Shown: positions 1 through 64,000 of the stretch, piece by piece
Position numbering within the stretch: position 1 is the first letter of the stretch
Layout: every line of letters begins with the position of its first letter
Assembly (NCBI GenBank): GCA_002689995.1
Contig: NZIV01000031.1
Span: 73,812 to 137,811 of the forward strand
Reading direction: 5' to 3'
From: Fidelibacterota bacterium
GTDB lineage: Bacteria; Fidelibacterota; Marinisomatia; SCGC-AAA003-L08; GCA-2689995
Length of the DNA stretch: 64,000 nucleotides
Notes under the pieces: generated by a model
Seen by the model: the letters and a program-made list of their open reading frames with translations, nothing else
What the model was told of the DNA's origin: nothing
Databases searched by the model: none
Translations under genes and position numbers: made by a program

Positions 1-1053
1 ATAAAAGATTGTAATTTTTACATTGTAACAGTACCAACGCCAATTGATGAGTATAATAAGCCTGATTTGAATCCTTTAAATAAAGCTTCAATAATGATTG
101 GTAAATTTTTGAAATATGAAGATATAGTGATTTATGAATCAACAGTTTATCCTGGATGTACCGAAGAAAACTGCGTTCCAATATTAGAGAAAGAATCTGG
201 ATTAATATTCAATAAAGATTTTTATTGTGGTTATTCTCCAGAAAGAATAAATCCCGGTGATAAAAAAAATACACTTACAAAAATTAAAAAAGTTACCTCA
301 GGCTCTACTATAGAAATTGGAAAAATAGTTGATGATTTATACGCTTCAATAATTACTGCAGGTACTCATCTAGCTCCATCCTTGAAAGTTGCAGAAGCTT
401 CTAAGGCTATTGAAAATGCACAAAGAGATGTAAATATTTCATTTGTAAATGAGTTAGCATTAATTTTTGATAAAATTGGAATAGATACTAATGAAGTCTT
501 AGAAGCAGCCGGTACTAAATGGAATTTTTTAAATTATAAGCCAGGATTAGTAGGCGGTCATTGTATTAGTGTAGATCCATATTATTTAGCTCATAAAGCT
601 GAAAGTCTTGGGTATTATCCCGAAGTAATTTTATCAGGAAGAAGAGTTAATAGTCGAATCGATAGGTTTGTTGCAAATAAAGTAATAAAATTAATGATTC
701 AAAAGGGAATTAGAATAAAAGGTGCAAATGCATTAGTTATAGGAATAACTTTTAAAGAAAATTGCCCCGATATCCGTAATACAAAAATTATTGGAATATA
801 TGATGAGCTTAAAGAATTTGGACTAAATATTGATGTTTATGATCCTATTGCTTGCAAAAAAGAAGTTAAAAGAAATTTTAATATTGAATTAATAGATTCA
901 CCAAACATATCAGATTATGATTCAATTATTTTAGCAGTCCCCCACAATGAAGTAATATCAGAATATGAAAATAAAATAATTAAATCTAATAACAAGGTTA
1001 TTTTTGATTTGAAAGCTATCCTTGATAAGAATAAAAGTGATAGTCGTTTATAA
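1..1053 (+). CDS. Nucleotide-sugar dehydrogenase, UDP-HexNAc 6-dehydrogenase type (WbpO/TviB-like), 5' truncated
   Basis: The reading frame is open from base 1, so the gene starts outside the window and the N-terminal Rossmann glycine motif is missing. What remains has the family signature: ESTVYPG, the YSPERINPGD segment, a central helix with KAIENAQRDVNI, and the catalytic cysteine in GGHCISVDPYY. The C-terminal half is the second Rossmann domain (GITFKENCPDIRN). The PERINPGD and NAQRDVN segments are typical of dehydrogenases acting on UDP-GlcNAc or UDP-GalNAc rather than UDP-glucose. The enzyme would oxidise C6 twice with NAD to give a UDP-HexNAc uronic acid for the glycan locus. The next gene starts at the base after its stop codon. 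The family call is firm; the exact substrate is inferred. Confidence 0.88.
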   Translation: MKDCNFYIVTVPTPIDEYNKPDLNPLNKASIMIGKFLKYEDIVIYESTVYPGCTEENCVPILEKESGLIFNKDFYCGYSPERINPGDKKNTLTKIKKVTSGSTIEIGKIVDDLYASIITAGTHLAPSLKVAEASKAIENAQRDVNISFVNELALIFDKIGIDTNEVLEAAGTKWNFLNYKPGLVGGHCISVDPYYLAHKAESLGYYPEVILSGRRVNSRIDRFVANKVIKLMIQKGIRIKGANALVIGITFKENCPDIRNTKIIGIYDELKEFGLNIDVYDPIACKKEVKRNFNIELIDSPNISDYDSIILAVPHNEVISEYENKIIKSNNKVIFDLKAILDKNKSDSRL

Positions 1054-2076
1054 TTGAAAATTAAAATATTAATTACCGGTACCGCTGGTTTTGTAGGCTT
1101 TCACCTGGCAAAAAAATTAATTAACACCAATTATTCAATTATTGGTATAGATAATATAAATAATTATTACGATGTTGAACTAAAATACTCTCGTTTAGAG
1201 GAGCTTGGAATAAAAAAAAGCTCTTTAAAAAATAATAAAATTGTTAAAAGTAATAAATTTCAGAACTTACATTTTTTAAAACTTGACATTGCAAATCTTC
1301 ATAAATTAAATGACCTAATAGCATCACAAAATATTAATTTAATTATCCATCTTGCTGCACAAGCAGGTGTAAGATATTCTATAGAGAATCCTCAAGCCTA
1401 TATTGATTCAAATATTATAGGATTTCTCAATATTTTAGAATCATCTAGAATCAATAAAGTTAAAAAATTGATATATGCATCAAGCTCCTCTGTTTATGGA
1501 AATAATTCGAAAGTTCCATTTTCAACAAAAGATAGAGTAGACTCTCCTGTGAGTTTATATGCAGTAACAAAGAAGTCAAATGAATTAATGGCTTATACTT
1601 ATAACAATTTATATGGAATAAATTCAGTCGGTGTTCGTTTTTTTACTGTTTATGGTCCCTGGGGAAGGCCAGATATGGCATATTTTAAATTTACTAAATC
1701 TGCTTTTGATGGTAATGAAATTAAAGTTTATAACCATGGTGATTTATCAAGAGATTTTACATATATTGATGATGTAATTGATGGACTAAATAAAATATTA
1801 GAAAGAATGATTGAGCGAAATGATATTTGTGAGATTTTTAATATTGGAAATAATAAGCCAACGCAATTAAAATCTTTTATAGAGATAATAGAGGCAAAAA
1901 CTAGGAAAAATATAAAGAAACGAAATATTCAAATGCAAAAAGGAGATGTATACAGTACACATGCTGAAATAGATGAGTCTATCTCAAAATTAAATTATAA
2001 TCCAATAACAAGCATAGAAGTTGGTTTACAAAATTTCGTAGATTGGTACAAAAAATATTATAATATTGAAAACTAA
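1054..2076 (+). CDS. UDP-glucuronate 4-epimerase (CapI-like SDR)
   Basis: This extended short-chain dehydrogenase has an N-terminal NAD-binding loop (TGTAGFVGFHLAKKL). Its INNYYDVELKYSRLEEL segment is characteristic of UDP-glucuronate 4-epimerases of the CapI/LspL type. The catalytic Ser/Tyr-Lys set appears as SSSSVYG and YAVTKKSNE. It should interconvert UDP-glucuronate and UDP-galacturonate in the cytoplasm. The only start that keeps the first beta strand is TTG directly after the upstream TAA, so the two genes are translationally abutted. At 340 residues it has the usual family length. Substrate assignment rests on overall resemblance, not on a single diagnostic residue. Confidence 0.85.
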   Translation: MKIKILITGTAGFVGFHLAKKLINTNYSIIGIDNINNYYDVELKYSRLEELGIKKSSLKNNKIVKSNKFQNLHFLKLDIANLHKLNDLIASQNINLIIHLAAQAGVRYSIENPQAYIDSNIIGFLNILESSRINKVKKLIYASSSSVYGNNSKVPFSTKDRVDSPVSLYAVTKKSNELMAYTYNNLYGINSVGVRFFTVYGPWGRPDMAYFKFTKSAFDGNEIKVYNHGDLSRDFTYIDDVIDGLNKILERMIERNDICEIFNIGNNKPTQLKSFIEIIEAKTRKNIKKRNIQMQKGDVYSTHAEIDESISKLNYNPITSIEVGLQNFVDWYKKYYNIEN

Positions 2077-2107
2077 CCAAACAAAATATTAATTTGGAAC
2101 TATTTAA

Positions 2108-3085
2108 GTGAGTAATATTTTAATTATTGGCGGTGCAGGGTATATTGGGTCTCATGTCGTTTTAGAATTTTGTGAACAAATTGAAAATGTATTTGTATTT
2201 GATGATTTATCTACGGGTGATTTTAATAATATAGATTCAAGAGCTGAATTTATAAAGGGATCAATTCTAAATTCAAATGAGATTGAAAAAGCATTTCAGA
2301 TTTCTAAGCCGAGTACTGTTATTCATTTAGCTGCGTTAAAAGCTACTGGTGAATCAATGAAACAGCCTGTTAATTATAGTAGAACAAATATAGTTGGTTC
2401 ATTAAATATTTTAGAAATGATGGTGAAGTTCTTGGTTCAAAATATAATTTTTTCATCTACATCTGCTGTGTATGGAGATCCTCAATATTTACCTATCGAT
2501 GAAAATCACCCAATAAATCCAATTAATTATTATGGTTTTACAAAAAAGTCTATTGAGGAGTATATAATTTGGTATTCTCGTCTAAAAGGAATTCGATATT
2601 CAATTTTAAGATATTTTAATGCAGCTGGCTATGATTCAAAAGGAAGGATTAGGAGAGTAGAAAAATCTTCTCAAAATTTATTACCAATTGTAATGGAAGT
2701 TTTAATAAAAAATAGAAAAAGTATTAGTATTTTTGGAGATGATTATGACACTAAGGATGGAACATGTGAAAGAGATTATATTCACGTATCTGATTTGGCG
2801 TCTGCACATTATCTTTCATATAAAAAAATATTAAAAAGTGATGAAAATTTACTATTGAATTTAGCAACAGGAAAAAAATATTCTATTTTAGAAGTCATTA
2901 ATGGGTGCGAGAAATATTTAAATAAACCAATCAAATTTGATTTTACTGAGCGAAGACTTGGTGACCCTGATTTATTGTATTCTAATTCACTTTTAGCTCA
3001 ATCAAAGCTTGGTTGGAAGCCCAAGTATTCTGACTTAAGAATTTTATTAACAAGTATGTATAATATATATAAAAATAGAGGTTAA
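2108..3085 (+). CDS. galE: UDP-glucose 4-epimerase
   Basis: This is an extended SDR of 325 residues starting at GTG. It shows GGAGYIGSHVV at the N-terminus, FDDLSTGD after the second strand, HLAALKATGESMKQP, the catalytic SSTSAVYG and YYGFTKKSIEE, and a RYFNAAGYD segment followed by a DYDTKDGTCERDYIHVSDLA block. The last block is specific for GalE, where it lines the UDP-hexose site. It interconverts UDP-glucose/UDP-galactose and possibly the N-acetyl forms. It is slightly shorter than the usual 338 residues but no core motif is missing. It sits inside the polysaccharide operon and probably supplies galactose-type donors. Confidence 0.9.
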   Translation: MSNILIIGGAGYIGSHVVLEFCEQIENVFVFDDLSTGDFNNIDSRAEFIKGSILNSNEIEKAFQISKPSTVIHLAALKATGESMKQPVNYSRTNIVGSLNILEMMVKFLVQNIIFSSTSAVYGDPQYLPIDENHPINPINYYGFTKKSIEEYIIWYSRLKGIRYSILRYFNAAGYDSKGRIRRVEKSSQNLLPIVMEVLIKNRKSISIFGDDYDTKDGTCERDYIHVSDLASAHYLSYKKILKSDENLLLNLATGKKYSILEVINGCEKYLNKPIKFDFTERRLGDPDLLYSNSLLAQSKLGWKPKYSDLRILLTSMYNIYKNRG

Positions 3086-3086
3086 T

Positions 3087-4205
3087 TTGCAGTTTATAGA
3101 TTTAAAATCACAATATAAAAGAATGGAAGGGGAAATTCAATCCGGAATAAATAATGTATTAAACCATGGTAAATATATTATGGGGCCAGAAGTTATTGAA
3201 TTAGAAAAAAAATTATCAGAATTTGTTGATTCCAAGTATTGTGTTTCATGTGCATCTGGAACTGATGCACTCCTAATGCCTTTAATGGCATTTGATATTG
3301 GTCCTGGTGATGCTGTTTTTACGACGCCTTTTACTTTTATTGCTACTGCAGAAGTAATTCAACTTTTAGGGGCCACACCTATTTTTGTTGATATTGAAAA
3401 GGATACATTTAATATTTGTCCATTAAACCTTGAGCAAAAAATTAATGAAGTTAAAAATAATACTAAACTGAATTTAAGAGCAGTAATTCCTGTATGTTTA
3501 TTTGGTTTACCTTCTAATTTGGTTCAAATTGAAAAGATTGCAACAAAAAATAATTTAAAATTAGTTGTAGATTCAGCTCAGGGGTTTGGTGCAACAATTA
3601 ATGATAAAAAGTCATGTAGTTTTGGAGATGTTGGTGCAACTTCATTTTTTCCTGCAAAACCGTTGGGTTGTTATGGTGACGGAGGAGCAATATTTACAGA
3701 TGATGAAAGTCTTTATAAAAAATTAATTTCCATCCGTGTACACGGTAAGGGTGATGATAAATATGATAATATTCGAATTGGTATTAATGGAAGATTAGAT
3801 TCTATCCAAGCTGCAATTTTATTAACAAAATTTAAATATTATGCTGAAGAAATTGAGTTGAGAAATGAAGTCGCTACAAAATATATTGAAAAACTAGATA
3901 AAAAAGTTAAAACTCAAAATATTCCTAGTGGATATAAATCTGTCTGGGCTCAATTTTCAATTTCAGCAGAAAACAAAAATTTACGAGAAATTATTCAAAA
4001 TAAATTAAAAGAAAATGGTATTCCTACTGCAGTTTACTATCCAAAACCATTACATTTGCAAACAGCATTTAATAAATTAAATAATAATTACGGTGATTAT
4101 CCAATTTCTGAACATACTAGTGAAAAAATATTTAGTATACCAATGCATCCTTATTTAAAAGATGAAGAAATTGACGTTATAGCTAAAATAATTAATCATT
4201 GTTAA
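3087..4205 (+). CDS. DegT/DnrJ/EryC1/StrS-family sugar aminotransferase (WbpE-like)
   Basis: This is a fold-type I PLP aminotransferase of 372 residues. Visible family signatures are the N-terminal DLKSQY, GKYIMGPEV, CASGTDALLM for cofactor phosphate binding, PFTFIATAEVI, the cofactor aspartate in VVDSAQGFGA, and the internal-aldimine lysine in FFPAKPLGCYGDGG. The closest pattern is the WbpE type, which transaminates UDP-3-keto-GlcNAcA to the 3-amino sugar using glutamate. With the upstream UDP-HexNAc dehydrogenase it could make a diamino-uronic acid, although no dedicated acetyltransferase was recognised. It starts at TTG one base after the galE stop, so the operon continues. The exact substrate is inferred. 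Confidence 0.86.
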   Translation: MQFIDLKSQYKRMEGEIQSGINNVLNHGKYIMGPEVIELEKKLSEFVDSKYCVSCASGTDALLMPLMAFDIGPGDAVFTTPFTFIATAEVIQLLGATPIFVDIEKDTFNICPLNLEQKINEVKNNTKLNLRAVIPVCLFGLPSNLVQIEKIATKNNLKLVVDSAQGFGATINDKKSCSFGDVGATSFFPAKPLGCYGDGGAIFTDDESLYKKLISIRVHGKGDDKYDNIRIGINGRLDSIQAAILLTKFKYYAEEIELRNEVATKYIEKLDKKVKTQNIPSGYKSVWAQFSISAENKNLREIIQNKLKENGIPTAVYYPKPLHLQTAFNKLNNNYGDYPISEHTSEKIFSIPMHPYLKDEEIDVIAKIINHC

Positions 4206-4321
4206 TTCTAATTTTTTTGAAAGGAAGAGAAATATATAATTACTATAATTATTTTAATGTGTTACTTCAATTTTCTAGAAAGGATACTTAAACCATTAAT
4301 TTTCAATTTGTAAGAATATAA

Positions 4322-5254
4322 GTGAATACCGTACTTGTAACAGGTGGTGCAGGTTTTTTGGGTTCTCATTTATGTCAAAAATTAATTAAGATTGGTTATA
4401 AAGTTATTTGTATTGATAATCTTTTTACTGGCTCATTAAAAAATATTGAAGCTATTTTAGAAAATAAAAATTTTAGATTCTTAAATCATGATATAAATAT
4501 CCCAATAGAGAATGTTAATGCTGATTATGTTTTCAATTTAGCTTGCCCTGCAAGTCCCTTTCAATATCAAAAATATCCCGTAGAAACAATCAAGACAAAT
4601 GTTTTAGGAACATTAAATGTATTAGAATTAGTAAAAAAAAATAACGCGAGAGTATTACAGGCATCTACTTCAGAAGTTTATGGAAATCCATTAGAGCATC
4701 CTCAATCTGAAGAATATTTGGGTAACGTAAATCCAATTGGCCCAAGAGCATGTTATGATGAAGGGAAAAGAGCCGCCGAAACATTATTCTATGATTACAA
4801 CAGACAATTTGGAGTAGATATAAGGGTCGCTAGAATTTTTAATACATACGGTCCAAATATGGCAAAAGATGATGGTAGAGTTGTTTCAAACTTTATTATT
4901 CAAGCGTTAAAAGGAAATCCGATAACCATTTATGGTGATGGAAATCAAACAAGATCTTTTTGTTATGTTGATGATTTAATTGAAGGATTAATTAAATTAA
5001 TGTTTAATTTAAAAAGAAAGTTACCTGTAAATTTAGGAAATCCTCAAGAGGTAAAAATTAAATACTTAGCGTCGCAGATTTGTAAATTAATAGGAAATAA
5101 ACAAGTGATTGCAACTAAAGAACTACCAAGTGATGATCCTATAAGGAGAAATCCAGATATTAAAATTGCAACGAACTATTTAAATTGGAAGCCAAAAACA
5201 AATCTTGAATTAGGATTAAAAAATACAATTAAATATTTTAAGAAAATCTCATGA
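4322..5254 (+). CDS. UDP-glucuronate decarboxylase (UDP-xylose synthase)
   Basis: This extended SDR of 310 residues starts at GTG. It has TGGAGFLGSHL, the FNLACPASPFQYQ segment and ASTSEVYGNP. The ARACYDEGKRAAET run, present here as PRACYDEGKRAAE with the catalytic Tyr and Lys, is diagnostic for UDP-xylose synthases. RIFNTYGPNM and TRSFCYVDDLIEG complete the fold. It converts UDP-glucuronate to UDP-xylose through a 4-keto intermediate. A 116-bp spacer precedes it, which may hold an internal promoter. Its stop overlaps the start of the next gene by four bases. Confidence 0.92.
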   Translation: MNTVLVTGGAGFLGSHLCQKLIKIGYKVICIDNLFTGSLKNIEAILENKNFRFLNHDINIPIENVNADYVFNLACPASPFQYQKYPVETIKTNVLGTLNVLELVKKNNARVLQASTSEVYGNPLEHPQSEEYLGNVNPIGPRACYDEGKRAAETLFYDYNRQFGVDIRVARIFNTYGPNMAKDDGRVVSNFIIQALKGNPITIYGDGNQTRSFCYVDDLIEGLIKLMFNLKRKLPVNLGNPQEVKIKYLASQICKLIGNKQVIATKELPSDDPIRRNPDIKIATNYLNWKPKTNLELGLKNTIKYFKKIS

Positions 5255-5739
5255 AGTTAAATATATTTAAGTATACAATACTTTTTTCATTTTTTTTATC
5301 AATATCATTGTTTTCACAATCAAATTTAGTCAATAAATATGGTAATGTATCAGGGCAATATATATTGAGCAGTGAACCTTATGTAACAGGAGATGATGGA
5401 ATCATTCGAATGTATGTGAATGTAATTGGCCATGTGAAGTACCCTGGTACATATTTAGTTTATGAAGGAATTGACATCTTATCTTTATTATCATTAGCGG
5501 GAGGACCATTACCTGGCACGAAATTAAATTCAATTAAACAGGTTAATGGAGAAAAGGTATTAAATATAAATTTAGAAGAGATTTTGAATTCTAAGGAAGA
5601 AGTTACTTTTAAGTTGTATCCTCATAATACAATTTTTGTTGAACAATCTATTAGCTCTTATTTATTTACTAATTCAAGTTTAATAAGTTCTTCTCTTCAG
5701 ATTCTTTCCATAATTTTAACAATTTTAAATTCAAAATAG
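5251..5739 (+). CDS. Minimal SLBB-domain polysaccharide export protein
   Basis: This is a 162-residue secreted protein. Residues 1-23 form a signal peptide ending near SLFSQ. A single SLBB (soluble-ligand-binding beta-grasp) domain follows at about residues 50-135, with VNVIGHVKYPGTY and the helix before LSLAGGPLPGT. A C-terminal hydrophobic stretch (about 140-160) could be membrane-associated. Classical Wza proteins are about 350-380 residues, with a lipobox cysteine, a polysaccharide-export domain and several SLBB repeats. Here the lipobox and export domain are absent. It overlaps the upstream gene by ATGA and lies just before the Wzc-type kinase, so a role in the export complex is likely. 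A separate full Wza may lie elsewhere. Confidence 0.75.
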   Translation: MKLNIFKYTILFSFFLSISLFSQSNLVNKYGNVSGQYILSSEPYVTGDDGIIRMYVNVIGHVKYPGTYLVYEGIDILSLLSLAGGPLPGTKLNSIKQVNGEKVLNINLEEILNSKEEVTFKLYPHNTIFVEQSISSYLFTNSSLISSSLQILSIILTILNSK

Positions 5740-5743
5740 TTGA

Positions 5744-8047
5744 ATGTCAGAAAAAAATAAAATTATCAATTCAATAGAAAATTATGAAATATCATATTGG
5801 GATATTTATTTTATATTAAAAAGGCATCTAAAGTTAATATGTTTTTCAACAGTTCTTATTTTATTTTTATCTGTTATCTATACTTTGAGATTGGCACCCG
5901 TTTATAGTTCTACGGGGGTGATTCTAATTGAAGACCCTTCATCTAGGGTAAATATATTTGATATGGGAGTGGGTTCTGATAAGAATTTATTAGAAAATGA
6001 AATTGAAATATTAAATTCTCATACAACAGCTGAATCTGTAGTAAATAGATTACTAAATTCGAACCATAAAGATAATTTATATTTTTTTGGAACAAGAAAA
6101 TATACTCCAGTTGGTCTAAGTAAATTATTAGATAGTTTTTTTAGTATTAATGGAGAGGAATATGAAAAAAATGAGTTCTTAATTAGTGATTCTTTAGTGA
6201 ATCAATTAACTTTAGATTTACAACAGAACATTTCTGTAAATAGTCAAAGGAATACAGATGTTTTAAAAATCTCGATTACAAGTATTGATCCTAATGAAGC
6301 TGCTTTACTAGTTAATACTCTAATAGATGAGTATAAAAACATAGATTTAAAATGGGCAAATGGGGAAATGTCTCATTTAAAGTCATTTTTATTGGAGCAG
6401 ATTGAGAAAAAAGAAATTGAATTAACTGAATTTGAAAATTCATTGAAGCAATACCAAGAAAAAGAAAAAATCTTTGGTATGAGTGAGATGTCAAATTTAT
6501 TATTAAATAATTTAATTAATTCAGAATCTCAATTGTATAAATCAAAAGCAGAATACAATATATTACAGGAAAGAATCAATTATATAAAAAATTTACTTAC
6601 TGATGAAGAAAAGTTACTATCTGAAAAAGTAATTAATACAATTAATGAAAGATTATTTACATTAAAAAATGAAATTGCTATAAAAGAAGCTGAGTTAGTT
6701 TCAACAATAGTCCAACAAGGTGAAAATCATAATATTGTACAAGTATTAACAGAAAAGCTAGATCGATTAAAATTAAATTTACAAAAAGAAACGAGAGTAC
6801 TTATTTCGCAAGGAATATCTGTTGCGGATCCAATTAAGTATCGTCAATCACTAATGGACTCAGTAATTAGTATTACTGCTGTTTCAGCAGTTTATGAATC
6901 AAAAATTAAAGAATTTGATAATCTAGTTGAAAATTATGAACTACAATTGGGTGAATTACCAGAAAAAGTTTTAAAATATACAAGGCTAGAAAGAAATCTA
7001 AATATTCACGCTGAAACATATTCATTAATGCGTCAAAAGCTAGAGGAAGCAAGAATAAATGAGGCCTCAAAGGTTGGAAAGGTTAGAATTATTGATAAGG
7101 CAAGACCTGATTATAACAGGATAAAACCTAAAAATAAAGTAAATGTATTAATAGGCTTAATGCTAGGATTAGGGGTTGGAATAGGAATTTCTTTTTTACT
7201 TGAATATGCTGATAATACAATTAAATCAATTGATGAAATTGATAAAAGAGGTTTATCTATATTAGCATTAATACCTTCAATAGGAAAAAAAATAAATAAT
7301 AAAAGAGAACATTCTAAAAACTTATCAAAAAAAATAGGGAATATTGAGAAAATTCAACGTAGGTTGATTACTCATGAAGATCCGAAATCTCCAATATCAG
7401 AAGCATATAGAAGTTTAAGAACAAGTCTAATGTACTCAAAAGAATCGCTAAATCATGCTAAAATAATATTGGTCAGCTCCCCTGGTCCAGGTGAAGGTAA
7501 GACAACAACAATCATGAATTTAGCAATAACATTTGCGAATTTAGGAAAAAAAACACTTCTAGTTGATTGTGATTTAAGGAAACCTGTCACCCATAAAATA
7601 TTTAATGTAGAGAAAGATATTGGGATTACTAATTTTTTAGTAGGTAATATCAGTAATGTAGATAAGATAATTAACCCTACCGAGATTGAAAATTTATCAA
7701 TTATTACAAGCGGTATAATACCACCCAATCCATCTGAAATATTAGCTTCAGAAAATATGGAAATATTAATAAAAAAAATAAAAATGGATTATGATGTAAT
7801 TTTAATTGATTCACCCCCATTATTAGCTGTGACAGATACTTTTATTTTATCCAAATTCGCTAGTCAATTTATTTTAGTAGTAAGAGCTGGAAAAACGGAA
7901 AAAGGAGGATTAGATAGGTCTTTAGATCAGATGAATCAAGTTAATGTAAATCTATTTGGTATAGTAATGAATGATGTTGATGAATCGAATTCATACGGAA
8001 AAGGTTATTATTATAATTATTACCAATATTATTATGGAGATAGTTAA
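5744..8047 (+). CDS. Wzc/BY-kinase: polysaccharide co-polymerase fused to tyrosine autokinase
   Basis: This 767-residue inner-membrane protein has a transmembrane helix near residues 29-47, a Wzz domain, a long periplasmic coiled coil (about 205-345) and a second transmembrane helix near 465-487. A cytoplasmic BY-kinase domain follows, with Walker A near 577-588 (SSPGPGEGKTTT), Walker A' near 605-614 (LLVDCDLRKP) and Walker B in DVILIDSPPLL. The tail is tyrosine-rich (GYYYNYYQYYYGD) and is the expected autophosphorylation cluster. Such proteins set chain length and couple Wzy polymerisation to export. It begins five bases after the SLBB gene. No Wzb-like phosphatase was found nearby. Confidence 0.93.
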   Translation: MSEKNKIINSIENYEISYWDIYFILKRHLKLICFSTVLILFLSVIYTLRLAPVYSSTGVILIEDPSSRVNIFDMGVGSDKNLLENEIEILNSHTTAESVVNRLLNSNHKDNLYFFGTRKYTPVGLSKLLDSFFSINGEEYEKNEFLISDSLVNQLTLDLQQNISVNSQRNTDVLKISITSIDPNEAALLVNTLIDEYKNIDLKWANGEMSHLKSFLLEQIEKKEIELTEFENSLKQYQEKEKIFGMSEMSNLLLNNLINSESQLYKSKAEYNILQERINYIKNLLTDEEKLLSEKVINTINERLFTLKNEIAIKEAELVSTIVQQGENHNIVQVLTEKLDRLKLNLQKETRVLISQGISVADPIKYRQSLMDSVISITAVSAVYESKIKEFDNLVENYELQLGELPEKVLKYTRLERNLNIHAETYSLMRQKLEEARINEASKVGKVRIIDKARPDYNRIKPKNKVNVLIGLMLGLGVGIGISFLLEYADNTIKSIDEIDKRGLSILALIPSIGKKINNKREHSKNLSKKIGNIEKIQRRLITHEDPKSPISEAYRSLRTSLMYSKESLNHAKIILVSSPGPGEGKTTTIMNLAITFANLGKKTLLVDCDLRKPVTHKIFNVEKDIGITNFLVGNISNVDKIINPTEIENLSIITSGIIPPNPSEILASENMEILIKKIKMDYDVILIDSPPLLAVTDTFILSKFASQFILVVRAGKTEKGGLDRSLDQMNQVNVNLFGIVMNDVDESNSYGKGYYYNYYQYYYGDS

Positions 8048-8104
8048 GTCGTTAATTTCAATTTAACATTAAACTAATTATTAAATAAAATATATCAAAT
8101 AATA

Positions 8105-8800
8105 ATGAATGTATTATGTGTAATTCCTGCAAGGGCTGGAAGTAAAGGGGTTAAAAATAAAAATATTAGAGATTTTAAAGGAAAACCTCTAATCGCTCAT
8201 ACTATTGAATACGCACAAAAATGCGATTTATTAACTAAGATTATTGTTTCTACTGATTCAGTAAAATATGCCGAAATTTCTAAAGAATATGGTGCTGATG
8301 TACCATTTATTAGGCCTGAAAAATTTGCTAAAGATTCATCTCAAGATATTGATTTCATTTACCATGCATTATTTGAATGTGAAAAATTATATAAATTACA
8401 ATTTAAATATGTAGTCCTATTAAGGCCAACTTCACCAGTAAGACTATCAAATTTAATAGAAAAAGGACTGGCTCTTATCGACTCTGATCCTAATTCAACA
8501 TCATTAAAGGCTGTTACAGAATCAACCGAACACCCATATAGACATTGGGAGCTGTATGATAATTCATATATCGCAGGTTATGAAAAAACAATACATGAGC
8601 CATATAATCTCCCACGTCAAGAACTTCCTAAGTTATATTATTCTGCAGGAGATATTGAGATTATTCGTAGAGAAACTATTATAAATGGATCAGTCTCAGG
8701 CGAAAAAATTATACCATTTATTTTAAATAAAAAAGATGTTATTGATATAGACACGAATGAAGACTTTAATAACGCACTTGAAAAATATGACTATAAATAA
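8105..8800 (+). CDS. neuA: CMP-nonulosonate cytidylyltransferase (NeuA/LegF/PseF family)
   Basis: This 231-residue enzyme starts with CVIPARAGSKGVKNKN, the CTP-binding signature of CMP-sugar synthetases. RPEKFAKDSSQDIDFI and LLRPTSPVR follow, and the C-terminal IDIDTNEDF motif carries the metal-binding aspartates. It activates a nine-carbon acidic sugar as its CMP derivative. The next gene encodes a NeuB-like synthase, so they act in consecutive steps (synthase first, then activation). The real substrate could be sialic, legionaminic, pseudaminic or a related acid. The first ATG is well placed and the length is normal for the short, single-domain NeuA form. Confidence 0.88.
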   Translation: MNVLCVIPARAGSKGVKNKNIRDFKGKPLIAHTIEYAQKCDLLTKIIVSTDSVKYAEISKEYGADVPFIRPEKFAKDSSQDIDFIYHALFECEKLYKLQFKYVVLLRPTSPVRLSNLIEKGLALIDSDPNSTSLKAVTESTEHPYRHWELYDNSYIAGYEKTIHEPYNLPRQELPKLYYSAGDIEIIRRETIINGSVSGEKIIPFILNKKDVIDIDTNEDFNNALEKYDYK

Positions 8801-8838
8801 TAGTAAAATAAAATATATGAAAAGGAATATTCTAAAAG

Positions 8839-9729
8839 ATGACAGAATATATTAATTATAAAAAAGAAAAAAATTATTTTAATAATATTTTTAAGAATTC
8901 AAATGATAAGAGTTATAATATTGCAGAAATAGGTATAAATCATAATGGTGATTTAGAACTTGCTAAAGAATTAATCAAAATATCATATAATATTGGATTT
9001 GATTGTGTTAAATTTCAGAAAAGAGTACCAGAACTATGTGTACCTCAGGATAAAAGAAATGAGATAAGAATCACTCCATGGGGTGAAATGACATATTTTC
9101 AGTACAAAAAGAAGATAGAATTTTCTAAGAGTGATTATGATGAAATTGATATTTATTGTAAAGAATTAGGCGTTGATTGGTCTGCCTCTGCCTGGGATAT
9201 TGAATCTTTGAAATTTTTAAACCAATATGATATACCTTTTATAAAAGTTCCATCAGATAAATGTACAGATATTAATTTTATCAAAGCACTTAAAGAAGTT
9301 AAAATTCCTTTAATCATTTCTACTGGCGGTACAGATTTTAATCAAATTGAAAAAATATTTGATATCTTAGATGATAATAAGATTATATTGTTACAGTGCA
9401 CCAGCATATACCCATGTCCTACTGAAAAAATAAATCTTAAAGTAATAAATGCTTTAAAAGATAAATATAAATTGCCTGTAGGTTTTTCATCACATCATAC
9501 ATCGCCATTAATTCCTGCAATGTCAGTTGCATATGGTGCAAAAGTAACAGAGGTTCACGTTACTTTAGATAGAGCTATGTGGGGTACAGATCAAGCAATG
9601 TCACTAGAACCAAGAGGTATGCAGGTTATGATTTCAGCAATTAAAAACTTTGAGTTGGCATTGGGTGTAGATTCTAAGGAAATCTTAGAAGACGAAAAAA
9701 GTACTCTGAAAAGAACCGTAGGTAGATAA
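8839..9729 (+). CDS. neuB: NeuB-family nonulosonate synthase lacking the SAF (antifreeze-like) domain
   Basis: The 296-residue protein carries the NeuB TIM barrel. It shows AEIGINHNGDLELAKEL, FDCVKFQKR, STGGTDFNQIEK, LQCTSIYPCPTEKINL and the two regions that hold the metal-binding histidines (GFSSHHTS and TEVHVTLDR), then SLEPRGM. It should condense phosphoenolpyruvate with an N-acyl mannosamine-type sugar. Family members are usually about 340-350 residues, with a C-terminal SAF domain that completes the active site of the partner subunit. Here the protein stops shortly after the barrel, with no SAF sequence before or after the stop. About 30 extra residues precede the barrel. It lies between neuA and two oxidoreductases. 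Confidence 0.85.
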   Translation: MTEYINYKKEKNYFNNIFKNSNDKSYNIAEIGINHNGDLELAKELIKISYNIGFDCVKFQKRVPELCVPQDKRNEIRITPWGEMTYFQYKKKIEFSKSDYDEIDIYCKELGVDWSASAWDIESLKFLNQYDIPFIKVPSDKCTDINFIKALKEVKIPLIISTGGTDFNQIEKIFDILDDNKIILLQCTSIYPCPTEKINLKVINALKDKYKLPVGFSSHHTSPLIPAMSVAYGAKVTEVHVTLDRAMWGTDQAMSLEPRGMQVMISAIKNFELALGVDSKEILEDEKSTLKRTVGR

Positions 9730-9742
9730 AAAAGTAATATTT

Positions 9743-10798
9743 ATGAAAAAAATTAATATAGCTATAATAGGTTATGGATTTATGGGCAAGGTGTATAATT
9801 ATGCATCAAAAGTTTTAAATGATTATTATCCAGACTTACCACCAATAGAAGTTTCTAGTATATTGATTTCTCCAAGAAAATCAGATGATGAAATAAAAAT
9901 TTTAAATGATAGGTATGGTTTTAAGCTTATCACGAAAAATTATTCTGATCTTTTAAATGATTCATCTATTGATGCATTTTATATAGCTACTCCTAACAAT
10001 TTTCACTATAATCAAGTTGAACTTGCTCTAAAATATAATAAGCATGTACTTTGTGAAAAGCCTATGGCACTTTCAATAGATGAAACAAAAAAAATGTTAA
10101 AAATATCTAAAGATAAAAGAAAACTAATTACTAATATGGTTTTTGAATATAGATATATTCCTGCAATAACATATATTAAAAATCTTCTTAGTTCAGGAGA
10201 ATTAGGCGATATAATTCAATTTAGAATTATGTACTTACATGGAAGTTATATTGATAAAAGACCTATTACATGGAGATTAAAGCCTGGAACAGGTGGTGCC
10301 TTAATTGATTTGGGGCCGCATGTATTAGATTTGATTCATTATTTACTCGGAGATTTTAAAATAAATTCCTTTAAGAAAAAAACTAAAATTCTTAATAGAG
10401 AAGTTGATGATATAGCTTGGATATTATGTGAAACCAAAAATAATGCAGATGGCTACATAGAGGTTTCAAGACTTTCAACAGGTAGTGTTGACGACTTAAG
10501 ATTAGAAATACATGGAACTAAAGGAGCTATTAAATGGAATTTAGAAGATTTAAATAATTACTATTATTATTCAAAAAAATCTAAAAATAATGGTTATACA
10601 TATGTTCCATGCTATACAAATATTGAGGATAATTCAGACTTCCCACCTCCTAAAGTTACTAGTGGATGGCTTTCTGCTCATGTGCACTGCTTATATCACT
10701 TTGTTAAGGAAATTTCAGATACTGACTATCAAAATGATAATATAGCAAAGTTTGAAGATGGACATTATGTTCAACTATTATTAGAAAACCTAAAATAG
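9743..10798 (+). CDS. Gfo/Idh/MocA-family sugar oxidoreductase
   Basis: The N-terminal Rossmann fold (IAIIGYGFMGKVYNY) and the family hallmark CEKPMALSIDE, whose EKP lysine is catalytic, are clear. FEYRYIPAI and the GGALIDLGPHVLDL motif, which carries the substrate-binding histidine, complete a normal 351-residue protein. Members oxidise or reduce sugar carbonyls with NAD(P). Its place directly after the NeuB-like gene (13-bp gap) and before a medium-chain dehydrogenase suggests that the two redox enzymes make or modify the nonulosonate precursor. The exact reaction cannot be read from the sequence. Confidence 0.87.
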   Translation: MKKINIAIIGYGFMGKVYNYASKVLNDYYPDLPPIEVSSILISPRKSDDEIKILNDRYGFKLITKNYSDLLNDSSIDAFYIATPNNFHYNQVELALKYNKHVLCEKPMALSIDETKKMLKISKDKRKLITNMVFEYRYIPAITYIKNLLSSGELGDIIQFRIMYLHGSYIDKRPITWRLKPGTGGALIDLGPHVLDLIHYLLGDFKINSFKKKTKILNREVDDIAWILCETKNNADGYIEVSRLSTGSVDDLRLEIHGTKGAIKWNLEDLNNYYYYSKKSKNNGYTYVPCYTNIEDNSDFPPPKVTSGWLSAHVHCLYHFVKEISDTDYQNDNIAKFEDGHYVQLLLENLK

Positions 10799-10802
10799 TC
10801 TT

Positions 10803-11927
10803 ATGGAAAAAATACAAGTAAAAGCATTATTAATTACACCTAAAAAAAATATTGATTTAAAAGAAACAACTATTCCAGTTAAAAGGAAGTCAGATGTATC
10901 TGTTAAGTGGGCTGTTTCATCTGTTTGTAATTCAGAGAGAAGAAGATATAATTTAACAAAATCAGCTAGTGACCTTAATGCATTTATAGGTGGTCATGAA
11001 GCTATTGGAAACATTGTAGGTGAGGACTATCCTAAAAAGACATACGCTCTTTTACCTCATTCAAATTGCTTAACAAGAGGCGATAAAGATTTATGTATAA
11101 GCTGTGAAAATAGAACAGAAAATTTATGTGACAGAATGAGACATGCAGGTTTAGATAGTGGTGAACCCAGTGGTTTTACTGATTTTATGAGTGTTAGTAG
11201 AAGTCAATTATTTGATATTTCAGGCATAAGATTAGATTTAGCATCTTTTTTAGAGCCACTTTCATGTGTAATAAGGTCGTGGCGAATTTCTAAAATAAAT
11301 ATTAAAGAAAAAGATATTAAAATATGTATTGTAGGGGGAGGCCCTATCGGTTGTTTACATGCTTTTTATCTTAATAAATTAAATGAGAAAATAAAAATTA
11401 CTATAGTAGAATCTTTAGAGAAAAGAGTCAACGTCCTAAATAAAGTTTTTAAGGATTTTGATAATATTAAAATTGAAAATAATAGTATTTCAGATAGATT
11501 TGATGTCAGTGTAATGGCCGCATCTTCATCCTCTGCATTTGATGATTCAATTAAATATCTTAAACCAAAAGGAAAATGTATTTTATTTTCGGGATTCAAT
11601 CAGACAACTTATGAAGGAGATAATTATTTACCTGAAGTTATACATAGAAATGAATTTAGATATTTTTCTAATAATAAAATTCTAATTGGAAGTAGTGGAT
11701 ATACTGAAAAAGATTTATTATTATCAAAAAGTACCTTGTTTGATTTTGAAAATTGTATGAATATTGTTACAGGTAGAGTTTATGGATTAGATTCTAATGT
11801 AATCATTAGAAACGATGGTATAATTCAAGAGTATGACGAGCCAATATTAGTGAAAGATATTAAAGGAGATTTTCGTGAAAATCATATAAAAATTCAATAT
11901 TATAATAATTTATATAAAAGTCCATAA
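10803..11927 (+). CDS. Zinc-type medium-chain dehydrogenase (threonine/sorbitol dehydrogenase-like)
   Basis: This 374-residue protein has the MDR GroES-like catalytic domain with GGHEAIGNIVG, which carries the catalytic-zinc His-Glu pair. A cysteine-rich structural-zinc loop follows (about residues 80-110; CISCENRTENLC), then a Rossmann NAD(P) site (IVGGGPIGCLHAF). The first residues match the strand-rich start of the family loosely, and Cys42 in SSVCNSERR takes the place of the usual catalytic cysteine. It begins four bases after the preceding oxidoreductase and forms a tight neuA-neuB-Gfo-MDR block with it. It probably oxidises or reduces a sugar or sugar nucleotide. Substrate unknown. Confidence 0.8.
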   Translation: MEKIQVKALLITPKKNIDLKETTIPVKRKSDVSVKWAVSSVCNSERRRYNLTKSASDLNAFIGGHEAIGNIVGEDYPKKTYALLPHSNCLTRGDKDLCISCENRTENLCDRMRHAGLDSGEPSGFTDFMSVSRSQLFDISGIRLDLASFLEPLSCVIRSWRISKINIKEKDIKICIVGGGPIGCLHAFYLNKLNEKIKITIVESLEKRVNVLNKVFKDFDNIKIENNSISDRFDVSVMAASSSSAFDDSIKYLKPKGKCILFSGFNQTTYEGDNYLPEVIHRNEFRYFSNNKILIGSSGYTEKDLLLSKSTLFDFENCMNIVTGRVYGLDSNVIIRNDGIIQEYDEPILVKDIKGDFRENHIKIQYYNNLYKSP

Positions 11928-12067
11928 TATTTTATTCCTTAATTAGCCCCGAAATATATAGTAACCTCTTTTAATATTATTCCAATAAATTATTTCTTTA
12001 TATGGTGGATATAAATATATCTACAATTTTTATTTAATAATGGTCCTATATCAATAATAATTATTTT

Positions 12068-13435
12068 ATGAAAAATATAAATATTTCAAATTTATCTAAA
12101 TGGAAGGAATTCCGTCAATTAGAGGAAAAAGTTATTATTTCTTTTTTTGAAGAAATTCAAACCTCTCAAAATCAATTAGAAAAAGATATCATATCCATAG
12201 GATTTAGATCTTTTATCGATGTTTGTAATTGTATATATATCCAAAATAGTTCCATTCAAAATTTTAACAATGAGTATTTTAATATAATAAAAATAAAAAA
12301 TAAATTAAACAAAATTAAATATAAATCAGTCATTGATTATGATTTAGAAAAAGAGAAAATATTTTCAGATTTCAGAATATTTAAATTGTTAAAACTATTT
12401 ATAAAAATTAACATGAATAGACTTAAATACATATTTAAGCCTACTGCTTTTGTTTTTATTGAATCAATTAATTTAGAAAAACTAAAAATATATGATAAGT
12501 ATGGACTTATTCTACCCATATCAATTACAAATTTCTTGAATAAAAGTAATGAAAAAAATGATGCAGAATCTTTAATTGGATTATCAAATAGATTAGCCGA
12601 TAGAATATTGAATAATATTAATTCAATTCAATTTGATAAAAAATATGTAGCTAAAATTTTATATGAGCATTTTCGTTCGATATATAATGATTATAAAAAA
12701 ATAAAAATCAATACACTTCCTAAAAATTTAATAATTAATTGTGGCAACAAGACACCTTTAAGACTATTGTGTAGAGTTATGAAAATGAACAAAAAGAATG
12801 TAGTTTCATTTGCTCACGGGGAGATTTTGCAAAATAAAGATTATCATAGATTATGGTTAGATAATATTATAAGCACTAATTATGTCGAGCAGTATTCTTT
12901 TTTAGCGGATGATTTAAAAACAAAAATAAAAAAAACACCATTTATGAATTTATTTACAAGTAAAATTGAATCATTAAAAAATGACATTGAATTTCCTAAA
13001 AAGGGAAGACTTCTTTTTGAAAATAAAAAAGTATTATTAATTGGAAATGCCACAAAACTACATTCATATTCAACCGTCACGTCATTTATTCCTTCTATTC
13101 AAGCTGAAATCGAATTGACTATTTTAAATTTCATGAAAAATAAACATTCTGTAGTTAATTATAAAGCACATCCAGGAGGACACGTAAAAACTGAGTTGAT
13201 TGAATTTTATAAAAGTAAAAATTTTATTAATATAGAAAATGAAATATTTGAAAAAGTGATTCCACATTATGATATTATTATTTTTTATTATGCAAGAACA
13301 TCAACAATTAATGCTGCTTTTAAAAGTAAAAAACATTTAATTTTTATTGACCTTGGAATTGAGAAGTATGAAGTAAATAGTTTTAATAAAATTAAAGATA
13401 GATGTCATATTATTAAATATGAAGATATTTTATAG
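12068..13435 (+). CDS. Putative surface-glycan glycosyltransferase, GT-B-like, family not identified
   Basis: No standard family signature was recognised over the 455 residues. The N-terminal 200 residues are helical and charged without export signals. The C-terminal half has features seen in capsule-type GT-B transferases: FAHGEILQNKDYH, a KVLLIGNATKLHSYST segment with several hydroxyl residues, a YKAHPGGHVKTE motif like the KxHP motif of CDP-glycerol or polysialyl transferases, and FYYARTSTINAAFKS like the donor-binding loop of such enzymes. A 140-bp AT-rich spacer precedes it. Given its place between sugar-nucleotide genes and the O-acyltransferase, transfer of the CMP-activated acid is a reasonable guess, but it remains unproven. 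Confidence 0.5.
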   Translation: MKNINISNLSKWKEFRQLEEKVIISFFEEIQTSQNQLEKDIISIGFRSFIDVCNCIYIQNSSIQNFNNEYFNIIKIKNKLNKIKYKSVIDYDLEKEKIFSDFRIFKLLKLFIKINMNRLKYIFKPTAFVFIESINLEKLKIYDKYGLILPISITNFLNKSNEKNDAESLIGLSNRLADRILNNINSIQFDKKYVAKILYEHFRSIYNDYKKIKINTLPKNLIINCGNKTPLRLLCRVMKMNKKNVVSFAHGEILQNKDYHRLWLDNIISTNYVEQYSFLADDLKTKIKKTPFMNLFTSKIESLKNDIEFPKKGRLLFENKKVLLIGNATKLHSYSTVTSFIPSIQAEIELTILNFMKNKHSVVNYKAHPGGHVKTELIEFYKSKNFINIENEIFEKVIPHYDIIIFYYARTSTINAAFKSKKHLIFIDLGIEKYEVNSFNKIKDRCHIIKYEDIL

Positions 13436-13447
13436 ATATAAATATTC

Positions 13448-14869
13448 ATGTTATTTAATTCATTCATATATTTTATTTTTTTATTTGTTTTTCTGCCGAT
13501 TTATCACAAAATACCTTTCAAATATAAAAATCCGTTTTTATTAATTAGTAGTTATATTTTTTATGGTTATTGGGATTGGAGATTTACACTCTTACTTTTT
13601 ATATCAACAGTCTCAGATTTCTATTTAGGGAAAAAAATATTTTTAAGTTCTAATCAAAAGAATCGAAAGTACTTATTATTTGCGAGTTTATCAGTAAACT
13701 TGGGAATATTATCTTTTTTTAAATATTATAATTTTTTCATTGACTCCTTTTCAATTCTTATGAATCACTTTAATCTAAGCCTAGACTACCTACATTTTAA
13801 TATTATATTGCCTGTTGGGATTTCATTTTACACATTTCAAACAATGTCTTACACGATAGATATTTATAAACGAAAACTAAATCCTACAAATAATATTGTT
13901 GATTTTGCAGTTTTTGTATCATTTTTCCCACAATTAGTAGCTGGTCCAATTGAAAGAGCTAAGAATTTATTACCTCAGATATCAATTAAAAATTCTCCAA
14001 CTAAAATTCAGATAAATGAAGGTATTGCTCTAATTATATCTGGATTATTCAAGAAAGTTCTTATTGGTGATACTACAGGAAGGATTGTGGATAAGATATT
14101 TGCGCAACCAGAATTATACAAATCACCTGAATTATTATCAGCAATTATATTATTTTCAATTCAAATTTATGCAGATTTTTCAGGATATAGTAATATAGCC
14201 AGAGGGACAGGGAAGTTACTTGGGATTGAATTGATGAAAAATTTTCAACAACCTTATTTTTCAAGAAATATAACAGAGTTTTGGAGAAGGTGGCATATCT
14301 CATTATCATCTTGGTTAACTGATTACCTATATATACCTCTAGGAGGAAATAGAAAGGGGTTGTTTAGAACATATCAAAACTTATTAATCACTATGCTTTT
14401 AGGAGGACTTTGGCATGGTGCTAGTTGGAATTTTGTTATTTGGGGAGGCCTTCATGGAATTTATTTAGCTATTCATAAATTTCTTTTGAATGGAAAAAAA
14501 ATTAGCATTAAAATGGTTAATTTTAATTTTAACAATATTATTAAGATTATTTTTACATATTTATTAGTATTATTTACATGGTTATTTTTCAGAGCAGATA
14601 GCTTTGAATCTTCAATATATTTCATAAAAAAAATAATATTTTGGGAATCAAGTGATTTGACCATTAGATTTTTTAAAATAACATTATCATTCATATTTAT
14701 TACTTTAGCATATGATTTAGTAGAACACATAACAAAAAAACACAGCTTCCTCGTATTAATATCAAATAAATATTATTTTCGCACGGGTATTTTATTTGCT
14801 ATTAGCTTAGTAAGCTTTCTGTACTTATTTAATTCTAAACCATCTCCATTTATGTATTTTCAGTTTTAA
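13448..14869 (+). CDS. MBOAT-family membrane-bound O-acyltransferase (AlgI/PatA-like)
   Basis: The 473-residue protein has about ten hydrophobic helices. The MBOAT core reads PVGISFYTFQTMSYTIDIYK, FFPQLVAGPIERA and WRRWHISLSSWLTDYLYIPLGG, followed by LGGLWHGASWNFVIWGGLHG, which holds the near-invariant catalytic histidine. AlgI-type enzymes move acetyl groups across the inner membrane to a periplasmic partner that acetylates the glycan. The following gene encodes an SGNH-like protein, the expected partner, two bases downstream. The first ATG gives an N-terminal helix typical of the family. Confidence 0.94.
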   Translation: MLFNSFIYFIFLFVFLPIYHKIPFKYKNPFLLISSYIFYGYWDWRFTLLLFISTVSDFYLGKKIFLSSNQKNRKYLLFASLSVNLGILSFFKYYNFFIDSFSILMNHFNLSLDYLHFNIILPVGISFYTFQTMSYTIDIYKRKLNPTNNIVDFAVFVSFFPQLVAGPIERAKNLLPQISIKNSPTKIQINEGIALIISGLFKKVLIGDTTGRIVDKIFAQPELYKSPELLSAIILFSIQIYADFSGYSNIARGTGKLLGIELMKNFQQPYFSRNITEFWRRWHISLSSWLTDYLYIPLGGNRKGLFRTYQNLLITMLLGGLWHGASWNFVIWGGLHGIYLAIHKFLLNGKKISIKMVNFNFNNIIKIIFTYLLVLFTWLFFRADSFESSIYFIKKIIFWESSDLTIRFFKITLSFIFITLAYDLVEHITKKHSFLVLISNKYYFRTGILFAISLVSFLYLFNSKPSPFMYFQF

Positions 14870-14871
14870 TT

Positions 14872-15930
14872 ATGTATTATAATAGAAATATTATTGGATT
14901 CTTTATTGGGTTTATCATTACTATAATAGTTTTAGAAGTTTATCTTCAAGTATCTGAAATAAATAACCTTTCAAATACGAAAAGACATATTAATATTGGA
15001 CCTATTTTAAAGCCTAATCATAAATTTACCTATTTCAATGAAGGTTTTTCAATTGGTAAAGTAAATAAATATGGTTATTATGGTAAAGATTATGATTATC
15101 AAAAGAGTGAAAATGTAAAAAGGATTGCATTAATTGGAGATTCATATGTTGAAGGTATACAGGTATTTGAACGAAATCATTTTAGAAGTAAGTTAGAAAA
15201 ATTATTAAATAAAGGCAAAGTTGATAATATTTATCAGGTACTAAACTTTGGAAGAAGTGGCTTTAATTTAAATGATATTTATTGTTATAATAAAAACTTT
15301 ATTAGTTCTTTTGAGCCTTCAACTAAATTAGTTTTTATATCTCCTGGTGACTTAATCTCTCGTGGAAAAATAGAATCAAGACCGTACGCATATATTGAAA
15401 ATAATGAAATTAAAATTGATTATAATCTTGATAATAATTCTAACAATATTTTCAACTTATTCAGAGGTAAAAGTATTATTTTGGGTTACATAAATAGGTC
15501 TATTCAATTAATTAAAAATAATGAATATAAATCAATTTTATTTGGAAAATTATCTCACTTAATAAATAATGATATTCAAAATATTAAAAATATAAATAAA
15601 ATTAAATCATTATCAGAATTAACAAAAAAAATTATACTTGATTTAAGAAAAGAAAATTGTATTTTTGTTATACATAAAGAAACGACTGTTAGCGATTACG
15701 ATTATTTAATTAATGAATTTATAGAATTTTCAAAAAAAAACAATATTAATTATATTGATTTATCTCCATTATTTTATAAATTGAAAATACAAAATATTAA
15801 TTTCAATTATTGGCCTTTAGCAAAATCAAAAGGTCATTTTAATGAAAAAGGTCACACGGAAATAGCCAACTACATCTATGAATATTTAAAAAGAAATGAA
15901 AATAAAAATAATAAAAGAAAAAAGTTTTAA
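14872..15930 (+). CDS. SGNH-hydrolase-like membrane-anchored protein, likely acetyltransfer partner of the MBOAT
   Basis: An N-terminal transmembrane anchor (about residues 9-27) leads to a periplasmic domain. That domain contains the SGNH block I serine in IALIGDSYVEGIQV, a block II-like segment (LNFGRSGFN) and a C-terminal NEKGHTEIANYIYEYL that supplies the Asp/His region, here with His but not an obvious DxxH aspartate. It follows the MBOAT gene by two bases. This matches the known pairing in which a membrane acyltransferase feeds a periplasmic SGNH enzyme that O-acetylates polysaccharide. The missing upstream Asp could mean altered catalysis. Confidence 0.72.
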   Translation: MYYNRNIIGFFIGFIITIIVLEVYLQVSEINNLSNTKRHINIGPILKPNHKFTYFNEGFSIGKVNKYGYYGKDYDYQKSENVKRIALIGDSYVEGIQVFERNHFRSKLEKLLNKGKVDNIYQVLNFGRSGFNLNDIYCYNKNFISSFEPSTKLVFISPGDLISRGKIESRPYAYIENNEIKIDYNLDNNSNNIFNLFRGKSIILGYINRSIQLIKNNEYKSILFGKLSHLINNDIQNIKNINKIKSLSELTKKIILDLRKENCIFVIHKETTVSDYDYLINEFIEFSKKNNINYIDLSPLFYKLKIQNINFNYWPLAKSKGHFNEKGHTEIANYIYEYLKRNENKNNKRKKF

Positions 15931-16087
15931 TCATAGAAATTATATTGAAGTTAGTTAAGAAATCGTAGATTCTCACAAAATATTTAGCAAAGTTAATGAT
16001 ATTAAGTTTCAAAAAGAGATAAAAATTATTGGTTGTCAATTAGGCCAATACTCATGCAGTTATATTTTTTAAATAAGTAATTATAAA

Positions 16088-17683
16088 ATGAAAACAGGAA
16101 TTCATAAAGTAAATAAACTATATGTAAACGTGAAAGTTGATGATACTTTTTATTTTGAAAAAAGAAAACATGATTATGTTTATTTTAAGGGTTCTTTTTA
16201 TTATAATGGGAAGTGGTTTAGTGGCAAAAGTGCTATAAATATTTTATTTAATATGTTGCCTAATATTCCGGATGTCGGTTTCTTCTGCATATTGTATGAA
16301 ATAAATAAAGTATTTGGTGCATATGTTGATAAAATTAGAAGCTTCCCACTATTTTACTACACCAAAGGCAATAATTTTTTTATTAGTTGTTTTTTAAACT
16401 CACTGCATGAATTAGGAGAAAAATATATTTTTGATATGTTTTCTTCTTCAGGTTTTGTTCTTGGTAAAAACACTTTGCTAAAAGAAGTTTATCAAATTGA
16501 GGCAGGAAGCAGTCTAAACTATAAACCTGGTGACTCTAATATGATTATAAAAGACTATTTTAGTTATAAACCTTCATTTACTGTAAATAAATTTAATTAT
16601 TTTGAAAAAGTCTTAAATGAAATATTTCAACGATTAATAGATTATAGTAATGGAAGACGAATTGTTATTCCTTTGAGCGGTGGACTTGATTCTAGAATTA
16701 TTGCAGTTTTTCTAAAAAAACTTAATTATAAAAATATTATTTGCTTTTCATATGGAACTAAAGGCCATAAGGATGTAATAACAAGTAAAAAAATTGCAAA
16801 TAAATTAGGTATTAAATGGTTTTTTGTAGAATATGAGTCAAGTAAGTGGAAAGAGTTACTAGACGATAAGGTATTTAGTAATTATTTAAAATTTTCAAGT
16901 AATTATTCGTCATTACCACATATACAGGACTATTTAGCAGTAAGTGAACTTAAAGCTAAAAAAATTATTTTAGAAAATGATATAATTGTTCCAGGCCATA
17001 CTGGTGACTTTATTAGCGGTGGTCATATACCTTTTAAATATAAAGAAAATTTAGTATTTGAAAAAAAACAGTTATTGAAAGATATAATTCTAAAGCACTT
17101 TAGAGTAAATAATGTTCAGAATCTACGATCAGAATCATTAGAAATGATAAGCCAATCAATTATAGACGTTCTAGGTATTAAGGATAAAAATATTTTTAAT
17201 AATATTGAGTGTGCACAATTATTTGAGACATTTGACTGGAAAGAAAGGCAATGTAAATTTATTATTAATTCTATTCGAGTTTATGATTTTTTCAAATTAG
17301 ATTGGTATTTACCATTATGGGATTCTAAGTTTATTGACTTTTGGAGTGAAAGAAGTTTAGATGAAAAACTGCAAAAGAAATTGTACAAGATTGAGCTTGA
17401 AAAAATATTTCCAAATTATTTTTGTGGAATAAATAATAAGTCTATTAGTCTAATGAATAAATATAAAAAAAACTATATTTTATACTTCATTATTAAATAT
17501 CTTAAAGTGTTAGAACAATTTTTCTTAGATAGATCAAAGGTTTATCGTGATTATTTTTATCACCCTTTAAAGTGGTATAGCCTTTTTCCTTTTCGCACAG
17601 TTATAAAAAAAAGAGGCTTTCAAAATATAAATTCATATTTAGTTGATTATTTTATAAATAAGTATACTATTCATAAAAAATGA
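16088..17683 (+). CDS. Asparagine-synthase-like amidotransferase lacking the N-terminal cysteine
   Basis: Over 531 residues, the C-terminal synthetase domain is clear from the PP-loop at about residues 197-203 (SGGLDSR), the FSYGTKGHKD segment and a GHTGDFISGGH loop. The N-terminal 150 residues keep the outline of a class II glutaminase fold (for example RSFPLFYY). However, the protein starts MKTG and not MCG, so the nucleophilic cysteine is missing. It may use free ammonia or catalyse another ATP-dependent amide bond. Homologues in O-antigen loci such as WbpS amidate uronic acids, which fits the uronic acid enzymes here. It overlaps the next gene by four bases. Confidence 0.8.
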   Translation: MKTGIHKVNKLYVNVKVDDTFYFEKRKHDYVYFKGSFYYNGKWFSGKSAINILFNMLPNIPDVGFFCILYEINKVFGAYVDKIRSFPLFYYTKGNNFFISCFLNSLHELGEKYIFDMFSSSGFVLGKNTLLKEVYQIEAGSSLNYKPGDSNMIIKDYFSYKPSFTVNKFNYFEKVLNEIFQRLIDYSNGRRIVIPLSGGLDSRIIAVFLKKLNYKNIICFSYGTKGHKDVITSKKIANKLGIKWFFVEYESSKWKELLDDKVFSNYLKFSSNYSSLPHIQDYLAVSELKAKKIILENDIIVPGHTGDFISGGHIPFKYKENLVFEKKQLLKDIILKHFRVNNVQNLRSESLEMISQSIIDVLGIKDKNIFNNIECAQLFETFDWKERQCKFIINSIRVYDFFKLDWYLPLWDSKFIDFWSERSLDEKLQKKLYKIELEKIFPNYFCGINNKSISLMNKYKKNYILYFIIKYLKVLEQFFLDRSKVYRDYFYHPLKWYSLFPFRTVIKKRGFQNINSYLVDYFINKYTIHKK

Positions 17684-18882
17684 GATTCTTATTTTTAACA
17701 AGTTTTTATAGTTCAATTCAACATTCAATTCTAAATAATAAATGGAATCCTAAAGGGATGCCAGCATTTTACTTATTTTTAGAAGGGCTTGATAAAAAAT
17801 ATATTGAATTTGATTGCATCTTTATTGGGAAGAATGCTAGCAGCGTCCAATGTTTGAAAAATACAAGATTTACTAAATCTACTTTTTGGATAATTAATTC
17901 AGAAAAAGAAAAAACTTCGTTTAAAATTCTTGATGATTTTTGGTATTTTAAAAATCTTAATACTAAAGTTATAAATTTATTAAACTTAAATAATTATGAT
18001 ATAATCTATATTGATAGAGCTAATATAGGTTTTATACCGTTTATAGATAAAAAATATAATGGCAAAATTATATTAAGACTTCATGGTATAGCGACATTAT
18101 TCCAAGACTTTAAAAGCATTAAGGCTAAACTATTTAACTGGTATAGAATTTTTTCATATAGAAGGGAGGTCGATCTTGCAATTGGAACTCGTGACGGTAC
18201 CCCTGTTGCCATGTTTTTCGAAAAATATTTAAATAAAAAAACCCCTAAATTAATTATTATGAATGGTGTTAAAAGAAAGAAAGAAAGGATAGAAAAAAAC
18301 AACTCTAATATAAGATTTCTTTTTCTAGGTAGGTTAGAAGAGGATAAGGGGATTGTTGAAGTACTAGAGGCATTTAAAAAAATAGGTACAGATTATGGTG
18401 CGAAAGTTGAATTAATTATTGTAGGTAATGGTTCAGAAAGGAACACTGTAAAAAATTATTGTAAAAGATATAGTTATATTATTTATAGGGGAGAGTTAAA
18501 TCACTCTGAATTAAGATTGCTTCATAATGATATTGACGTAACAATATCAATTAATTATTTAGGTAATATTTCAAATGTTATCCTTGAATCAATAGTAAAT
18601 GAGACTGCAATTATTACATTAAAAGAGGATAAAAAAAATTTTTATGATATTGATTCTAATTCTTTTTTAAATAATAATGTAATGTACGTTGATAGAAACA
18701 ATGTTCCCAATGATCTTAGTAGAATAATTATTGAACTTATAAATGATAGAAATACATTACAAAGCTTTAAGGATTTAACTAAAAATAATCTGAAACCACA
18801 ATTAACTACGTGGAATTATCGTATTAATAAAGAAATTGAATATATAAAAAAGGTATTTAATAAAGAATTTTTTGAGAGATAA
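17680..18882 (+). CDS. Glycosyltransferase, GT4-like
   Basis: The 400-residue protein has the two-domain GT-B outline. The C-terminal domain shows FLFLGRLEEDKGIVEVLEAF, followed by LIIVGNGSE and YRGELNHSELRLLHNDIDVTI. The EX7E region appears only weakly as NVILESIVNETAIITL. This pattern is that of retaining GT4 transferases, which use a nucleotide-sugar donor at the cytoplasmic face of the membrane. It overlaps the asparagine-synthase-like gene by four bases and the flippase gene by eleven. Donor and acceptor cannot be read from sequence. Confidence 0.82.
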   Translation: MRFLFLTSFYSSIQHSILNNKWNPKGMPAFYLFLEGLDKKYIEFDCIFIGKNASSVQCLKNTRFTKSTFWIINSEKEKTSFKILDDFWYFKNLNTKVINLLNLNNYDIIYIDRANIGFIPFIDKKYNGKIILRLHGIATLFQDFKSIKAKLFNWYRIFSYRREVDLAIGTRDGTPVAMFFEKYLNKKTPKLIIMNGVKRKKERIEKNNSNIRFLFLGRLEEDKGIVEVLEAFKKIGTDYGAKVELIIVGNGSERNTVKNYCKRYSYIIYRGELNHSELRLLHNDIDVTISINYLGNISNVILESIVNETAIITLKEDKKNFYDIDSNSFLNNNVMYVDRNNVPNDLSRIIIELINDRNTLQSFKDLTKNNLKPQLTTWNYRINKEIEYIKKVFNKEFFER

Positions 18883-20155
18883 AATTAAAATATTAAAGAA
18901 TAAGAAATCTTTAATGGATATAGTTAAGCTTTCTAGTATTCAAATTGTCTTAAGACCATTGCAGATTATAAAAAGTTTTGTAGTAGCAAAATATTTAGGA
19001 CCAGAATCTTATGGAATTTTGAAATCTGTAGAATTAATAGCAATGCTTAATAAATTTGGGAGTTTGGGATTTAAACCAACTATAATACGTAATGGAATTA
19101 CTGCAATGGCAAAAGGTGATATAAATGAACTAAAAAGTATAAAAGATAATGCATATTCTGGAGAATTAGTTCTTAGTTTCATTCTATTACTTTTTGGAAT
19201 AATTAGTTCATTTTTTTTTGATAATAAAATAATAGTTTCAGCAATTTTATTAGCATCAGTAGGATTATTTACAGCAAAAATGTTCGGAATATTTCAAACA
19301 GAATTACAATTAAATAAAAATTTTGGTTCCCTTGCTAAAGTGATCTTGTACCAAGGAATATTAAATTCGGTATTTGTGATGGTATTAGTCCCATTTTTTA
19401 ATATTCACGCAGTACTCATGGTTCCCATTATTTCCAGTCCTATTATTATATATTTAGCATATAAAAAAACAGGCAATTTTTTTTCACTTAAAATTGATAG
19501 AATAGGAATAAAAAAAATTTTAAAGGTAAGTATTCCATTTACATTTGGAACTTTAGCATATGGTTTATTTAGATATACTGAACGTACTATAGTAATTATT
19601 TTTATGGGTTTAAAGGCTACAGGTTTTTTTGGTTTTGCTGATACCATTGCTAATATATTTATTACATTAATGTTAGGCTCAGTTATGAAAGTTCGAAGTA
19701 TAAAACTTTTTGAATATTTAGGCAAAAAAAAATATCTTCAAACTCATAGAATGGTTATAAAGGAAACTAGTATTCTAGTTGGAATTTCATTTGTGATTAT
19801 TTTAGGATTAGCAATTGGAATGAAATTACTTATTCCACAAATATTACCAAAATGGGAGGGTGCAATTTTAGCCACGATAATTTATAGTTTTGTCATTCCA
19901 ATAAAACTATCATCATCTTATATTGCTTCTGTAATTAAATCACCTACTGTTAATGAGCTTAATTTTGAACCAATAATGCAAATTATTTCAACATTTATCA
20001 TTATTATTGGTGCCACTATTTTGCATTATAATGATAGTTTATCATTGAATAATTATATTTTAATCATTTTAATTGCCTTATTATTTTTGCATTCTGGATA
20101 TATAGTGTTTTATTATTTTAAATATTATTTGCCCTATATTAAGATAAAGAGTTAA
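18872..20155 (+). CDS. Wzx-type polysaccharide flippase (MOP/MATE-like)
   Basis: The 427-residue integral membrane protein has about 12 hydrophobic segments. Its start (QIVLRPLQIIKSFVVAKYLGPESYGILKSV) has the layout of Wzx/RfbX flippases, where an Arg-rich loop and a GPexYG turn separate the first two helices. It should move lipid-linked repeat units across the inner membrane. The given TTG start overlaps the upstream gene by 11 bp. An ATG 42 bases downstream (MDIVKLSS) would remove only a basic leader and is an equally good choice. Confidence 0.85.
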   Translation: MRDKIKILKNKKSLMDIVKLSSIQIVLRPLQIIKSFVVAKYLGPESYGILKSVELIAMLNKFGSLGFKPTIIRNGITAMAKGDINELKSIKDNAYSGELVLSFILLLFGIISSFFFDNKIIVSAILLASVGLFTAKMFGIFQTELQLNKNFGSLAKVILYQGILNSVFVMVLVPFFNIHAVLMVPIISSPIIIYLAYKKTGNFFSLKIDRIGIKKILKVSIPFTFGTLAYGLFRYTERTIVIIFMGLKATGFFGFADTIANIFITLMLGSVMKVRSIKLFEYLGKKKYLQTHRMVIKETSILVGISFVIILGLAIGMKLLIPQILPKWEGAILATIIYSFVIPIKLSSSYIASVIKSPTVNELNFEPIMQIISTFIIIIGATILHYNDSLSLNNYILIILIALLFLHSGYIVFYYFKYYLPYIKIKS

Positions 20156-20195
20156 TTGGTTATTTTAATCTCTAGAATAAATTAATGGCTATCTA

Positions 20196-21407
20196 TTGCT
20201 AAATAAAAACATAAAAATGGCGATTACCTTAATTCTAATATTTACACTTAAAACAAATTTTTGGTTTAGTGAAATGTTTTATAATATTGGAATCCCTTAT
20301 TTAAGATACCAAAAATTATGGTTTTTCTTATTGCCAGGATTTTATATTCTAATACTAGCTTATCAAAATAGAAATTTAAAGTTTAAAAATACACTAATAT
20401 TTATAACCTTTTTCATAACACACTATTTTATGGAGCAATATGCCTACGGAAATTCATATCAACCTAGTACACCAATAGATTTACTTAATAGATGGTTATA
20501 TATATTTTTACCATTTATTTTTTTTATCAATGCAGGGCCTAAATATCTTTATTTTATTTTGAAAACTACAATAACATTACTTCTTATAAATCTTATACTT
20601 ATTTATTCTGATTTATTAGGTTTATTAAATGTTTCAAATATTTCTATTGGAGAAGGCGTATGGGAAAATAGGTTAGAATCATCCCAAAATTTAAATACTG
20701 TTAATGATATGGGCGTTTTTGCCTTATTCATTTTATTTTGGCTTAAATTAAAAGGAGAACCTTATAAATTTTTTAATAAGAAACTTCCTTATTATATTTA
20801 TGTCATACTTATTGCTCCATTGATTTTCTTTCAATCTTCTCGAGGCTCTTTCATATTGTTAATTCTTATCGCAGTATTTTATTTTAAATCTATTTGGGAG
20901 AACTTCAAAATAAGTTCAAAAATATTATTAATTCTTTCTTTTCCATTATTAATTATATCACAAAATTATATATTGAATATTTTGTCTGAGGTTAATGTAA
21001 TAAATAGATTAATTGAAACGCCTTTTTCTGAAGAATCTGGTAAGGTTGGAAGGGTATATCAAATAATAGCTACTTGGGAAGTTTTCCAAAATAGTCCTTT
21101 TATTGGTGTTGGCTATCAAAATGCAACAGGAAATATTTTCTATGGAATATTACGTTCAAACTTTCAGTATACTCAGATATTGGCTAGCGGTGGTGTAGTT
21201 CTATTTTTATTGTATTTTTATATGGTATTTAAATTTTTCGGGAAATCGTTAAGATCAATTAGAAATAATCTCCCTGTGCTTTCTATTTTGTCGTTTGTGT
21301 TAGTTCTATTTATTTTTAGAAGGCCTGAACCATATTTGGCAGTTATGGCATATGCTACATATGTATTTGATATTAATTATAGAAATGGTACAATTATTGA
21401 AAAGTAA
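20196..21407 (+). CDS. Wzy/O-antigen ligase-like polymerase
   Basis: The 403-residue protein has about ten hydrophobic helices. A large periplasmic loop (about residues 265-325) contains GRVYQIIATWEVFQNSPFIG followed by VGYQNATGN. That loop layout (R...W..f..sP..G.G) is the signature of the O-antigen ligase/polymerase superfamily. SSRGSFILLI in the preceding helix also fits. Directly after the flippase, polymerisation of flipped units is the likely job. A ligase role is possible because no second candidate is present. Start is TTG, with an ATG 21 bases later also possible. Confidence 0.78.
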   Translation: MLNKNIKMAITLILIFTLKTNFWFSEMFYNIGIPYLRYQKLWFFLLPGFYILILAYQNRNLKFKNTLIFITFFITHYFMEQYAYGNSYQPSTPIDLLNRWLYIFLPFIFFINAGPKYLYFILKTTITLLLINLILIYSDLLGLLNVSNISIGEGVWENRLESSQNLNTVNDMGVFALFILFWLKLKGEPYKFFNKKLPYYIYVILIAPLIFFQSSRGSFILLILIAVFYFKSIWENFKISSKILLILSFPLLIISQNYILNILSEVNVINRLIETPFSEESGKVGRVYQIIATWEVFQNSPFIGVGYQNATGNIFYGILRSNFQYTQILASGGVVLFLLYFYMVFKFFGKSLRSIRNNLPVLSILSFVLVLFIFRRPEPYLAVMAYATYVFDINYRNGTIIEK

Positions 21408-22512
21408 TTGTTTAGAAATAAAAAGTATTTTAGTTATTGATAATAATTTACCTTACCTATTGAATGATATTAATTTTCGAGTTGGAGGTGCTTCCGTTCA
21501 AACGCTAAGCTGGATTCGTGGATTCGAAGAGTTAGGCTATAAAATTTTTATTGGCTCTCCTGTTTGTCTTGAAAATAAAAGTAAATATAAAATCTTCGAC
21601 ACAGGTAGATATTATCACGGTAATCCTATAATTAAAGCTTTTATGTTACTTTATAAATCCTTAATTATGATTTTCATAATAAAACCAAATTTTATTTATA
21701 TAAGCACCCCTTGTTGGATTAATATTTTCATTATATTTTCATCATTTTTCAGTCATTCAAAGGTAATTCAGCGAATCTCAAATGATAACTTAGTTGATAA
21801 TCGTTCTATAGAAAAGTTTGGGAAAAAGAAGAATTTAATCTACAAGTGGACTTTGAAAATGGCCTCCCTTATTCTTTGTCAGAATGAATATCAATATACA
21901 GTAATTAAAAAACAGTATCCTGAAAAGAGAATAATGAAATTAACTAATCCCTTTTTTTTTGAAAGAAGAGGAAGAGTTTTATCAGACCGGTCCTATGTAG
22001 CATGGGTTGGTTTATTTCAATATCAAAAAAATATGCCAGCTTTGTTGAAAATAGTGAAAGAATTACCTCATATTAGCTTTAAAATTGCTGGAGAACAGTA
22101 TGAAAATATTGATGAGGATACTAAAGAAGCTATTATTTGTTTAGAAAAGCAAAAAAATGTAAAGTTTGTTGGCTTAGTCTCACGACCAAAGATGGCATCT
22201 TTTTTATCTCAAGCATCATGTTTATTAAATACTTCTTATTATGAGGGCTTTTCAAATACATTTCTAGAGTCATTTTCTGTTAATACTCCGGTTGTGACAA
22301 GAAAGATAACAGACCCCGATAATATTATAAAAAATTATAAATTAGGCATCGTCGTTGATAATTATTTAGAGATTCCTAAAGCTATAAAAAGTATTATTTC
22401 TAATAGTCAAGATTACAGTCATTTGACTGCTTACTTAAAAAAAAATCATCAACCTAAAATAATAGCTAAACAGCTTATATGTAAAATAGAAAAACATTTT
22501 AAAATTGATTAG
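21385..22512 (+). CDS. Glycosyltransferase, GT4-like
   Basis: The start at 21385 (ATG) is chosen so that the leader is short before the first strand (KSILVIDNNLPYL). A longer frame to 21352 would overlap the polymerase by 56 bp. The protein has a donor-domain strand VAWVGLFQYQKNMPALL, then FKIAGEQYENID, and NTSYYEGFSNTFLESFSVNTPVV, which carries the E-x7-E motif of GT4 enzymes. The N-terminal GVGGASVQTLSW-like loop is present as VGGASVQT. It is a cytoplasmic sugar transferase in glycan assembly with unknown donor. Confidence 0.8.
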   Translation: MVQLLKSNCLEIKSILVIDNNLPYLLNDINFRVGGASVQTLSWIRGFEELGYKIFIGSPVCLENKSKYKIFDTGRYYHGNPIIKAFMLLYKSLIMIFIIKPNFIYISTPCWINIFIIFSSFFSHSKVIQRISNDNLVDNRSIEKFGKKKNLIYKWTLKMASLILCQNEYQYTVIKKQYPEKRIMKLTNPFFFERRGRVLSDRSYVAWVGLFQYQKNMPALLKIVKELPHISFKIAGEQYENIDEDTKEAIICLEKQKNVKFVGLVSRPKMASFLSQASCLLNTSYYEGFSNTFLESFSVNTPVVTRKITDPDNIIKNYKLGIVVDNYLEIPKAIKSIISNSQDYSHLTAYLKKNHQPKIIAKQLICKIEKHFKID

Positions 22513-22948
22513 GAATTTGTGTTTTTAAACTTTTAACTTTTAAAAATTATTTGTTTTATTACTCACTATTTTATTTTTGATATGAAATTGGGTGAATATT
22601 GAAAAAAATATATATTTGAAAGGAATTTTATTTCATTTATTTCCGATTAATATTTTAATATAATTTGATATAAATTTGAGATAACTGTAGATATAAAAAT
22701 TGAAGTTTTTACATATAAATATACTTAGAAATAATATTTTAAAAACATTAAAGCTAGTAATAATCTAAATCTGAATATTCTATTAATGAAGGTTTACTAA
22801 TAGTACAGGTAAGTATTATAATAATAAATATCATAGTTAATTGCATTATGATGAGAACTTCAATATAAATCATTAAAAATATAAAAAGTCTAAACTAGAT
22901 TTTTTCTTGTAATTTTTTAAAATAGAGAGCTAGAAATAAAAATATATT
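22513..22948 (+). other. Long AT-rich intergenic stretch in the glycan locus
   Basis: Both strands contain only very short frames here, and no motif, repeat or strong terminator was seen. It is the largest gap within the 37-kb run, so an internal promoter or the scar of a lost gene is possible. Nothing in the sequence settles this. Confidence 0.5.
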
Positions 22949-24061
22949 TTGAGAAAAATTAAAATTTTATTTTTTATAGGTAATCTTTGCTATGGTGGTA
23001 AAGAAAGAAGATTAATAGAGCTTATAGCAGGTTTGAAAAATAAATCTAATGTAGATATCCTGCTTGTTCTTGCATTTAATCAAATCGATTATGAGTATTT
23101 TTTTGATATTGGAATTAAATTTATTTCTATTGACAAAAAACCTAAAAGTAAAAGTATAAAAGTATTTTTTCAATTAAATAAAATAGTTAGAGAGTATAAA
23201 CCTAATTTGATTCATACTTGGGGAAGTATGCAAACTTTTTATATGATACCAATAGCTTTAATGAATCAAATTAATTTAATAAATAGTCAGATTACAGATG
23301 CGCCACCACACATAAAAAAACTATCCTATAAGAATTTTCTTAATAAAATTAATTTTAGGTTTTCAGATATTAATTTGTCTAATTCTTATGCTGGTTTAAA
23401 AGCTTATGGAGTATCAACCTCAAATAAATCTAGAGTTATTCATAATGGTTTTGATTTTAAGAGAATATCTAATCTTACTAAACCAATAGATGTTAGAAAT
23501 CACTTTCAAATAAAAACAAAATATGTAATTGGAATGGTCGCATCTTTTTCAGAAAAAAAAGATTATACAACATATATTGATTCCGCAATTTCAATTTTAT
23601 CAATAAGGAATGATGTTACCTTCTTGTGTGTGGGTGCTGGGAATGATAAGCCATTTATAAGAAAGATTCCAGAAACTTTTAGAAATAAAATAAAGTTTCT
23701 TAGTAGACAAGAAAAAGTAGAATCAATTATGCGTATTTGTGATATTGGGGTATTGACGTCGAATCCAATTACGCACGGCGAAGGAATATCTAATGCTATT
23801 ATGGAGTTTATGGCTCTTTCTAAACCTGTAATAGCTTCTGATAATGGTGGTACCTCAGAGATTATAAAAACAAACGTCACAGGCTTTATTATTCCTAATA
23901 GGTCTAAACAGAAATTAGAAGAAAAAGTTTTAGTTTTATTAAATAATTCTGATAAAAGAAAAGAAATGGGGAATGCAGGTATTGAGAGAATAAAGAATAA
24001 ATTTAACATTGGTAATATGGTAAATAGCTTCTTAGAACTATATAATCATTTAAGTACATGA
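22949..24061 (+). CDS. Glycosyltransferase, GT4-like
   Basis: The 370-residue protein starts at TTG with basic residues before strand one (KILFFIGNLCYGGKERRLIEL). This opening is typical of GT4 enzymes, where a GG turn binds the donor phosphate. HTWGSMQTFYM, VIHNGFDFKRI, VIGMVASFSEKKDYTTYIDS and HGEGISNAIMEFMALSKPVIAS (E-x7-E region) complete the fold. It overlaps the next transferase gene by four bases, so two consecutive sugars are probably added by this pair. Sugar identity is unknown. Confidence 0.88.
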   Translation: MRKIKILFFIGNLCYGGKERRLIELIAGLKNKSNVDILLVLAFNQIDYEYFFDIGIKFISIDKKPKSKSIKVFFQLNKIVREYKPNLIHTWGSMQTFYMIPIALMNQINLINSQITDAPPHIKKLSYKNFLNKINFRFSDINLSNSYAGLKAYGVSTSNKSRVIHNGFDFKRISNLTKPIDVRNHFQIKTKYVIGMVASFSEKKDYTTYIDSAISILSIRNDVTFLCVGAGNDKPFIRKIPETFRNKIKFLSRQEKVESIMRICDIGVLTSNPITHGEGISNAIMEFMALSKPVIASDNGGTSEIIKTNVTGFIIPNRSKQKLEEKVLVLLNNSDKRKEMGNAGIERIKNKFNIGNMVNSFLELYNHLST

Positions 24062-25122
24062 TGAAAATATCTTTAAACTGCAAGCTTGATTCGGTAGGTG
24101 CTTTTGGATTTATAAAGCCAATTTCAGATATTAAAGAAATTGATAGGATTGATGTTTTTAGAGACTCAGAAGCCCTTAAATGTAAAAAAGTAATCTATCA
24201 CGCTTCATTTAAGAATCAGAATAATTTTATTGGCCATATAAGTAAACTAGTTAAAATGTTTATAACTTTAAATAAGCGATATGAACTTTTTATTGGTATT
24301 TATGAAATTCCACATGGTTTATTTGCTTATATTATGGGAAAGATATACGGGGTTCCAGTAGTTATTTCTATAATAGGTAATCCTTCTTATTCAAAAGTGC
24401 GAACTAGAATTCGTGAAAAAATTACGTATTTCATGTATAAGCGTATTCAAGCAATAACTGTGACTGGTAGTAAATCAAAACAAGTAGTTGTAAATAATGG
24501 TATTCCAAAAAATAATGTGTATGTATTACCTAATTCAATAGATGTAGAGAGATTTACACCTAATAAATTGATTAAGAAAGAGTTCGATTTGATTAGCTTG
24601 GGTAGGTTAAGTCCTGAAAAAGAATTAAAAAATTTATTAAGAATAGTAGTATCGCTAAAATTAAAACGGCCTGATATTAGGGTAGCTATTGCTGGTAAAG
24701 GTCCAGAATTAGAAAAATTAAAAGAATATATTTTCAAAAATAAATTAACTGATAATATAAATTTATTAGGCTTTGTAGATAATATTGTTGAATTCTATAA
24801 TAAAGGTAAAATATTCGTACTAACCTCTAGTACTGAAGGTCTGCCTAGAACGGTAATAGAAGCTATGGCATGTGGTATTCCATGTGTAGCATCAAAGGTA
24901 GGTGATTTAGAAGATCTAATTGAAGATGAAGTTAACGGTCATTTAATAAATGATTATAAAGATTTGGACAGATATGCAGAAAAAATCGATAGATTATTAA
25001 GTAATGAGTCTGAATATCAATTAATGTCAAATAAATCAATAAAGGAAATTAGAAAAAACTATTCATATAGTGCTGCTACAAAAGTATGGAACAATATAAA
25101 GGACAAAATTGGAGGTCAATAA
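24058..25122 (+). CDS. Glycosyltransferase, GT4-like
   Basis: The 354-residue protein has the GT4 donor half LISLGRLSPEKELKNLLRIV, then VAIAGKGPELEKL and NLLGFVDNIVEFY, and STEGLPRTVIEAMACGIPCVAS with the E-x7-E motif. The N-terminal domain is shorter and less typical, with a GIYEIPHGLFAYIMGK segment suggesting membrane association. It starts in ATGATG overlapping the preceding stop and ends directly before the TTG of the legB-like gene. It therefore links the transferase group to the second sugar-synthesis module. Confidence 0.87.
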   Translation: MMKISLNCKLDSVGAFGFIKPISDIKEIDRIDVFRDSEALKCKKVIYHASFKNQNNFIGHISKLVKMFITLNKRYELFIGIYEIPHGLFAYIMGKIYGVPVVISIIGNPSYSKVRTRIREKITYFMYKRIQAITVTGSKSKQVVVNNGIPKNNVYVLPNSIDVERFTPNKLIKKEFDLISLGRLSPEKELKNLLRIVVSLKLKRPDIRVAIAGKGPELEKLKEYIFKNKLTDNINLLGFVDNIVEFYNKGKIFVLTSSTEGLPRTVIEAMACGIPCVASKVGDLEDLIEDEVNGHLINDYKDLDRYAEKIDRLLSNESEYQLMSNKSIKEIRKNYSYSAATKVWNNIKDKIGGQ

Positions 25123-26109
25123 TTGACAAAAGTTTTAGTAACAGGTGCCGATGGTTTTATTGGAAGCCATTTAGTAGAAGAATTGGTACGAAAAGGTATG
25201 AAAGTAAGAGCATTTATATATTATAACTCTTTTAATACATGGGGTTGGATTGACTCCTTAGCTGAATATATTAAAAGTGAAATTGAAATATTTACAGGAG
25301 ATATACGAGATCCGAATGGTGTACGAATTGCGATGGATGGATGTGACATTGTTTATCATTTGGCAGCATTAATTGCAATTCCATTTAGTTATCATTCTCC
25401 TGATAGCTATGTTGATACAAATATCAAAGGTACTCTTAATGTACTCCAAGCTGGTAAAATTTTAAATACAAAACGTATTCTAATCACTTCCACTTCAGAG
25501 GTTTACGGGACGGCTCAATTCGTACCAATTACAGAAGAACATCCTTTTCAAGGGCAATCTCCTTATAGTGCTACAAAAATTGCAGCAGATAGATTGGCTG
25601 AATCGTTTTATCGTTCTTTTGATTCGCCTATTACTATTGTAAGACCTTTCAATACTTATGGTCCGCGGCAATCTGCTAGAGCGGTAATCCCAACAATTAT
25701 TTCTCAATTACAAAATGGATTAGAAAAAATCAAACTTGGAGATTTATCTCCAACAAGAGATTTTGTTTTTGTCAAAGATACCGTTCAGGCTTTTATTAAA
25801 ATTGCTAAATCAAACAAAACCATTGGTGAAGAAATAAATATTGCAACTCAATCTGAAATTTCTATCGGAGAATTGGCATCTGAAATAATCAGTCAAATTA
25901 ATCCAAATGCAAAAATTGAATGTGACCAAATACGATTGCGTCCAGAAAAAAGTGAAGTAAATCGTCTTTTTGGTTCAAATAAAAAAATTAAAGAACTAAC
26001 AGATTGGACTCAAAAATATTCGTTAGAAAAAGGGCTAAGCCAAACAATTGAGTGGTTTGGGAAAAAAGAAAATTTAATAAAATATAAATCAGGTATCTAT
26101 AATGTCTAA
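25123..26109 (+). CDS. legB: NDP-GlcNAc 4,6-dehydratase, LegB-type SDR
   Basis: This extended SDR of 328 residues has TGADGFIGSHLVEELVRKG, FIYYNSFNTWGWIDSL and TGDIRDPNGVRIAMDGCD. These form the pattern of the legionaminic-acid LegB group, in which GDP- or UDP-GlcNAc is dehydrated to the 4-keto-6-deoxy sugar. Catalytic positions are in STSEVYG and SPYSATKIAADRL, and a RPFNTYGPRQSARAVIP block follows. It starts at TTG directly after the upstream stop. Together with the next nucleotidyltransferase it resembles the opening of the Campylobacter-type legionaminate route, but a LegC-type aminotransferase is not adjacent. Confidence 0.83.
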   Translation: MTKVLVTGADGFIGSHLVEELVRKGMKVRAFIYYNSFNTWGWIDSLAEYIKSEIEIFTGDIRDPNGVRIAMDGCDIVYHLAALIAIPFSYHSPDSYVDTNIKGTLNVLQAGKILNTKRILITSTSEVYGTAQFVPITEEHPFQGQSPYSATKIAADRLAESFYRSFDSPITIVRPFNTYGPRQSARAVIPTIISQLQNGLEKIKLGDLSPTRDFVFVKDTVQAFIKIAKSNKTIGEEINIATQSEISIGELASEIISQINPNAKIECDQIRLRPEKSEVNRLFGSNKKIKELTDWTQKYSLEKGLSQTIEWFGKKENLIKYKSGIYNV

Positions 26110-26806
26110 AAGAGCAATTATTTTGGCGGGTGGAAAAGGAACTAGATTGAAACCTTATACAGTTACATTACCAAAGCCACTTGTTCCAATTGGAGATAAA
26201 TCTATTCTAGAAATAATAATTAAGCAGCTTATAGATAATGGATTTAATCATGTCACTATTACAATAAATCATTTAGCTGATATTATAAAAGCTTTTTTTG
26301 GTGATGGTTCTAAATGGAATATTAAAATTGATTATTCTTTGGAAGAAATACCCTTGAATACTATGGGACCATTAAAACTAATTAACGATTTACCTCAGAA
26401 TTTTTTAATAATGAATGGAGATGTACTAACAAATCTTAATTTTAGTGAGTTATATAAATATCATGTTGAAAATAAAAACATTTACACTATATCATCTTTT
26501 AAAAGAAAACATAAAAATGATTATGGTGTATTAAAAATAAATGATAATGGGTATTTAGTTGATTTTCATGAAAAACCTATTACTGAATTTATTGTGAGTA
26601 TGGGTGTTTATATGGCAAATAAGGAAATCTTAAATTATATACCTGAAAACCAAGCTTACGGCTTTGATCATTTAATGCTTGATTTAATAAAAAGAGGTAA
26701 AAATGCAAGTGTAAAAAGTTTTGACGGTTATTGGTTAGATATTGGTAGGCCGGATGATTATGCTAAAGCCTGCAAAGATATTGATAAATTATCTTTGAAT
26801 GATTAA
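26102..26806 (+). CDS. Sugar-phosphate nucleotidyltransferase (PtmE/RmlA-like)
   Basis: The 234-residue enzyme begins AIILAGGKGTRLKPYT, the NTP-binding loop with the catalytic arginine, then LPKPLVPIGDKSI. FLIMNGDVLTNL carries the metal-binding aspartate, and DFHEKP plus SMGVYMANKEIL complete the core. It should make an NDP-sugar, probably GDP-GlcNAc or a related donor, for the adjacent LegB-type dehydratase. The CBS domains of some PtmE proteins are absent. It overlaps both neighbours by eight bases. The exact base and sugar specificity cannot be read. Confidence 0.85.
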   Translation: MSKRAIILAGGKGTRLKPYTVTLPKPLVPIGDKSILEIIIKQLIDNGFNHVTITINHLADIIKAFFGDGSKWNIKIDYSLEEIPLNTMGPLKLINDLPQNFLIMNGDVLTNLNFSELYKYHVENKNIYTISSFKRKHKNDYGVLKINDNGYLVDFHEKPITEFIVSMGVYMANKEILNYIPENQAYGFDHLMLDLIKRGKNASVKSFDGYWLDIGRPDDYAKACKDIDKLSLND

Positions 26807-27662
26807 AGTAGCAATAACAGGAAGTCGTGGATTTTTAGGAAAACACTTAGTTAGTAGGCTGAAGAATACTTACAATTCTATTAAGATTATTGAAATAAAT
26901 TTTGATCTTGGATACGATTTACTGGATAAAGATAGCTTGAATTCTATAAAATTCTTTGATGTTTTAATACATCTTGCAGCAAAATCTTATGTCCCTGATT
27001 CTTTTCGAAATCCGAGAAGTTTTTACAAAACAAATGTTTTGGGTACTTTAAATGCCTTAGAGCTTTGTAGAAAATTTAATGCTAAAATGATTTTTACAAG
27101 TTCTTACGTTTATGGATCTCCTATTTATTTACCAATTAATGAGGTACATCCATTACGTGCATTCAACCCTTATGCACAATCTAAATTAATTGCAGAAGAT
27201 TTATGTCATGCTTATAATCGTGATTTTGATATTCCTTCAGTTATATTTAGACCATTTAATATTTATGGTAAAGGGCAAAAGGAGCATTTTTTGATACAAA
27301 GTATTATTAATCAAGCAAAAACAGGCAAAATAATGCTTAAAGATTCCAGGCCCAAAAGAGATTATATATATATAGATGATATTGTAAGTGCCTATATCAA
27401 GGCAATAAATTACAGTTTTAATGGAGTTGAGGTGTTTAATTTAGGTTCTGGAGTTAGTACTTCTATAAAAGGATTAACCAAAATATTTTTAAAACATATT
27501 GATAATGATTTTACTATTAAATTTTCAGAAGAAAGAAGAAAAAATGAAGTATTAGAAACACTAGCAGACATTAAAAAAGCTCAAAATTTATTAGAATGGG
27601 AGCCCCTCATTTCTATTGATGAAGGTATCTCACGCATAATAAAAGAAGATAAATGTCAATAA
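26799..27662 (+). CDS. NAD-dependent epimerase/dehydratase (extended SDR)
   Basis: This SDR of 287 residues has GSRGFLGKHLVSRL, HLAAKSYVPDSFRNP, a TSSYVYGSPIY strand and the catalytic YAQSK. RPFNIYGKGQKEHFL and RDYIYIDDIVSAY follow. The SSxYVYG-YxxxK layout is complete, so catalysis should be intact. It could act as a 4-reductase or epimerase on the product of the LegB-like enzyme. It overlaps the next gene by ten bases. Substrate is unknown. Confidence 0.83.
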   Translation: MIKVAITGSRGFLGKHLVSRLKNTYNSIKIIEINFDLGYDLLDKDSLNSIKFFDVLIHLAAKSYVPDSFRNPRSFYKTNVLGTLNALELCRKFNAKMIFTSSYVYGSPIYLPINEVHPLRAFNPYAQSKLIAEDLCHAYNRDFDIPSVIFRPFNIYGKGQKEHFLIQSIINQAKTGKIMLKDSRPKRDYIYIDDIVSAYIKAINYSFNGVEVFNLGSGVSTSIKGLTKIFLKHIDNDFTIKFSEERRKNEVLETLADIKKAQNLLEWEPLISIDEGISRIIKEDKCQ

Positions 27663-28975
27663 GAAATCTATTTACAGAGAAAATGATTTTACCATTTAGT
27701 GATGTCATTTCAAGTAAGAATATTTCATCATCCTTAAAGTTTTTAAGGGAAAGTCAAAAGTGGACAGCAGATGAAATAAAAAATTTCCAAAACAAAAAGT
27801 TACGTCAACTAATAAATCATTCTTACAATAATGTACCATACTACAATGAATTATTTAAAAAAATAAGCCTTCTCCCATCTGATATTAAAACTATAGAAGA
27901 TTTACAGAAATTACCAATTCTTACAAAAAAATCAATTAAAGAGAATATAGCTAATGGTAAATTATTAGCTTCTAATTTTAATAAACGAGTTTTTTTAAAA
28001 AACAGTTCTAGTGGTTCTACTGGAGAGCCATTGCAGTTTTACGAAACAGCAACTTCTTATGGTATGAACATAGCCGCTAATTTAAGAGGTTGGTATGGTA
28101 TGGGTTATCGTCTAGGAGACTGTTATGTGAAACTTAGCGTTAATCCAAGAAGCAGTAAGGTTAAAAGAATACAAGATTATGTTAATAATTGCTTGTATTT
28201 TTCAAGCAAAGGAGTTAATGACCACGACATTATACGTTTTTTAGAATTAATTAGAAAATGGAAGCCAAAGATCTTAAGAGGTTATCCTTCAACTTTAAGT
28301 GTAATAGCCAATTATATTATAAATAATAATATAGAAATAACTGGGATTTCAGCTATAAATACTACTGGTGAAATTCTCTTTGATGAGATGAAAATAAGTA
28401 TGGAAAAAGCATTTTGTACAAAAGTATTCGATTCCTATTCTGGAGAGGGAGGAGCAACTATGTTTCAGAATAATGAAGGAGTATATCATATTGCACATGA
28501 ATATGCAATTACAGAATTAATTAATGTTTCTAAAGGGAGTTTAAATACCAGTATAGGAGAAGTTATCACAACAGATTTATGGAACTATGCTAATCCTTTT
28601 ATTAGATATGCTGTGAATGATAAAGTTGAAGTATATAAAAGCAATGATACTAAACCAATGATTGCAAAAAAGATATTAGGACGAAATGTTGATATGTTGA
28701 AAACACCAAAAGGCAAGGTCCTTATAGTTCATTTTTTTACAGGATATTTTGAGTGGATTTCAACGGTAGATCAGTTTCAAATTAGACAAGACTCTCCAAA
28801 AGATTTTATTTTAAGTTTAGTAGTCAATGGTTCTTTTACTAGCTTTGAAGAAAAAAAGATATTTGATTATGTTCAAAACTATATAGGTGAGGATGCTATT
28901 CTTCATTTGAATATCACAAAAGAAATTCCCGTTCAGAAGAATGGTAAAACTAGGTTTATGTTAAAAAATTTTTAA
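27653..28975 (+). CDS. PaaK/CapK-like AMP-forming ligase family protein
   Basis: The 440-residue protein resembles phenylacetate-CoA ligase-type enzymes found in capsule loci (CapK). It has the N-terminal LRQLINHSYNNVPYYNELF, the phosphate-binding loop SSSGSTGEPLQF, INTTGEILFD and YSGEGGATM, then TDLWNYANPFIRYAVND and a RNVDML segment. Members activate a carboxylate as an acyl-adenylate. In this context it might activate an organic or amino acid that decorates a sugar. It is followed two bases later by a PLP enzyme that makes or cleaves beta-hydroxy amino acids, which supports but does not prove this idea. Confidence 0.8.
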   Translation: MSIRNLFTEKMILPFSDVISSKNISSSLKFLRESQKWTADEIKNFQNKKLRQLINHSYNNVPYYNELFKKISLLPSDIKTIEDLQKLPILTKKSIKENIANGKLLASNFNKRVFLKNSSSGSTGEPLQFYETATSYGMNIAANLRGWYGMGYRLGDCYVKLSVNPRSSKVKRIQDYVNNCLYFSSKGVNDHDIIRFLELIRKWKPKILRGYPSTLSVIANYIINNNIEITGISAINTTGEILFDEMKISMEKAFCTKVFDSYSGEGGATMFQNNEGVYHIAHEYAITELINVSKGSLNTSIGEVITTDLWNYANPFIRYAVNDKVEVYKSNDTKPMIAKKILGRNVDMLKTPKGKVLIVHFFTGYFEWISTVDQFQIRQDSPKDFILSLVVNGSFTSFEEKKIFDYVQNYIGEDAILHLNITKEIPVQKNGKTRFMLKNF

Positions 28976-28977
28976 AG

Positions 28978-30171
28978 ATGAAAAATAAATTAAAGAATAT
29001 ATTCAATAATCATACGAAGTTGCGTCAGGAAAGTATAAATCTTTTACCTTCCGAAAATGCTATCAGTCCACATGCGAGAAAATATTTATCAAGTGATTTT
29101 GGTCAGAGATATTATTTTAAGGCTCCTTTTTCAACTGGAAGTGGTATCTCTTATTCATACAGTGGTACAGATTATATTGAAGAAATGGTTTATTTAGGGG
29201 AAGAGATTACTAAAGAAATATTCAGTGCAAGTTATGTTTCTTTATATCCTATTTCTGGACATCAGGCAAATTTAGCAGTTCTTTTTGCATTTACAAAGCC
29301 CGGGGATAGTATTATGGTTTTTGACACTGCGAATGGAGGTTATCCTGGTTTAGATAAAGATAAACTTCCAAAATATTTAAATTTAGATGTTCATTTTATT
29401 CAAGTAAATCCAAAAAAACCCGAGTTTATTGATTATGAAAAAACATATCGTTTAATTGAAAAAATAAGACCTAAAATTGTAATTTATAGCTCTGCTCACA
29501 CGTTATTTCCCATTGATGTTAAGGGTTTATCCAGTAAATGTCATGAAGTAGATGCTAAATTTATATACGATGGTTCACATCCATTAGGATTAATTGTGGG
29601 TGGGATTTTTCAAAAACCTTTATTAGAGGGAGCAGATGTTCTAATAGCAGGTACCCAAAAATCATTTCCTGGTCCTCAGGGAGGTTTGATCGCTACTAAT
29701 AAGTACGCAAAAGAGTTAGAAAAAGTGAACCATTTTGTAATCATTGATAATCCTCATTTCCATCGTATTGCTTCATTAACAGCAGCTATGATTGAGATGA
29801 AAAAATATGGTAATGAGTATGCTCGACAAGTAGTAAGAAATACAAAGACCTTGGCAAGAGAACTCCATTCCCATGGATTTAACGTTAAATATGCAGAAAA
29901 TAATTACTCAGAATCACATATGTTTAAGATTGAAGTAAATAATAATTATCTACGCCTCATAAAAAAACTTGAGGATATAAATATTATGGTTGATACTGCT
30001 GGCAGAATTGGTGTTGCGGAAATGACTAGATTTGGAATGAAAGAAGATGAAATGAAATCAATCGCTATGTTTATTGTTCAATCTGAGGGTTCAGTAGACA
30101 TGGAATCTCTTAAGAAAAGAGTTATTACTTTTAAGAAAAAATTCAGTACCTTTCATTATTATAAATTTTGA
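28978..30171 (+). CDS. Serine hydroxymethyltransferase-like PLP enzyme in a glycan locus
   Basis: The 397-residue protein has the SHMT framework. RQESINLLPSENAISP matches the first SHMT block, SGHQANLAVLFAFTKPGD the cofactor region, and KFIYDGSHPLG the PLP aspartate and histidine. GTQKSFPGPQGG holds the Schiff-base lysine, and RIGVAEMTRFGMKEDEM the C-terminal block. Housekeeping GlyA has TTTHKTLRGPRGG at the lysine, so this one diverges in the active site. It is unlikely to be the genome's one-carbon enzyme and more likely an aldolase or transferase using glycine or serine for sugar modification. It is followed by the amidotransferase set. Confidence 0.8.
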   Translation: MKNKLKNIFNNHTKLRQESINLLPSENAISPHARKYLSSDFGQRYYFKAPFSTGSGISYSYSGTDYIEEMVYLGEEITKEIFSASYVSLYPISGHQANLAVLFAFTKPGDSIMVFDTANGGYPGLDKDKLPKYLNLDVHFIQVNPKKPEFIDYEKTYRLIEKIRPKIVIYSSAHTLFPIDVKGLSSKCHEVDAKFIYDGSHPLGLIVGGIFQKPLLEGADVLIAGTQKSFPGPQGGLIATNKYAKELEKVNHFVIIDNPHFHRIASLTAAMIEMKKYGNEYARQVVRNTKTLARELHSHGFNVKYAENNYSESHMFKIEVNNNYLRLIKKLEDINIMVDTAGRIGVAEMTRFGMKEDEMKSIAMFIVQSEGSVDMESLKKRVITFKKKFSTFHYYKF

Positions 30172-30187
30172 TAATTATTTTTTTAGC

Positions 30188-31321
30188 ATGAAATCAAAAA
30201 TATGTGTGCGTTGTATCCTAGATACAACAATAAAAGATATCTGGTTCGATGGACATGGAGAATGTAAATACTGTAAAATCCATAATGAATTAGAGAAAAA
30301 ACACCCCATGGGACCTAGTTTAACAAAAGAACTGGACGAAATGGTTCTTAAGATTAAGAAATTTGGTAAAAATAAAAAATACAATTGTATCGCAGGAGTT
30401 AGTGGAGGTAGGGATAGTACATATGTATTATTGACTGCCAAGAAGTTAGGTTTGAACCCTCTTGCAGTTCATTTTGATAATGGATGGAATTCGGATATTT
30501 CAGTTCGGAACATCAAAAAGGCATGTGAGAAATTGGATATTGATTTATATACTGTAGTAGCAGATTGGGAAGAATTTAAAGATTTACAGATTTCCTTTCT
30601 TAAATCATCAACCCCAGATGCTGATATCCCAACTGATTATGCTATTTATTCAGTTTTATATGATGTCGCAAATAAAGAGGGAGTTAAATATATATTAAAT
30701 GGTCATTCTTTTCGTACTGAAGGAACTTCACCTATTAGCTGGACTTATATGGATCCATTATACGTTAAAGATGTTCATAGAAAATTTGGCAAAATTAATA
30801 AGATTAAAAGTTTCCCTCATATGACCGTCGCCAAGCTTCAGTATTTTATTTGGGCAAAAGGGATCAGAGAATTTCGTTTAATGGAGTTTATTGATTATAA
30901 TAAGAAAAAAGTTGATAAAGTTTTAACAGAAGAATTAGATTGGGAATATTATGGTGGTCATCATCATGAGAATCATTACACTAAGTTTTTTCAATCTTAC
31001 TATCTACCTAAAAAATTTAATATTGATAAACGTAAAACAGAATTATCAGCTTTAGTTCGTTCTGGACAAATGAAACGAAAAGATGCTATAGCTGAAGTAT
31101 CTGCTAGCTCCTATCATTTTGAACAAGAAACAGTAAGTTATGTTATTAATAAATTAGGTATTTCATCTGAAGAATGGGAAGAAATCATGAATATGCCGAT
31201 AAAGTCTCATGATGACTATAGGACTCTACTACCTCTAATAAGATCAATGAAATGGCCGATAAAAATTGCCACACAAATGAAGGTTTTACCTCATATTCTT
31301 TATTTAAAATATGCTAAATAA
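30188..31321 (+). CDS. wbuX: N-acetyl sugar amidotransferase (WbuX/WbpG/PseA family)
   Basis: The 377-residue ATP-pyrophosphatase has an N-terminal zinc finger (CVRCILDTTI and CKYCKIH), then the PP-loop GVSGGRDSTYVL at about residue 73 and HFDNGWNSDISVRNIK. The later LNGHSFRTEG and GGHHHENHYTKF segments are typical of the WbuX/WbpG group. These enzymes convert an N-acetyl group on a sugar into an acetamidino group, using ammonia delivered by HisH/HisF-like partners. The two partner genes follow directly, so the module is complete. The sugar could be the LegB-derived one. Confidence 0.93.
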   Translation: MKSKICVRCILDTTIKDIWFDGHGECKYCKIHNELEKKHPMGPSLTKELDEMVLKIKKFGKNKKYNCIAGVSGGRDSTYVLLTAKKLGLNPLAVHFDNGWNSDISVRNIKKACEKLDIDLYTVVADWEEFKDLQISFLKSSTPDADIPTDYAIYSVLYDVANKEGVKYILNGHSFRTEGTSPISWTYMDPLYVKDVHRKFGKINKIKSFPHMTVAKLQYFIWAKGIREFRLMEFIDYNKKKVDKVLTEELDWEYYGGHHHENHYTKFFQSYYLPKKFNIDKRKTELSALVRSGQMKRKDAIAEVSASSYHFEQETVSYVINKLGISSEEWEEIMNMPIKSHDDYRTLLPLIRSMKWPIKIATQMKVLPHILYLKYAK

Positions 31322-31371
31322 ATATATAATTACTTATCCCCACAGATTTTATGAATTTTTAAAAATAAGAA

Positions 31372-32001
31372 ATGTCTAATAATTCTCCTAAAATAGTTAT
31401 TATTGACTATGGTATGGGTAATCTTCGCTCAGTACAAAAGAAGTTTAATAAAGTAAATGTAAATATTGAAGTATCAAATGATCCTAATACTATTTTTGAA
31501 GCTGATAAGCTTATATTGCCAGGAGTGGGACATTTTGCTAATGGTATTGAAAAGCTTAAAGAATATGGTATTTGGGATACCTTAAATAGAAAAGTACTTA
31601 TAGATAAAACCCCAATTTTAGGTATTTGTCTCGGAATGCAATTAATGGCTAAACAGAGTGAAGAAGGTAATGTTAAAGGTTTGGGTTGGTTTGACGCTGA
31701 AATTATTAAATTTCGAGTAAATGATAAGTTGAAATATAAGGTTCCTCACATGGGCTGGAACAACATACTAATAAATAAAGAATCATATATTTTAAAAGGT
31801 GTTTCAGAAACTAATATGTTTTATTTTGTTCATTCTTTCCACATTAATTGTAATAATAAAGAAGATATTTTGACAACAACAAAATATGAGTATAATTTCA
31901 CATCTTCTATTAAAAAAAATAATATTTATGGTACACAATTTCATCCAGAAAAAAGTCATGATTGTGGACAACAGATTCTTAGTAATTTCGTAAATTTATA
32001 G
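31372..32001 (+). CDS. wbuY: HisH-like glutaminase subunit for glycan amidation (WbuY)
   Basis: This 209-residue class I glutamine amidotransferase has IDYGMGNLRSVQKKF at the N-terminus, LPGVGHFANGIEKL, the nucleophile in GICLGMQLM, and the His-Glu pair in GTQFHPEKS. It resembles HisH, but there are no other histidine-biosynthesis genes here and it lies between wbuX and a HisF-like gene. It should release ammonia from glutamine and feed it through the HisF-like partner to WbuX. The catalytic triad looks complete. Confidence 0.92.
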   Translation: MSNNSPKIVIIDYGMGNLRSVQKKFNKVNVNIEVSNDPNTIFEADKLILPGVGHFANGIEKLKEYGIWDTLNRKVLIDKTPILGICLGMQLMAKQSEEGNVKGLGWFDAEIIKFRVNDKLKYKVPHMGWNNILINKESYILKGVSETNMFYFVHSFHINCNNKEDILTTTKYEYNFTSSIKKNNIYGTQFHPEKSHDCGQQILSNFVNL

Positions 32002-32004
32002 CCA

Positions 32005-32766
32005 ATGTATAGACCACGTGTTATTCCAATATTGTTACTTAAAGGACTGGGACTTGTTAAGTCTATTAAGTTTAAAGATTATCGATACATTGGTGATCCA
32101 ATTAATGCTGTAAAAATATTTAATGATTTAAAGGCTGATGAATTGCTTTTTCTAGATATCCTTGCTTCTAAGGAAAAAAGAAGTATTTCTCTTGATTTTG
32201 TGCGTAATGTTGGAGATGAAGCTAATATGCCATTTGCGGTAGGGGGAGGTATTAAAACAATTCAAGATATTAAAGAAATTATTAATGCTGGTGCTGAAAA
32301 AGTCGTAATTAATACATATGCAATAGAAAACCCTAATTTCATTAAGCAAGCAGCTGATATTTTTGGTAGTTCTACAATTGTAGTATCTATCGATGTAAAA
32401 AAAATGTTTTTAGGAAAAAAACAAGTATATAAATTTGGAGGTAGTAAATCCACAGGTCTTGATCCTATCTCTTATGCAAAAATTATGGAGGAAAAAGGAG
32501 CGGGTGAAATAATTATTAATTCTATTGATAAAGATGGTCAAATGCAAGGTTATGATTTAAAGCTGGTTAAAGATGTATCTAAAGCTGTAAAGATACCCGT
32601 TGTAGCAGCTGGTGGGGCAGGTAATATTAATGATTTAAAAAAAGCAGTAGAAGAGTCATATGCATCCGCAGTTGCTGCAGGTTCTATGTTTGTATATCAT
32701 GGTCCGCGTAAAGCAGTCCTGATAAATTATCCATCTAATGAGTCTCTGATGCAGTGCTTTAAATAA
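32005..32766 (+). CDS. wbuZ: HisF-like ammonia-channelling subunit for glycan amidation (WbuZ)
   Basis: The 253-residue TIM barrel keeps HisF blocks: LLFLDI, FAVGGGIKTIQDI, KVVINTYAIENP, VVSIDVKK, GAGEIIINSIDKDGQ and VAAGGAGNINDL. Relative to histidine-pathway HisF, the first strand reads VIPILLLKG where the family has CLDVKDG. The catalytic aspartate equivalent to Asp11 of the Thermotoga enzyme is therefore leucine, whereas the second catalytic aspartate (SIDV) remains. This fits a subunit that only passes ammonia and no longer closes the imidazole ring. It begins three bases after wbuY and its stop overlaps the next start. Confidence 0.92.
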   Translation: MYRPRVIPILLLKGLGLVKSIKFKDYRYIGDPINAVKIFNDLKADELLFLDILASKEKRSISLDFVRNVGDEANMPFAVGGGIKTIQDIKEIINAGAEKVVINTYAIENPNFIKQAADIFGSSTIVVSIDVKKMFLGKKQVYKFGGSKSTGLDPISYAKIMEEKGAGEIIINSIDKDGQMQGYDLKLVKDVSKAVKIPVVAAGGAGNINDLKKAVEESYASAVAAGSMFVYHGPRKAVLINYPSNESLMQCFK

Positions 32767-33785
32767 TGAGAATATTATTTGATATCTCACATCCAGCACA
32801 TATTAATTTTTTCAAATTTGCTATAGAGAAATTAAATTCCGAAGATGATCATCATATTTTTGTAACCTGTTTAAGGCGAGGGAATCTTCCATCAATTGTA
32901 AAAAGAGAATTAAAAAGCATTGATGTGACTTATATTTCAAGACACCGAGGTTCAGTTATTTCTATAATTTTCGAAGCAAATATATTAAAATTCTTTAAAC
33001 TATTATTCTTTGTTTTTTCTAATAAAATTGACTTTGGGGTAAGTGTTGGTAGTTTTATATTAGGTGCTACATTAAAACTTAGAAATAAACCAAATATTCA
33101 ATTTGATGATGATCCAGAGAGTAGTCAAAATTTGTTTTTCGAAAAAATTACAGCTGATGAAATACATATCCCTCCAATTTTAGATGAGACTAAACAATTT
33201 ATTATTTTTAATGCGTTGAAGGAATGGGCTTATCTATCACCCAAATATTTCAAGCCTAATATTAAAATACCTGCTTCATATGGATTAGTCCCATATGAGT
33301 ATTTATTTATTAGAGAAGTATCATCAGGAAGTTTAAATTATATGGATCAAGGTTCTTATACAATTGCATCATTTTCTGAGAAACTGAATAAGGATTTAAC
33401 TGTTATACTTTCATTAGAAGATAAATCAAAGAGACATTTATACCCTACTGAATGGATTATTTTAGAAGAACCAGTAAATGATATTCATTCGTTAATGTAT
33501 TACAGTAAAATTTTGATATCTTCAGGGGATAGTATGGCCCGTGAAGGATCAATGCTTGGATGTCCATCAATTTATTGTGGGAAAAGAAAAATGAAAGCTA
33601 ATAATATAATGGTAAATGAAGGATCCCTTTTTCATTTAAAACCTAAGGATGTTCCTGATTTCATAAGTGACTTTAATATTTCATTTTTAAGTCAAAAGGA
33701 TTTTAGAGCGAATTTAAAAAATAAATGGGATGACGTCACTGAGCATATTTTGAAATCTATAAATCGAATAGTTAAAAAGAAGTAA
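32766..33785 (+). CDS. DUF354-family protein (GT-B/epimerase-like)
   Basis: The 339-residue protein starts MRILFDISHPAHINFFK, the signature of DUF354. Further family segments are SRHRGSVISIIFEA, NIQFDDDPESSQN and SSGDSMAREGSMLGCPSIYCG, the last resembling the UDP-binding region of UDP-GlcNAc 2-epimerases. The fold is GT-B-like. Members occur in surface-glycan loci with WbuX/Y/Z genes, so this may be a hydrolysing epimerase or a transferase for the amidinated sugar. Biochemical function is not established. It starts at ATG overlapping the wbuZ stop (TAATG). Confidence 0.8.
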   Translation: MRILFDISHPAHINFFKFAIEKLNSEDDHHIFVTCLRRGNLPSIVKRELKSIDVTYISRHRGSVISIIFEANILKFFKLLFFVFSNKIDFGVSVGSFILGATLKLRNKPNIQFDDDPESSQNLFFEKITADEIHIPPILDETKQFIIFNALKEWAYLSPKYFKPNIKIPASYGLVPYEYLFIREVSSGSLNYMDQGSYTIASFSEKLNKDLTVILSLEDKSKRHLYPTEWIILEEPVNDIHSLMYYSKILISSGDSMAREGSMLGCPSIYCGKRKMKANNIMVNEGSLFHLKPKDVPDFISDFNISFLSQKDFRANLKNKWDDVTEHILKSINRIVKKK

Positions 33786-34056
33786 AATTATTAAAATAGA
33801 TAAATGTATAAAAGAAGAAATGGTCAGTTATATAGCTTTGAACTATTGAACTCTTATTTTAGAGTACTTATTGTAATGAAAAGAATATCTAAATTAACCA
33901 AAGTTATAGTTCATCCTTTAGGATTAAGTCGTAATATTGGTTAAACTATAATAATTATTATTGTTTTTAAGGGAAATTAAAGTGCTAACTAAACAATAAT
34001 TCTAAATATAGATAAAATGTTTAGATTGAATAACATAAATAAACAGGAGTAATGTC
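33786..34056 (+). other. Spacer with weak 46-codon frame before the AlgD-like gene
   Basis: This 271-bp spacer contains one open frame (33804-33944, 46 codons, basic, no signal or known motif) without a clear ribosome site. It may be chance in such AT-rich DNA or the remains of a gene. The last 15 bases contain the ribosome binding site AGGAG (34045-34049) used by the following gene. Confidence 0.35.
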
Positions 34057-34059
34057 ATA
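34045..34059 (+). promoter_or_regulatory. Ribosome binding site and presumed AUA start of the AlgD-like gene
   Basis: AGGAG (34045-34049) is followed by seven bases and then ATA (34057-34059), the usual spacing in this window. The ATG at 34052 is only two bases from AGGAG and runs into a stop after 15 codons. A substitution from ATG to ATA, a real AUA start or a one-base sequencing error are all possible. Confidence 0.5.
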
Positions 34060-35379
34060 TTATCAAATAGAAAAAAGAATATTTCAATTTTTGGTTTAGG
34101 CTATGTTGGATGTGTTAGCTTAGGTTGTCTAGCTCAAAATGGTCACAATGTAATTGGTGTTGATGTTGTAAGAAATAAAGTAGAATTAATTAATATGGGG
34201 AAGCCTACTATTGTCGAAAAAGATATAGATAAAATCATTAAACAACAACATAGTAATGGTCAGATAAGAGCCACTATTAATCTAAAAGAAGCAATTTTAT
34301 CTACTGATATTTCATTTATATGCGTTGGAACCCCCTCTACTAATGATGGACATTTAAACTTAGAATATGTATTCAAAGTTGTAGAAGAAATAGGGAAATC
34401 ACTTAAAGAAAAAAATAATTTTCATATTATAGTAATAAGGAGTACTGTTTTTCCTGGTACGAATAAGAATGTAGGGAAAATAATAGAGAAGTTTTCAGGC
34501 AAAATAAGAAACATAGATTTTGCAGTCGTATCTAATCCAGAGTTTCTAAGAGAAGGGTCAGCTGTTCAAGATTATTTTAATCCACCAGTAACATTTATTG
34601 GAAGTGATAGTGAGAAGGCTCTTAATATCATGGCTGAAATATATGGAGATTTAAATGGTCCAATTAAAAAGGTTGATATTAAGGAAGCAGAAATTATAAA
34701 ATATGTAAATAATTCTTTTCATGCTTTAAAAATTACATTTGCTAACGAAATCGGAAACATATGTAAAAAATTAGGGATAGATTCTCATAAAGTAATGGAG
34801 TTGTTTATAATGGATAAAAAATTGAATATCTCACCATATTATTTTAAGCCTGGTTATGCATACGGTGGATCTTGTTTACCAAAAGATTTAAAAGGACTAA
34901 ATACTATTGCTCATGATAATTATTTAAATACACCTGTTTTATCAGCAATTGAATATTCTAATTCTTATCAGAAAAAAGTTGCATACGATATGATAACAAA
35001 AACTGGAAAGCGAAAGATTGGAATTATTGGACTAAGTTTTAAACAAGGAACAGATGATTTAAGACATAGTCCTGCAGTAGAACTTGTTGAGAAGCTTTTA
35101 GGTAAAGGATTGAAAATTTCTATTTATGATAAAAACGTTAACTATACTAATTTATCTGGTACAAATAAGGATTATATAGATACTCATATTCCTCATTTAG
35201 TAAAATTGATTAGCAGTGATTTTAATAAAGTCATAGAATCATCTGAAGTGATTGTTATCACTCAGAAAGACGCTAATATTACACCAGATATTTTTAAAAA
35301 ATACAACAAGGATATCATAGATTTAGTAAATATCAAACCTTCTACTGAATTAAATAATTATTATGGCATTTGTTGGTAG
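34057..35379 (+). CDS. algD: GDP-mannose 6-dehydrogenase (AlgD-like) with no canonical start codon
   Basis: The frame codes for the complete family fold. The Rossmann start ISIFGLGYVGCVSLGCLA lies upstream of the first in-frame ATG (34195), so that ATG cannot be the true start. Upstream to the stop at 34036-34038 there is no ATG, GTG or TTG in frame. An AGGAG site at 34045-34049 stands seven bases before ATA at 34057, and starting there gives 440 residues, near the 436 of AlgD. Other family features are CVGTPSTNDG, IRSTVFPGT, the catalytic cysteine in GGSCLPKD, and GLSFKQGTDDLRHSP. The KLNISPYYFKPGYAYGG segment points to GDP-mannose rather than UDP-glucose. It would make GDP-mannuronate. Confidence 0.82.
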   Translation: MLSNRKKNISIFGLGYVGCVSLGCLAQNGHNVIGVDVVRNKVELINMGKPTIVEKDIDKIIKQQHSNGQIRATINLKEAILSTDISFICVGTPSTNDGHLNLEYVFKVVEEIGKSLKEKNNFHIIVIRSTVFPGTNKNVGKIIEKFSGKIRNIDFAVVSNPEFLREGSAVQDYFNPPVTFIGSDSEKALNIMAEIYGDLNGPIKKVDIKEAEIIKYVNNSFHALKITFANEIGNICKKLGIDSHKVMELFIMDKKLNISPYYFKPGYAYGGSCLPKDLKGLNTIAHDNYLNTPVLSAIEYSNSYQKKVAYDMITKTGKRKIGIIGLSFKQGTDDLRHSPAVELVEKLLGKGLKISIYDKNVNYTNLSGTNKDYIDTHIPHLVKLISSDFNKVIESSEVIVITQKDANITPDIFKKYNKDIIDLVNIKPSTELNNYYGICW

Positions 35380-35514
35380 TAACATAAATGATATCAAAAG
35401 TGAATATAATGAATAGTAATTTTTTTTATCTATTGATATCTCTCTCTGGGATGATAGAAATGATTAAAAGATACTCAAAATCGATTTCAAATTATAAAAT
35501 CTAATATTTTATCA
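35380..35514 (+). other. Spacer with a 38-codon hydrophobic frame
   Basis: One small open frame (35388-35504) would encode a peptide with a hydrophobic core (FFYLLISLSG). It has no obvious ribosome site, and its last codon is followed by a ten-base gap before the sugar transferase start. Support for it as a real gene is weak. Confidence 0.25.
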
Positions 35515-36531
35515 TTGCTATCAGAATTAATTATAGAAAAGATTAATAATTACAAAGACATAGACAAGAATAATATATCTATTATTGAAACAAAAAATAT
35601 TGTAAACATTCAACCATACTTAAATGATTTACAGTTGGAATGTATAATCAATTTAGGAATAGTAAATAATATAAGGCGGATCAATAAATTTCATGAAACT
35701 GTCAATGAAAGATTAAAGAATGGTCATATATATGTATCATGTGGTGAGACACTTGTTGAGAGGACTAAAAGAATTCAAACTAAAATCCCAGTTGGATTTA
35801 AACAATTATTTCGTGTATTAGATTTTATTTATAAAAGAGTTATCCCCAAAGTACCCGGCTTTAAAAAAATATATTTTGCTATTACAAATGGTCATAATAG
35901 AGTGATTTCAAAAGCTGAAATTTTAGGAAGACTCATATCTTGTGGCTTTGAAGTATTGGAATATTTTGAGCATAATAATTTAATGTTTATTATTTCAAAA
36001 AAAGTTCAAAAGCCTAAGTTTGATATGCATGCTTCTTATGGTATATTATTTAGGATGAAGCGCATTGGTTATAAGGGCAAGATTATTGGTGTTTATAAGT
36101 TAAGAACTATGTATCCATATTCTGAATATTGTCAGGCACTAATAACTAAAGAAAATAAACTAGATAAAAGTGGTAAAATATCAAATGATTTTAGGGTAAC
36201 TGCTTGGGGAAAAATATTTAGAAAATTTTGGATTGACGAACTTCCAATGTTCGTTAATTTTTTTAAAGGAGAATTAAATTTAGTAGGGGTAAGACCATTA
36301 AGTAAAAATTATTTTAGTCGATATCCAAAAGAGTTACAAAATCTAAGGATAAAGGTCAAGCCAGGATTAATCCCTCCATATTATGCAGATATGCCTCAAA
36401 ATTTTGATGAAATATTAGAAAGTGAAAGACAATATATTTTTAAAAAAAATAAAAATCCAATAAGCACTGATATTATATATTTTACTAGAGCATTTTTAAA
36501 TATTGTATTTAAAGGTGCCAGAAGTCAGTGA
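35515..36531 (+). CDS. Sugar-1-phosphate transferase domain with soluble N-terminal extension
   Basis: The C-terminal half is a bacterial sugar transferase: YKLRTMYPYSE (residues 194-204), then TAWGKIFRKFWIDELPMF with the catalytic Asp241-Glu242 pair and NLVGVRPLS. These enzymes start glycan assembly by moving a sugar phosphate to undecaprenyl phosphate. The usual membrane re-entrant helix in front of the catalytic domain is not seen. Instead residues 1-160 form a charged domain (FKQLFRVLDFIYKRV, NRVISKAEILGRLISCGFEV) of unknown function. TTG at 35515 is the first plausible start. It overlaps the next gene by four bases. Confidence 0.85.
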   Translation: MLSELIIEKINNYKDIDKNNISIIETKNIVNIQPYLNDLQLECIINLGIVNNIRRINKFHETVNERLKNGHIYVSCGETLVERTKRIQTKIPVGFKQLFRVLDFIYKRVIPKVPGFKKIYFAITNGHNRVISKAEILGRLISCGFEVLEYFEHNNLMFIISKKVQKPKFDMHASYGILFRMKRIGYKGKIIGVYKLRTMYPYSEYCQALITKENKLDKSGKISNDFRVTAWGKIFRKFWIDELPMFVNFFKGELNLVGVRPLSKNYFSRYPKELQNLRIKVKPGLIPPYYADMPQNFDEILESERQYIFKKNKNPISTDIIYFTRAFLNIVFKGARSQ

Positions 36532-37829
36532 TAGTTTTATTCGTAATGATATTTACAATATTATATCCATTTAACTTTGAGACTCAGCCTAGTGTATATC
36601 TAGAGTATTATGAAAATGGCGGAGAATTTACAGTAAAATCTCAACCAATTAAATTCATGGGTTGGTCAATTAATACAAATTATGTGAATAATAATTTAAA
36701 TATTGAATCTTCATTTTCAGCACATGGAATTGATGGATATACTCCCCGAAATACTGATTTAAATAGTAGAAAAGGGATTCCTTATCTGTATAATTATATG
36801 GATAATTATGATGATTTAGGAATCTATTGGACTTCTCATGTAAATATTAAATTTAAAAAAGATAATTTAATTTTTGAAGCAGGAAATAAGAATAGAAGTA
36901 TTGGTTCTGGAAATAATTCAATCTTTGTTTCAGATAAACCAAATAATTATCCATCTATTTGTTTCGATTGGCAAGTGACTCCTTCTGTATATTTTAATTT
37001 CCATTATGCATTTTTAGATCAATCAAATAATAATGTTGAAAATAATAGAATCTATTCTTATAAAACTATGGCAATTCATCAGTTAGTATATAATATTTCA
37101 GATAAATTTAAATTAAGTCTGTATGAATCTGTGATTTTTGATAGATATATAGATATTAATTATTTAAATCCATTTATTCTGTATTATCCATTAAGTCGAC
37201 ATATGGGATATAATGATAATAACCAAATTGGATTAGAATTAGTATTTAATTTAAATAAAAATAAAAAATATTATTTTTCGCTATTTATTGATGAATGGGA
37301 TCCTGATTTGACCTTTAAAAAATATCATGAAAATTGGGTTGCATATCAATTCGGAAGTCAAATTAAACATATATTTGCACAAAATGATAAATTAAAAATT
37401 GAATATACATGGACAGATTTTAGAGTATATGAGAATGATTATAAAGATGTTAATTATTATTTAAAAGGTAGCTCTATTGGATTTTGGACAGGTTCTCATT
37501 CAGAAGTATTATATTTTAATTATGATTTAAAATATAACAAATATCTCATTAATTTGAATTATGTAAATGTGATTAGAGGTTTTCAGCCTGAAAATTTAAT
37601 TGAAGTGGCGTATGATAAAATTAATTTTGATAGATATTCATTAGGATATGAAAAAAAAGAAAAGTTATCCATGAATGTCAATTATAAGTATAATTCTTTA
37701 TTATATTTTGGTTTGAGTATTAATCATGTTAATTGGATTTTAAATTCTAATATAGAAAATAATCATATTAACAGATTTTTTATCGGTGCTGAAGTTAAAT
37801 ATTACTTTAAGGAATTAAATTTCAAATAA
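36528..37829 (+). CDS. Outer-membrane beta-barrel protein, possibly capsule-assembly (Wzi-like)
   Basis: This 433-residue protein begins at GTG with a short hydrophobic leader (IVLFVMIFTILYP), then aromatic-rich alternating strands through to a C-terminal strand ending AEVKYYFKELNFK. Family-like segments are FEAGNKNRSIGSGNNS, WQVTPSVYFNFHYAFLDQ, PFILYYPLSRHMGYNDN and EYTWTDFRVY. The order of these strands and the position at the end of a capsule-type locus resemble the Wzi family of lectin-like outer-membrane barrels that anchor capsule at the cell surface. No strict motif proves it. It converges with the following minus-strand gene and overlaps it by eight bases. Confidence 0.65.
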   Translation: MIVLFVMIFTILYPFNFETQPSVYLEYYENGGEFTVKSQPIKFMGWSINTNYVNNNLNIESSFSAHGIDGYTPRNTDLNSRKGIPYLYNYMDNYDDLGIYWTSHVNIKFKKDNLIFEAGNKNRSIGSGNNSIFVSDKPNNYPSICFDWQVTPSVYFNFHYAFLDQSNNNVENNRIYSYKTMAIHQLVYNISDKFKLSLYESVIFDRYIDINYLNPFILYYPLSRHMGYNDNNQIGLELVFNLNKNKKYYFSLFIDEWDPDLTFKKYHENWVAYQFGSQIKHIFAQNDKLKIEYTWTDFRVYENDYKDVNYYLKGSSIGFWTGSHSEVLYFNYDLKYNKYLINLNYVNVIRGFQPENLIEVAYDKINFDRYSLGYEKKEKLSMNVNYKYNSLLYFGLSINHVNWILNSNIENNHINRFFIGAEVKYYFKELNFK

Positions 37830-38445
37830 ACTTTATTTTATTCAAAGGCATTTCTAAATTTAAATAAAAATTAAATATTTGAGAATTATAGGCTCCTAAA
37901 GAATCAATAGATTTAAATTGCGTAAATATATTTTTGAAATTTAATCCAATTACTGCATTTAAATTATAAACATATAATGGCATTGGAGTATTTAAATCTA
38001 AAATAATTCCAGGAGATGTTTCTTCATAATTAAATTTATGTAAGACTATGTTTCCCCCAGCTCCAATACCAATATTAATTAAATCAAAGAACTGAATGCT
38101 TAATAATCCCCACATACTTATATTATTTAGTAAATAAAAATTTTCGGTACCACCAATTAAAGATAGGTTAAATTCTCTCCCCTCAAAATTAAAATTATAA
38201 AAATTATTATATTTTATTTGTAGCCATTTACTTGAACTTTGTCCTTTTTCACTGTATTGAGATAAATTATTATTAAATGGAGTACTAGTACCGAATCCAA
38301 TTCCGATTGTTTTAGGGTAAATACTTTCCCATGTTACCATTTCACTTTTTGTTCCAAGGCCTATTTTATTATAAGTTTTATTTGATTCTGTAGCAAAAAT
38401 TGAAGAGAGAATTATTATAGTTGTAATAATTGTATAATTTCGCAT
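37822..38445 (-). CDS. Small secreted outer-membrane beta-barrel protein, function unknown
   Basis: A 207-residue protein with a signal peptide (residues 1-19; TIITTIIILSSIFA then TES). The rest consists of alternating hydrophobic beta strands with glycines at turns, such as GIGFGTSTPF, LSLIGGTENFYLL and LINIGIGAGG, and no catalytic motif. The C-terminal strand ends in PLNKIKFI without a strong aromatic terminal residue. It is divergently arranged with the candidate selenoprotein gene, with about 120 bp between the starts for regulation. Confidence 0.7.
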   Translation of the reverse strand: MRNYTIITTIIILSSIFATESNKTYNKIGLGTKSEMVTWESIYPKTIGIGFGTSTPFNNNLSQYSEKGQSSSKWLQIKYNNFYNFNFEGREFNLSLIGGTENFYLLNNISMWGLLSIQFFDLINIGIGAGGNIVLHKFNYEETSPGIILDLNTPMPLYVYNLNAVIGLNFKNIFTQFKSIDSLGAYNSQIFNFYLNLEMPLNKIKFI

Positions 38446-38565
38446 TAGTGTCCTTCTGTATTAAAAAATGGTCTATAAAGTTAGTCTTATTTTATGAAAT
38501 ATGTATAATTGTATCTAAATGAATAATTATTTTTTAATTTGGTCTTCTTTTTGATAAGTTATAGT

Positions 38566-39762
38566 ATGATTATAAGAAATTTATTTTCAATTTTAATTTT
38601 AGTTTCATATATATTTTCATCAGATAATAGATCGACAATATATTATAATGGTAATCCAAGTGGCGTTGAAACTTATAATCTTGTATATAAAACAGATTCA
38701 ACAGATTATCAATTTAGTAATCGGTTTATTGTTAATAATGATTATATTCTTGAAAGGTTTTCATTTTATTTTAGTTTTTTAGAATATCCTGATTCTATAA
38801 TGGTAATTCTTCAAGAAAATGAAAATGAATCTCCGGGTAATATTATAGGTGAATGGCCAGTTACGATTAATCAAAATTATCCAAATGGTTCAGGGTACAA
38901 TATTTTTACATTAGATGAATGTATACAATTAGATATTGATCAGACATATTGGGTTACAGCCTTATCTCGTGGTAATGGAATTTTAAAATGGAACCATACA
39001 GATGAAAATTGGCCAAATATTAGTTCTTTTAATGGTGGACTATCGTGGTCTGACGTTTCACTGAGTCCTCCTGGAGCTAGTATAGTTTACGGGGAGACAA
39101 TCTATTATCAAGATCCAATATGGGGTGATGTAAATGATGATTTAATTCAAAATGTTGTGGATATAATACAGATGGTTCAATTCGTTATGGAAGAATTAAA
39201 CTTATCTGAAAATCAAATTTACAAAGCTGATATTAATCAAGATGGTGAAGTTAATGTAATAGACATCTTAGGAGTTGTAAATATAATTCTGAATACTACT
39301 CCACCAATGGTAACTTGGTTATTAGAAAACATAAATACTTTTTCTCCTAGCTTTGAAGAACTTATTGGTCCTTCAACTTACAATGGGAATATTTCTTTAT
39401 ATTATTTTGGAAAAGCAGGTTGAGCGATGTGCCGGCACCGGTTCGGTGTTTTAAATGACTTATATTTAGAACTTCAGTCCGAAGGTATTAATGATGTTTC
39501 TATTATGGGTATAAACGGTTATCAATATTTGGAAGATGATTACCAAGACATGATTGATCAGAGGTTACTTCCATGGGTTCAAGATTATCCAGAAGTAGAC
39601 GTATGGGGCCAGTGGGGAGTTGTTTTGCGTGATTTATTTATATTAGATAGAAATGGTATACTCATAACAAAAATTAATTTAACAGCATTTAATCCTGACC
39701 CTACATCGACTTGTGGACAGAATTATGATACAATTAAGAACGTAATTTTAAATGCTAGATAG
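38566..39762 (+). CDS. Candidate selenoprotein: secreted protein with dockerin-like repeats and a SelP-like thioredoxin domain (UxxC), UGA read through
   Basis: ATG at 38566 gives a signal peptide (residues 1-18). A beta-sandwich-like region follows (20-180), then a dockerin-like repeat (about 187-241; GDVNDD and ADINQDGEVNVIDI) and a thioredoxin-type domain (about 248-398). The frame has TGA at 39421-39423 (residue 286) and continues for 112 codons to TAG at 39760-39762. The TGA falls in GKAG-U-AM-C, the position of a redox Cys or Sec in UxxC/CxxC motifs. Residues after it (LNDLYLELQSEGINDVSI, VDVWGQWGVVLRDLF, ILDRNGILI) resemble the selenoprotein P N-terminal domain. A hairpin follows the UGA. 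Read-through is inferred; a Cys-to-stop mutation is the alternative. Confidence 0.8.
39424..39453 (+). promoter_or_regulatory. Putative bacterial SECIS hairpin
   Basis: Right after the TGA, a stem CACCG/CGGTG (39436-39440 with 39444-39448) closes a GTT loop (39441-39443). Two G-T pairs can extend it to seven pairs. The loop starts 17 bases after the TGA and begins with G, as expected for bacterial SECIS elements. The block 39421-39448 has 19 G or C in 28 bases, in an otherwise AT-rich gene. Structure was paired by eye only. Confidence 0.72.
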
Positions 39763-39899
39763 GCTTATTAAGCAGTGATTAAATTTATATTTTTTGATAT
39801 TAAAAATTATTATTTAAATAATATCACCTTGAAAAAAATATATTAATTGATAGAATCCTAAATTATTTTAAATTCAGTTATATTTTATATAATCTAAAT

Positions 39900-42827
39900 T
39901 TATAATTGAATTAGTGTATCAAATAAATTTTTATTAGATTGAATTTTATCTTTATTTCCAATTATACTTCTTACAGCATTTATAGAGAAATCCTGAATTG
40001 GATAAAAATAACCTTGTAAATCTTTAATATTTGTTGATTTAATTTCTGATAAAATTTTAAATAAAAATTCCTTTGTTTTTCCTGTTAAGTACCTATTTCT
40101 TGAAATAATTCCTTGCATGTATGGATTCAATAATGGGTCAAAATTTCCAAATGTACGAATAATTAATTGTTCTAAAGCACGTTCAGATAATTCAATATCT
40201 TTTACAGCTTGAGGTATATTATTATATGCTTCATATGTAGACTTCACATTTGGATCACGATAACTTACAAAAGATAATATTCCTGTATTTGAATCAAATA
40301 TTGGGAAACAACCATAAGCTCCACCTTGTGCTCTCACTTTTTCATGAAGGTATTCATTTCCTAAATATGATCTTAATACTTCAAAAGATCCATTAAAATC
40401 TTTTCCAGATTTAAATATTTCACCCGTTTGTACTGCAAAAACTATTTCAGCAGATGTTATTAGAGCATCATTACCAAAATTAGTATCCATAGTTATCTTT
40501 TGTTTTGGCAATTTTTCTGAACTTAAGTTTTGAAAGATTTTATTAATTATTGGCTTTGCATAAATAATATCATTTCTTTCTGCAGTTATTGTGAAGATTG
40601 AATTTTGTTGATTAAATAATAATTCCCCAATTTTAATGAGAGATGATATCAATTCATTTTCCATTTTATCATAGTTTGAAATAAGTTTTTTTAAATGAAG
40701 AAAACCCATTGAACCAGAAACTAATTCTTTAATATAGCAAGATTCATGTAATTTAGCTTTTGAGCGTGAAAGTGGTAATTGATATCCTTCACTCTGAACT
40801 TGATTCTCAATCCAAGCATAATTACGTTCTATGATTTCTTTTATACGATGTGTATTTTCAAAATTATGTTCAAATATAAGATCTTCAATTAGTTTTAAAC
40901 CTTCACTTATATACTCTTTTAAAATTTTGGCATTTATCCAGAAAATTGATTTATAATCATCTCTATTTTCTACATGGTTAAAAATGGAAAATTGATAACT
41001 AATATTACCAGTATAAATATTTTTCTTTTTTGAAAATTCAATATAATCTAACTTTTTTGTTCCAATTTCGGTTATTATCATACCAAAAATATCTAAATAG
41101 ATAAGTAGATTTTTGGGAATTATTGAACAATCAAATCCAAAATTATAATAAGATATTCCCCCTGTATAAATATCATTTAAAATAGTTGTTGAATTATTTT
41201 TACCATTTATAATGTCCGCAGCTTTATAATCTAATTCTTTAGGAATATCATTTATATTAATTGAAGGTAAAATTTCTAGATTTTTTTCAGAATTTTCTAA
41301 GTTTTGATATTTTTCAAATTCATGCGTTTTATTTATAAGATTATTAATTTGATTTTTAGTTAAAGATGATTTAAAATTAGATAATTTTGCTTTTAAATTT
41401 TCATTTTCTTTTTCATTTTTACCTTGCTCTGGTGATAAAGTGACAGCGACGGATTTTTCTAAATTTAATAGCTTATCCTCAATTAAATATTCTAAATAAT
41501 TATCTTTAAGAATTTTTTTTCTAATAGATTTAAAAATCTTATCTGATTTTAATGCATTAAATGGACTTTTATTAAGTTTTTTTGCATTAGTTAATTTTAG
41601 AACATACTGTAAACCACGTTGACTATTGCATGACTCTTCTCTTTTATGAAATTCGTAATTATTAAGTTCAGAAAGTATAAGTTCAGAATCTAAACCGTTA
41701 TTAATAATTTTTCTTAGAGAGGTGTTAAATATTCTCAAGAACTCATCCATTTTATTAATTTCAGATCCGATTACTTCAATAAACAATACAGCTGTATGGT
41801 TTTGACTGAGTAGTCCTCCTTCGATATCCTTACCAATTTTAGATTCAAAGAAATCAATTTTTAATGGAGAAGCATCAGAGGAAAATAAAATTTCACTTAA
41901 AATTTTTAATGCTAAAATTTCTTCGTCATTTTCAGAAGTTGTAACTGGAATACCTAAAATAAGGAAGGTTTTATTGGATTTACTTTCATTTTTATTTACT
42001 GCATAAGTTGTATGTATTTTTTTGAAGGATTTATTTTTTTTACCAAAATTTATTGGTTCAATATTTATTTTTTTTGAAAAATTAGATAAATAATTTTTAT
42101 TTAAAAATTCAAGTTCTTGATTTAAAGGTGCATCACCATAAACAAAGAATGTAGCATTTGTAGGATGGTAAAATTTACTATGAAATTCTTTTAATTCATT
42201 CCATGTTAAGTCTGGAATATTTTTAGGATTACCTCCAGATACATGAGAATAAGTTGATTCTGGCATTAAATGCTCGAATAATGTATACCATGCTTGACTA
42301 GTAGGATTGGAGTAAACTCCTTTCATTTCATTATAAACAACACCTTTTATTTTGATTTCATCTTTAAAATTTTCTATATGATATCGCCATCCTTCTTGTA
42401 AAAATGCAAATTCATCAATTTTAGGATAAAAAGTTGTATCTAAATAAATGTCCATGATATTAAAGTATTCTTTTAAATTCCTCGTTGCAAATGGATACAT
42501 CGTCATATCTGGGAATGTCATTGCATTTAGAAAGGTAGTAAGACCACCTTTAGAAATTTCATTAAAAACATCTTTTACTTGAAATTTTCGAGATCCTGAT
42601 AAAACAGTATGTTCTAAAACATGGGCAACACCATTTGAGTTATTGGGGATTGTTTTGAAAGAAACAACAAATGTTTTATTTGAATCATTATTTTTTATTG
42701 CAAATAATGATGCATTTGTAGATTGATGATGAAATTGAAAAACTTCAGCACCAATCTCACTATTATATTCTTTTTTTAATAATTTAAAATCAAAATATGA
42801 TGAGTTAATTTCTATTTCAGACTCCAT
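39900..42827 (-). CDS. M16C-family metalloprotease (presequence protease/PreP-like)
   Basis: The 975-residue zinc peptidase has the inverted zinc motif HVLEHTVLSGS (HxxEH) near residue 66, followed by a KGVVYNEMKGVYS segment that supplies the third ligand, as in PreP/insulinase-type M16C enzymes. The C-terminal part includes AQGGAYGCFP (the RxxxGAYG-type substrate loop) and FVSYRDPN, both PreP features. No signal peptide is seen. It degrades short peptides inside a closed chamber. The gene is the second of a minus-strand pair, with ATG overlapping the symporter stop by one base (TAATG). Confidence 0.9.
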   Translation of the reverse strand: MESEIEINSSYFDFKLLKKEYNSEIGAEVFQFHHQSTNASLFAIKNNDSNKTFVVSFKTIPNNSNGVAHVLEHTVLSGSRKFQVKDVFNEISKGGLTTFLNAMTFPDMTMYPFATRNLKEYFNIMDIYLDTTFYPKIDEFAFLQEGWRYHIENFKDEIKIKGVVYNEMKGVYSNPTSQAWYTLFEHLMPESTYSHVSGGNPKNIPDLTWNELKEFHSKFYHPTNATFFVYGDAPLNQELEFLNKNYLSNFSKKINIEPINFGKKNKSFKKIHTTYAVNKNESKSNKTFLILGIPVTTSENDEEILALKILSEILFSSDASPLKIDFFESKIGKDIEGGLLSQNHTAVLFIEVIGSEINKMDEFLRIFNTSLRKIINNGLDSELILSELNNYEFHKREESCNSQRGLQYVLKLTNAKKLNKSPFNALKSDKIFKSIRKKILKDNYLEYLIEDKLLNLEKSVAVTLSPEQGKNEKENENLKAKLSNFKSSLTKNQINNLINKTHEFEKYQNLENSEKNLEILPSININDIPKELDYKAADIINGKNNSTTILNDIYTGGISYYNFGFDCSIIPKNLLIYLDIFGMIITEIGTKKLDYIEFSKKKNIYTGNISYQFSIFNHVENRDDYKSIFWINAKILKEYISEGLKLIEDLIFEHNFENTHRIKEIIERNYAWIENQVQSEGYQLPLSRSKAKLHESCYIKELVSGSMGFLHLKKLISNYDKMENELISSLIKIGELLFNQQNSIFTITAERNDIIYAKPIINKIFQNLSSEKLPKQKITMDTNFGNDALITSAEIVFAVQTGEIFKSGKDFNGSFEVLRSYLGNEYLHEKVRAQGGAYGCFPIFDSNTGILSFVSYRDPNVKSTYEAYNNIPQAVKDIELSERALEQLIIRTFGNFDPLLNPYMQGIISRNRYLTGKTKEFLFKILSEIKSTNIKDLQGYFYPIQDFSINAVRSIIGNKDKIQSNKNLFDTLIQL

Positions 42828-44257
42828 TATTTATAGGTTGTAAATTCATTATTTTGAAATTTTTCCCAATAGTTATCTAATGCTAATTTAATTTCAGGTA
42901 ATAAGAATATTGCTCCAATAATATTTGGAAAAGCACATGATAAAATCATCATATCTGAAAAGTCTATTACATTTCCCAAAGAAGCAATAGATCCAAGAAT
43001 GGTACAGCTTAGATATAATCCTTGATAAACAGGAATTGTCTTTTCACCAAAAAGATATTTCCAACCTTTGTTACCATAATAGTACCATGAAATCATTGTA
43101 CTATATGAAAATAAAAATACCACAATTGATAAAATATAAGGGAACCATGAAATAGCAGTACCAAACGCTGCACTTGTGAGCTCTGCACCATTTATTCCAC
43201 CACCAACTTTGTAAAGTGGATTTGCATCTTTAGTAATTAAGATTACAGATGCAGTCATAAAACAAACAATGATTGTATCGATAAATGGACCAATCATTGC
43301 TACAATTCCTTCTCTTACAGGTTCATCTGTTTTGGCTGCAGAATGAGCAATCGAAGCAGACCCAACACCACCTTCATTTGAAAAGACTGCACGCTTTATT
43401 CCTGTTACAAGAACACCAATAAAACCACCATAAATTGCTTCAGGAGCAAAGGCTTCATTGAATATTGAAGAAATAACTCCCCCAATTTTGTCAAGATTAG
43501 TAAAGATTATAAATAATGATGCACCGACGTAAAGTAGAACCATTGCTGGTACAATTTTTTCAGTAGTCTGGCCAATACGCTCAATACCACCAATAATAAC
43601 TGCACCTACTAAAACTGAAAGGACTATACCATAAATTAAAGAGCTAATACCCGTTAAAGAACCTACAAGAGCGTATGATTGGTTTGCTTGAAACATATTA
43701 CCACCACCAAAAGCTCCACCAATAATAAATATAGCATAGGTTATACCAAGAACTTTCCCAAGTTTTCCTAATCCCTTTTTAGCTAAACCTATATCAAGGT
43801 AGTACATAGGTCCTCCATCGATTGTTCCGTCATGATTTACTTTACGATATAATTGTCCAAGGGTACATGAAACAAATTTTGCAGACATACTAAAAAATGC
43901 AATTATTATCATCCAAAAGACTGCTCCTGGTCCACCTAATGATACTGCTACAGCAACACCAGCAATATTTCCAAGTCCAATAGTTGCAGATAATGCAGAA
44001 GTGAGAGCCTGAAAGTGACTTATTTGTCCTTCATCATTTGGGTTGTCATATTTACCTTTAATTATGTCGATAGCATGAAAAAAACCTCTGATATTAATAA
44101 ATTTAAAATAGAGAGTGAAGACAATAGCCCCAAATAATAAAACAATAACGATTACTGGGAATCCATATATTTGTTTGAAAAGAACAGATGCAATTATTTC
44201 TACCAAATATCCAAACAACGCATCAATTTTTTCCAAGTTTGTTAAAGATGAGTCCAA
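42827..44257 (-). CDS. Sodium:alanine/glycine symporter (AGCS family)
   Basis: The 476-residue membrane protein has about 11 helices. The family signature TALSATIGLGNIAGVAVAV followed by SLGGPGAVFWM, and the GGPMYYLDIGL loop, are present, along with FSNEGGVGSASIAHSAAKT. It imports alanine or glycine with sodium. The start is TTG preceded by GGAG at the right spacing. Transcription runs into the M16 peptidase gene, so peptide breakdown and amino acid uptake may be co-expressed. Sodium coupling fits a marine cell. Confidence 0.93.
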   Translation of the reverse strand: MDSSLTNLEKIDALFGYLVEIIASVLFKQIYGFPVIVIVLLFGAIVFTLYFKFINIRGFFHAIDIIKGKYDNPNDEGQISHFQALTSALSATIGLGNIAGVAVAVSLGGPGAVFWMIIIAFFSMSAKFVSCTLGQLYRKVNHDGTIDGGPMYYLDIGLAKKGLGKLGKVLGITYAIFIIGGAFGGGNMFQANQSYALVGSLTGISSLIYGIVLSVLVGAVIIGGIERIGQTTEKIVPAMVLLYVGASLFIIFTNLDKIGGVISSIFNEAFAPEAIYGGFIGVLVTGIKRAVFSNEGGVGSASIAHSAAKTDEPVREGIVAMIGPFIDTIIVCFMTASVILITKDANPLYKVGGGINGAELTSAAFGTAISWFPYILSIVVFLFSYSTMISWYYYGNKGWKYLFGEKTIPVYQGLYLSCTILGSIASLGNVIDFSDMMILSCAFPNIIGAIFLLPEIKLALDNYWEKFQNNEFTTYK

Positions 44258-44407
44258 AACGTATCTCCTGATTAAAATCGATTAAAAAAATTTAGCACAT
44301 AATAGGCATTATTTATTAGGTAAAGCAATAAATGAAAATGGTTTTATTTAATTGATTACTAAGTCTAATTTCTGTAATTCAATTTTAAACTAAATTATCA
44401 ATTAACA

Positions 44408-45115
44408 ATGACAGAAAATAAAAAGTTTTCATTAGAATATTTATCATATAGACTTCCTTATTATGGTGTAATTATATTTATAATTTTCAATTTTATCGCA
44501 ATGATATTATATCCTGGTGGTACATATCAGAACCCAGATTTAGAAATTTATAAATTCACACAAAACTATTTTAGTGATTTAGGACGAACACTAACCATGG
44601 ATCAGACACAGAATTTTTTTTCTAGTTTTATTTTTAACAATAGTTTGCTGATGATTGGAATTTTATTTGGATTATTTTATTACTTCCTACCCAACTTATT
44701 TATTTGTAATAGCTCAGCTCATTTATTATCCAAAATTGCATCAGGTATCGCTATTACATCTGGTATTGCATTTGCCGGCGTAGGCTTAACGCCCTCTGAT
44801 TTATATTTAGATGGACACATGTTTTTTGTTCGGTGGGCATTTCGTTCCTTTTTTATTGCATCAGTGATATTTATTATTGCGATATATAAAGCGGAAGAAT
44901 GGGATAATAAATATTCAATTATTTATATAGGTTTTACACTTATACTACTATTGTATATATTAATCATGGATTTTGGTCCGAAAGGAAAAGAATCAATGCA
45001 AGGATTAATTATTCAAGTTGTGGCTCAAAAAACTATTGCTATGGCATTTATAATTTCAGTTTATATGAAGTCTAAAGGTGCATTAGAAATCTACAAGCAG
45101 AAGACATTAAATTAA
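44408..45115 (+). CDS. DUF998-like six-helix membrane protein
   Basis: The 235-residue protein has six likely transmembrane helices (about residues 18-36, 70-90, 100-122, 130-152, 165-185, 195-215). The NYFSDLGRTLT and GVGLTPSDLYLDGHMFFVRWAF segments resemble the DUF998 group of membrane proteins. No enzymatic motif is seen. It is divergently transcribed from the symporter gene, with a 150-bp promoter region between the two. A long gap follows it. Confidence 0.65.
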   Translation: MTENKKFSLEYLSYRLPYYGVIIFIIFNFIAMILYPGGTYQNPDLEIYKFTQNYFSDLGRTLTMDQTQNFFSSFIFNNSLLMIGILFGLFYYFLPNLFICNSSAHLLSKIASGIAITSGIAFAGVGLTPSDLYLDGHMFFVRWAFRSFFIASVIFIIAIYKAEEWDNKYSIIYIGFTLILLLYILIMDFGPKGKESMQGLIIQVVAQKTIAMAFIISVYMKSKGALEIYKQKTLN

Positions 45116-45526
45116 ATTTCCAACATAGAATTGTGGAGATAGCATAGTAAATATTTTGGATGTTTATTATACTAGTTAGAATCATTTTAGAATTATATAA
45201 ATATAATTATTATTAGTATTTTTAATTATTTCATCTTCTTAATTTTTTCATTTTCATAGTTTATCCCTCAAAAATTATCAATAAAAAGTATATCAATTCT
45301 TGTAATAAATAATTAATTAAATGATTAAGATTTTTTATCCAAAATATTAAGTATTTAATTGATTTCATTTATATGTCTTATTGGAATTATTAAATTAATA
45401 AACTAAACTTTTGATTACTTTGATTGTTAATATGACACAGATGTAATTAATAAAAAAAACAGAGGTTTAATTGAGTAAAAATGGCATTTTTTAGAACATA
45501 ATAATTATATTAAATTACAGGTCAAT
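45116..45526 (+). other. Long AT-rich intergenic region before uvrB
   Basis: No coding frame of note and no strong hairpin was seen on either strand. The uvrB promoter probably lies near its right end. A TTGATT/TAATAT-like pair near 45420-45433 is too weak to call. Confidence 0.4.
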
Positions 45527-47515
45527 ATGGCAGAATTTAAAATACATTCAGATTTTGAACCCCAAGGTAGCCAACCGGAAGCAATAAATCATCTAAGTAA
45601 TGGAATTGTGTCTGGAGAAAATCATCAAACACTACTTGGCATAACTGGTTCAGGAAAGACATTTACAATGGCAAAGGTTATCGAAAAGGTTAAAAAACCA
45701 ACGATAATTTTATCTCATAATAAAGTTCTTGCCGCTCAACTATATGGTGAATTTAAATCTCTTTTTCCCGATAATCATGTTGAATTTTTCATTTCTTATT
45801 ATGATTATTATCAACCAGAAGCTTATTTACCTACAAAGGATGTATTTATTGAAAAAGATATGTCCATAAATGAAGAAATTGACCGAATGCGATTAAAGGC
45901 AACCTCATCATTAATTAATAATAAAGATGTGATTATCGTATCAAGTGTTAGTTGTATTTATGGATTAGGCGATCCTGATGAGTACTCAAAACTAATGGTC
46001 TATCTTAAAGTTGGTGATGTCCTTAATTTAAATGAAACATTAAAAAAACTTGTTTCTATTCATTATGTACGCAATGATTTAATTTTGGAACCAGGAGTAT
46101 TTCGAGTCCGGGGTGATATTATAGAAATTTTACCCGCTTATGAAGAAATAGCATATCGTATTGAGCTTTTTGGTGATGAAATTGAAAGGATTTATTCCTT
46201 TCATCCTATCAGTGGTGAAAAATTAAATGATTTTAAAGAGCTATATATCTTCCCTGCAAAACACTTTGTTACAACACAGGAAAATATGAATCGTGCTTTA
46301 AATGATATACGATCAGAATTGATGGAACGTTTAAAATATTTAAGAGAAGAAGGGCTTTTAGTTGAGGCTCAGCGTTTAGAACAGCGTACATTCTATGATA
46401 TAGAAATGATGATGGAATTAGGATATTGTTCTGGAATTGAAAATTATAGCCGACATCTAGAGGGTCGAAAATCCGGAACAAGACCGCATACTTTATTAGA
46501 TTTTTTTCCTGATGATTTTTTAATGTTCATTGATGAGTCTCATGTTAGTATTCCTCAAATAAGGGCAATGTATAAAGGAGATTTGTCTCGAAAAAATACA
46601 TTAATCGAATACGGATTTAGATTACCGTCTGCAAAAGATAATCGACCAATGAAATTTAATGAATTTGAAAAAGCTGTAAATCAGGTAGTTTATGTTTCTG
46701 CTACTCCGGGTAATTATGAGGACGAAAAATCTGATGGACATGTAATAGAACAGATTATTCGTCCAACTGGATTGCTGGATCCACCGATTGAAATATATGA
46801 ATCAAAAGGACAAATAGATCATTTAATTAGTGAAATTAAATTTCGTATTTCAAATAATGAAAGAATTTTGATTACTACCTTAACAAAACGTAGTGCTGAA
46901 GATTTGAGTGAGTATTTAGAAGAAGTTAATATAAGTGCAAAATATTTACATTATGATATCGATACAATTGATCGTGTAAAAATTTTGCGGGGATTAAGAC
47001 TGAAAGAATTTGATGTCTTGGTTGGAATTAATCTTTTACGAGAAGGTTTGGATATACCTGAAGTTTCTCTAGTAGCAGTATTGGATGCTGATAAAGAGGG
47101 GTTTTTAAGATCAAGATCTTCACTTTTGCAAGTAGCAGGACGGGCGGCAAGAAATATAAATGGGAAAGTGATTTTTTATGCAGATCGAATCACTAAATCT
47201 ATGAAAAATGTAATTGATGAGACAGAAAGACGACGTGAAATTCAAATGGAACATAATAAAAAGTTTGGCATCACACCTGAAACTGTAATTAAATCGATAG
47301 AGGATATTAAATTATCTACTGCAGTTGCTGATGAGCGGAATGATTATTATGAAGCAATTCCTGAGGAAATGCCTGAATTAAAAATAGATAATATTGAAGA
47401 TATTGAAGCGTTAGAAAAAATAAAGAAAAAAATGTTTAAATATGCCAGGGATATGCAATTTGAAAAAGCAGCACTACTAAGAGATAAAATTAAAGAAATT
47501 GAAGAACGATTATAA
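45527..47515 (+). CDS. uvrB: UvrABC excision nuclease subunit B
   Basis: The 662-residue protein shows Walker A LLGITGSGKTFTMA, the beta-hairpin YYDYYQPEAYLPTKDVFIEKD and the helicase motifs VYVSATPG, HYDIDTIDR and LREGLDIPEVSLVAVLDADKEG. The arginine-finger segment is QVAGRAARN, and a C-terminal UVR domain follows (residues about 625-662; YARDMQFEKAALLRDKIKEIE). It loads at DNA damage found by UvrA and positions UvrC. Length and order match the family exactly. It opens a forward operon, followed 33 bases later by a sigma-54 activator. Confidence 0.98.
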   Translation: MAEFKIHSDFEPQGSQPEAINHLSNGIVSGENHQTLLGITGSGKTFTMAKVIEKVKKPTIILSHNKVLAAQLYGEFKSLFPDNHVEFFISYYDYYQPEAYLPTKDVFIEKDMSINEEIDRMRLKATSSLINNKDVIIVSSVSCIYGLGDPDEYSKLMVYLKVGDVLNLNETLKKLVSIHYVRNDLILEPGVFRVRGDIIEILPAYEEIAYRIELFGDEIERIYSFHPISGEKLNDFKELYIFPAKHFVTTQENMNRALNDIRSELMERLKYLREEGLLVEAQRLEQRTFYDIEMMMELGYCSGIENYSRHLEGRKSGTRPHTLLDFFPDDFLMFIDESHVSIPQIRAMYKGDLSRKNTLIEYGFRLPSAKDNRPMKFNEFEKAVNQVVYVSATPGNYEDEKSDGHVIEQIIRPTGLLDPPIEIYESKGQIDHLISEIKFRISNNERILITTLTKRSAEDLSEYLEEVNISAKYLHYDIDTIDRVKILRGLRLKEFDVLVGINLLREGLDIPEVSLVAVLDADKEGFLRSRSSLLQVAGRAARNINGKVIFYADRITKSMKNVIDETERRREIQMEHNKKFGITPETVIKSIEDIKLSTAVADERNDYYEAIPEEMPELKIDNIEDIEALEKIKKKMFKYARDMQFEKAALLRDKIKEIEERL

Positions 47516-47548
47516 TTCCAAAATAGAATAATTGTTCAAGGAGAAAAT

Positions 47549-48772
47549 ATGGTTGATATAGATAAAATACAAAAGTCTGTAGGCATGATTGGAGAGTCAG
47601 AAGAAATTCGTGATATGGTTCATTTAATTGGACAGGTGGCACCTACAGAAATATCAGTATTAATCAATGGTGACTCAGGTTCAGGTAAAGAAATGGTAGC
47701 GAAAGCTGTTCATAAAAATAGTAGAAGAAAATTTGAGCCATATATTGTTGTAAACTGTAGTGCGATTCCTGCAGGAATAATAGAAAGCGAATTATTTGGC
47801 CATAAAAAAGGTAGTTTTACAGGTGCAGGAGAAGATCGAAAGGGATATTTTGAAGCTGCTCATAAAGGTTCTATATTCTTAGATGAAATTGGAGAAACGC
47901 CTATGGAGACTCAGGCTAAATTATTACGTGTAATAGAAAACGGTGAATTCCTAAGAGTTGGAGATACAAAAACTCAGAAAGTCGATGTCAGAATTATCGC
48001 AGCAACGAATAGAGACTTAGTTGCGGAAGTTAACGAAGGTAAATTCCGTAAAGATTTATATTTTAGATTAAAAACAATTACGATACAGGTACCTGCTTTA
48101 AAAAATCATTTCAATGATCTTCATTTATATGTTGAACGTTTTGGATTAGAATTTGGTGCAAAAAACGATATTGCTTTTAAAGGATTTACATCTGAAGCTC
48201 TTCAAACTATGAAAAACTATCATTGGCCAGGTAATATTAGAGAGTTAAAAAATTTTGTTGAGAGTATCCTTGTTATGAAAATGGGGAACCGAATAACACG
48301 TGAAATGGTAGTAAATGCTTTAGGTATGGCAGGAAAAGATGCATCAAATCCAAATCTACCAGTTTTTATTGATAGGGATTCTGATGATGTTGAAAGAGAA
48401 TTAATTCTTCGTCAATTGTTGTTTTTACGTCAAGAAGTGAATGAAATAAAACAACTCATTCAAGGTGACGGTAGAATTTCTCAAAGTAATGATTCTAATT
48501 TACCATCAAATACGGCGCTATATTTACCAGCAAATATTCCTTTAGATAGTCATCAAAATCCTTCAGAAATTATGGATATTGATAGCGGACGAATTTCTGC
48601 AATTGATCCGGAATCTATAGGTGATGTGTCAATGAAAGATGTTGAACATGAACTCATAGAAAGTACTTTGGGTAAGCTAAACAATAATAGACGAAAAACT
48701 GCAAAAGCTTTAGGGCTTTCTGAAAGAACTTTATATAGAAAGATTAAAGAGTTTAATATTACGAAAAAATGA
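47549..48772 (+). CDS. Sigma-54-dependent transcriptional activator without receiver domain
   Basis: The 407-residue protein starts almost directly with the AAA+ domain: IGESEEIRDMVHLIG, Walker A GDSGSGKEMVAKAV, the sigma-54 contact loop GSFTGAGEDRKGYFE, Walker B GSIFLDEIGE and the RIIAATNRDL sensor. A linker of about 90 residues (residues 270-360) leads to a Fis-type helix-turn-helix (RRKTAKALGLSERTLYRKIKEF). No receiver or sensor domain is present, so activity may be controlled by partner binding or constitutively. The loop has GSFTGA in place of the usual GAFTGA. RBS AAGGAG lies seven bases before ATG. It overlaps the LptE-like gene by four bases. Confidence 0.93.
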   Translation: MVDIDKIQKSVGMIGESEEIRDMVHLIGQVAPTEISVLINGDSGSGKEMVAKAVHKNSRRKFEPYIVVNCSAIPAGIIESELFGHKKGSFTGAGEDRKGYFEAAHKGSIFLDEIGETPMETQAKLLRVIENGEFLRVGDTKTQKVDVRIIAATNRDLVAEVNEGKFRKDLYFRLKTITIQVPALKNHFNDLHLYVERFGLEFGAKNDIAFKGFTSEALQTMKNYHWPGNIRELKNFVESILVMKMGNRITREMVVNALGMAGKDASNPNLPVFIDRDSDDVERELILRQLLFLRQEVNEIKQLIQGDGRISQSNDSNLPSNTALYLPANIPLDSHQNPSEIMDIDSGRISAIDPESIGDVSMKDVEHELIESTLGKLNNNRRKTAKALGLSERTLYRKIKEFNITKK

Positions 48773-49341
48773 GAAAATTAATTATAATTTTGGGACTATT
48801 TTTCTTAGGTGGATGTATGTATTATTCTATTCGAGGTTCAATACCCGCACACATTAATTCAATTTCTGTTGCACCTATTGTAAACGAAACAACTGAGTTT
48901 GGAATTGGTGATAGAATCATGACTGAATTAACAGATTATTTAATTAAACAAAATATCCTTGAAGTTTTAAATGAAAATGAAGCAGAAAGTCGTTTAACTA
49001 TTACTATTAAATCTCTAGATGATAAGCCTTTGACTTATTCATTGAATAATAAAACTAACACAAACTATGAAAGAGTTGAAGAATGGCAGATTCAAATTCA
49101 TGCAGAAATAAACTGGCATGATTTGACTCGAGATGAATCATTATTAAAAACTAATTTAAGTCCATGGGGAGCCTACGGATCAGGTACAGACATTAGTACT
49201 GATAAAATTGATAATGATAATGATGGAAAAGTAGATGAAGATGATGATGATGAATTTGGTTCTCCAAGGGAATCAGCAATTCGAATTGCAATTGATAAAT
49301 TATCTGAACAACTTGTTAATCAAATAACATCAACTTGGTAG
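48769..49341 (+). CDS. lptE: LptE-like LPS-assembly lipoprotein with acidic calcium-loop insertion
   Basis: The 190-residue lipoprotein has a lipobox (FLGGC, Cys16) after a short signal peptide. The LptE-like pattern is ISVAPIVNETTEFGIGDRIMTELTDYLI, followed by a strand region and a C-terminal helix (ESAIRIAIDKLSEQLVNQI). LptE plugs the LptD barrel that delivers LPS to the outer membrane. An unusual loop (about residues 143-163; DKIDNDNDGKVDEDDDDEFG) looks like an EF-hand or thrombospondin-3 calcium motif inserted before the last helix. It overlaps the upstream activator by ATGA. Family assignment is by pattern, not by strict motifs. Confidence 0.72.
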   Translation: MRKLIIILGLFFLGGCMYYSIRGSIPAHINSISVAPIVNETTEFGIGDRIMTELTDYLIKQNILEVLNENEAESRLTITIKSLDDKPLTYSLNNKTNTNYERVEEWQIQIHAEINWHDLTRDESLLKTNLSPWGAYGSGTDISTDKIDNDNDGKVDEDDDDEFGSPRESAIRIAIDKLSEQLVNQITSTW

Positions 49342-49352
49342 AAAGGTAAAAA

Positions 49353-50645
49353 ATGGAAAATATTCTAGTTCAAAATGTCGGAAAACATGAAGGTGAAAAT
49401 GTTAAACTCAATGGATGGGTTTATAATTCACGAAGAAGTGGAAAAATTGGTTTTTTATTATTTAGGGATGGAACCGGAATTATGCAATGCATAATAGTGA
49501 GGAATGATGTCGGAGATTCAGTTTTTGATGAATTCAAGAAATTAACTCAGGAGACTTCTATTTCGGTTCAAGGTGAAGTAGTAAAAAATGACAGAGCTAC
49601 TGGTGGTTTTGAATTATTACTCTCAGACTTTGAAATTCATCATTTAATTGATGGATATCCAATTACGCCCAAGGACCATGGTACCGAATATTTAATGAAT
49701 CATAGACATCTGTGGATTCGCTCAAAACGTCAACATTCAATATTAAGAATTCGTCATGAAATTATTAAGGCTACAAGAGATTTTTTTGATTCTAACGATT
49801 TTACTTTAGTAGATACACCGATATTTACATCAAATGCTTGTGAAGGTACAACTACACTATTTGAAACAGAATATTTTGGTGAAAGTGCATATTTATCACA
49901 ATCTGGACAATTGTATGGTGAAGCAAACGCAATGGCTTTTGGTAGACAATATAATTTTGGACCAACTTTTAGAGCGGAAAAAAGTAAGACTCGACGTCAT
50001 TTAACAGAGTTTTGGATGGTTGAACCTGAAATAGCTTATTGTGACTTAGAAGGAAATATCGAGTGGGCAGAAAAATTAATTACATTTATAATTAATCGAG
50101 TTATTGAAAATCGAAAAGTTGAGTTAGAAGTATTAGAAAGAAAAGTTGATGACCTGAAAAAATTCACGGGTAATTTCCCACATATTTCTTATTCTGAAGC
50201 TGTAGATATGCTTCAGAAAGGTGGATTTAATTTTGAATGGGGAGGTGACTTTGGATCTCCAGAAGAAACTTATATTGCTAAGCAATTCGAGAAACCTGTA
50301 GTTGTTCATCGATTTCCTACAGCAATAAAAGCATTTTATATGAAGCGAGACCCTGAAAATGAAAATGTCGTTTTAGGAATGGACATACTTGCTCCAGAGG
50401 GTTATGGCGAGATTATAGGTGGAGCTCAGAGAGAAGATAATTTAGATTTTTTATTAGAAAGAATAAAGCATGAGCAACTACCACAAGATGAATTTGAATG
50501 GTATTTAGATTTACGTCGTTATGGTTCTGTTCCTCATGCTGGCTTTGGAATGGGTATTGAGCGTGTAGTTGCATGGATTTGTAAATTACCTCATGTCAGA
50601 GAGACAATTCCATATCCCCGAATGATTCAAACTTTGAGACCATAA
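49353..50645 (+). CDS. asnS: Asparaginyl-tRNA synthetase
   Basis: The 430-residue class IIb synthetase has the OB-fold anticodon domain (GWVYNSRRSGKIGFLLFRDG), the motif 2 region FGPTFRAEKSKTRRHLTEFWMVEPE and motif 3 GFGMGIERVVAWICKLPHVRE ending in PYPR. The HVRETIPYPR end and the LYGEANAMAFGR block are characteristic of AsnRS rather than AspRS. It charges tRNA-Asn with asparagine. GAAAGG lies seven bases upstream of ATG. It is followed directly by the nadE-like gene. Confidence 0.97.
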   Translation: MENILVQNVGKHEGENVKLNGWVYNSRRSGKIGFLLFRDGTGIMQCIIVRNDVGDSVFDEFKKLTQETSISVQGEVVKNDRATGGFELLLSDFEIHHLIDGYPITPKDHGTEYLMNHRHLWIRSKRQHSILRIRHEIIKATRDFFDSNDFTLVDTPIFTSNACEGTTTLFETEYFGESAYLSQSGQLYGEANAMAFGRQYNFGPTFRAEKSKTRRHLTEFWMVEPEIAYCDLEGNIEWAEKLITFIINRVIENRKVELEVLERKVDDLKKFTGNFPHISYSEAVDMLQKGGFNFEWGGDFGSPEETYIAKQFEKPVVVHRFPTAIKAFYMKRDPENENVVLGMDILAPEGYGEIIGGAQREDNLDFLLERIKHEQLPQDEFEWYLDLRRYGSVPHAGFGMGIERVVAWICKLPHVRETIPYPRMIQTLRP

Positions 50646-50647
50646 AT

Positions 50648-52255
50648 TTGAAAGTTGCTTTTGCTCAAATTAATCCAATAGTCGGTGACTTAATCGGGAA
50701 CACAAAAAAAATTTTAGATATAATAACTCTAAATTCTAAGAATTGTGATATCATTATTTTTCCAGAAATGGTATTAACTGGTTATCCTGCTCAGGATTTA
50801 TTACTAGAAGCACAATTTATTAAATTTGCGCAAAATCAGTTGAATGAAATCGCAGATTCTGTTAAATATTGTATTGTTATTTTAGGTACAATACGTTATC
50901 AAGATAATATGCTATTTAATACAGCTGCAGTCATTGAAAATAGACAAATAATAAGATATGTAGATAAGGTATTCTTACCTACTTATGATATATTTGATGA
51001 GGATAGATATTTTCACTCAGCAATTCAAATAGAGCCTGTAAATATTGAAATTAATGGTGAGAAAATAAATATTGGAGTTCATATTTGTGAAGATTTGTGG
51101 GATAGTAAATATGACATTAATGTTTTACAGAATTTAGTTGAAAAAGGAGCTAATCTTTTTATCAATTTATCTGCTTCACCATTTAGTTTAAATAGATTAG
51201 AAGACAGAATTGAAATAGTAAAAACTAAAGTAAATCAATATAAAAAACCATTTATTTATTGTAATTTAGTTGGTGGTCAAGATGAACTTGTATTCGATGG
51301 CCAATCTTTTGGAATAAATTCAAAAGGAGATTTAATACATGTTTGCGCATCTTTTAAAGAATCTTTTGAAATAATAGACTTAAAAAATGAAAATAAAGCA
51401 AAACTTATTTCAATGCCTGAAAATGAACAATTATTTAGCGCAATTTCTCTTGGGTTAAAAGATTATTTTTATAAAACAGGTCATCAAAAAGCTGTATTAG
51501 GATTAAGCGGTGGAATAGATTCTGCACTAACTTGTGCTATTGCAGTTAAATCATTGGGAAGTAAAAATGTTCATGGATTTGCATTACCTTCAAAATTTTC
51601 AAGTAAACATAGTATAAATGATGCAGAAAAATTGGCTAAAAATTTTGGTATTAATTTTTCAAAAATTTCAATAAATAATATTCATAGCCAATTTTTAGAT
51701 TCCTTGTCCAATGACATTGATGTGAGAACTAGTAGTGTAGCTATGGAAAATTTACAGGCAAGAATTCGTGGTAATATGTTAATGACAATCTCGAATCAAA
51801 TCAATGCATTGTTATTAAATACAAGTAATAAAACAGAAATAGCTTTAGGTTACTCTACTCTCTATGGAGATATGTGTGGAGCAATTGGTGTTATCTCTGA
51901 TTTAAATAAAAGTCAGGTATACTCCCTTTCAAAGTGGATTAATAATCATTTCGGTGAAGAACTTATTCCTGTAAATTCTATTACGAAGCAACCTTCAGCT
52001 GAACTAAAGCCTAATCAAACAGATCCATTTAATTATGATGAAATATCACCTATGGTAGAGTCTGTAATTATTGAAAATAAACATTTGCACCAATTAGTCA
52101 AGCAAGGTTATGATAAGGATGATGTATTGGATGTTTTAAGAAAAATACGATTATCCGAATTCAAACGAAAACAGGCTCCTATAGGGATAAGAGTTTCACT
52201 TAAATCATTTGGATCTGGACGTAGGTATCCCATTATAAACCAATTTAAAGGATAG
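50648..52255 (+). CDS. nadE: Glutamine-dependent NAD+ synthetase
   Basis: The 535-residue two-domain protein has an N-terminal nitrilase-type glutaminase (Glu in FPEMVLTGYPAQD, Lys in YVDKVFLPTYD, Cys in HICEDLWD). A C-terminal NAD synthetase follows, with the PP-loop LGLSGGIDSALTCA and ARIRGNMLM. It makes NAD from deamido-NAD, ATP and glutamine. It starts at TTG two bases after asnS. All catalytic residues of both domains are present. Confidence 0.96.
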   Translation: MKVAFAQINPIVGDLIGNTKKILDIITLNSKNCDIIIFPEMVLTGYPAQDLLLEAQFIKFAQNQLNEIADSVKYCIVILGTIRYQDNMLFNTAAVIENRQIIRYVDKVFLPTYDIFDEDRYFHSAIQIEPVNIEINGEKINIGVHICEDLWDSKYDINVLQNLVEKGANLFINLSASPFSLNRLEDRIEIVKTKVNQYKKPFIYCNLVGGQDELVFDGQSFGINSKGDLIHVCASFKESFEIIDLKNENKAKLISMPENEQLFSAISLGLKDYFYKTGHQKAVLGLSGGIDSALTCAIAVKSLGSKNVHGFALPSKFSSKHSINDAEKLAKNFGINFSKISINNIHSQFLDSLSNDIDVRTSSVAMENLQARIRGNMLMTISNQINALLLNTSNKTEIALGYSTLYGDMCGAIGVISDLNKSQVYSLSKWINNHFGEELIPVNSITKQPSAELKPNQTDPFNYDEISPMVESVIIENKHLHQLVKQGYDKDDVLDVLRKIRLSEFKRKQAPIGIRVSLKSFGSGRRYPIINQFKG

Positions 52256-52259
52256 GTAT

Positions 52260-52700
52260 ATGAAGTTTATTATTTCAATTATTTTTTTAATTAGCATAGT
52301 TTTTTCTAATTTAAATAGTAAAGTTATAGGTGATGAATGGCAAACTTGGGGGAAAAATGAAAAAGAAGTATTTTTAAATGGATTTTATTCTAGCCTGCAT
52401 ACACTGAATAAGTATTTAGAGGATGCAATTAAATTCGATAGCGCAGGTGATCCTTATTGGGAAAAACCATTTGTATTAGTTATGTATGAGCAAAATTTAA
52501 AAGAATTTTCATCGATTAAAATTGGTCCATATATGTCTGAAATTATTGATCGCCTAGATGCATTTTATCAGAAACAAGAAAATATAGATATACCAGTAAT
52601 TGAAGCAATTCGTATTATATGTTTACGTGCAGATGGTCAAATTGAAAGGGCTGATTGGTTTGTATTACAGAATCGCAGAAATATTAGAACTAACCAATAA
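52260..52700 (+). CDS. Small secreted protein, function unknown
   Basis: A 146-residue protein with a signal peptide (residues 1-20; FIISIIFLISIVFS). The mature part is helical with conserved-looking segments WQTWGKNEKEVFLNGFYSSL and IPVIEAIRIICLRADGQIER. No known domain was recognised. It is the last gene of the forward uvrB-to-nadE run and starts five bases after nadE. A weak terminator-like hairpin lies downstream. Confidence 0.7.
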   Translation: MKFIISIIFLISIVFSNLNSKVIGDEWQTWGKNEKEVFLNGFYSSLHTLNKYLEDAIKFDSAGDPYWEKPFVLVMYEQNLKEFSSIKIGPYMSEIIDRLDAFYQKQENIDIPVIEAIRIICLRADGQIERADWFVLQNRRNIRTNQ

Positions 52701-52738
52701 AAAATATAATTTGTAAAAAATTCGTTCAATTTATATTG

Positions 52739-52775
52739 TCTCATTAATTTAATTTTAAAATGAGATTAATTTTTT
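52739..52775 (+). terminator. Possible terminator after the uvrB-nadE run
   Basis: A seven-base stem TCTCATT (52739-52745) pairs with AATGAGA (52759-52765) around a 13-base AT loop. A T-rich tract ends at 52775. The loop is long and the tract is interrupted by AA, so confidence is moderate. Confidence 0.4.
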
Positions 52776-52944
52776 AAACGTAACTACTTTTAAATTAAGT
52801 TTACAATAAATTATCTTAAATCAAATTTAAATTTATTAGTGATAATAATTGTAAAATTAGTTACAACTAATGATAAGTTTTTAATAAAATTTTAGTGTAA
52901 ATTTCCAAAATTAAACGATAATAATATAATGAATAAGGGGAACA

Positions 52945-54483
52945 ATGAAATTAATTCAATCTTTAATAATACTATTTGTAATTCAATTATTAGTTGGACA
53001 AGAAGCACAAGCTTTTTTACCAATGAGTTTGAATTCAGAAGAAGGTTTAAGTAGAGCTAGAATTGTACTTCCTGTTGTAGATGTTCAAGAGCTTACAGAA
53101 GAAGATGAAAGAATGTCATTTTTAAAAAGAAAACGATTTGGATTTGAACATGAATTAAACCAAAATATATTTGACTATGCTAGTGTCTACAGTGAAGGAG
53201 ATATGGATATATTTCTTGTAGAATATTTGTCATATGATGCATTTGCACTTAGGGCAATTTTCGAGCCATTTTATTTACCAGAAGGTGTAAATTTATTTGT
53301 ATATAATTCTGATATGACTCAACTTGAAGGTGCCTATACAAGTATTAACAATAATGAAGCTAATTTCTTTTCTACACCACTAGTAGAAGGCGAGCGATTA
53401 ACAATTGAAATAAATGTTCCAAGAGGGATAGATCTGAATGATATAGAATTGAATATTTCAACATTAATTCATGATTATATTGGATTACAGAATATTATGA
53501 ATAGTCAATCAGATAGAGCTTGTGGAGCAAATATTATGTGTGAAGAAGCAGATCCCTACATAGATCAGATCAATGCTGCAGCATGGTTGGATATGGGTGG
53601 ATATATTTGTTCAGGTGCAATGATAAATAATATGAATCAGGATTTAACACCATATTTTTTAACAGCAAATCATTGTACGGATGGAAATAACCCTCAAGGT
53701 TATAGATTTTATTTCAACTATTATGTCAATGGATGTGCAACAGGTCAAGTTATTCAGGGTGCATATGCATATAGTTCTATAATGAGGTCTACTTGTGACT
53801 GTATTACTGGCTCTGGTGATAATATTAATATACCAGGTCCAGACTTCACCTTATTGGAAATAACAGATGCAATAAGTGACAGTTGGGATGTGTATTATGC
53901 TGGATGGAATGCTACAAATCCTAATCAAATGCCCTTATCCGTTGGTGTCCATCATCCTGGAGGAGATCCAAAAAAAATAAACTATGATAGTGGTCATGCA
54001 ACATCTGCTTATTGGGATGGACCTGAATATCATACGCACTGGTACTTTAATTGGGATGAAGGTGCGACAGAAGGTGGTTCATCTGGCTCACCGGTATATG
54101 ATAATTTAGGACGTATAGCAGGTATGTTGACAGGTGGATCTGGAGGTTGTGATGATATTAATACTACAGAATATTATGGTAAAATATCTCGTTCATGGGA
54201 ATGGGGAGAAACTCCTTCTAGAAGATTGAAGGATTGGTTAGATCCTGAAGATACAGGAGAATTATTAATGGATGGTACTTATGAAGTATATTCTGAATAC
54301 ACATTAGGCGATGTTAATGATGACGGTAATATTAATATCCAAGATATTATTTTATTAATAAATTTTATAACTGGGAATTTAGTGGCTAATTACCCACAAG
54401 ATGTTGCTTCTGATATGAATGAAGATGGTTTAATTAATGTCCAAGATATTATTTTAGTTGTAAGCTATATTGTAAATAATTAA
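52945..54483 (+). CDS. Secreted trypsin-like serine peptidase with C-terminal dockerin-like repeats
   Basis: The 512-residue protein has a signal peptide (residues 1-18), a pro-region, and a chymotrypsin-fold domain with catalytic His243 in LTANHCTDG, Asp300 in GPDFTLLEI and Ser380 in GGSSGSPVYD. The arrangement resembles lysyl endopeptidase-type S1 enzymes of the Bacteroidota, including the GWNATNPNQMPLSVGVHHPGG region. Two dockerin-like calcium repeats (GDVNDDGNINIQDI and SDMNEDGLINVQDI) form the C-terminus. The enzyme is probably exported to the surface or medium. AGGGGAAC lies upstream of ATG, and a strong terminator follows the gene. Confidence 0.9.
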   Translation: MKLIQSLIILFVIQLLVGQEAQAFLPMSLNSEEGLSRARIVLPVVDVQELTEEDERMSFLKRKRFGFEHELNQNIFDYASVYSEGDMDIFLVEYLSYDAFALRAIFEPFYLPEGVNLFVYNSDMTQLEGAYTSINNNEANFFSTPLVEGERLTIEINVPRGIDLNDIELNISTLIHDYIGLQNIMNSQSDRACGANIMCEEADPYIDQINAAAWLDMGGYICSGAMINNMNQDLTPYFLTANHCTDGNNPQGYRFYFNYYVNGCATGQVIQGAYAYSSIMRSTCDCITGSGDNINIPGPDFTLLEITDAISDSWDVYYAGWNATNPNQMPLSVGVHHPGGDPKKINYDSGHATSAYWDGPEYHTHWYFNWDEGATEGGSSGSPVYDNLGRIAGMLTGGSGGCDDINTTEYYGKISRSWEWGETPSRRLKDWLDPEDTGELLMDGTYEVYSEYTLGDVNDDGNINIQDIILLINFITGNLVANYPQDVASDMNEDGLINVQDIILVVSYIVNN

Positions 54484-54506
54484 AAATTTATTAAGAGATA
54501 TATTTT

Positions 54507-54538
54507 AAAAAAAGGAGATGAGAATCTCCTTTTTTTTT
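54507..54538 (+). terminator. Rho-independent terminator
   Basis: The perfect stem GGAGAT/ATCTCC (54514-54519 with 54524-54529) has a GAGA loop. It is preceded by an A run and followed by nine T residues (54530-54538). It separates the serine peptidase from the following lipoprotein gene and is the clearest terminator in the window. Confidence 0.9.
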
Positions 54539-54551
54539 ATAAACAGAAAAA

Positions 54552-56192
54552 ATGAACTTCATAAAAACATTAACTTTAATATTATTAGTATTATTTATGG
54601 CAGGATGTAATCGCTCTCAGGAGAATTCTTTTTTAGATTTAAAGCAGGCATTTATAGGCTGGTTTTTAAAATCTCATCCAATTATATCACAAGACTTCAA
54701 TCAATTAGACAATATAGAAGGATGGAGGGATTTTAGTAAAGATGGACTTGATGAGTATTTTGCAGATTTACAAAGATTTTTTATCGAGCTTTCACAAATT
54801 GATAGATCTAAATTATCTGATGATTTAGAGTTTGAGTATTTAGTACTTTGGAGTTTCTTAAGAAATACAACTTATTATGAAAGTAGGTTGAGTCCATATC
54901 GCTTTGATTTTACAATTTGGTCAAATATATTGCAAGAAGGATTAGAGTATATAAATTTGGAATGTGGTACTCTAACTGCTCGAGAAGAAAAAATATTAAA
55001 ATCTAGACTTTACGGGCTTAAGCATATTGCACAAAATATTGAATCACATACTGATTCTCCACTTAATGTTTTTATTAAAGATGGAACTGAAAATATAAAT
55101 ATTATTAAGAAAAGAATGTTAACATTTCTAAATGAATGTGAAACAGATACTAACCTTTATAGTAGGTGGAATTCCCCTATCTTTAATTCCTATGAAAATT
55201 TAAATAAAATAATAAATAATATAAGAAATCAAGAAATATTTATTAATCCAAATATTGATAAAAGTATATGGGAGAATGGATATGAAATTTATTTTGGACA
55301 ATTTTTAGAAGAACTTATCTCCGAAGAAGTACTCAATAATGAAATTCAAAAAACATTCTCAATAATGTTAGAAACAGCTTTACCATTATATTTAAAAGAA
55401 TATGATGAACCCATCTGGGTTTCTATACAAGATACACTTCAAGTTTTAAAAACAGTATTTAAATCCTTCGATGAAAAAAATATTAATGGAATTGAATTGG
55501 TAAATAAGTCTAAAAATATTTTAAATGATTTAGAATATCAATTTAAAAATCAATATTTCAAAGACTTAAAATATCCAGAATTTAATTTTAAGGTTAGTGA
55601 TTCAAGTTTACACTATAAAGCAGATTATATTTCAAACTTTAATAATGGATATAGTGCTAATTTTTATTTACCTAAAATTTTAGACTCAACTTTATTAATA
55701 AATGAACATCTTTTGGAATATCAAATAATAAATCAAATTTTCCCAGGTAAGTTGACTTTAAATATTCAAAGTTCAAATTCCTCGAATTTATTGAAATTGT
55801 TAAAAGATAATATCTTTTTAAATGGATGGGAACTATATATTCAGGATATACTCGCAAAATCAAATTACTTTAAAAACAAACCAGAAGTTTTATTATTAAT
55901 ACTAGAAAATAAATTAGTTTCAATGTTGAAATTGAAGTCACAAATCAAGATGTATGATGATAAAGAATATGATTTAGAATCTAATATGGTATTCTCTGAA
56001 TTTGCAAAAAAATCCTTGACTACATATTGGATGAGACCATACCCTGTAATGGATTACTTGATATTTAAAGAGATTTTAGAATTAAAAAAGTTTCATTTTA
56101 AAAATGATAATAATAATATAAATAGTTTTAATAATCTAATTACACTTCATGGACCCCATTTTATTTTTGTACGTCAAAATTTAGTAAATTAG
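54552..56192 (+). CDS. Lipoprotein resembling a degenerate DUF885 (HExxPGH-type) peptidase
   Basis: The 546-residue protein has a signal peptide with lipobox (FMAGC, Cys19). Its length and block order follow DUF885 proteins: the N-terminal DDLEFEYLVLWSFLRN, then the region where the family has HExxPGH, and then NGWELYIQDILAKS (family EGWALYAE) and YWMRPYPVMDYLIFKEILEL (family RYxxxPGQALSYKxG). At the metal motif this protein reads IINQIFPGKLTLN, so both histidines and the glutamate are gone. It is likely a non-catalytic member with a structural or binding role. It sits between two peptidase genes. The family link is by pattern only. Confidence 0.62.
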   Translation: MNFIKTLTLILLVLFMAGCNRSQENSFLDLKQAFIGWFLKSHPIISQDFNQLDNIEGWRDFSKDGLDEYFADLQRFFIELSQIDRSKLSDDLEFEYLVLWSFLRNTTYYESRLSPYRFDFTIWSNILQEGLEYINLECGTLTAREEKILKSRLYGLKHIAQNIESHTDSPLNVFIKDGTENINIIKKRMLTFLNECETDTNLYSRWNSPIFNSYENLNKIINNIRNQEIFINPNIDKSIWENGYEIYFGQFLEELISEEVLNNEIQKTFSIMLETALPLYLKEYDEPIWVSIQDTLQVLKTVFKSFDEKNINGIELVNKSKNILNDLEYQFKNQYFKDLKYPEFNFKVSDSSLHYKADYISNFNNGYSANFYLPKILDSTLLINEHLLEYQIINQIFPGKLTLNIQSSNSSNLLKLLKDNIFLNGWELYIQDILAKSNYFKNKPEVLLLILENKLVSMLKLKSQIKMYDDKEYDLESNMVFSEFAKKSLTTYWMRPYPVMDYLIFKEILELKKFHFKNDNNNINSFNNLITLHGPHFIFVRQNLVN

Positions 56193-56289
56193 TTTATTTT
56201 AAGAAAAGAGTTGAAACAGCCTGTAATAATTTTGAAATCCCCATTTTTTTTAAATTATACAATAAAATTTTTCAAAAGGAGTAAACAAT

Positions 56290-58326
56290 TTGTCTAACAA
56301 TCCATTATTAAATTCATTCGATACACCATTCAATACCGTACCTTTTAATGATATTGAATTAAAACATTATATACCTGCAATTAAAACAGGAATTAAAGTT
56401 GGGCTAGAAAATATTTCTAGGATTGAAAATAATTTTGAAAATCCAACTTTTGAAAATACAATTTTAGCATTGGAATGTTGTTCAGAAGATTTAAATACTG
56501 CATTGACAGTATATTTTAACCTTTACAGTTCTGAAGCAGATGAGGAATTACAGAAACTTGCAGAACAAATTAGTCCAATGTATGCCAATTTTGAAAATGA
56601 TTTGTTTTTAAATGAAGCTCTATTTACGAGAGTTAAATCTGTATACCAAGACATTAATCAACTATCAAAAAATGATGCAAGGTTAACAGAGAAATTTTAT
56701 AAATCTTTTGTTAAAAAGGGAGCTTTACTATCTGCTAATGAAAAAGAAAAAATGAGGACTATCGATGAAAAATTATCAGTACTATCACCTCGTTTTTCTA
56801 AGAACGTATTAAATGCTACAAATGCCTTTGAATTATGGATTGAAGATGAAAAAGAATTAGATGGGTTACCAGAGTCTGCATTGATTTATGCAAAAGAAGA
56901 AGCTAAAGCTAAGGGTCGAGAAGATGTATGGTTATTTACTTTACAAATGCCAAGCTATTTACCATTTATGAAATATGCAAAAAATAGAAATTTAAGAGAA
57001 AAAATGTATTTGGCTTCTCAAACAAAATGTACTTCAGGTAAATTTAATAATTGCGAAATAATAACTGATATTACTCAATTAAAATTTGAGAAAGCTCAGT
57101 TGCTTGGATATGATACATATGCTGATTTTATTCTCGAAGATAGAATGGCTGAAGATGTTACTACTGTAAATAAGTTTATGGAAGATTTATACGAACCATC
57201 TATGATTGCTGCTAAGATAGATATGAAATTAATTGCTGATTATGCAAAAAAGATTGATGAGATTTCAACATTAAAACCATGGGATATTGGTTATTATTCT
57301 GAAAAGCTTCAAGAAGAAAAATTTGGATTTGATGATGAGACTTTAAGACCATATTTCTCTTCAGAATCAGTAATAAATGGTGCATTTGATATTGCAAATA
57401 AATTGTACGGATTATCTTTTGAAAAATTAGATGATATTCAAGTATTCCATCCAGATGTTGAGGTATATGAAGTTACGGAGGAAAATAGACATATAGGAAT
57501 TCTTTACATTGATTTATATCCGAGAGAAACAAAAAAATCTGGTGCATGGATGAATGAGTTGAGATCTCAAGGATATAGTAGAGGTAAGGTTGAAAGACCG
57601 CATGTTACTATGACATGTAATTTAACTAAGCCATCAGAGGATACACCATCATTGTTAACATTGAGAGAAGTTGAAACTATTTTTCATGAATTTGGTCATT
57701 GTTTACATGGATTATTATCAGATTGTAAATATCAATCAATAGGAGGTACTTCTGTTAAATGGGACTTTGTTGAACTTCCATCACAAATTATGGAGAACTG
57801 GGTAATTGAAAAACAGGCGCTTGATTTATTCGCAAAACATTATGAAACTGATAAAAATATTCCCGAAGAAATGATTAATAAAGTAAGGTCATCAAGACAG
57901 TTTTTATCTGGTTTAATGTCTATAAGACAATTACAATTTGGTTACCTTGATATGGGATATCATTCAGTAAATCCAAAAATAATTTCTAATCCTTTATCTT
58001 ATGAAAAAGAAATCCTTGAAAAGACTCAATTATTAGAACCTGTAGAAGGAACATCTATTAGTTGTAGTTTCTCACATATCTTTGCTGGGGGTTATTCAGC
58101 AGGATATTATTCTTATAAATGGGCTGAAGTTCTAGATGCAGATGCCTTTGAAAAGTTTAAAGATGATGGCATCTTTAACGCTGCTACAGCTAAATCATTT
58201 AGAGAACATATTTTATCTAAAGGAAACTTAGAAAATCCGAAAGAGCTATATAAAAAGTTTAAAGGATCTGAACCTTCAACAATAGCATTATTAAAACGGG
58301 AAGGTCTACTCCAATACATTAATTAA
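56290..58326 (+). CDS. M3-family oligopeptidase (oligopeptidase A/dipeptidyl carboxypeptidase-like)
   Basis: The 678-residue zinc metallopeptidase has the HEFGHCLHGLL motif near residue 465 with the downstream FVELPSQIMENW that provides the third ligand Glu. Other M3A segments are YRNP-like VERPHVTMTCNLTKP and FAGGYSAGYYSYKWAEVLDADAFE near the end. There is no signal peptide, so it acts in the cytoplasm on short peptides. It starts at TTG with AAAAGGAG eight bases upstream. It ends overlapping by three bases the stop of a minus-strand small frame. Confidence 0.96.
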   Translation: MSNNPLLNSFDTPFNTVPFNDIELKHYIPAIKTGIKVGLENISRIENNFENPTFENTILALECCSEDLNTALTVYFNLYSSEADEELQKLAEQISPMYANFENDLFLNEALFTRVKSVYQDINQLSKNDARLTEKFYKSFVKKGALLSANEKEKMRTIDEKLSVLSPRFSKNVLNATNAFELWIEDEKELDGLPESALIYAKEEAKAKGREDVWLFTLQMPSYLPFMKYAKNRNLREKMYLASQTKCTSGKFNNCEIITDITQLKFEKAQLLGYDTYADFILEDRMAEDVTTVNKFMEDLYEPSMIAAKIDMKLIADYAKKIDEISTLKPWDIGYYSEKLQEEKFGFDDETLRPYFSSESVINGAFDIANKLYGLSFEKLDDIQVFHPDVEVYEVTEENRHIGILYIDLYPRETKKSGAWMNELRSQGYSRGKVERPHVTMTCNLTKPSEDTPSLLTLREVETIFHEFGHCLHGLLSDCKYQSIGGTSVKWDFVELPSQIMENWVIEKQALDLFAKHYETDKNIPEEMINKVRSSRQFLSGLMSIRQLQFGYLDMGYHSVNPKIISNPLSYEKEILEKTQLLEPVEGTSISCSFSHIFAGGYSAGYYSYKWAEVLDADAFEKFKDDGIFNAATAKSFREHILSKGNLENPKELYKKFKGSEPSTIALLKREGLLQYIN

Positions 58327-58430
58327 GTTGTTGAGGAGTAGGAATTAAATAACCACATAATCCCAAATGCTAAGATAATTGCATACCACATTAATGTTTT
58401 CGTATTGAATCTTTTAGACTTTTTTGTCAA
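58323..58430 (-). CDS. Candidate small single-pass membrane protein (35 residues)
   Basis: The frame begins at TTG (58430) two bases after the stop codon of the minus-strand gene ending at 58433 and ends at TAA opposite the M3 stop codon. It encodes a basic N-terminus (TKKSKRFNTKT) and one hydrophobic segment (LMWYAIILAFGIMWLFN) with a short polar tail. This topology is typical of small membrane proteins and resembles the N-terminal anchor of FtsH-like proteins. There is no ribosome site of its own, so translational coupling would be required. Confidence 0.4.
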   Translation of the reverse strand: MTKKSKRFNTKTLMWYAIILAFGIMWLFNSYSSTT

Positions 58431-58432
58431 TT

Positions 58433-59818
58433 TTAAAGATAGAAAGATAGTCTAAATGAGATTCCAATACCATTTGAATTATTTAATATTCCATCATAGG
58501 ATGAGACTTCAACCAATAAGTCCATTAATTTAGATTGAATCCCAGCTCCTAAGATTTGAATTATTTGTCCATTTTTAGTTCGAATACCATAATTTAGATT
58601 ATACCAGTTCAATGGGTAGATTGCACCATTTAGACAAATAATAGGTTTAGAATTATTTGTTAAAAAATCTTTTGAATATTTTTCAAATCCACCTGATACA
58701 ACTATTTGGGGTATTGGTTGATATGTTGCTTTAATAAATGTCTTAAGAGGAATTTCGATAGTTATATCGTTGGAAGAAGAGATAGTATCTATTTTAGTAC
58801 TACTTAAAGAATCACTAAAATCAATTAAGTTATTAGCGCTAATATTGGCTGAATAAGTTTTTTTAGTTCCATTTTTAAATGTTATTGATGAACCAATATT
58901 TTCAATAAATAATTCAATATCAAGGTTTTGATGAATTATCTTTTTAAGATTTACTCCAAGACCTAAATCATATCCATTTGATACTTCACTGAAATATTGA
59001 TTATCATTATTGTTTAAAACTGAATCATTTATTGAATCCCAAATTAATTTATTTCCTTCCATTGAAAAGCTCAGATTAGAACTCACATTTGAAATATTAT
59101 TTACAAAATTAAAAGTATCTGATTTGGTTTTGAAATATATAAGTCCCATCAAGTAATTATAATTTATACCTACCCTAAAAGTCGCAAAATTAGTTTTAAA
59201 AGTTCTCCCTAATCCTATTGAATTTTTAACAAAACTTAAAGCTTCAGTATTTAGATTCTGATTTGAATTATATCCTAAATTTAGACTAGAAAATGGGATG
59301 GCAAGTATTTTACCTTTAAAATCTCCATTAACCATAGTATTTATATTTGATGAAAGCATCATTTTACCAAATTCAATTCTTAAGGGATTTATCTCTAAAT
59401 TCAACATAAAATTTAAATTTTCTAATGAAGAATTAACTTCATCTAAACCTGAATTACTGAGTTGATTCCCTGAATTAAAATAGTCCATTAAAAATTGTGG
59501 AGATAAAGATTTATTAGAAAAGTTTGCTTCTAAATCCATGAGGTCAAATCTAAAATAGTAAAAAGGAGAGTTGATGGCAAGGTTTGCAGGATTACAGTTA
59601 GATAATTTAGAACTACGAGAAAATCTATGGAATATTTTATTACTTTTTTCCCAATATTTTTTCTTTTTTCGATTTAATTTGTTTTTTTCAGGGATTTTCT
59701 TTTTTATTTTTTCCTTGTAAATGATTGAAGTATTAAAGTTAGTTTTGTTATTTTGACCGATACCAAAAGAATTAATAAAAAAAAGTAAAGTGAAGGTTAT
59801 AATAAAATTATGTTTCAT
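58433..59818 (-). CDS. Secreted outer-membrane beta-barrel-like protein, function unknown
   Basis: ATG at 59818 is chosen because AGAGGTG precedes it at normal spacing and it starts directly with a signal peptide (residues 1-22; FIITFTLLFFINSFG). A longer frame from 59851 adds only eleven residues. The 461-residue product has a basic linker, then NPANLAINSPFYYFRFDLMDLEANFSN and many alternating strands, ending with GIGISFRLSFYL, an aromatic-type C-terminal strand of outer-membrane proteins. It resembles the PorV/DUF5723-like barrels of the Bacteroidota group, without a firm match. It follows the repeat lipoprotein gene and shares its operon. Confidence 0.7.
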   Translation of the reverse strand: MKHNFIITFTLLFFINSFGIGQNNKTNFNTSIIYKEKIKKKIPEKNKLNRKKKKYWEKSNKIFHRFSRSSKLSNCNPANLAINSPFYYFRFDLMDLEANFSNKSLSPQFLMDYFNSGNQLSNSGLDEVNSSLENLNFMLNLEINPLRIEFGKMMLSSNINTMVNGDFKGKILAIPFSSLNLGYNSNQNLNTEALSFVKNSIGLGRTFKTNFATFRVGINYNYLMGLIYFKTKSDTFNFVNNISNVSSNLSFSMEGNKLIWDSINDSVLNNNDNQYFSEVSNGYDLGLGVNLKKIIHQNLDIELFIENIGSSITFKNGTKKTYSANISANNLIDFSDSLSSTKIDTISSSNDITIEIPLKTFIKATYQPIPQIVVSGGFEKYSKDFLTNNSKPIICLNGAIYPLNWYNLNYGIRTKNGQIIQILGAGIQSKLMDLLVEVSSYDGILNNSNGIGISFRLSFYL

Positions 59819-59819
59819 T

Positions 59820-62384
59820 TTATTCACCTCTATAAGTAATAGTTGAATCAATTAAGACATTCATACTTGCAATTATATCTATATTTAACGAATCAGTAGA
59901 GTAAATTATAAATGGTAAAGGATTACCTCCTTCATCATAATCTGAGATAATTGATAAAACTGGTTTTATATAAGTAGTATCATTGATTAAATGAGAAAAT
60001 AATGTTGAATCAAATTCAGCATAATTTTCAATAGTATCTCCACTATTTATCGCAAAATTATTAAATAAAGTATCTAATGGAATTGCGTCTGATGAGTCTG
60101 CATATATATATGCAGAATAATCTAAATTTAAATCTAATGTACTTGATATAATTGATTTAATATCAGCATGTTGGATGTTTGCGAATTTCTCATTAAGAGG
60201 TTTTACTTCAGACATTTTTAAATTTAGATTAAGAGTATCATTAATTATAAATGCGAAGGGTACTTTAACACTTAGATTTCCACCTAATTGACTAGATTGA
60301 TTTATATCTCCTATAACATTACCACCCCCAACATCTGCAAATACATTCGCAACAAAATTATTTGGAAAAATATTTAACAGACTCTCTGCATTTGAAAGAT
60401 TAAAGATATTTTCATTAAGATATGGATTTAATACTAATAATGTATCAAAGGATGCAGATTTTAAAGTATCATCTAAGTTATTTGTAGAAATTTTATATGA
60501 ATTTAAATTTAAATATATTGAAATGGGAACTTCGATAGTAGATTCAATTGCGAGAATAATCTCAGGTTTGTAGAAATTAAATCCTTCTAATTGCTCTGAG
60601 TATTCGTCTATTACCTCTGGCAAACTAATTGGAATCATAAAACTACCCTCTGGTTGCAATGTGATTGGACTTAAAATTCCACTTATAGATTCAAATGATA
60701 AATCTGTGATTTCAACGTTAAACTCGATAGATGCATTTAGGTCAATTTCCTGTAAAATTTCAGAGTCAAATGATACAGATGAAATATAATTCAAATTTTG
60801 TGTATGGATTTCTTCTGAAGAGTTTTCAGGGAACTGTATTATATATCCAGATAAGTCTATAATATGTACAGATATTGAATCTCCACCACTAATAGGGATT
60901 TCAGATTCTAATGGTATATTTGAGCTACCTAAAAATTCCAACAAAGTAAAGTTTATATTGGCATCAATATCCAAACCATTATCAATAACTAACTTCATTT
61001 GCCCGGTATCAATTACTGCACTCACAAGTTTTGTCTCAGAATTTAATGCGAATGAATTGGATTCTATGATGTCATCATTAAAATAACCAGAGATTGAATT
61101 AAATGTAATTCCAGAATTATCTGCACCCTGTAAAGCTAATTGAACTTCAACCATATTAGATTGATCAATCGTGACAGAGTCGGGGAAGGTAGTTACAGTA
61201 TAAATGTATTCCAAAGAATCACTAGATAAATCTATTGTATAATTTGATAGTGTTAGTGGAGTTATTGATATTGTTGTTGGAGTATTATCACCAATAGATG
61301 CATATATTGAGTCTGTATATGAAAATATTCCATTTTCATTAGTAAGTCCTGGAATACTGATAATTAATTCTGAATTTAACGGAATACCATTAATTATAGA
61401 TAACTCAAGAAATCCATTTTGAATTATTGCGTTTACTAAATCAACTTGATTACTTGATTGGCTTATTTCAAATTTCCCACTTTTTTCTAAAGTTTGTGTT
61501 GGAATATTTGCAGTTGCACTCTCAACTTCCATTTCAATAACTGAAATTGAGACATAAAATCCTGTATCTAAATCGTTATTAGTAATATTAACTTCGCTTC
61601 CTTCTGTACCTAAAGTTTTTCCATTAATTATAATTTTAATTTCTCCAGGTAAGTCAACATTATCTAAATTCATTATTTCAGTAGCAGAATTTCCTGATGG
61701 AATTGTTTGATAAAAAGTAACATTTCCAAATAATTCATCTGAATCAATGTCTCTCAATTCTAAATCAATTGTATCACCCAATGTAATAAACATATTATTT
61801 GTTATTATAATTTGAATTGATGATGTAGAAATATTAGCTTGACTAAATGAAGTAAATGTAAACTCTTGTTCAATTGGCTCAATATCAGATTCTGGTACTT
61901 CAATAGGATTTCCAGTAAGTATAGCTGTATTTGCAATACTTATTATTTCTTCAGGCATAATTTGATTAAAAGTAAATTCTGGTGTAGTTTGTGGAGACAT
62001 TTCTCCTAAGCTCACAATTCCAATTTCAGTTTCTAAGCTAGTAGTTAATGTAGATATCTCAACATTATCAATGGTTTGATTGAAGGATTGATAAATATCA
62101 TTGAAAACTAATGAATCACCAACTGTAATTGTAGGGATAGTATCTTTAATTTCCATGATATAAAATTGACCTCTAGTTGTATCGCAGAAAGTTGTATCGA
62201 CACAGCTATATGCAATTGTATTATTATCAGTAATTTCATCACCTAAAACAACTTTTTTTTCTAATAATTGAAAGCTCATTTCAGCTTCCCATTCCGGAAG
62301 TTGAAAGTTTTCTAGTGCATCTGAAAAGTCTGAACAACCTTGAAAGAGTACTATTATTATAAATAACCAGATTTTTTTGATCAT
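59820..62384 (-). CDS. Large beta-rich lipoprotein with internal repeats, function unknown
   Basis: The 854-residue protein has a lipobox (LFQGC, Cys17). The body is almost all predicted beta structure, rich in Ser, Thr, Ile, Asn and Asp, with low Cys. At least two related segments occur (about residues 305-435 and 447-570). Each has an xLxSxIIxxGxxxLxIxNGLxxxxxx strand pair and a later SISG turn (FNSISGYF and FESISGIL). No catalytic motif is seen. It likely forms an elongated surface or periplasmic stalk. It sits between mdh and the barrel gene, whose ribosome site overlaps the end of this gene. Confidence 0.72.
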   Translation of the reverse strand: MIKKIWLFIIIVLFQGCSDFSDALENFQLPEWEAEMSFQLLEKKVVLGDEITDNNTIAYSCVDTTFCDTTRGQFYIMEIKDTIPTITVGDSLVFNDIYQSFNQTIDNVEISTLTTSLETEIGIVSLGEMSPQTTPEFTFNQIMPEEIISIANTAILTGNPIEVPESDIEPIEQEFTFTSFSQANISTSSIQIIITNNMFITLGDTIDLELRDIDSDELFGNVTFYQTIPSGNSATEIMNLDNVDLPGEIKIIINGKTLGTEGSEVNITNNDLDTGFYVSISVIEMEVESATANIPTQTLEKSGKFEISQSSNQVDLVNAIIQNGFLELSIINGIPLNSELIISIPGLTNENGIFSYTDSIYASIGDNTPTTISITPLTLSNYTIDLSSDSLEYIYTVTTFPDSVTIDQSNMVEVQLALQGADNSGITFNSISGYFNDDIIESNSFALNSETKLVSAVIDTGQMKLVIDNGLDIDANINFTLLEFLGSSNIPLESEIPISGGDSISVHIIDLSGYIIQFPENSSEEIHTQNLNYISSVSFDSEILQEIDLNASIEFNVEITDLSFESISGILSPITLQPEGSFMIPISLPEVIDEYSEQLEGFNFYKPEIILAIESTIEVPISIYLNLNSYKISTNNLDDTLKSASFDTLLVLNPYLNENIFNLSNAESLLNIFPNNFVANVFADVGGGNVIGDINQSSQLGGNLSVKVPFAFIINDTLNLNLKMSEVKPLNEKFANIQHADIKSIISSTLDLNLDYSAYIYADSSDAIPLDTLFNNFAINSGDTIENYAEFDSTLFSHLINDTTYIKPVLSIISDYDEGGNPLPFIIYSTDSLNIDIIASMNVLIDSTITYRGE

Positions 62385-62411
62385 AAATTATACCTAACTG
62401 ATTTGATTATA

Positions 62412-63347
62412 TTATAAACCTGTTTCTGAAACTGTTTTTTTTACAGCTTCTAATGTTTTCATTAATTCCTCTTTTTCGTGGTTCAACAATGAGAATTCGA
62501 TAATTTTTTCTACGCCGTTTTTACCAATAACAGTTGGTACTCCAATGAAGTAACCGTTAACACCAAATTCGCCTTCGCATAAAGATGCACAAGGAATTAT
62601 TCGTTTTTTATCTTTCAAGTAAGATTCTGCCATTTCAATTGCTGAAGCTGCTGGTGCATAAAATGCTGAACCATTCCCAAATAGTTTCACAATTTCTCCA
62701 CCAGCAAATCGTGTTCGCTCAACAATTGCTTCAAGACGCTCTTTTGATATTAAATCTTCTGCCGGTATACCACCAATTGTAGCTAAACGTGTTATAGGCA
62801 CCATCGTATCACCATGTCCACCTAAAACCATACACTGAATATCTTGTACAGAATACCCTGTTTCCATTGCGAGGAAAGCCTTAAATCTAGAACTATCAAG
62901 TGCACCGGCCATACCAACAACCTTATTTTTTCTAAAACCAGAAACTTTATGAAATGCATAAACGATTGCATCTAATGGATTTGATACAACAATTACGAAT
63001 GCATTTGGTGCATATTTTTTTACGTTTTTTGCAACATCAGAAATAATTTTTAAGTTAATACTAAGTAAATCATCTCTAGACATTCCAGGTTTTCTTGGTA
63101 TACCTGCGGTAATAATAACAACATCAGAGTCAGCAATATCCTCGTAATTAGATGAACCTTGAATAAGTGAGTCATATCCATCATGAGGACGTAATTGCAT
63201 TATATCAAGAGCCTTACCCTTAACCATTCCCTCTGCTTGTGGAATATCGAAAAGAACGACATCTCCTAGTTCTTTTTGAGCTGAAATTAAAGCAAGGTTT
63301 CCTCCAATTTGGCCACCGCCAATAAGTGTGATTTTATTTCTATTCAT
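62412..63347 (-). CDS. mdh: Malate dehydrogenase (LDH-like type)
   Basis: The 311-residue enzyme starts with [17 protein letters not shown] (Rossmann loop). It has [17 protein letters not shown] with the substrate-binding arginines, [33 protein letters not shown] and the catalytic histidine in [11 protein letters not shown]. The double arginine in PRKPGMSR points to malate rather than lactate. It acts in the TCA cycle with NAD. ATG at 63347 gives normal length. A 413-bp region separates it from the divergent gene at 63761, and it probably leads the minus-strand cluster. Confidence 0.97.
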
Positions 63348-63760
63348 TTTGAAATTTTAATTCCCTTTATAAAAGACTTGAGTTAAAATATTAGTATTTA
63401 ATTTACAAAAGGAGAACAAAGTATTCTATATTATAGTATGTGTTTATTTTTATCATTCAAAACCAGTTTATTTTTTATCAAGAACCTTATGGTTGTCAAT
63501 TTGTGATATCAGTCAATAATAATTAATATCCTTAGAGATAAATATTGTTTAGTAATTTGTATTTCAATAAATTAGAAATGTTAAAATCTGTAACTGAATC
63601 TATATTTTAGTTTTATTTTTTAGTGTGTACGTATTTTTAGTTACATTTATATAAATTGCAAATTTTCAAGTTCAATTTTATTTTTCAAATTGACTTGCGA
63701 TGCGGAGGAAAATAATAATATTTAAATATTTACAATCTTTTTTAGGAGGAAGATAGATAT
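63348..63760. other. Divergent promoter region between mdh and the final gene
   Basis: This 413-bp stretch has no coding frame of note. Several TTG-plus-AT pairs occur, the best on the plus strand being TTGACT at 63690. The long gap fits two opposing promoters. A GGAGGA at 63704-63709 lies in the leader, too far from the start to act as its ribosome site. Confidence 0.5.
63690..63718 (+). promoter_or_regulatory. Possible promoter of the secreted-protein gene
   Basis: TTGACT (63690-63695) is followed after 17 bases by TAATAA (63713-63718). The -35 part is good and the -10 part weak. It lies about 45 bases upstream of the ATG at 63761. Confidence 0.3.
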
Positions 63761-64000
63761 ATGTGTACAATTATTAAAAATCTAAAATGGTTTTCATTAC
63801 TTCTAATGATGACTTTTTCATTTTCGAATTTTCAATCAGGAGAATGGAGATTATCCCCTGAAGCAGGTGCGATGGCTGTTGGTTGGGACGCTGCCAATGT
63901 TGGTGGTTGGTGGTCAAGTTCTTTAGATGATGTAACAGCGAGAGGCTGTTTATTTGATGATGAATATGTATTTAATGCAGATGGTACATTCCAGAATGTA
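63761..64000 (+). CDS. Secreted protein, N-terminal part only (cut by window end)
   Basis: ATG at 63761 follows AGGAGGA (63744-63750) after ten bases. Eighty residues are visible: a signal peptide (LKWFSLLLMMTFSFSNFQ) and the start of a domain with GEWRLSPEAGAMAVG, GGWWSSSLDDVTARG and CLFDDEYVFNADGTFQ. This opening resembles the beta-sandwich repeat found at the front of secreted proteins in the Bacteroidota and Marinimicrobia, often in carbohydrate-binding proteins. The function cannot be judged without the rest. Confidence 0.75.
   Translation, partial: MCTIIKNLKWFSLLLMMTFSFSNFQSGEWRLSPEAGAMAVGWDAANVGGWWSSSLDDVTARGCLFDDEYVFNADGTFQNV

What the first reader, a model, noticed from the sequence alone, without database searches (positions are those of the whole stretch)
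38566..39762. Candidate selenoprotein combining a dockerin-like repeat with a SelP-like UxxC thioredoxin domain
An in-frame TGA at 39421-39423 splits a continuous 398-codon frame exactly at the first position of a UxxC redox motif (GKAG-U-AM-C). The sequence after the TGA continues for 112 codons with family-like conservation. VDVWGQWG and DLFILDRNGIL match the pattern of the selenoprotein P N-terminal domain. A signal peptide, a beta-sandwich-like region and a dockerin-like calcium repeat precede it, an arrangement I do not know from described selenoproteins. Seen: the frames, motif and hairpin. Known: Sec replaces the first Cys in UxxC motifs. Inferred: read-through.
Basis: partly seen in the sequence, partly recalled or inferred. 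Interest (0 to 1): 0.93.

Follow-up and report, generated by a model that had tools for sequence, protein, structure and literature searches.

The report
Marine surface selenoprotein with dockerin domain
An uncultured marine bacterium carries a gene whose mid-gene TGA recurs at the same codon in all 70 distinct copies of its redox domain that were read; the TGA is very likely decoded as selenocysteine, which would put a selenium-based redox enzyme, predicted to work outside the cytoplasm, on a dockerin scaffold.

Summary
Window 38566-39762 is one 398-codon frame interrupted only by TGA 39421-39423 (U286, GKAG-U-AMC). The source genome (Neomarinimicrobiota, judged by its relatives) encodes tRNA-Sec, SelA, SelD and a SelB split by a frame break. 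In the phylum 67 of 245 genomes carry the domain; all 70 distinct copies read as DNA, this one included, have TGA there (53 UxxC, 17 UxxU). A hairpin 16 nt after the UGA covaries across 51 sequences and keeps its GGUUC loop against codon bias: a bacterial SECIS by published rules. TGA is an ordinary stop elsewhere in the window. The domain is not new: it passes NCBIfam NF053656 and fits 'Prx-like 2', reported from ocean reads in 2008 with weak SelP_N similarity and UxxU forms. New here: its owner, full architectures (signal peptide, beta-sandwich, dockerin, ResA/AhpC-like fold; others with T9SS tails), the covarying SECIS, Fur-family and/or peroxiredoxin genes downstream in 9 of 11 relatives (not in the window), and an apparently unnamed selenoprotein family beside UxxU genes. 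Best reading: an exported Sec thiol oxidoreductase or peroxidase for oxidative stress. Read-through about 0.96; exact chemistry open.

The parts
38566..39762 (+). whole gene, 398 codons (TGA read as Sec) and TAG stop
   Evidence: 100% own match with 1 TGA
38566..38622 (+). N-terminal hydrophobic stretch, probable signal peptide (residues 1-19); inferred from sequence, no predictor run
   Evidence: helix 2-17 in the model
38626..39105 (+). beta-sandwich domain (residues 21-180); weak choice-of-anchor R similarity over residues 56-148 (24 bits, cut-off 30)
39124..39288 (+). dockerin type I repeat pair (residues 187-241)
   Evidence: Dockerin_1 27.5 bits against 22.9
39313..39756 (+). thioredoxin-fold domain, NF053656 redoxin_TUGYCR (residues 250-397)
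   Evidence: 138.7 bits, cut-off 100; ResA/DsbE/AhpC-like
39421..39423 (+). UGA codon for Sec286, first position of UxxC
39430..39432 (+). TGC, Cys289, fourth position of UxxC (TGA in the UxxU relatives)
39434..39450 (+). bacterial SECIS hairpin: stem 39434-39439/39445-39450, loop GGUUC 39440-39444

Best explanation
The TGA at 39421-39423 is very likely decoded as selenocysteine, so this gene is predicted to make a 398-residue exported protein in which a beta-sandwich and a dockerin repeat carry a thioredoxin-fold domain with a Sec-x-x-Cys active site. Shown: the open frame, the conserved TGA, the covarying hairpin, the machinery genes, the domain matches. Inferred: SelB with tRNA-Sec binds the hairpin (loop GGUUC, 16 nt after the UGA) and inserts Sec; the signal peptide exports the protein; the dockerin, by calcium-dependent docking or as a sorting module, holds it at the envelope; Sec286 attacks a disulfide, peroxide or oxidised protein group outside the cytoplasm and Cys289 resolves the selenylsulfide; an envelope thiol pathway re-reduces it. 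Linkage of the same gene type to Fur-family and AhpC-type peroxiredoxin genes in relatives suggests peroxide or oxidative-stress defence.
Against: No protein or Se data. selB of this genome is broken into two frames, whether by error or really is unknown; G000 is a MAG with 7.3% contamination and the machinery genes lie on other contigs than the window. In the window itself the next gene is an opposite-strand M16 protease, and no Fur or Prx match lies in the 64 kb. tRNA-Sec was found in 42 of 67 family-positive genomes, no enrichment over 59 of 104 family-negative (Fisher p 0.27; that search scored at most 23 candidates a genome); selB covers 21 of the other 25, and the last four MAGs are 55-69% complete. 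Some members fold weakly: 7 of 48 downstream stretches are above -7.5 kcal/mol, among them three of this genome's own copies. The stem alone (39434-39450) gives -7.3. One metagenomic homologue has Ser in place of both U and C (P0144). Only one cohesin match over cut-off exists in this genome, so docking is unproven. Export and substrate are untested. The 11 relatives of the linkage count include close pairs, so they are not independent.
Confidence: 0.85

Rival explanations
1. The TGA is a real stop; the gene ends as a 285-residue beta-sandwich/dockerin protein and the downstream 111 codons are a remnant or separate ORF.
For: Gene callers stop there: 11 of the 18 database relatives, all 11 of the truncated ones that I aligned, end directly before the TGA; selB of this genome is split.
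Against: The part after the TGA is conserved across 29 domain rows, TGA is kept in 70 of 70 sites, and the hairpin covaries.
Confidence: 0.03
2. TGA encodes tryptophan here (code 4-like); the motif is WxxC/WxxW.
For: 124 database relatives are written with W at the site: 119 WxxW, 5 WxxC; P0019 reads W too.
Against: TGA ends six other long ORFs of the window and TGG is used 159 times; tRNA-Sec, SelA and SelD are present; the second UGA of UxxU stands where other members have Cys; each of the 70 genomic copies read has TGA, not TGG.
Confidence: 0.01
3. A true selenoprotein, but its role is not oxidative-stress redox catalysis: for example a folding isomerase for the exported dockerin/T9SS proteins, or selenium storage or delivery as in selenoprotein P.
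For: ResA/DsbE-like fold; many dockerin matches in the genome (74 of 80 matches at E up to 1 fall in the dockerin stretch); no Fur/Prx neighbour in the window.
Against: Fur/peroxiredoxin linkage in relatives; one or two Sec only, no Sec-rich tail in this protein; SelP_N below cut-off.
Confidence: 0.25

Closest known systems
Prx-like 2 selenoproteins of the Global Ocean Sampling reads (PMC2398784)
   Same: UxxC with UxxU variants, low similarity to pfam04592 SelP_N, fusions with other domains, one read with a neighbouring Prx gene (passages and section 9 read)
   Different: Known there only from reads, with 99 Sec and 100 Cys forms counted; no owner, dockerin, T9SS tail, Fur linkage or hairpin covariation named in the passages read. 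Identity of the two families is inferred; their sequences are in supplements not held.
NCBIfam NF053656 redoxin_TUGYCR, TUGYCR motif thioredoxin fold (seleno)protein
   Same: Residues 250-397 score 138.7 bits, cut-off 100
   Different: Covers the domain only; the UxxU member tested scores below its cut-off (77.8 bits)
NCBIfam NF045500 Omp28_seleno (GOS_C)
   Same: Curated selenoprotein model whose last ~65 positions match this dockerin stretch
   Different: Catalytic part does not match; 17.4 bits against 200
ResA/TlpA/DsbE-type thiol-disulfide oxidoreductases and AhpC peroxiredoxins
   Same: Fold of residues 244-398
   Different: Sec instead of the first Cys; an RDLFILD stretch that I recall as Prx-like rather than a Trx cis-Pro loop (not tested)
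Pneumococcal surface thioredoxins Etrx1/Etrx2 (PMC3914529, abstract and outline read)
   Different: Not selenoproteins and no dockerin (abstract; recalled); analogy of function only
Deiodinase-like selenoprotein fused with an EF-hand domain (PMC9402790, one passage read)
   Same: A marine selenoprotein fused with a calcium-binding domain
   Different: Different catalytic domain and a different calcium module

Membership tests
Bacterial selenoprotein | In-frame UGA with conserved sequence after it, kept in relatives | tested here: met
   70 of 70 distinct sites TGA; conserved columns after it
Bacterial selenoprotein | SelA, SelB, SelD and tRNA-Sec in the genome | tested here: inconclusive
   tRNA-Sec, selA, selD over cut-off; selB present but split in two frames; selB over cut-off in 16 of 20 genomes
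Bacterial selenoprotein | bSECIS: loop 3-9 nt, G in the first two loop positions, spacing 16-37 nt, MFE at or below -7.5 | tested here: met
   loop GGUUC, 16 nt, -7.7 kcal/mol for 39433-39451, -7.3 for the stem alone (rules); covariation
Bacterial selenoprotein | Selenium in the protein | not testable with these tools
   needs mass spectrometry or 75Se label
Bacterial selenoprotein | Cys homologues at the Sec position (usual support, not required) | tested here: inconclusive
   0 of 70 sites at the first position, but genomes outside the phylum were not searched and protein listings were capped; at the second position Cys stands in 53 of 70
NF053656 redoxin_TUGYCR | Score over curated cut-off | tested here: met
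   138.7 against 100 bits
Prx-like 2 (GOS 2008) | UxxC/UxxU and weak SelP_N similarity | tested here: met
   (SelP_N 19.2 bits, E 0.00087); description
Prx-like 2 (GOS 2008) | Direct sequence match to its members | not testable with these tools
   supplementary sequences not held
Selenoprotein P | SelP_N over Pfam cut-off | tested here: not met
   19.2 against 23.2 bits
Selenoprotein P | Sec-rich C-terminal region | tested here: not met
   one UGA in the frame
Dockerin type I | Pfam Dockerin_1 over cut-off, two calcium-binding repeats | tested here: met
   27.5 against 22.9 bits; DVNDDLIQNVVDI and DINQDGEVNVIDI; calcium binding itself untested
Dockerin type I | Binds a cohesin | tested here: inconclusive
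   one cohesin over cut-off in G000; binding untested

The most novel reading that the evidence does not exclude
Neomarinimicrobiota have turned a Sec-only thioredoxin/peroxiredoxin-like domain into a plug-in surface module, carried by dockerins, T9SS tails, leucine-rich and other exported scaffolds: a selenium-based redox shield outside the cell, wired to peroxide regulation, whose UxxU version could form a diselenide and sits beside a second, undescribed selenoprotein (NATWUPACY).
Probability: 0.45. Interest if true: 0.78.

Novelty: new variant of a known kind. Interest (0 to 1): 0.62.

Why it matters
A selenoprotein family that I could find in print only from anonymous ocean reads gets a probable owner, an uncultured marine phylum, and complete genes. 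Database entries of it stop at the UGA or show Trp at the Sec place, so it is easily missed. It makes testable why a marine bacterium would spend selenium on exported redox domains, and whether two selenols in UxxU give an oxidant-resistant surface enzyme.

Tried and rejected
TGA = Trp: considered because 124 database relatives show W at the site; rejected by TGA stops in the window, machinery and genomic TGA. Pseudogene or chance frame: rejected. SelP membership: not met. Single-sequence folding as proof of SECIS: uninformative; against synonymous shuffles the mean z was -1.38 over 48 sites, 31 below -1 and some positive. Of the covariation measures, 'pairs with a change on both sides' was reached by 49 of 500 shuffles in A5, and by 5 of 500 in A6; the covariation score by none. 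Co-occurrence of tRNA-Sec with the family as proof: failed, 42 of 67 against 59 of 104, p 0.27; a laxer search of the 25 misses gave 4 over cut-off and selB gave 21 of 25. Cys forms: the third protein search gave 26 hits; none showed the intact motif: 25 start downstream of the site and P0144 has Ser at both places. Weak hits without TGA: L032 (WATWCGPC; under the E-value cut) and G008:C82 (FWASWCAPC) are ordinary CxxC thioredoxins, not counted. Operon partner in the window: none recognised. Rfam found nothing over gathering score in the window.

Rows left out: A5 holds 51 of 53 UxxC sites (L012, L076 left out as near-copies), A6 16 of 17 UxxU sites (L047 left out). At most 30 loci per genome search were read as DNA, so the 70 sites are a part of the 120 rows plus one search's loci; for the unread rows I know the stop counts only. 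Of 945 proteins matching A3 only the 120 listed were inspected. L073 was left out of the linkage count because its protein lacks the dockerin part.

Full report
Observation. Translating 38566-39762 with TGA as Sec gives 398 residues and a final TAG; the only internal stop is TGA at 39421-39423, residue 286, in GKAG-U-AMCRHRFG. The window is 27.5% G+C. Of its 47 long non-overlapping ORFs 32 end in TAA, 8 in TAG and 7 in TGA; after the six other TGA stops the frame stays open for 0-4 codons, here for 112. So TGA is a working stop in this organism and this one is exceptional among TGA ends. Four TAA/TAG ends are followed by 254-418 open codons, which I take to be next genes in the same frame, so the open frame alone would not prove read-through.

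Machinery. The window lies in a 2.9 Mb, 87-contig genome (G000; 7.3% contamination). It has tRNA-Sec (65.3 bits; anticodon tca), selA (501 bits) and selD (375 bits, with a UGA of its own in SGAGUACK). selB lies directly after selA but in two frames that overlap at about C63:23277-23304; I cannot tell an assembly slip from a real break. These genes are on other contigs than the window. In the 20 genomes, 16 have selB over cut-off. In the class, 42 of 67 family-positive genomes have tRNA-Sec over cut-off, not significantly more often than family-negative ones (59 of 104); of the other 25, 21 have selB over cut-off, and the last four are 55-69% complete.

Family. Scanning the own genome shows further copies with TGA at the same place: C41 (UNTC), C6 and C31 (UGLC, near-identical), C34 (UAGU, two TGA) and C80 (UAGU). 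With a profile of four domains 28 of 41 genomes of the order match; with 29 domains 67 of 171 of the class; with NCBIfam NF053656 67 of 245 of the phylum and 0 of 14 control genomes. The 12 named relatives are titled Candidatus Neomarinimicrobiota (7), Candidatus Marinimicrobia (1), bacterium TMED (3) and FCB group bacterium (1); G006, of the same order as G000, carries neighbours identical in sequence to those of the named Neomarinimicrobiota locus L066, so the phylum name for G000 is inferred from relatives. Read as DNA, 70 distinct sites, the window's own included, all have TGA: 53 are followed by TGT/TGC (UxxC), 17 by a second TGA (UxxU); none has Cys or Trp at the first place. Of the 120 rows, 115 contain TGA and five begin after the site. 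In the protein database 11 of the 18 relatives of the full protein end directly before the TGA, and 124 full-length relatives carry W at the place, which I read as table-4 gene calling, because the genomic copies of the same types have TGA. One of these, P0026, reads WAGC: Cys at the second place of the UxxU type.

SECIS. In 51 UxxC sequences aligned without gaps from the UGA, the six-pair stem at columns 14-19/25-30 is paired in 85.6% of 306 cells, with 65 cells changed on both sides and covariation 0.566; sliding the partner by 1-3 columns gives 28.8-49.3%, 8-22 cells and 0.07-0.15; no shuffle of 500 reaches the observed score. The loop GGUUC falls on Arg-Phe: 46 of 52 Arg codons there are CGG and the other 6 AGG, although CGG is 9.4% of 524 Arg codons of the same genes (11 of 593 in the window), and 47 of 51 Phe codons are TTC against 23%. 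In the UxxU genes a different hairpin with loop AGUU stands 16 nt after the second UGA and is paired in 100% of 90 cells with three compensated pairs. Position and loop meet the bSECIS rules given in the 2026 review PMC13188914 (passages read); the energy rule is met here (-7.7 kcal/mol), while 7 of 48 downstream stretches are weaker than -7.5. This is the strongest evidence, because it is constraint on RNA, not on protein.

Context. In the 11 named relatives with the window's architecture, a Fur-family gene (4), an AhpC-type peroxiredoxin gene (8) or either (9) begins within 610 nt after the Sec gene on the same strand; of the two without, L067 has only 491 nt of contig left and L069 has 2,238 nt without them (Pfam checks). 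In L066 an Fe/Mn SOD follows. The relatives include close pairs. The window lacks this arrangement: downstream is an M16/PreP-type protease on the other strand, and neither query matches anywhere in the window. The 2008 ocean study also saw one read with neighbouring Prx and Prx-like 2 genes.

Mechanism. Decoding as Sec is close to certain by the standards of comparative genomics. That the product is an exported Sec-dependent thiol oxidoreductase or peroxidase is inferred from signal peptide, dockerin, fold and the linkage in relatives. Cohesins over cut-off exist in 19 of 20 genomes, but only one in this genome, against 74 matches of the dockerin stretch, so docking to a cohesin is possible and unproven.

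Prior knowledge. NF053656 in NCBIfam release 20.0 (June 2026) already calls the domain a (seleno)protein. PMC2398784 (passages and section 9 read) described Prx-like 2: 99 Sec and 100 Cys forms in ocean reads, weak pfam04592 similarity, UxxU variants, two fusion types. That these are the same family is my inference. The 100 Cys homologues there contrast with none here; they may belong to other phyla or to a broader family definition. The family table of PMC13188914 (parts 1 and 2 of 3 of section 7 read) does not list NF053656, and finds for dockerin, Marinimicrobi-, NF053656 and TUGYCR in its main text gave 0. Full-text searches: 'selenoprotein + dockerin' (1 paper, on CAZyme domains by its listing), 'selenoprotein + Marinimicrobia' (2 papers), 'selenocysteine + SAR406', 'Marinimicrobia + dockerin', 'TUGYCR'; from listings and the passages that I read I found no description of this architecture. 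Finds in PMC9312934, PMC5029168, PMC12013277, PMC1088965 and PMC9402790 gave none either; PMC9402790 reports a deiodinase-like selenoprotein fused with an EF-hand.

Verdict. Real, well-supported selenoprotein gene; a new architecture and a probable owner for a known domain family.

Noticed in passing
L030:2097-3182 (G000 C34), TGA at L030:2382; also L036, L039, L043, L045-L048, L055, L057, L060, L065, L078-L081, L088, L091, L092, L094, L100: Beside the UxxU gene lies another candidate selenoprotein gene, NATW-U-PACY; all 10 distinct copies read have TGA, most with a CAUCAGUUUGAUG-type hairpin after it. It matched no NCBIfam model and no Pfam family over cut-off: possibly an unnamed selenoprotein family.
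   Followed up: partly
L031:2862-3305 and 3278-4735 (G000 C63): selB of this genome is split into two overlapping frames near a run of T; assembly error or real break cannot be told.
   Followed up: partly
protein database entries P0012, P0014-P0016, P0020-P0139: 124 metagenomic proteins carry W at the Sec position(s), apparently from translation with code 4; their DNA was not seen.
   Followed up: partly
L030:1438-2115, L148: Two UxxU (possible diselenide) members with C-terminal dockerin in the same genome; P0026 reads WAGC in the same type.
   Followed up: partly
[not shown]
   Followed up: no
G000, 74 of 80 matches: 74 matches (E up to 1, a few of them halves of one stretch) fall in the dockerin region, against one cohesin over cut-off: most dockerins here have no evident partner.
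   Followed up: no
P0144: A close homologue with Ser at both redox positions, perhaps a non-catalytic version.
   Followed up: no
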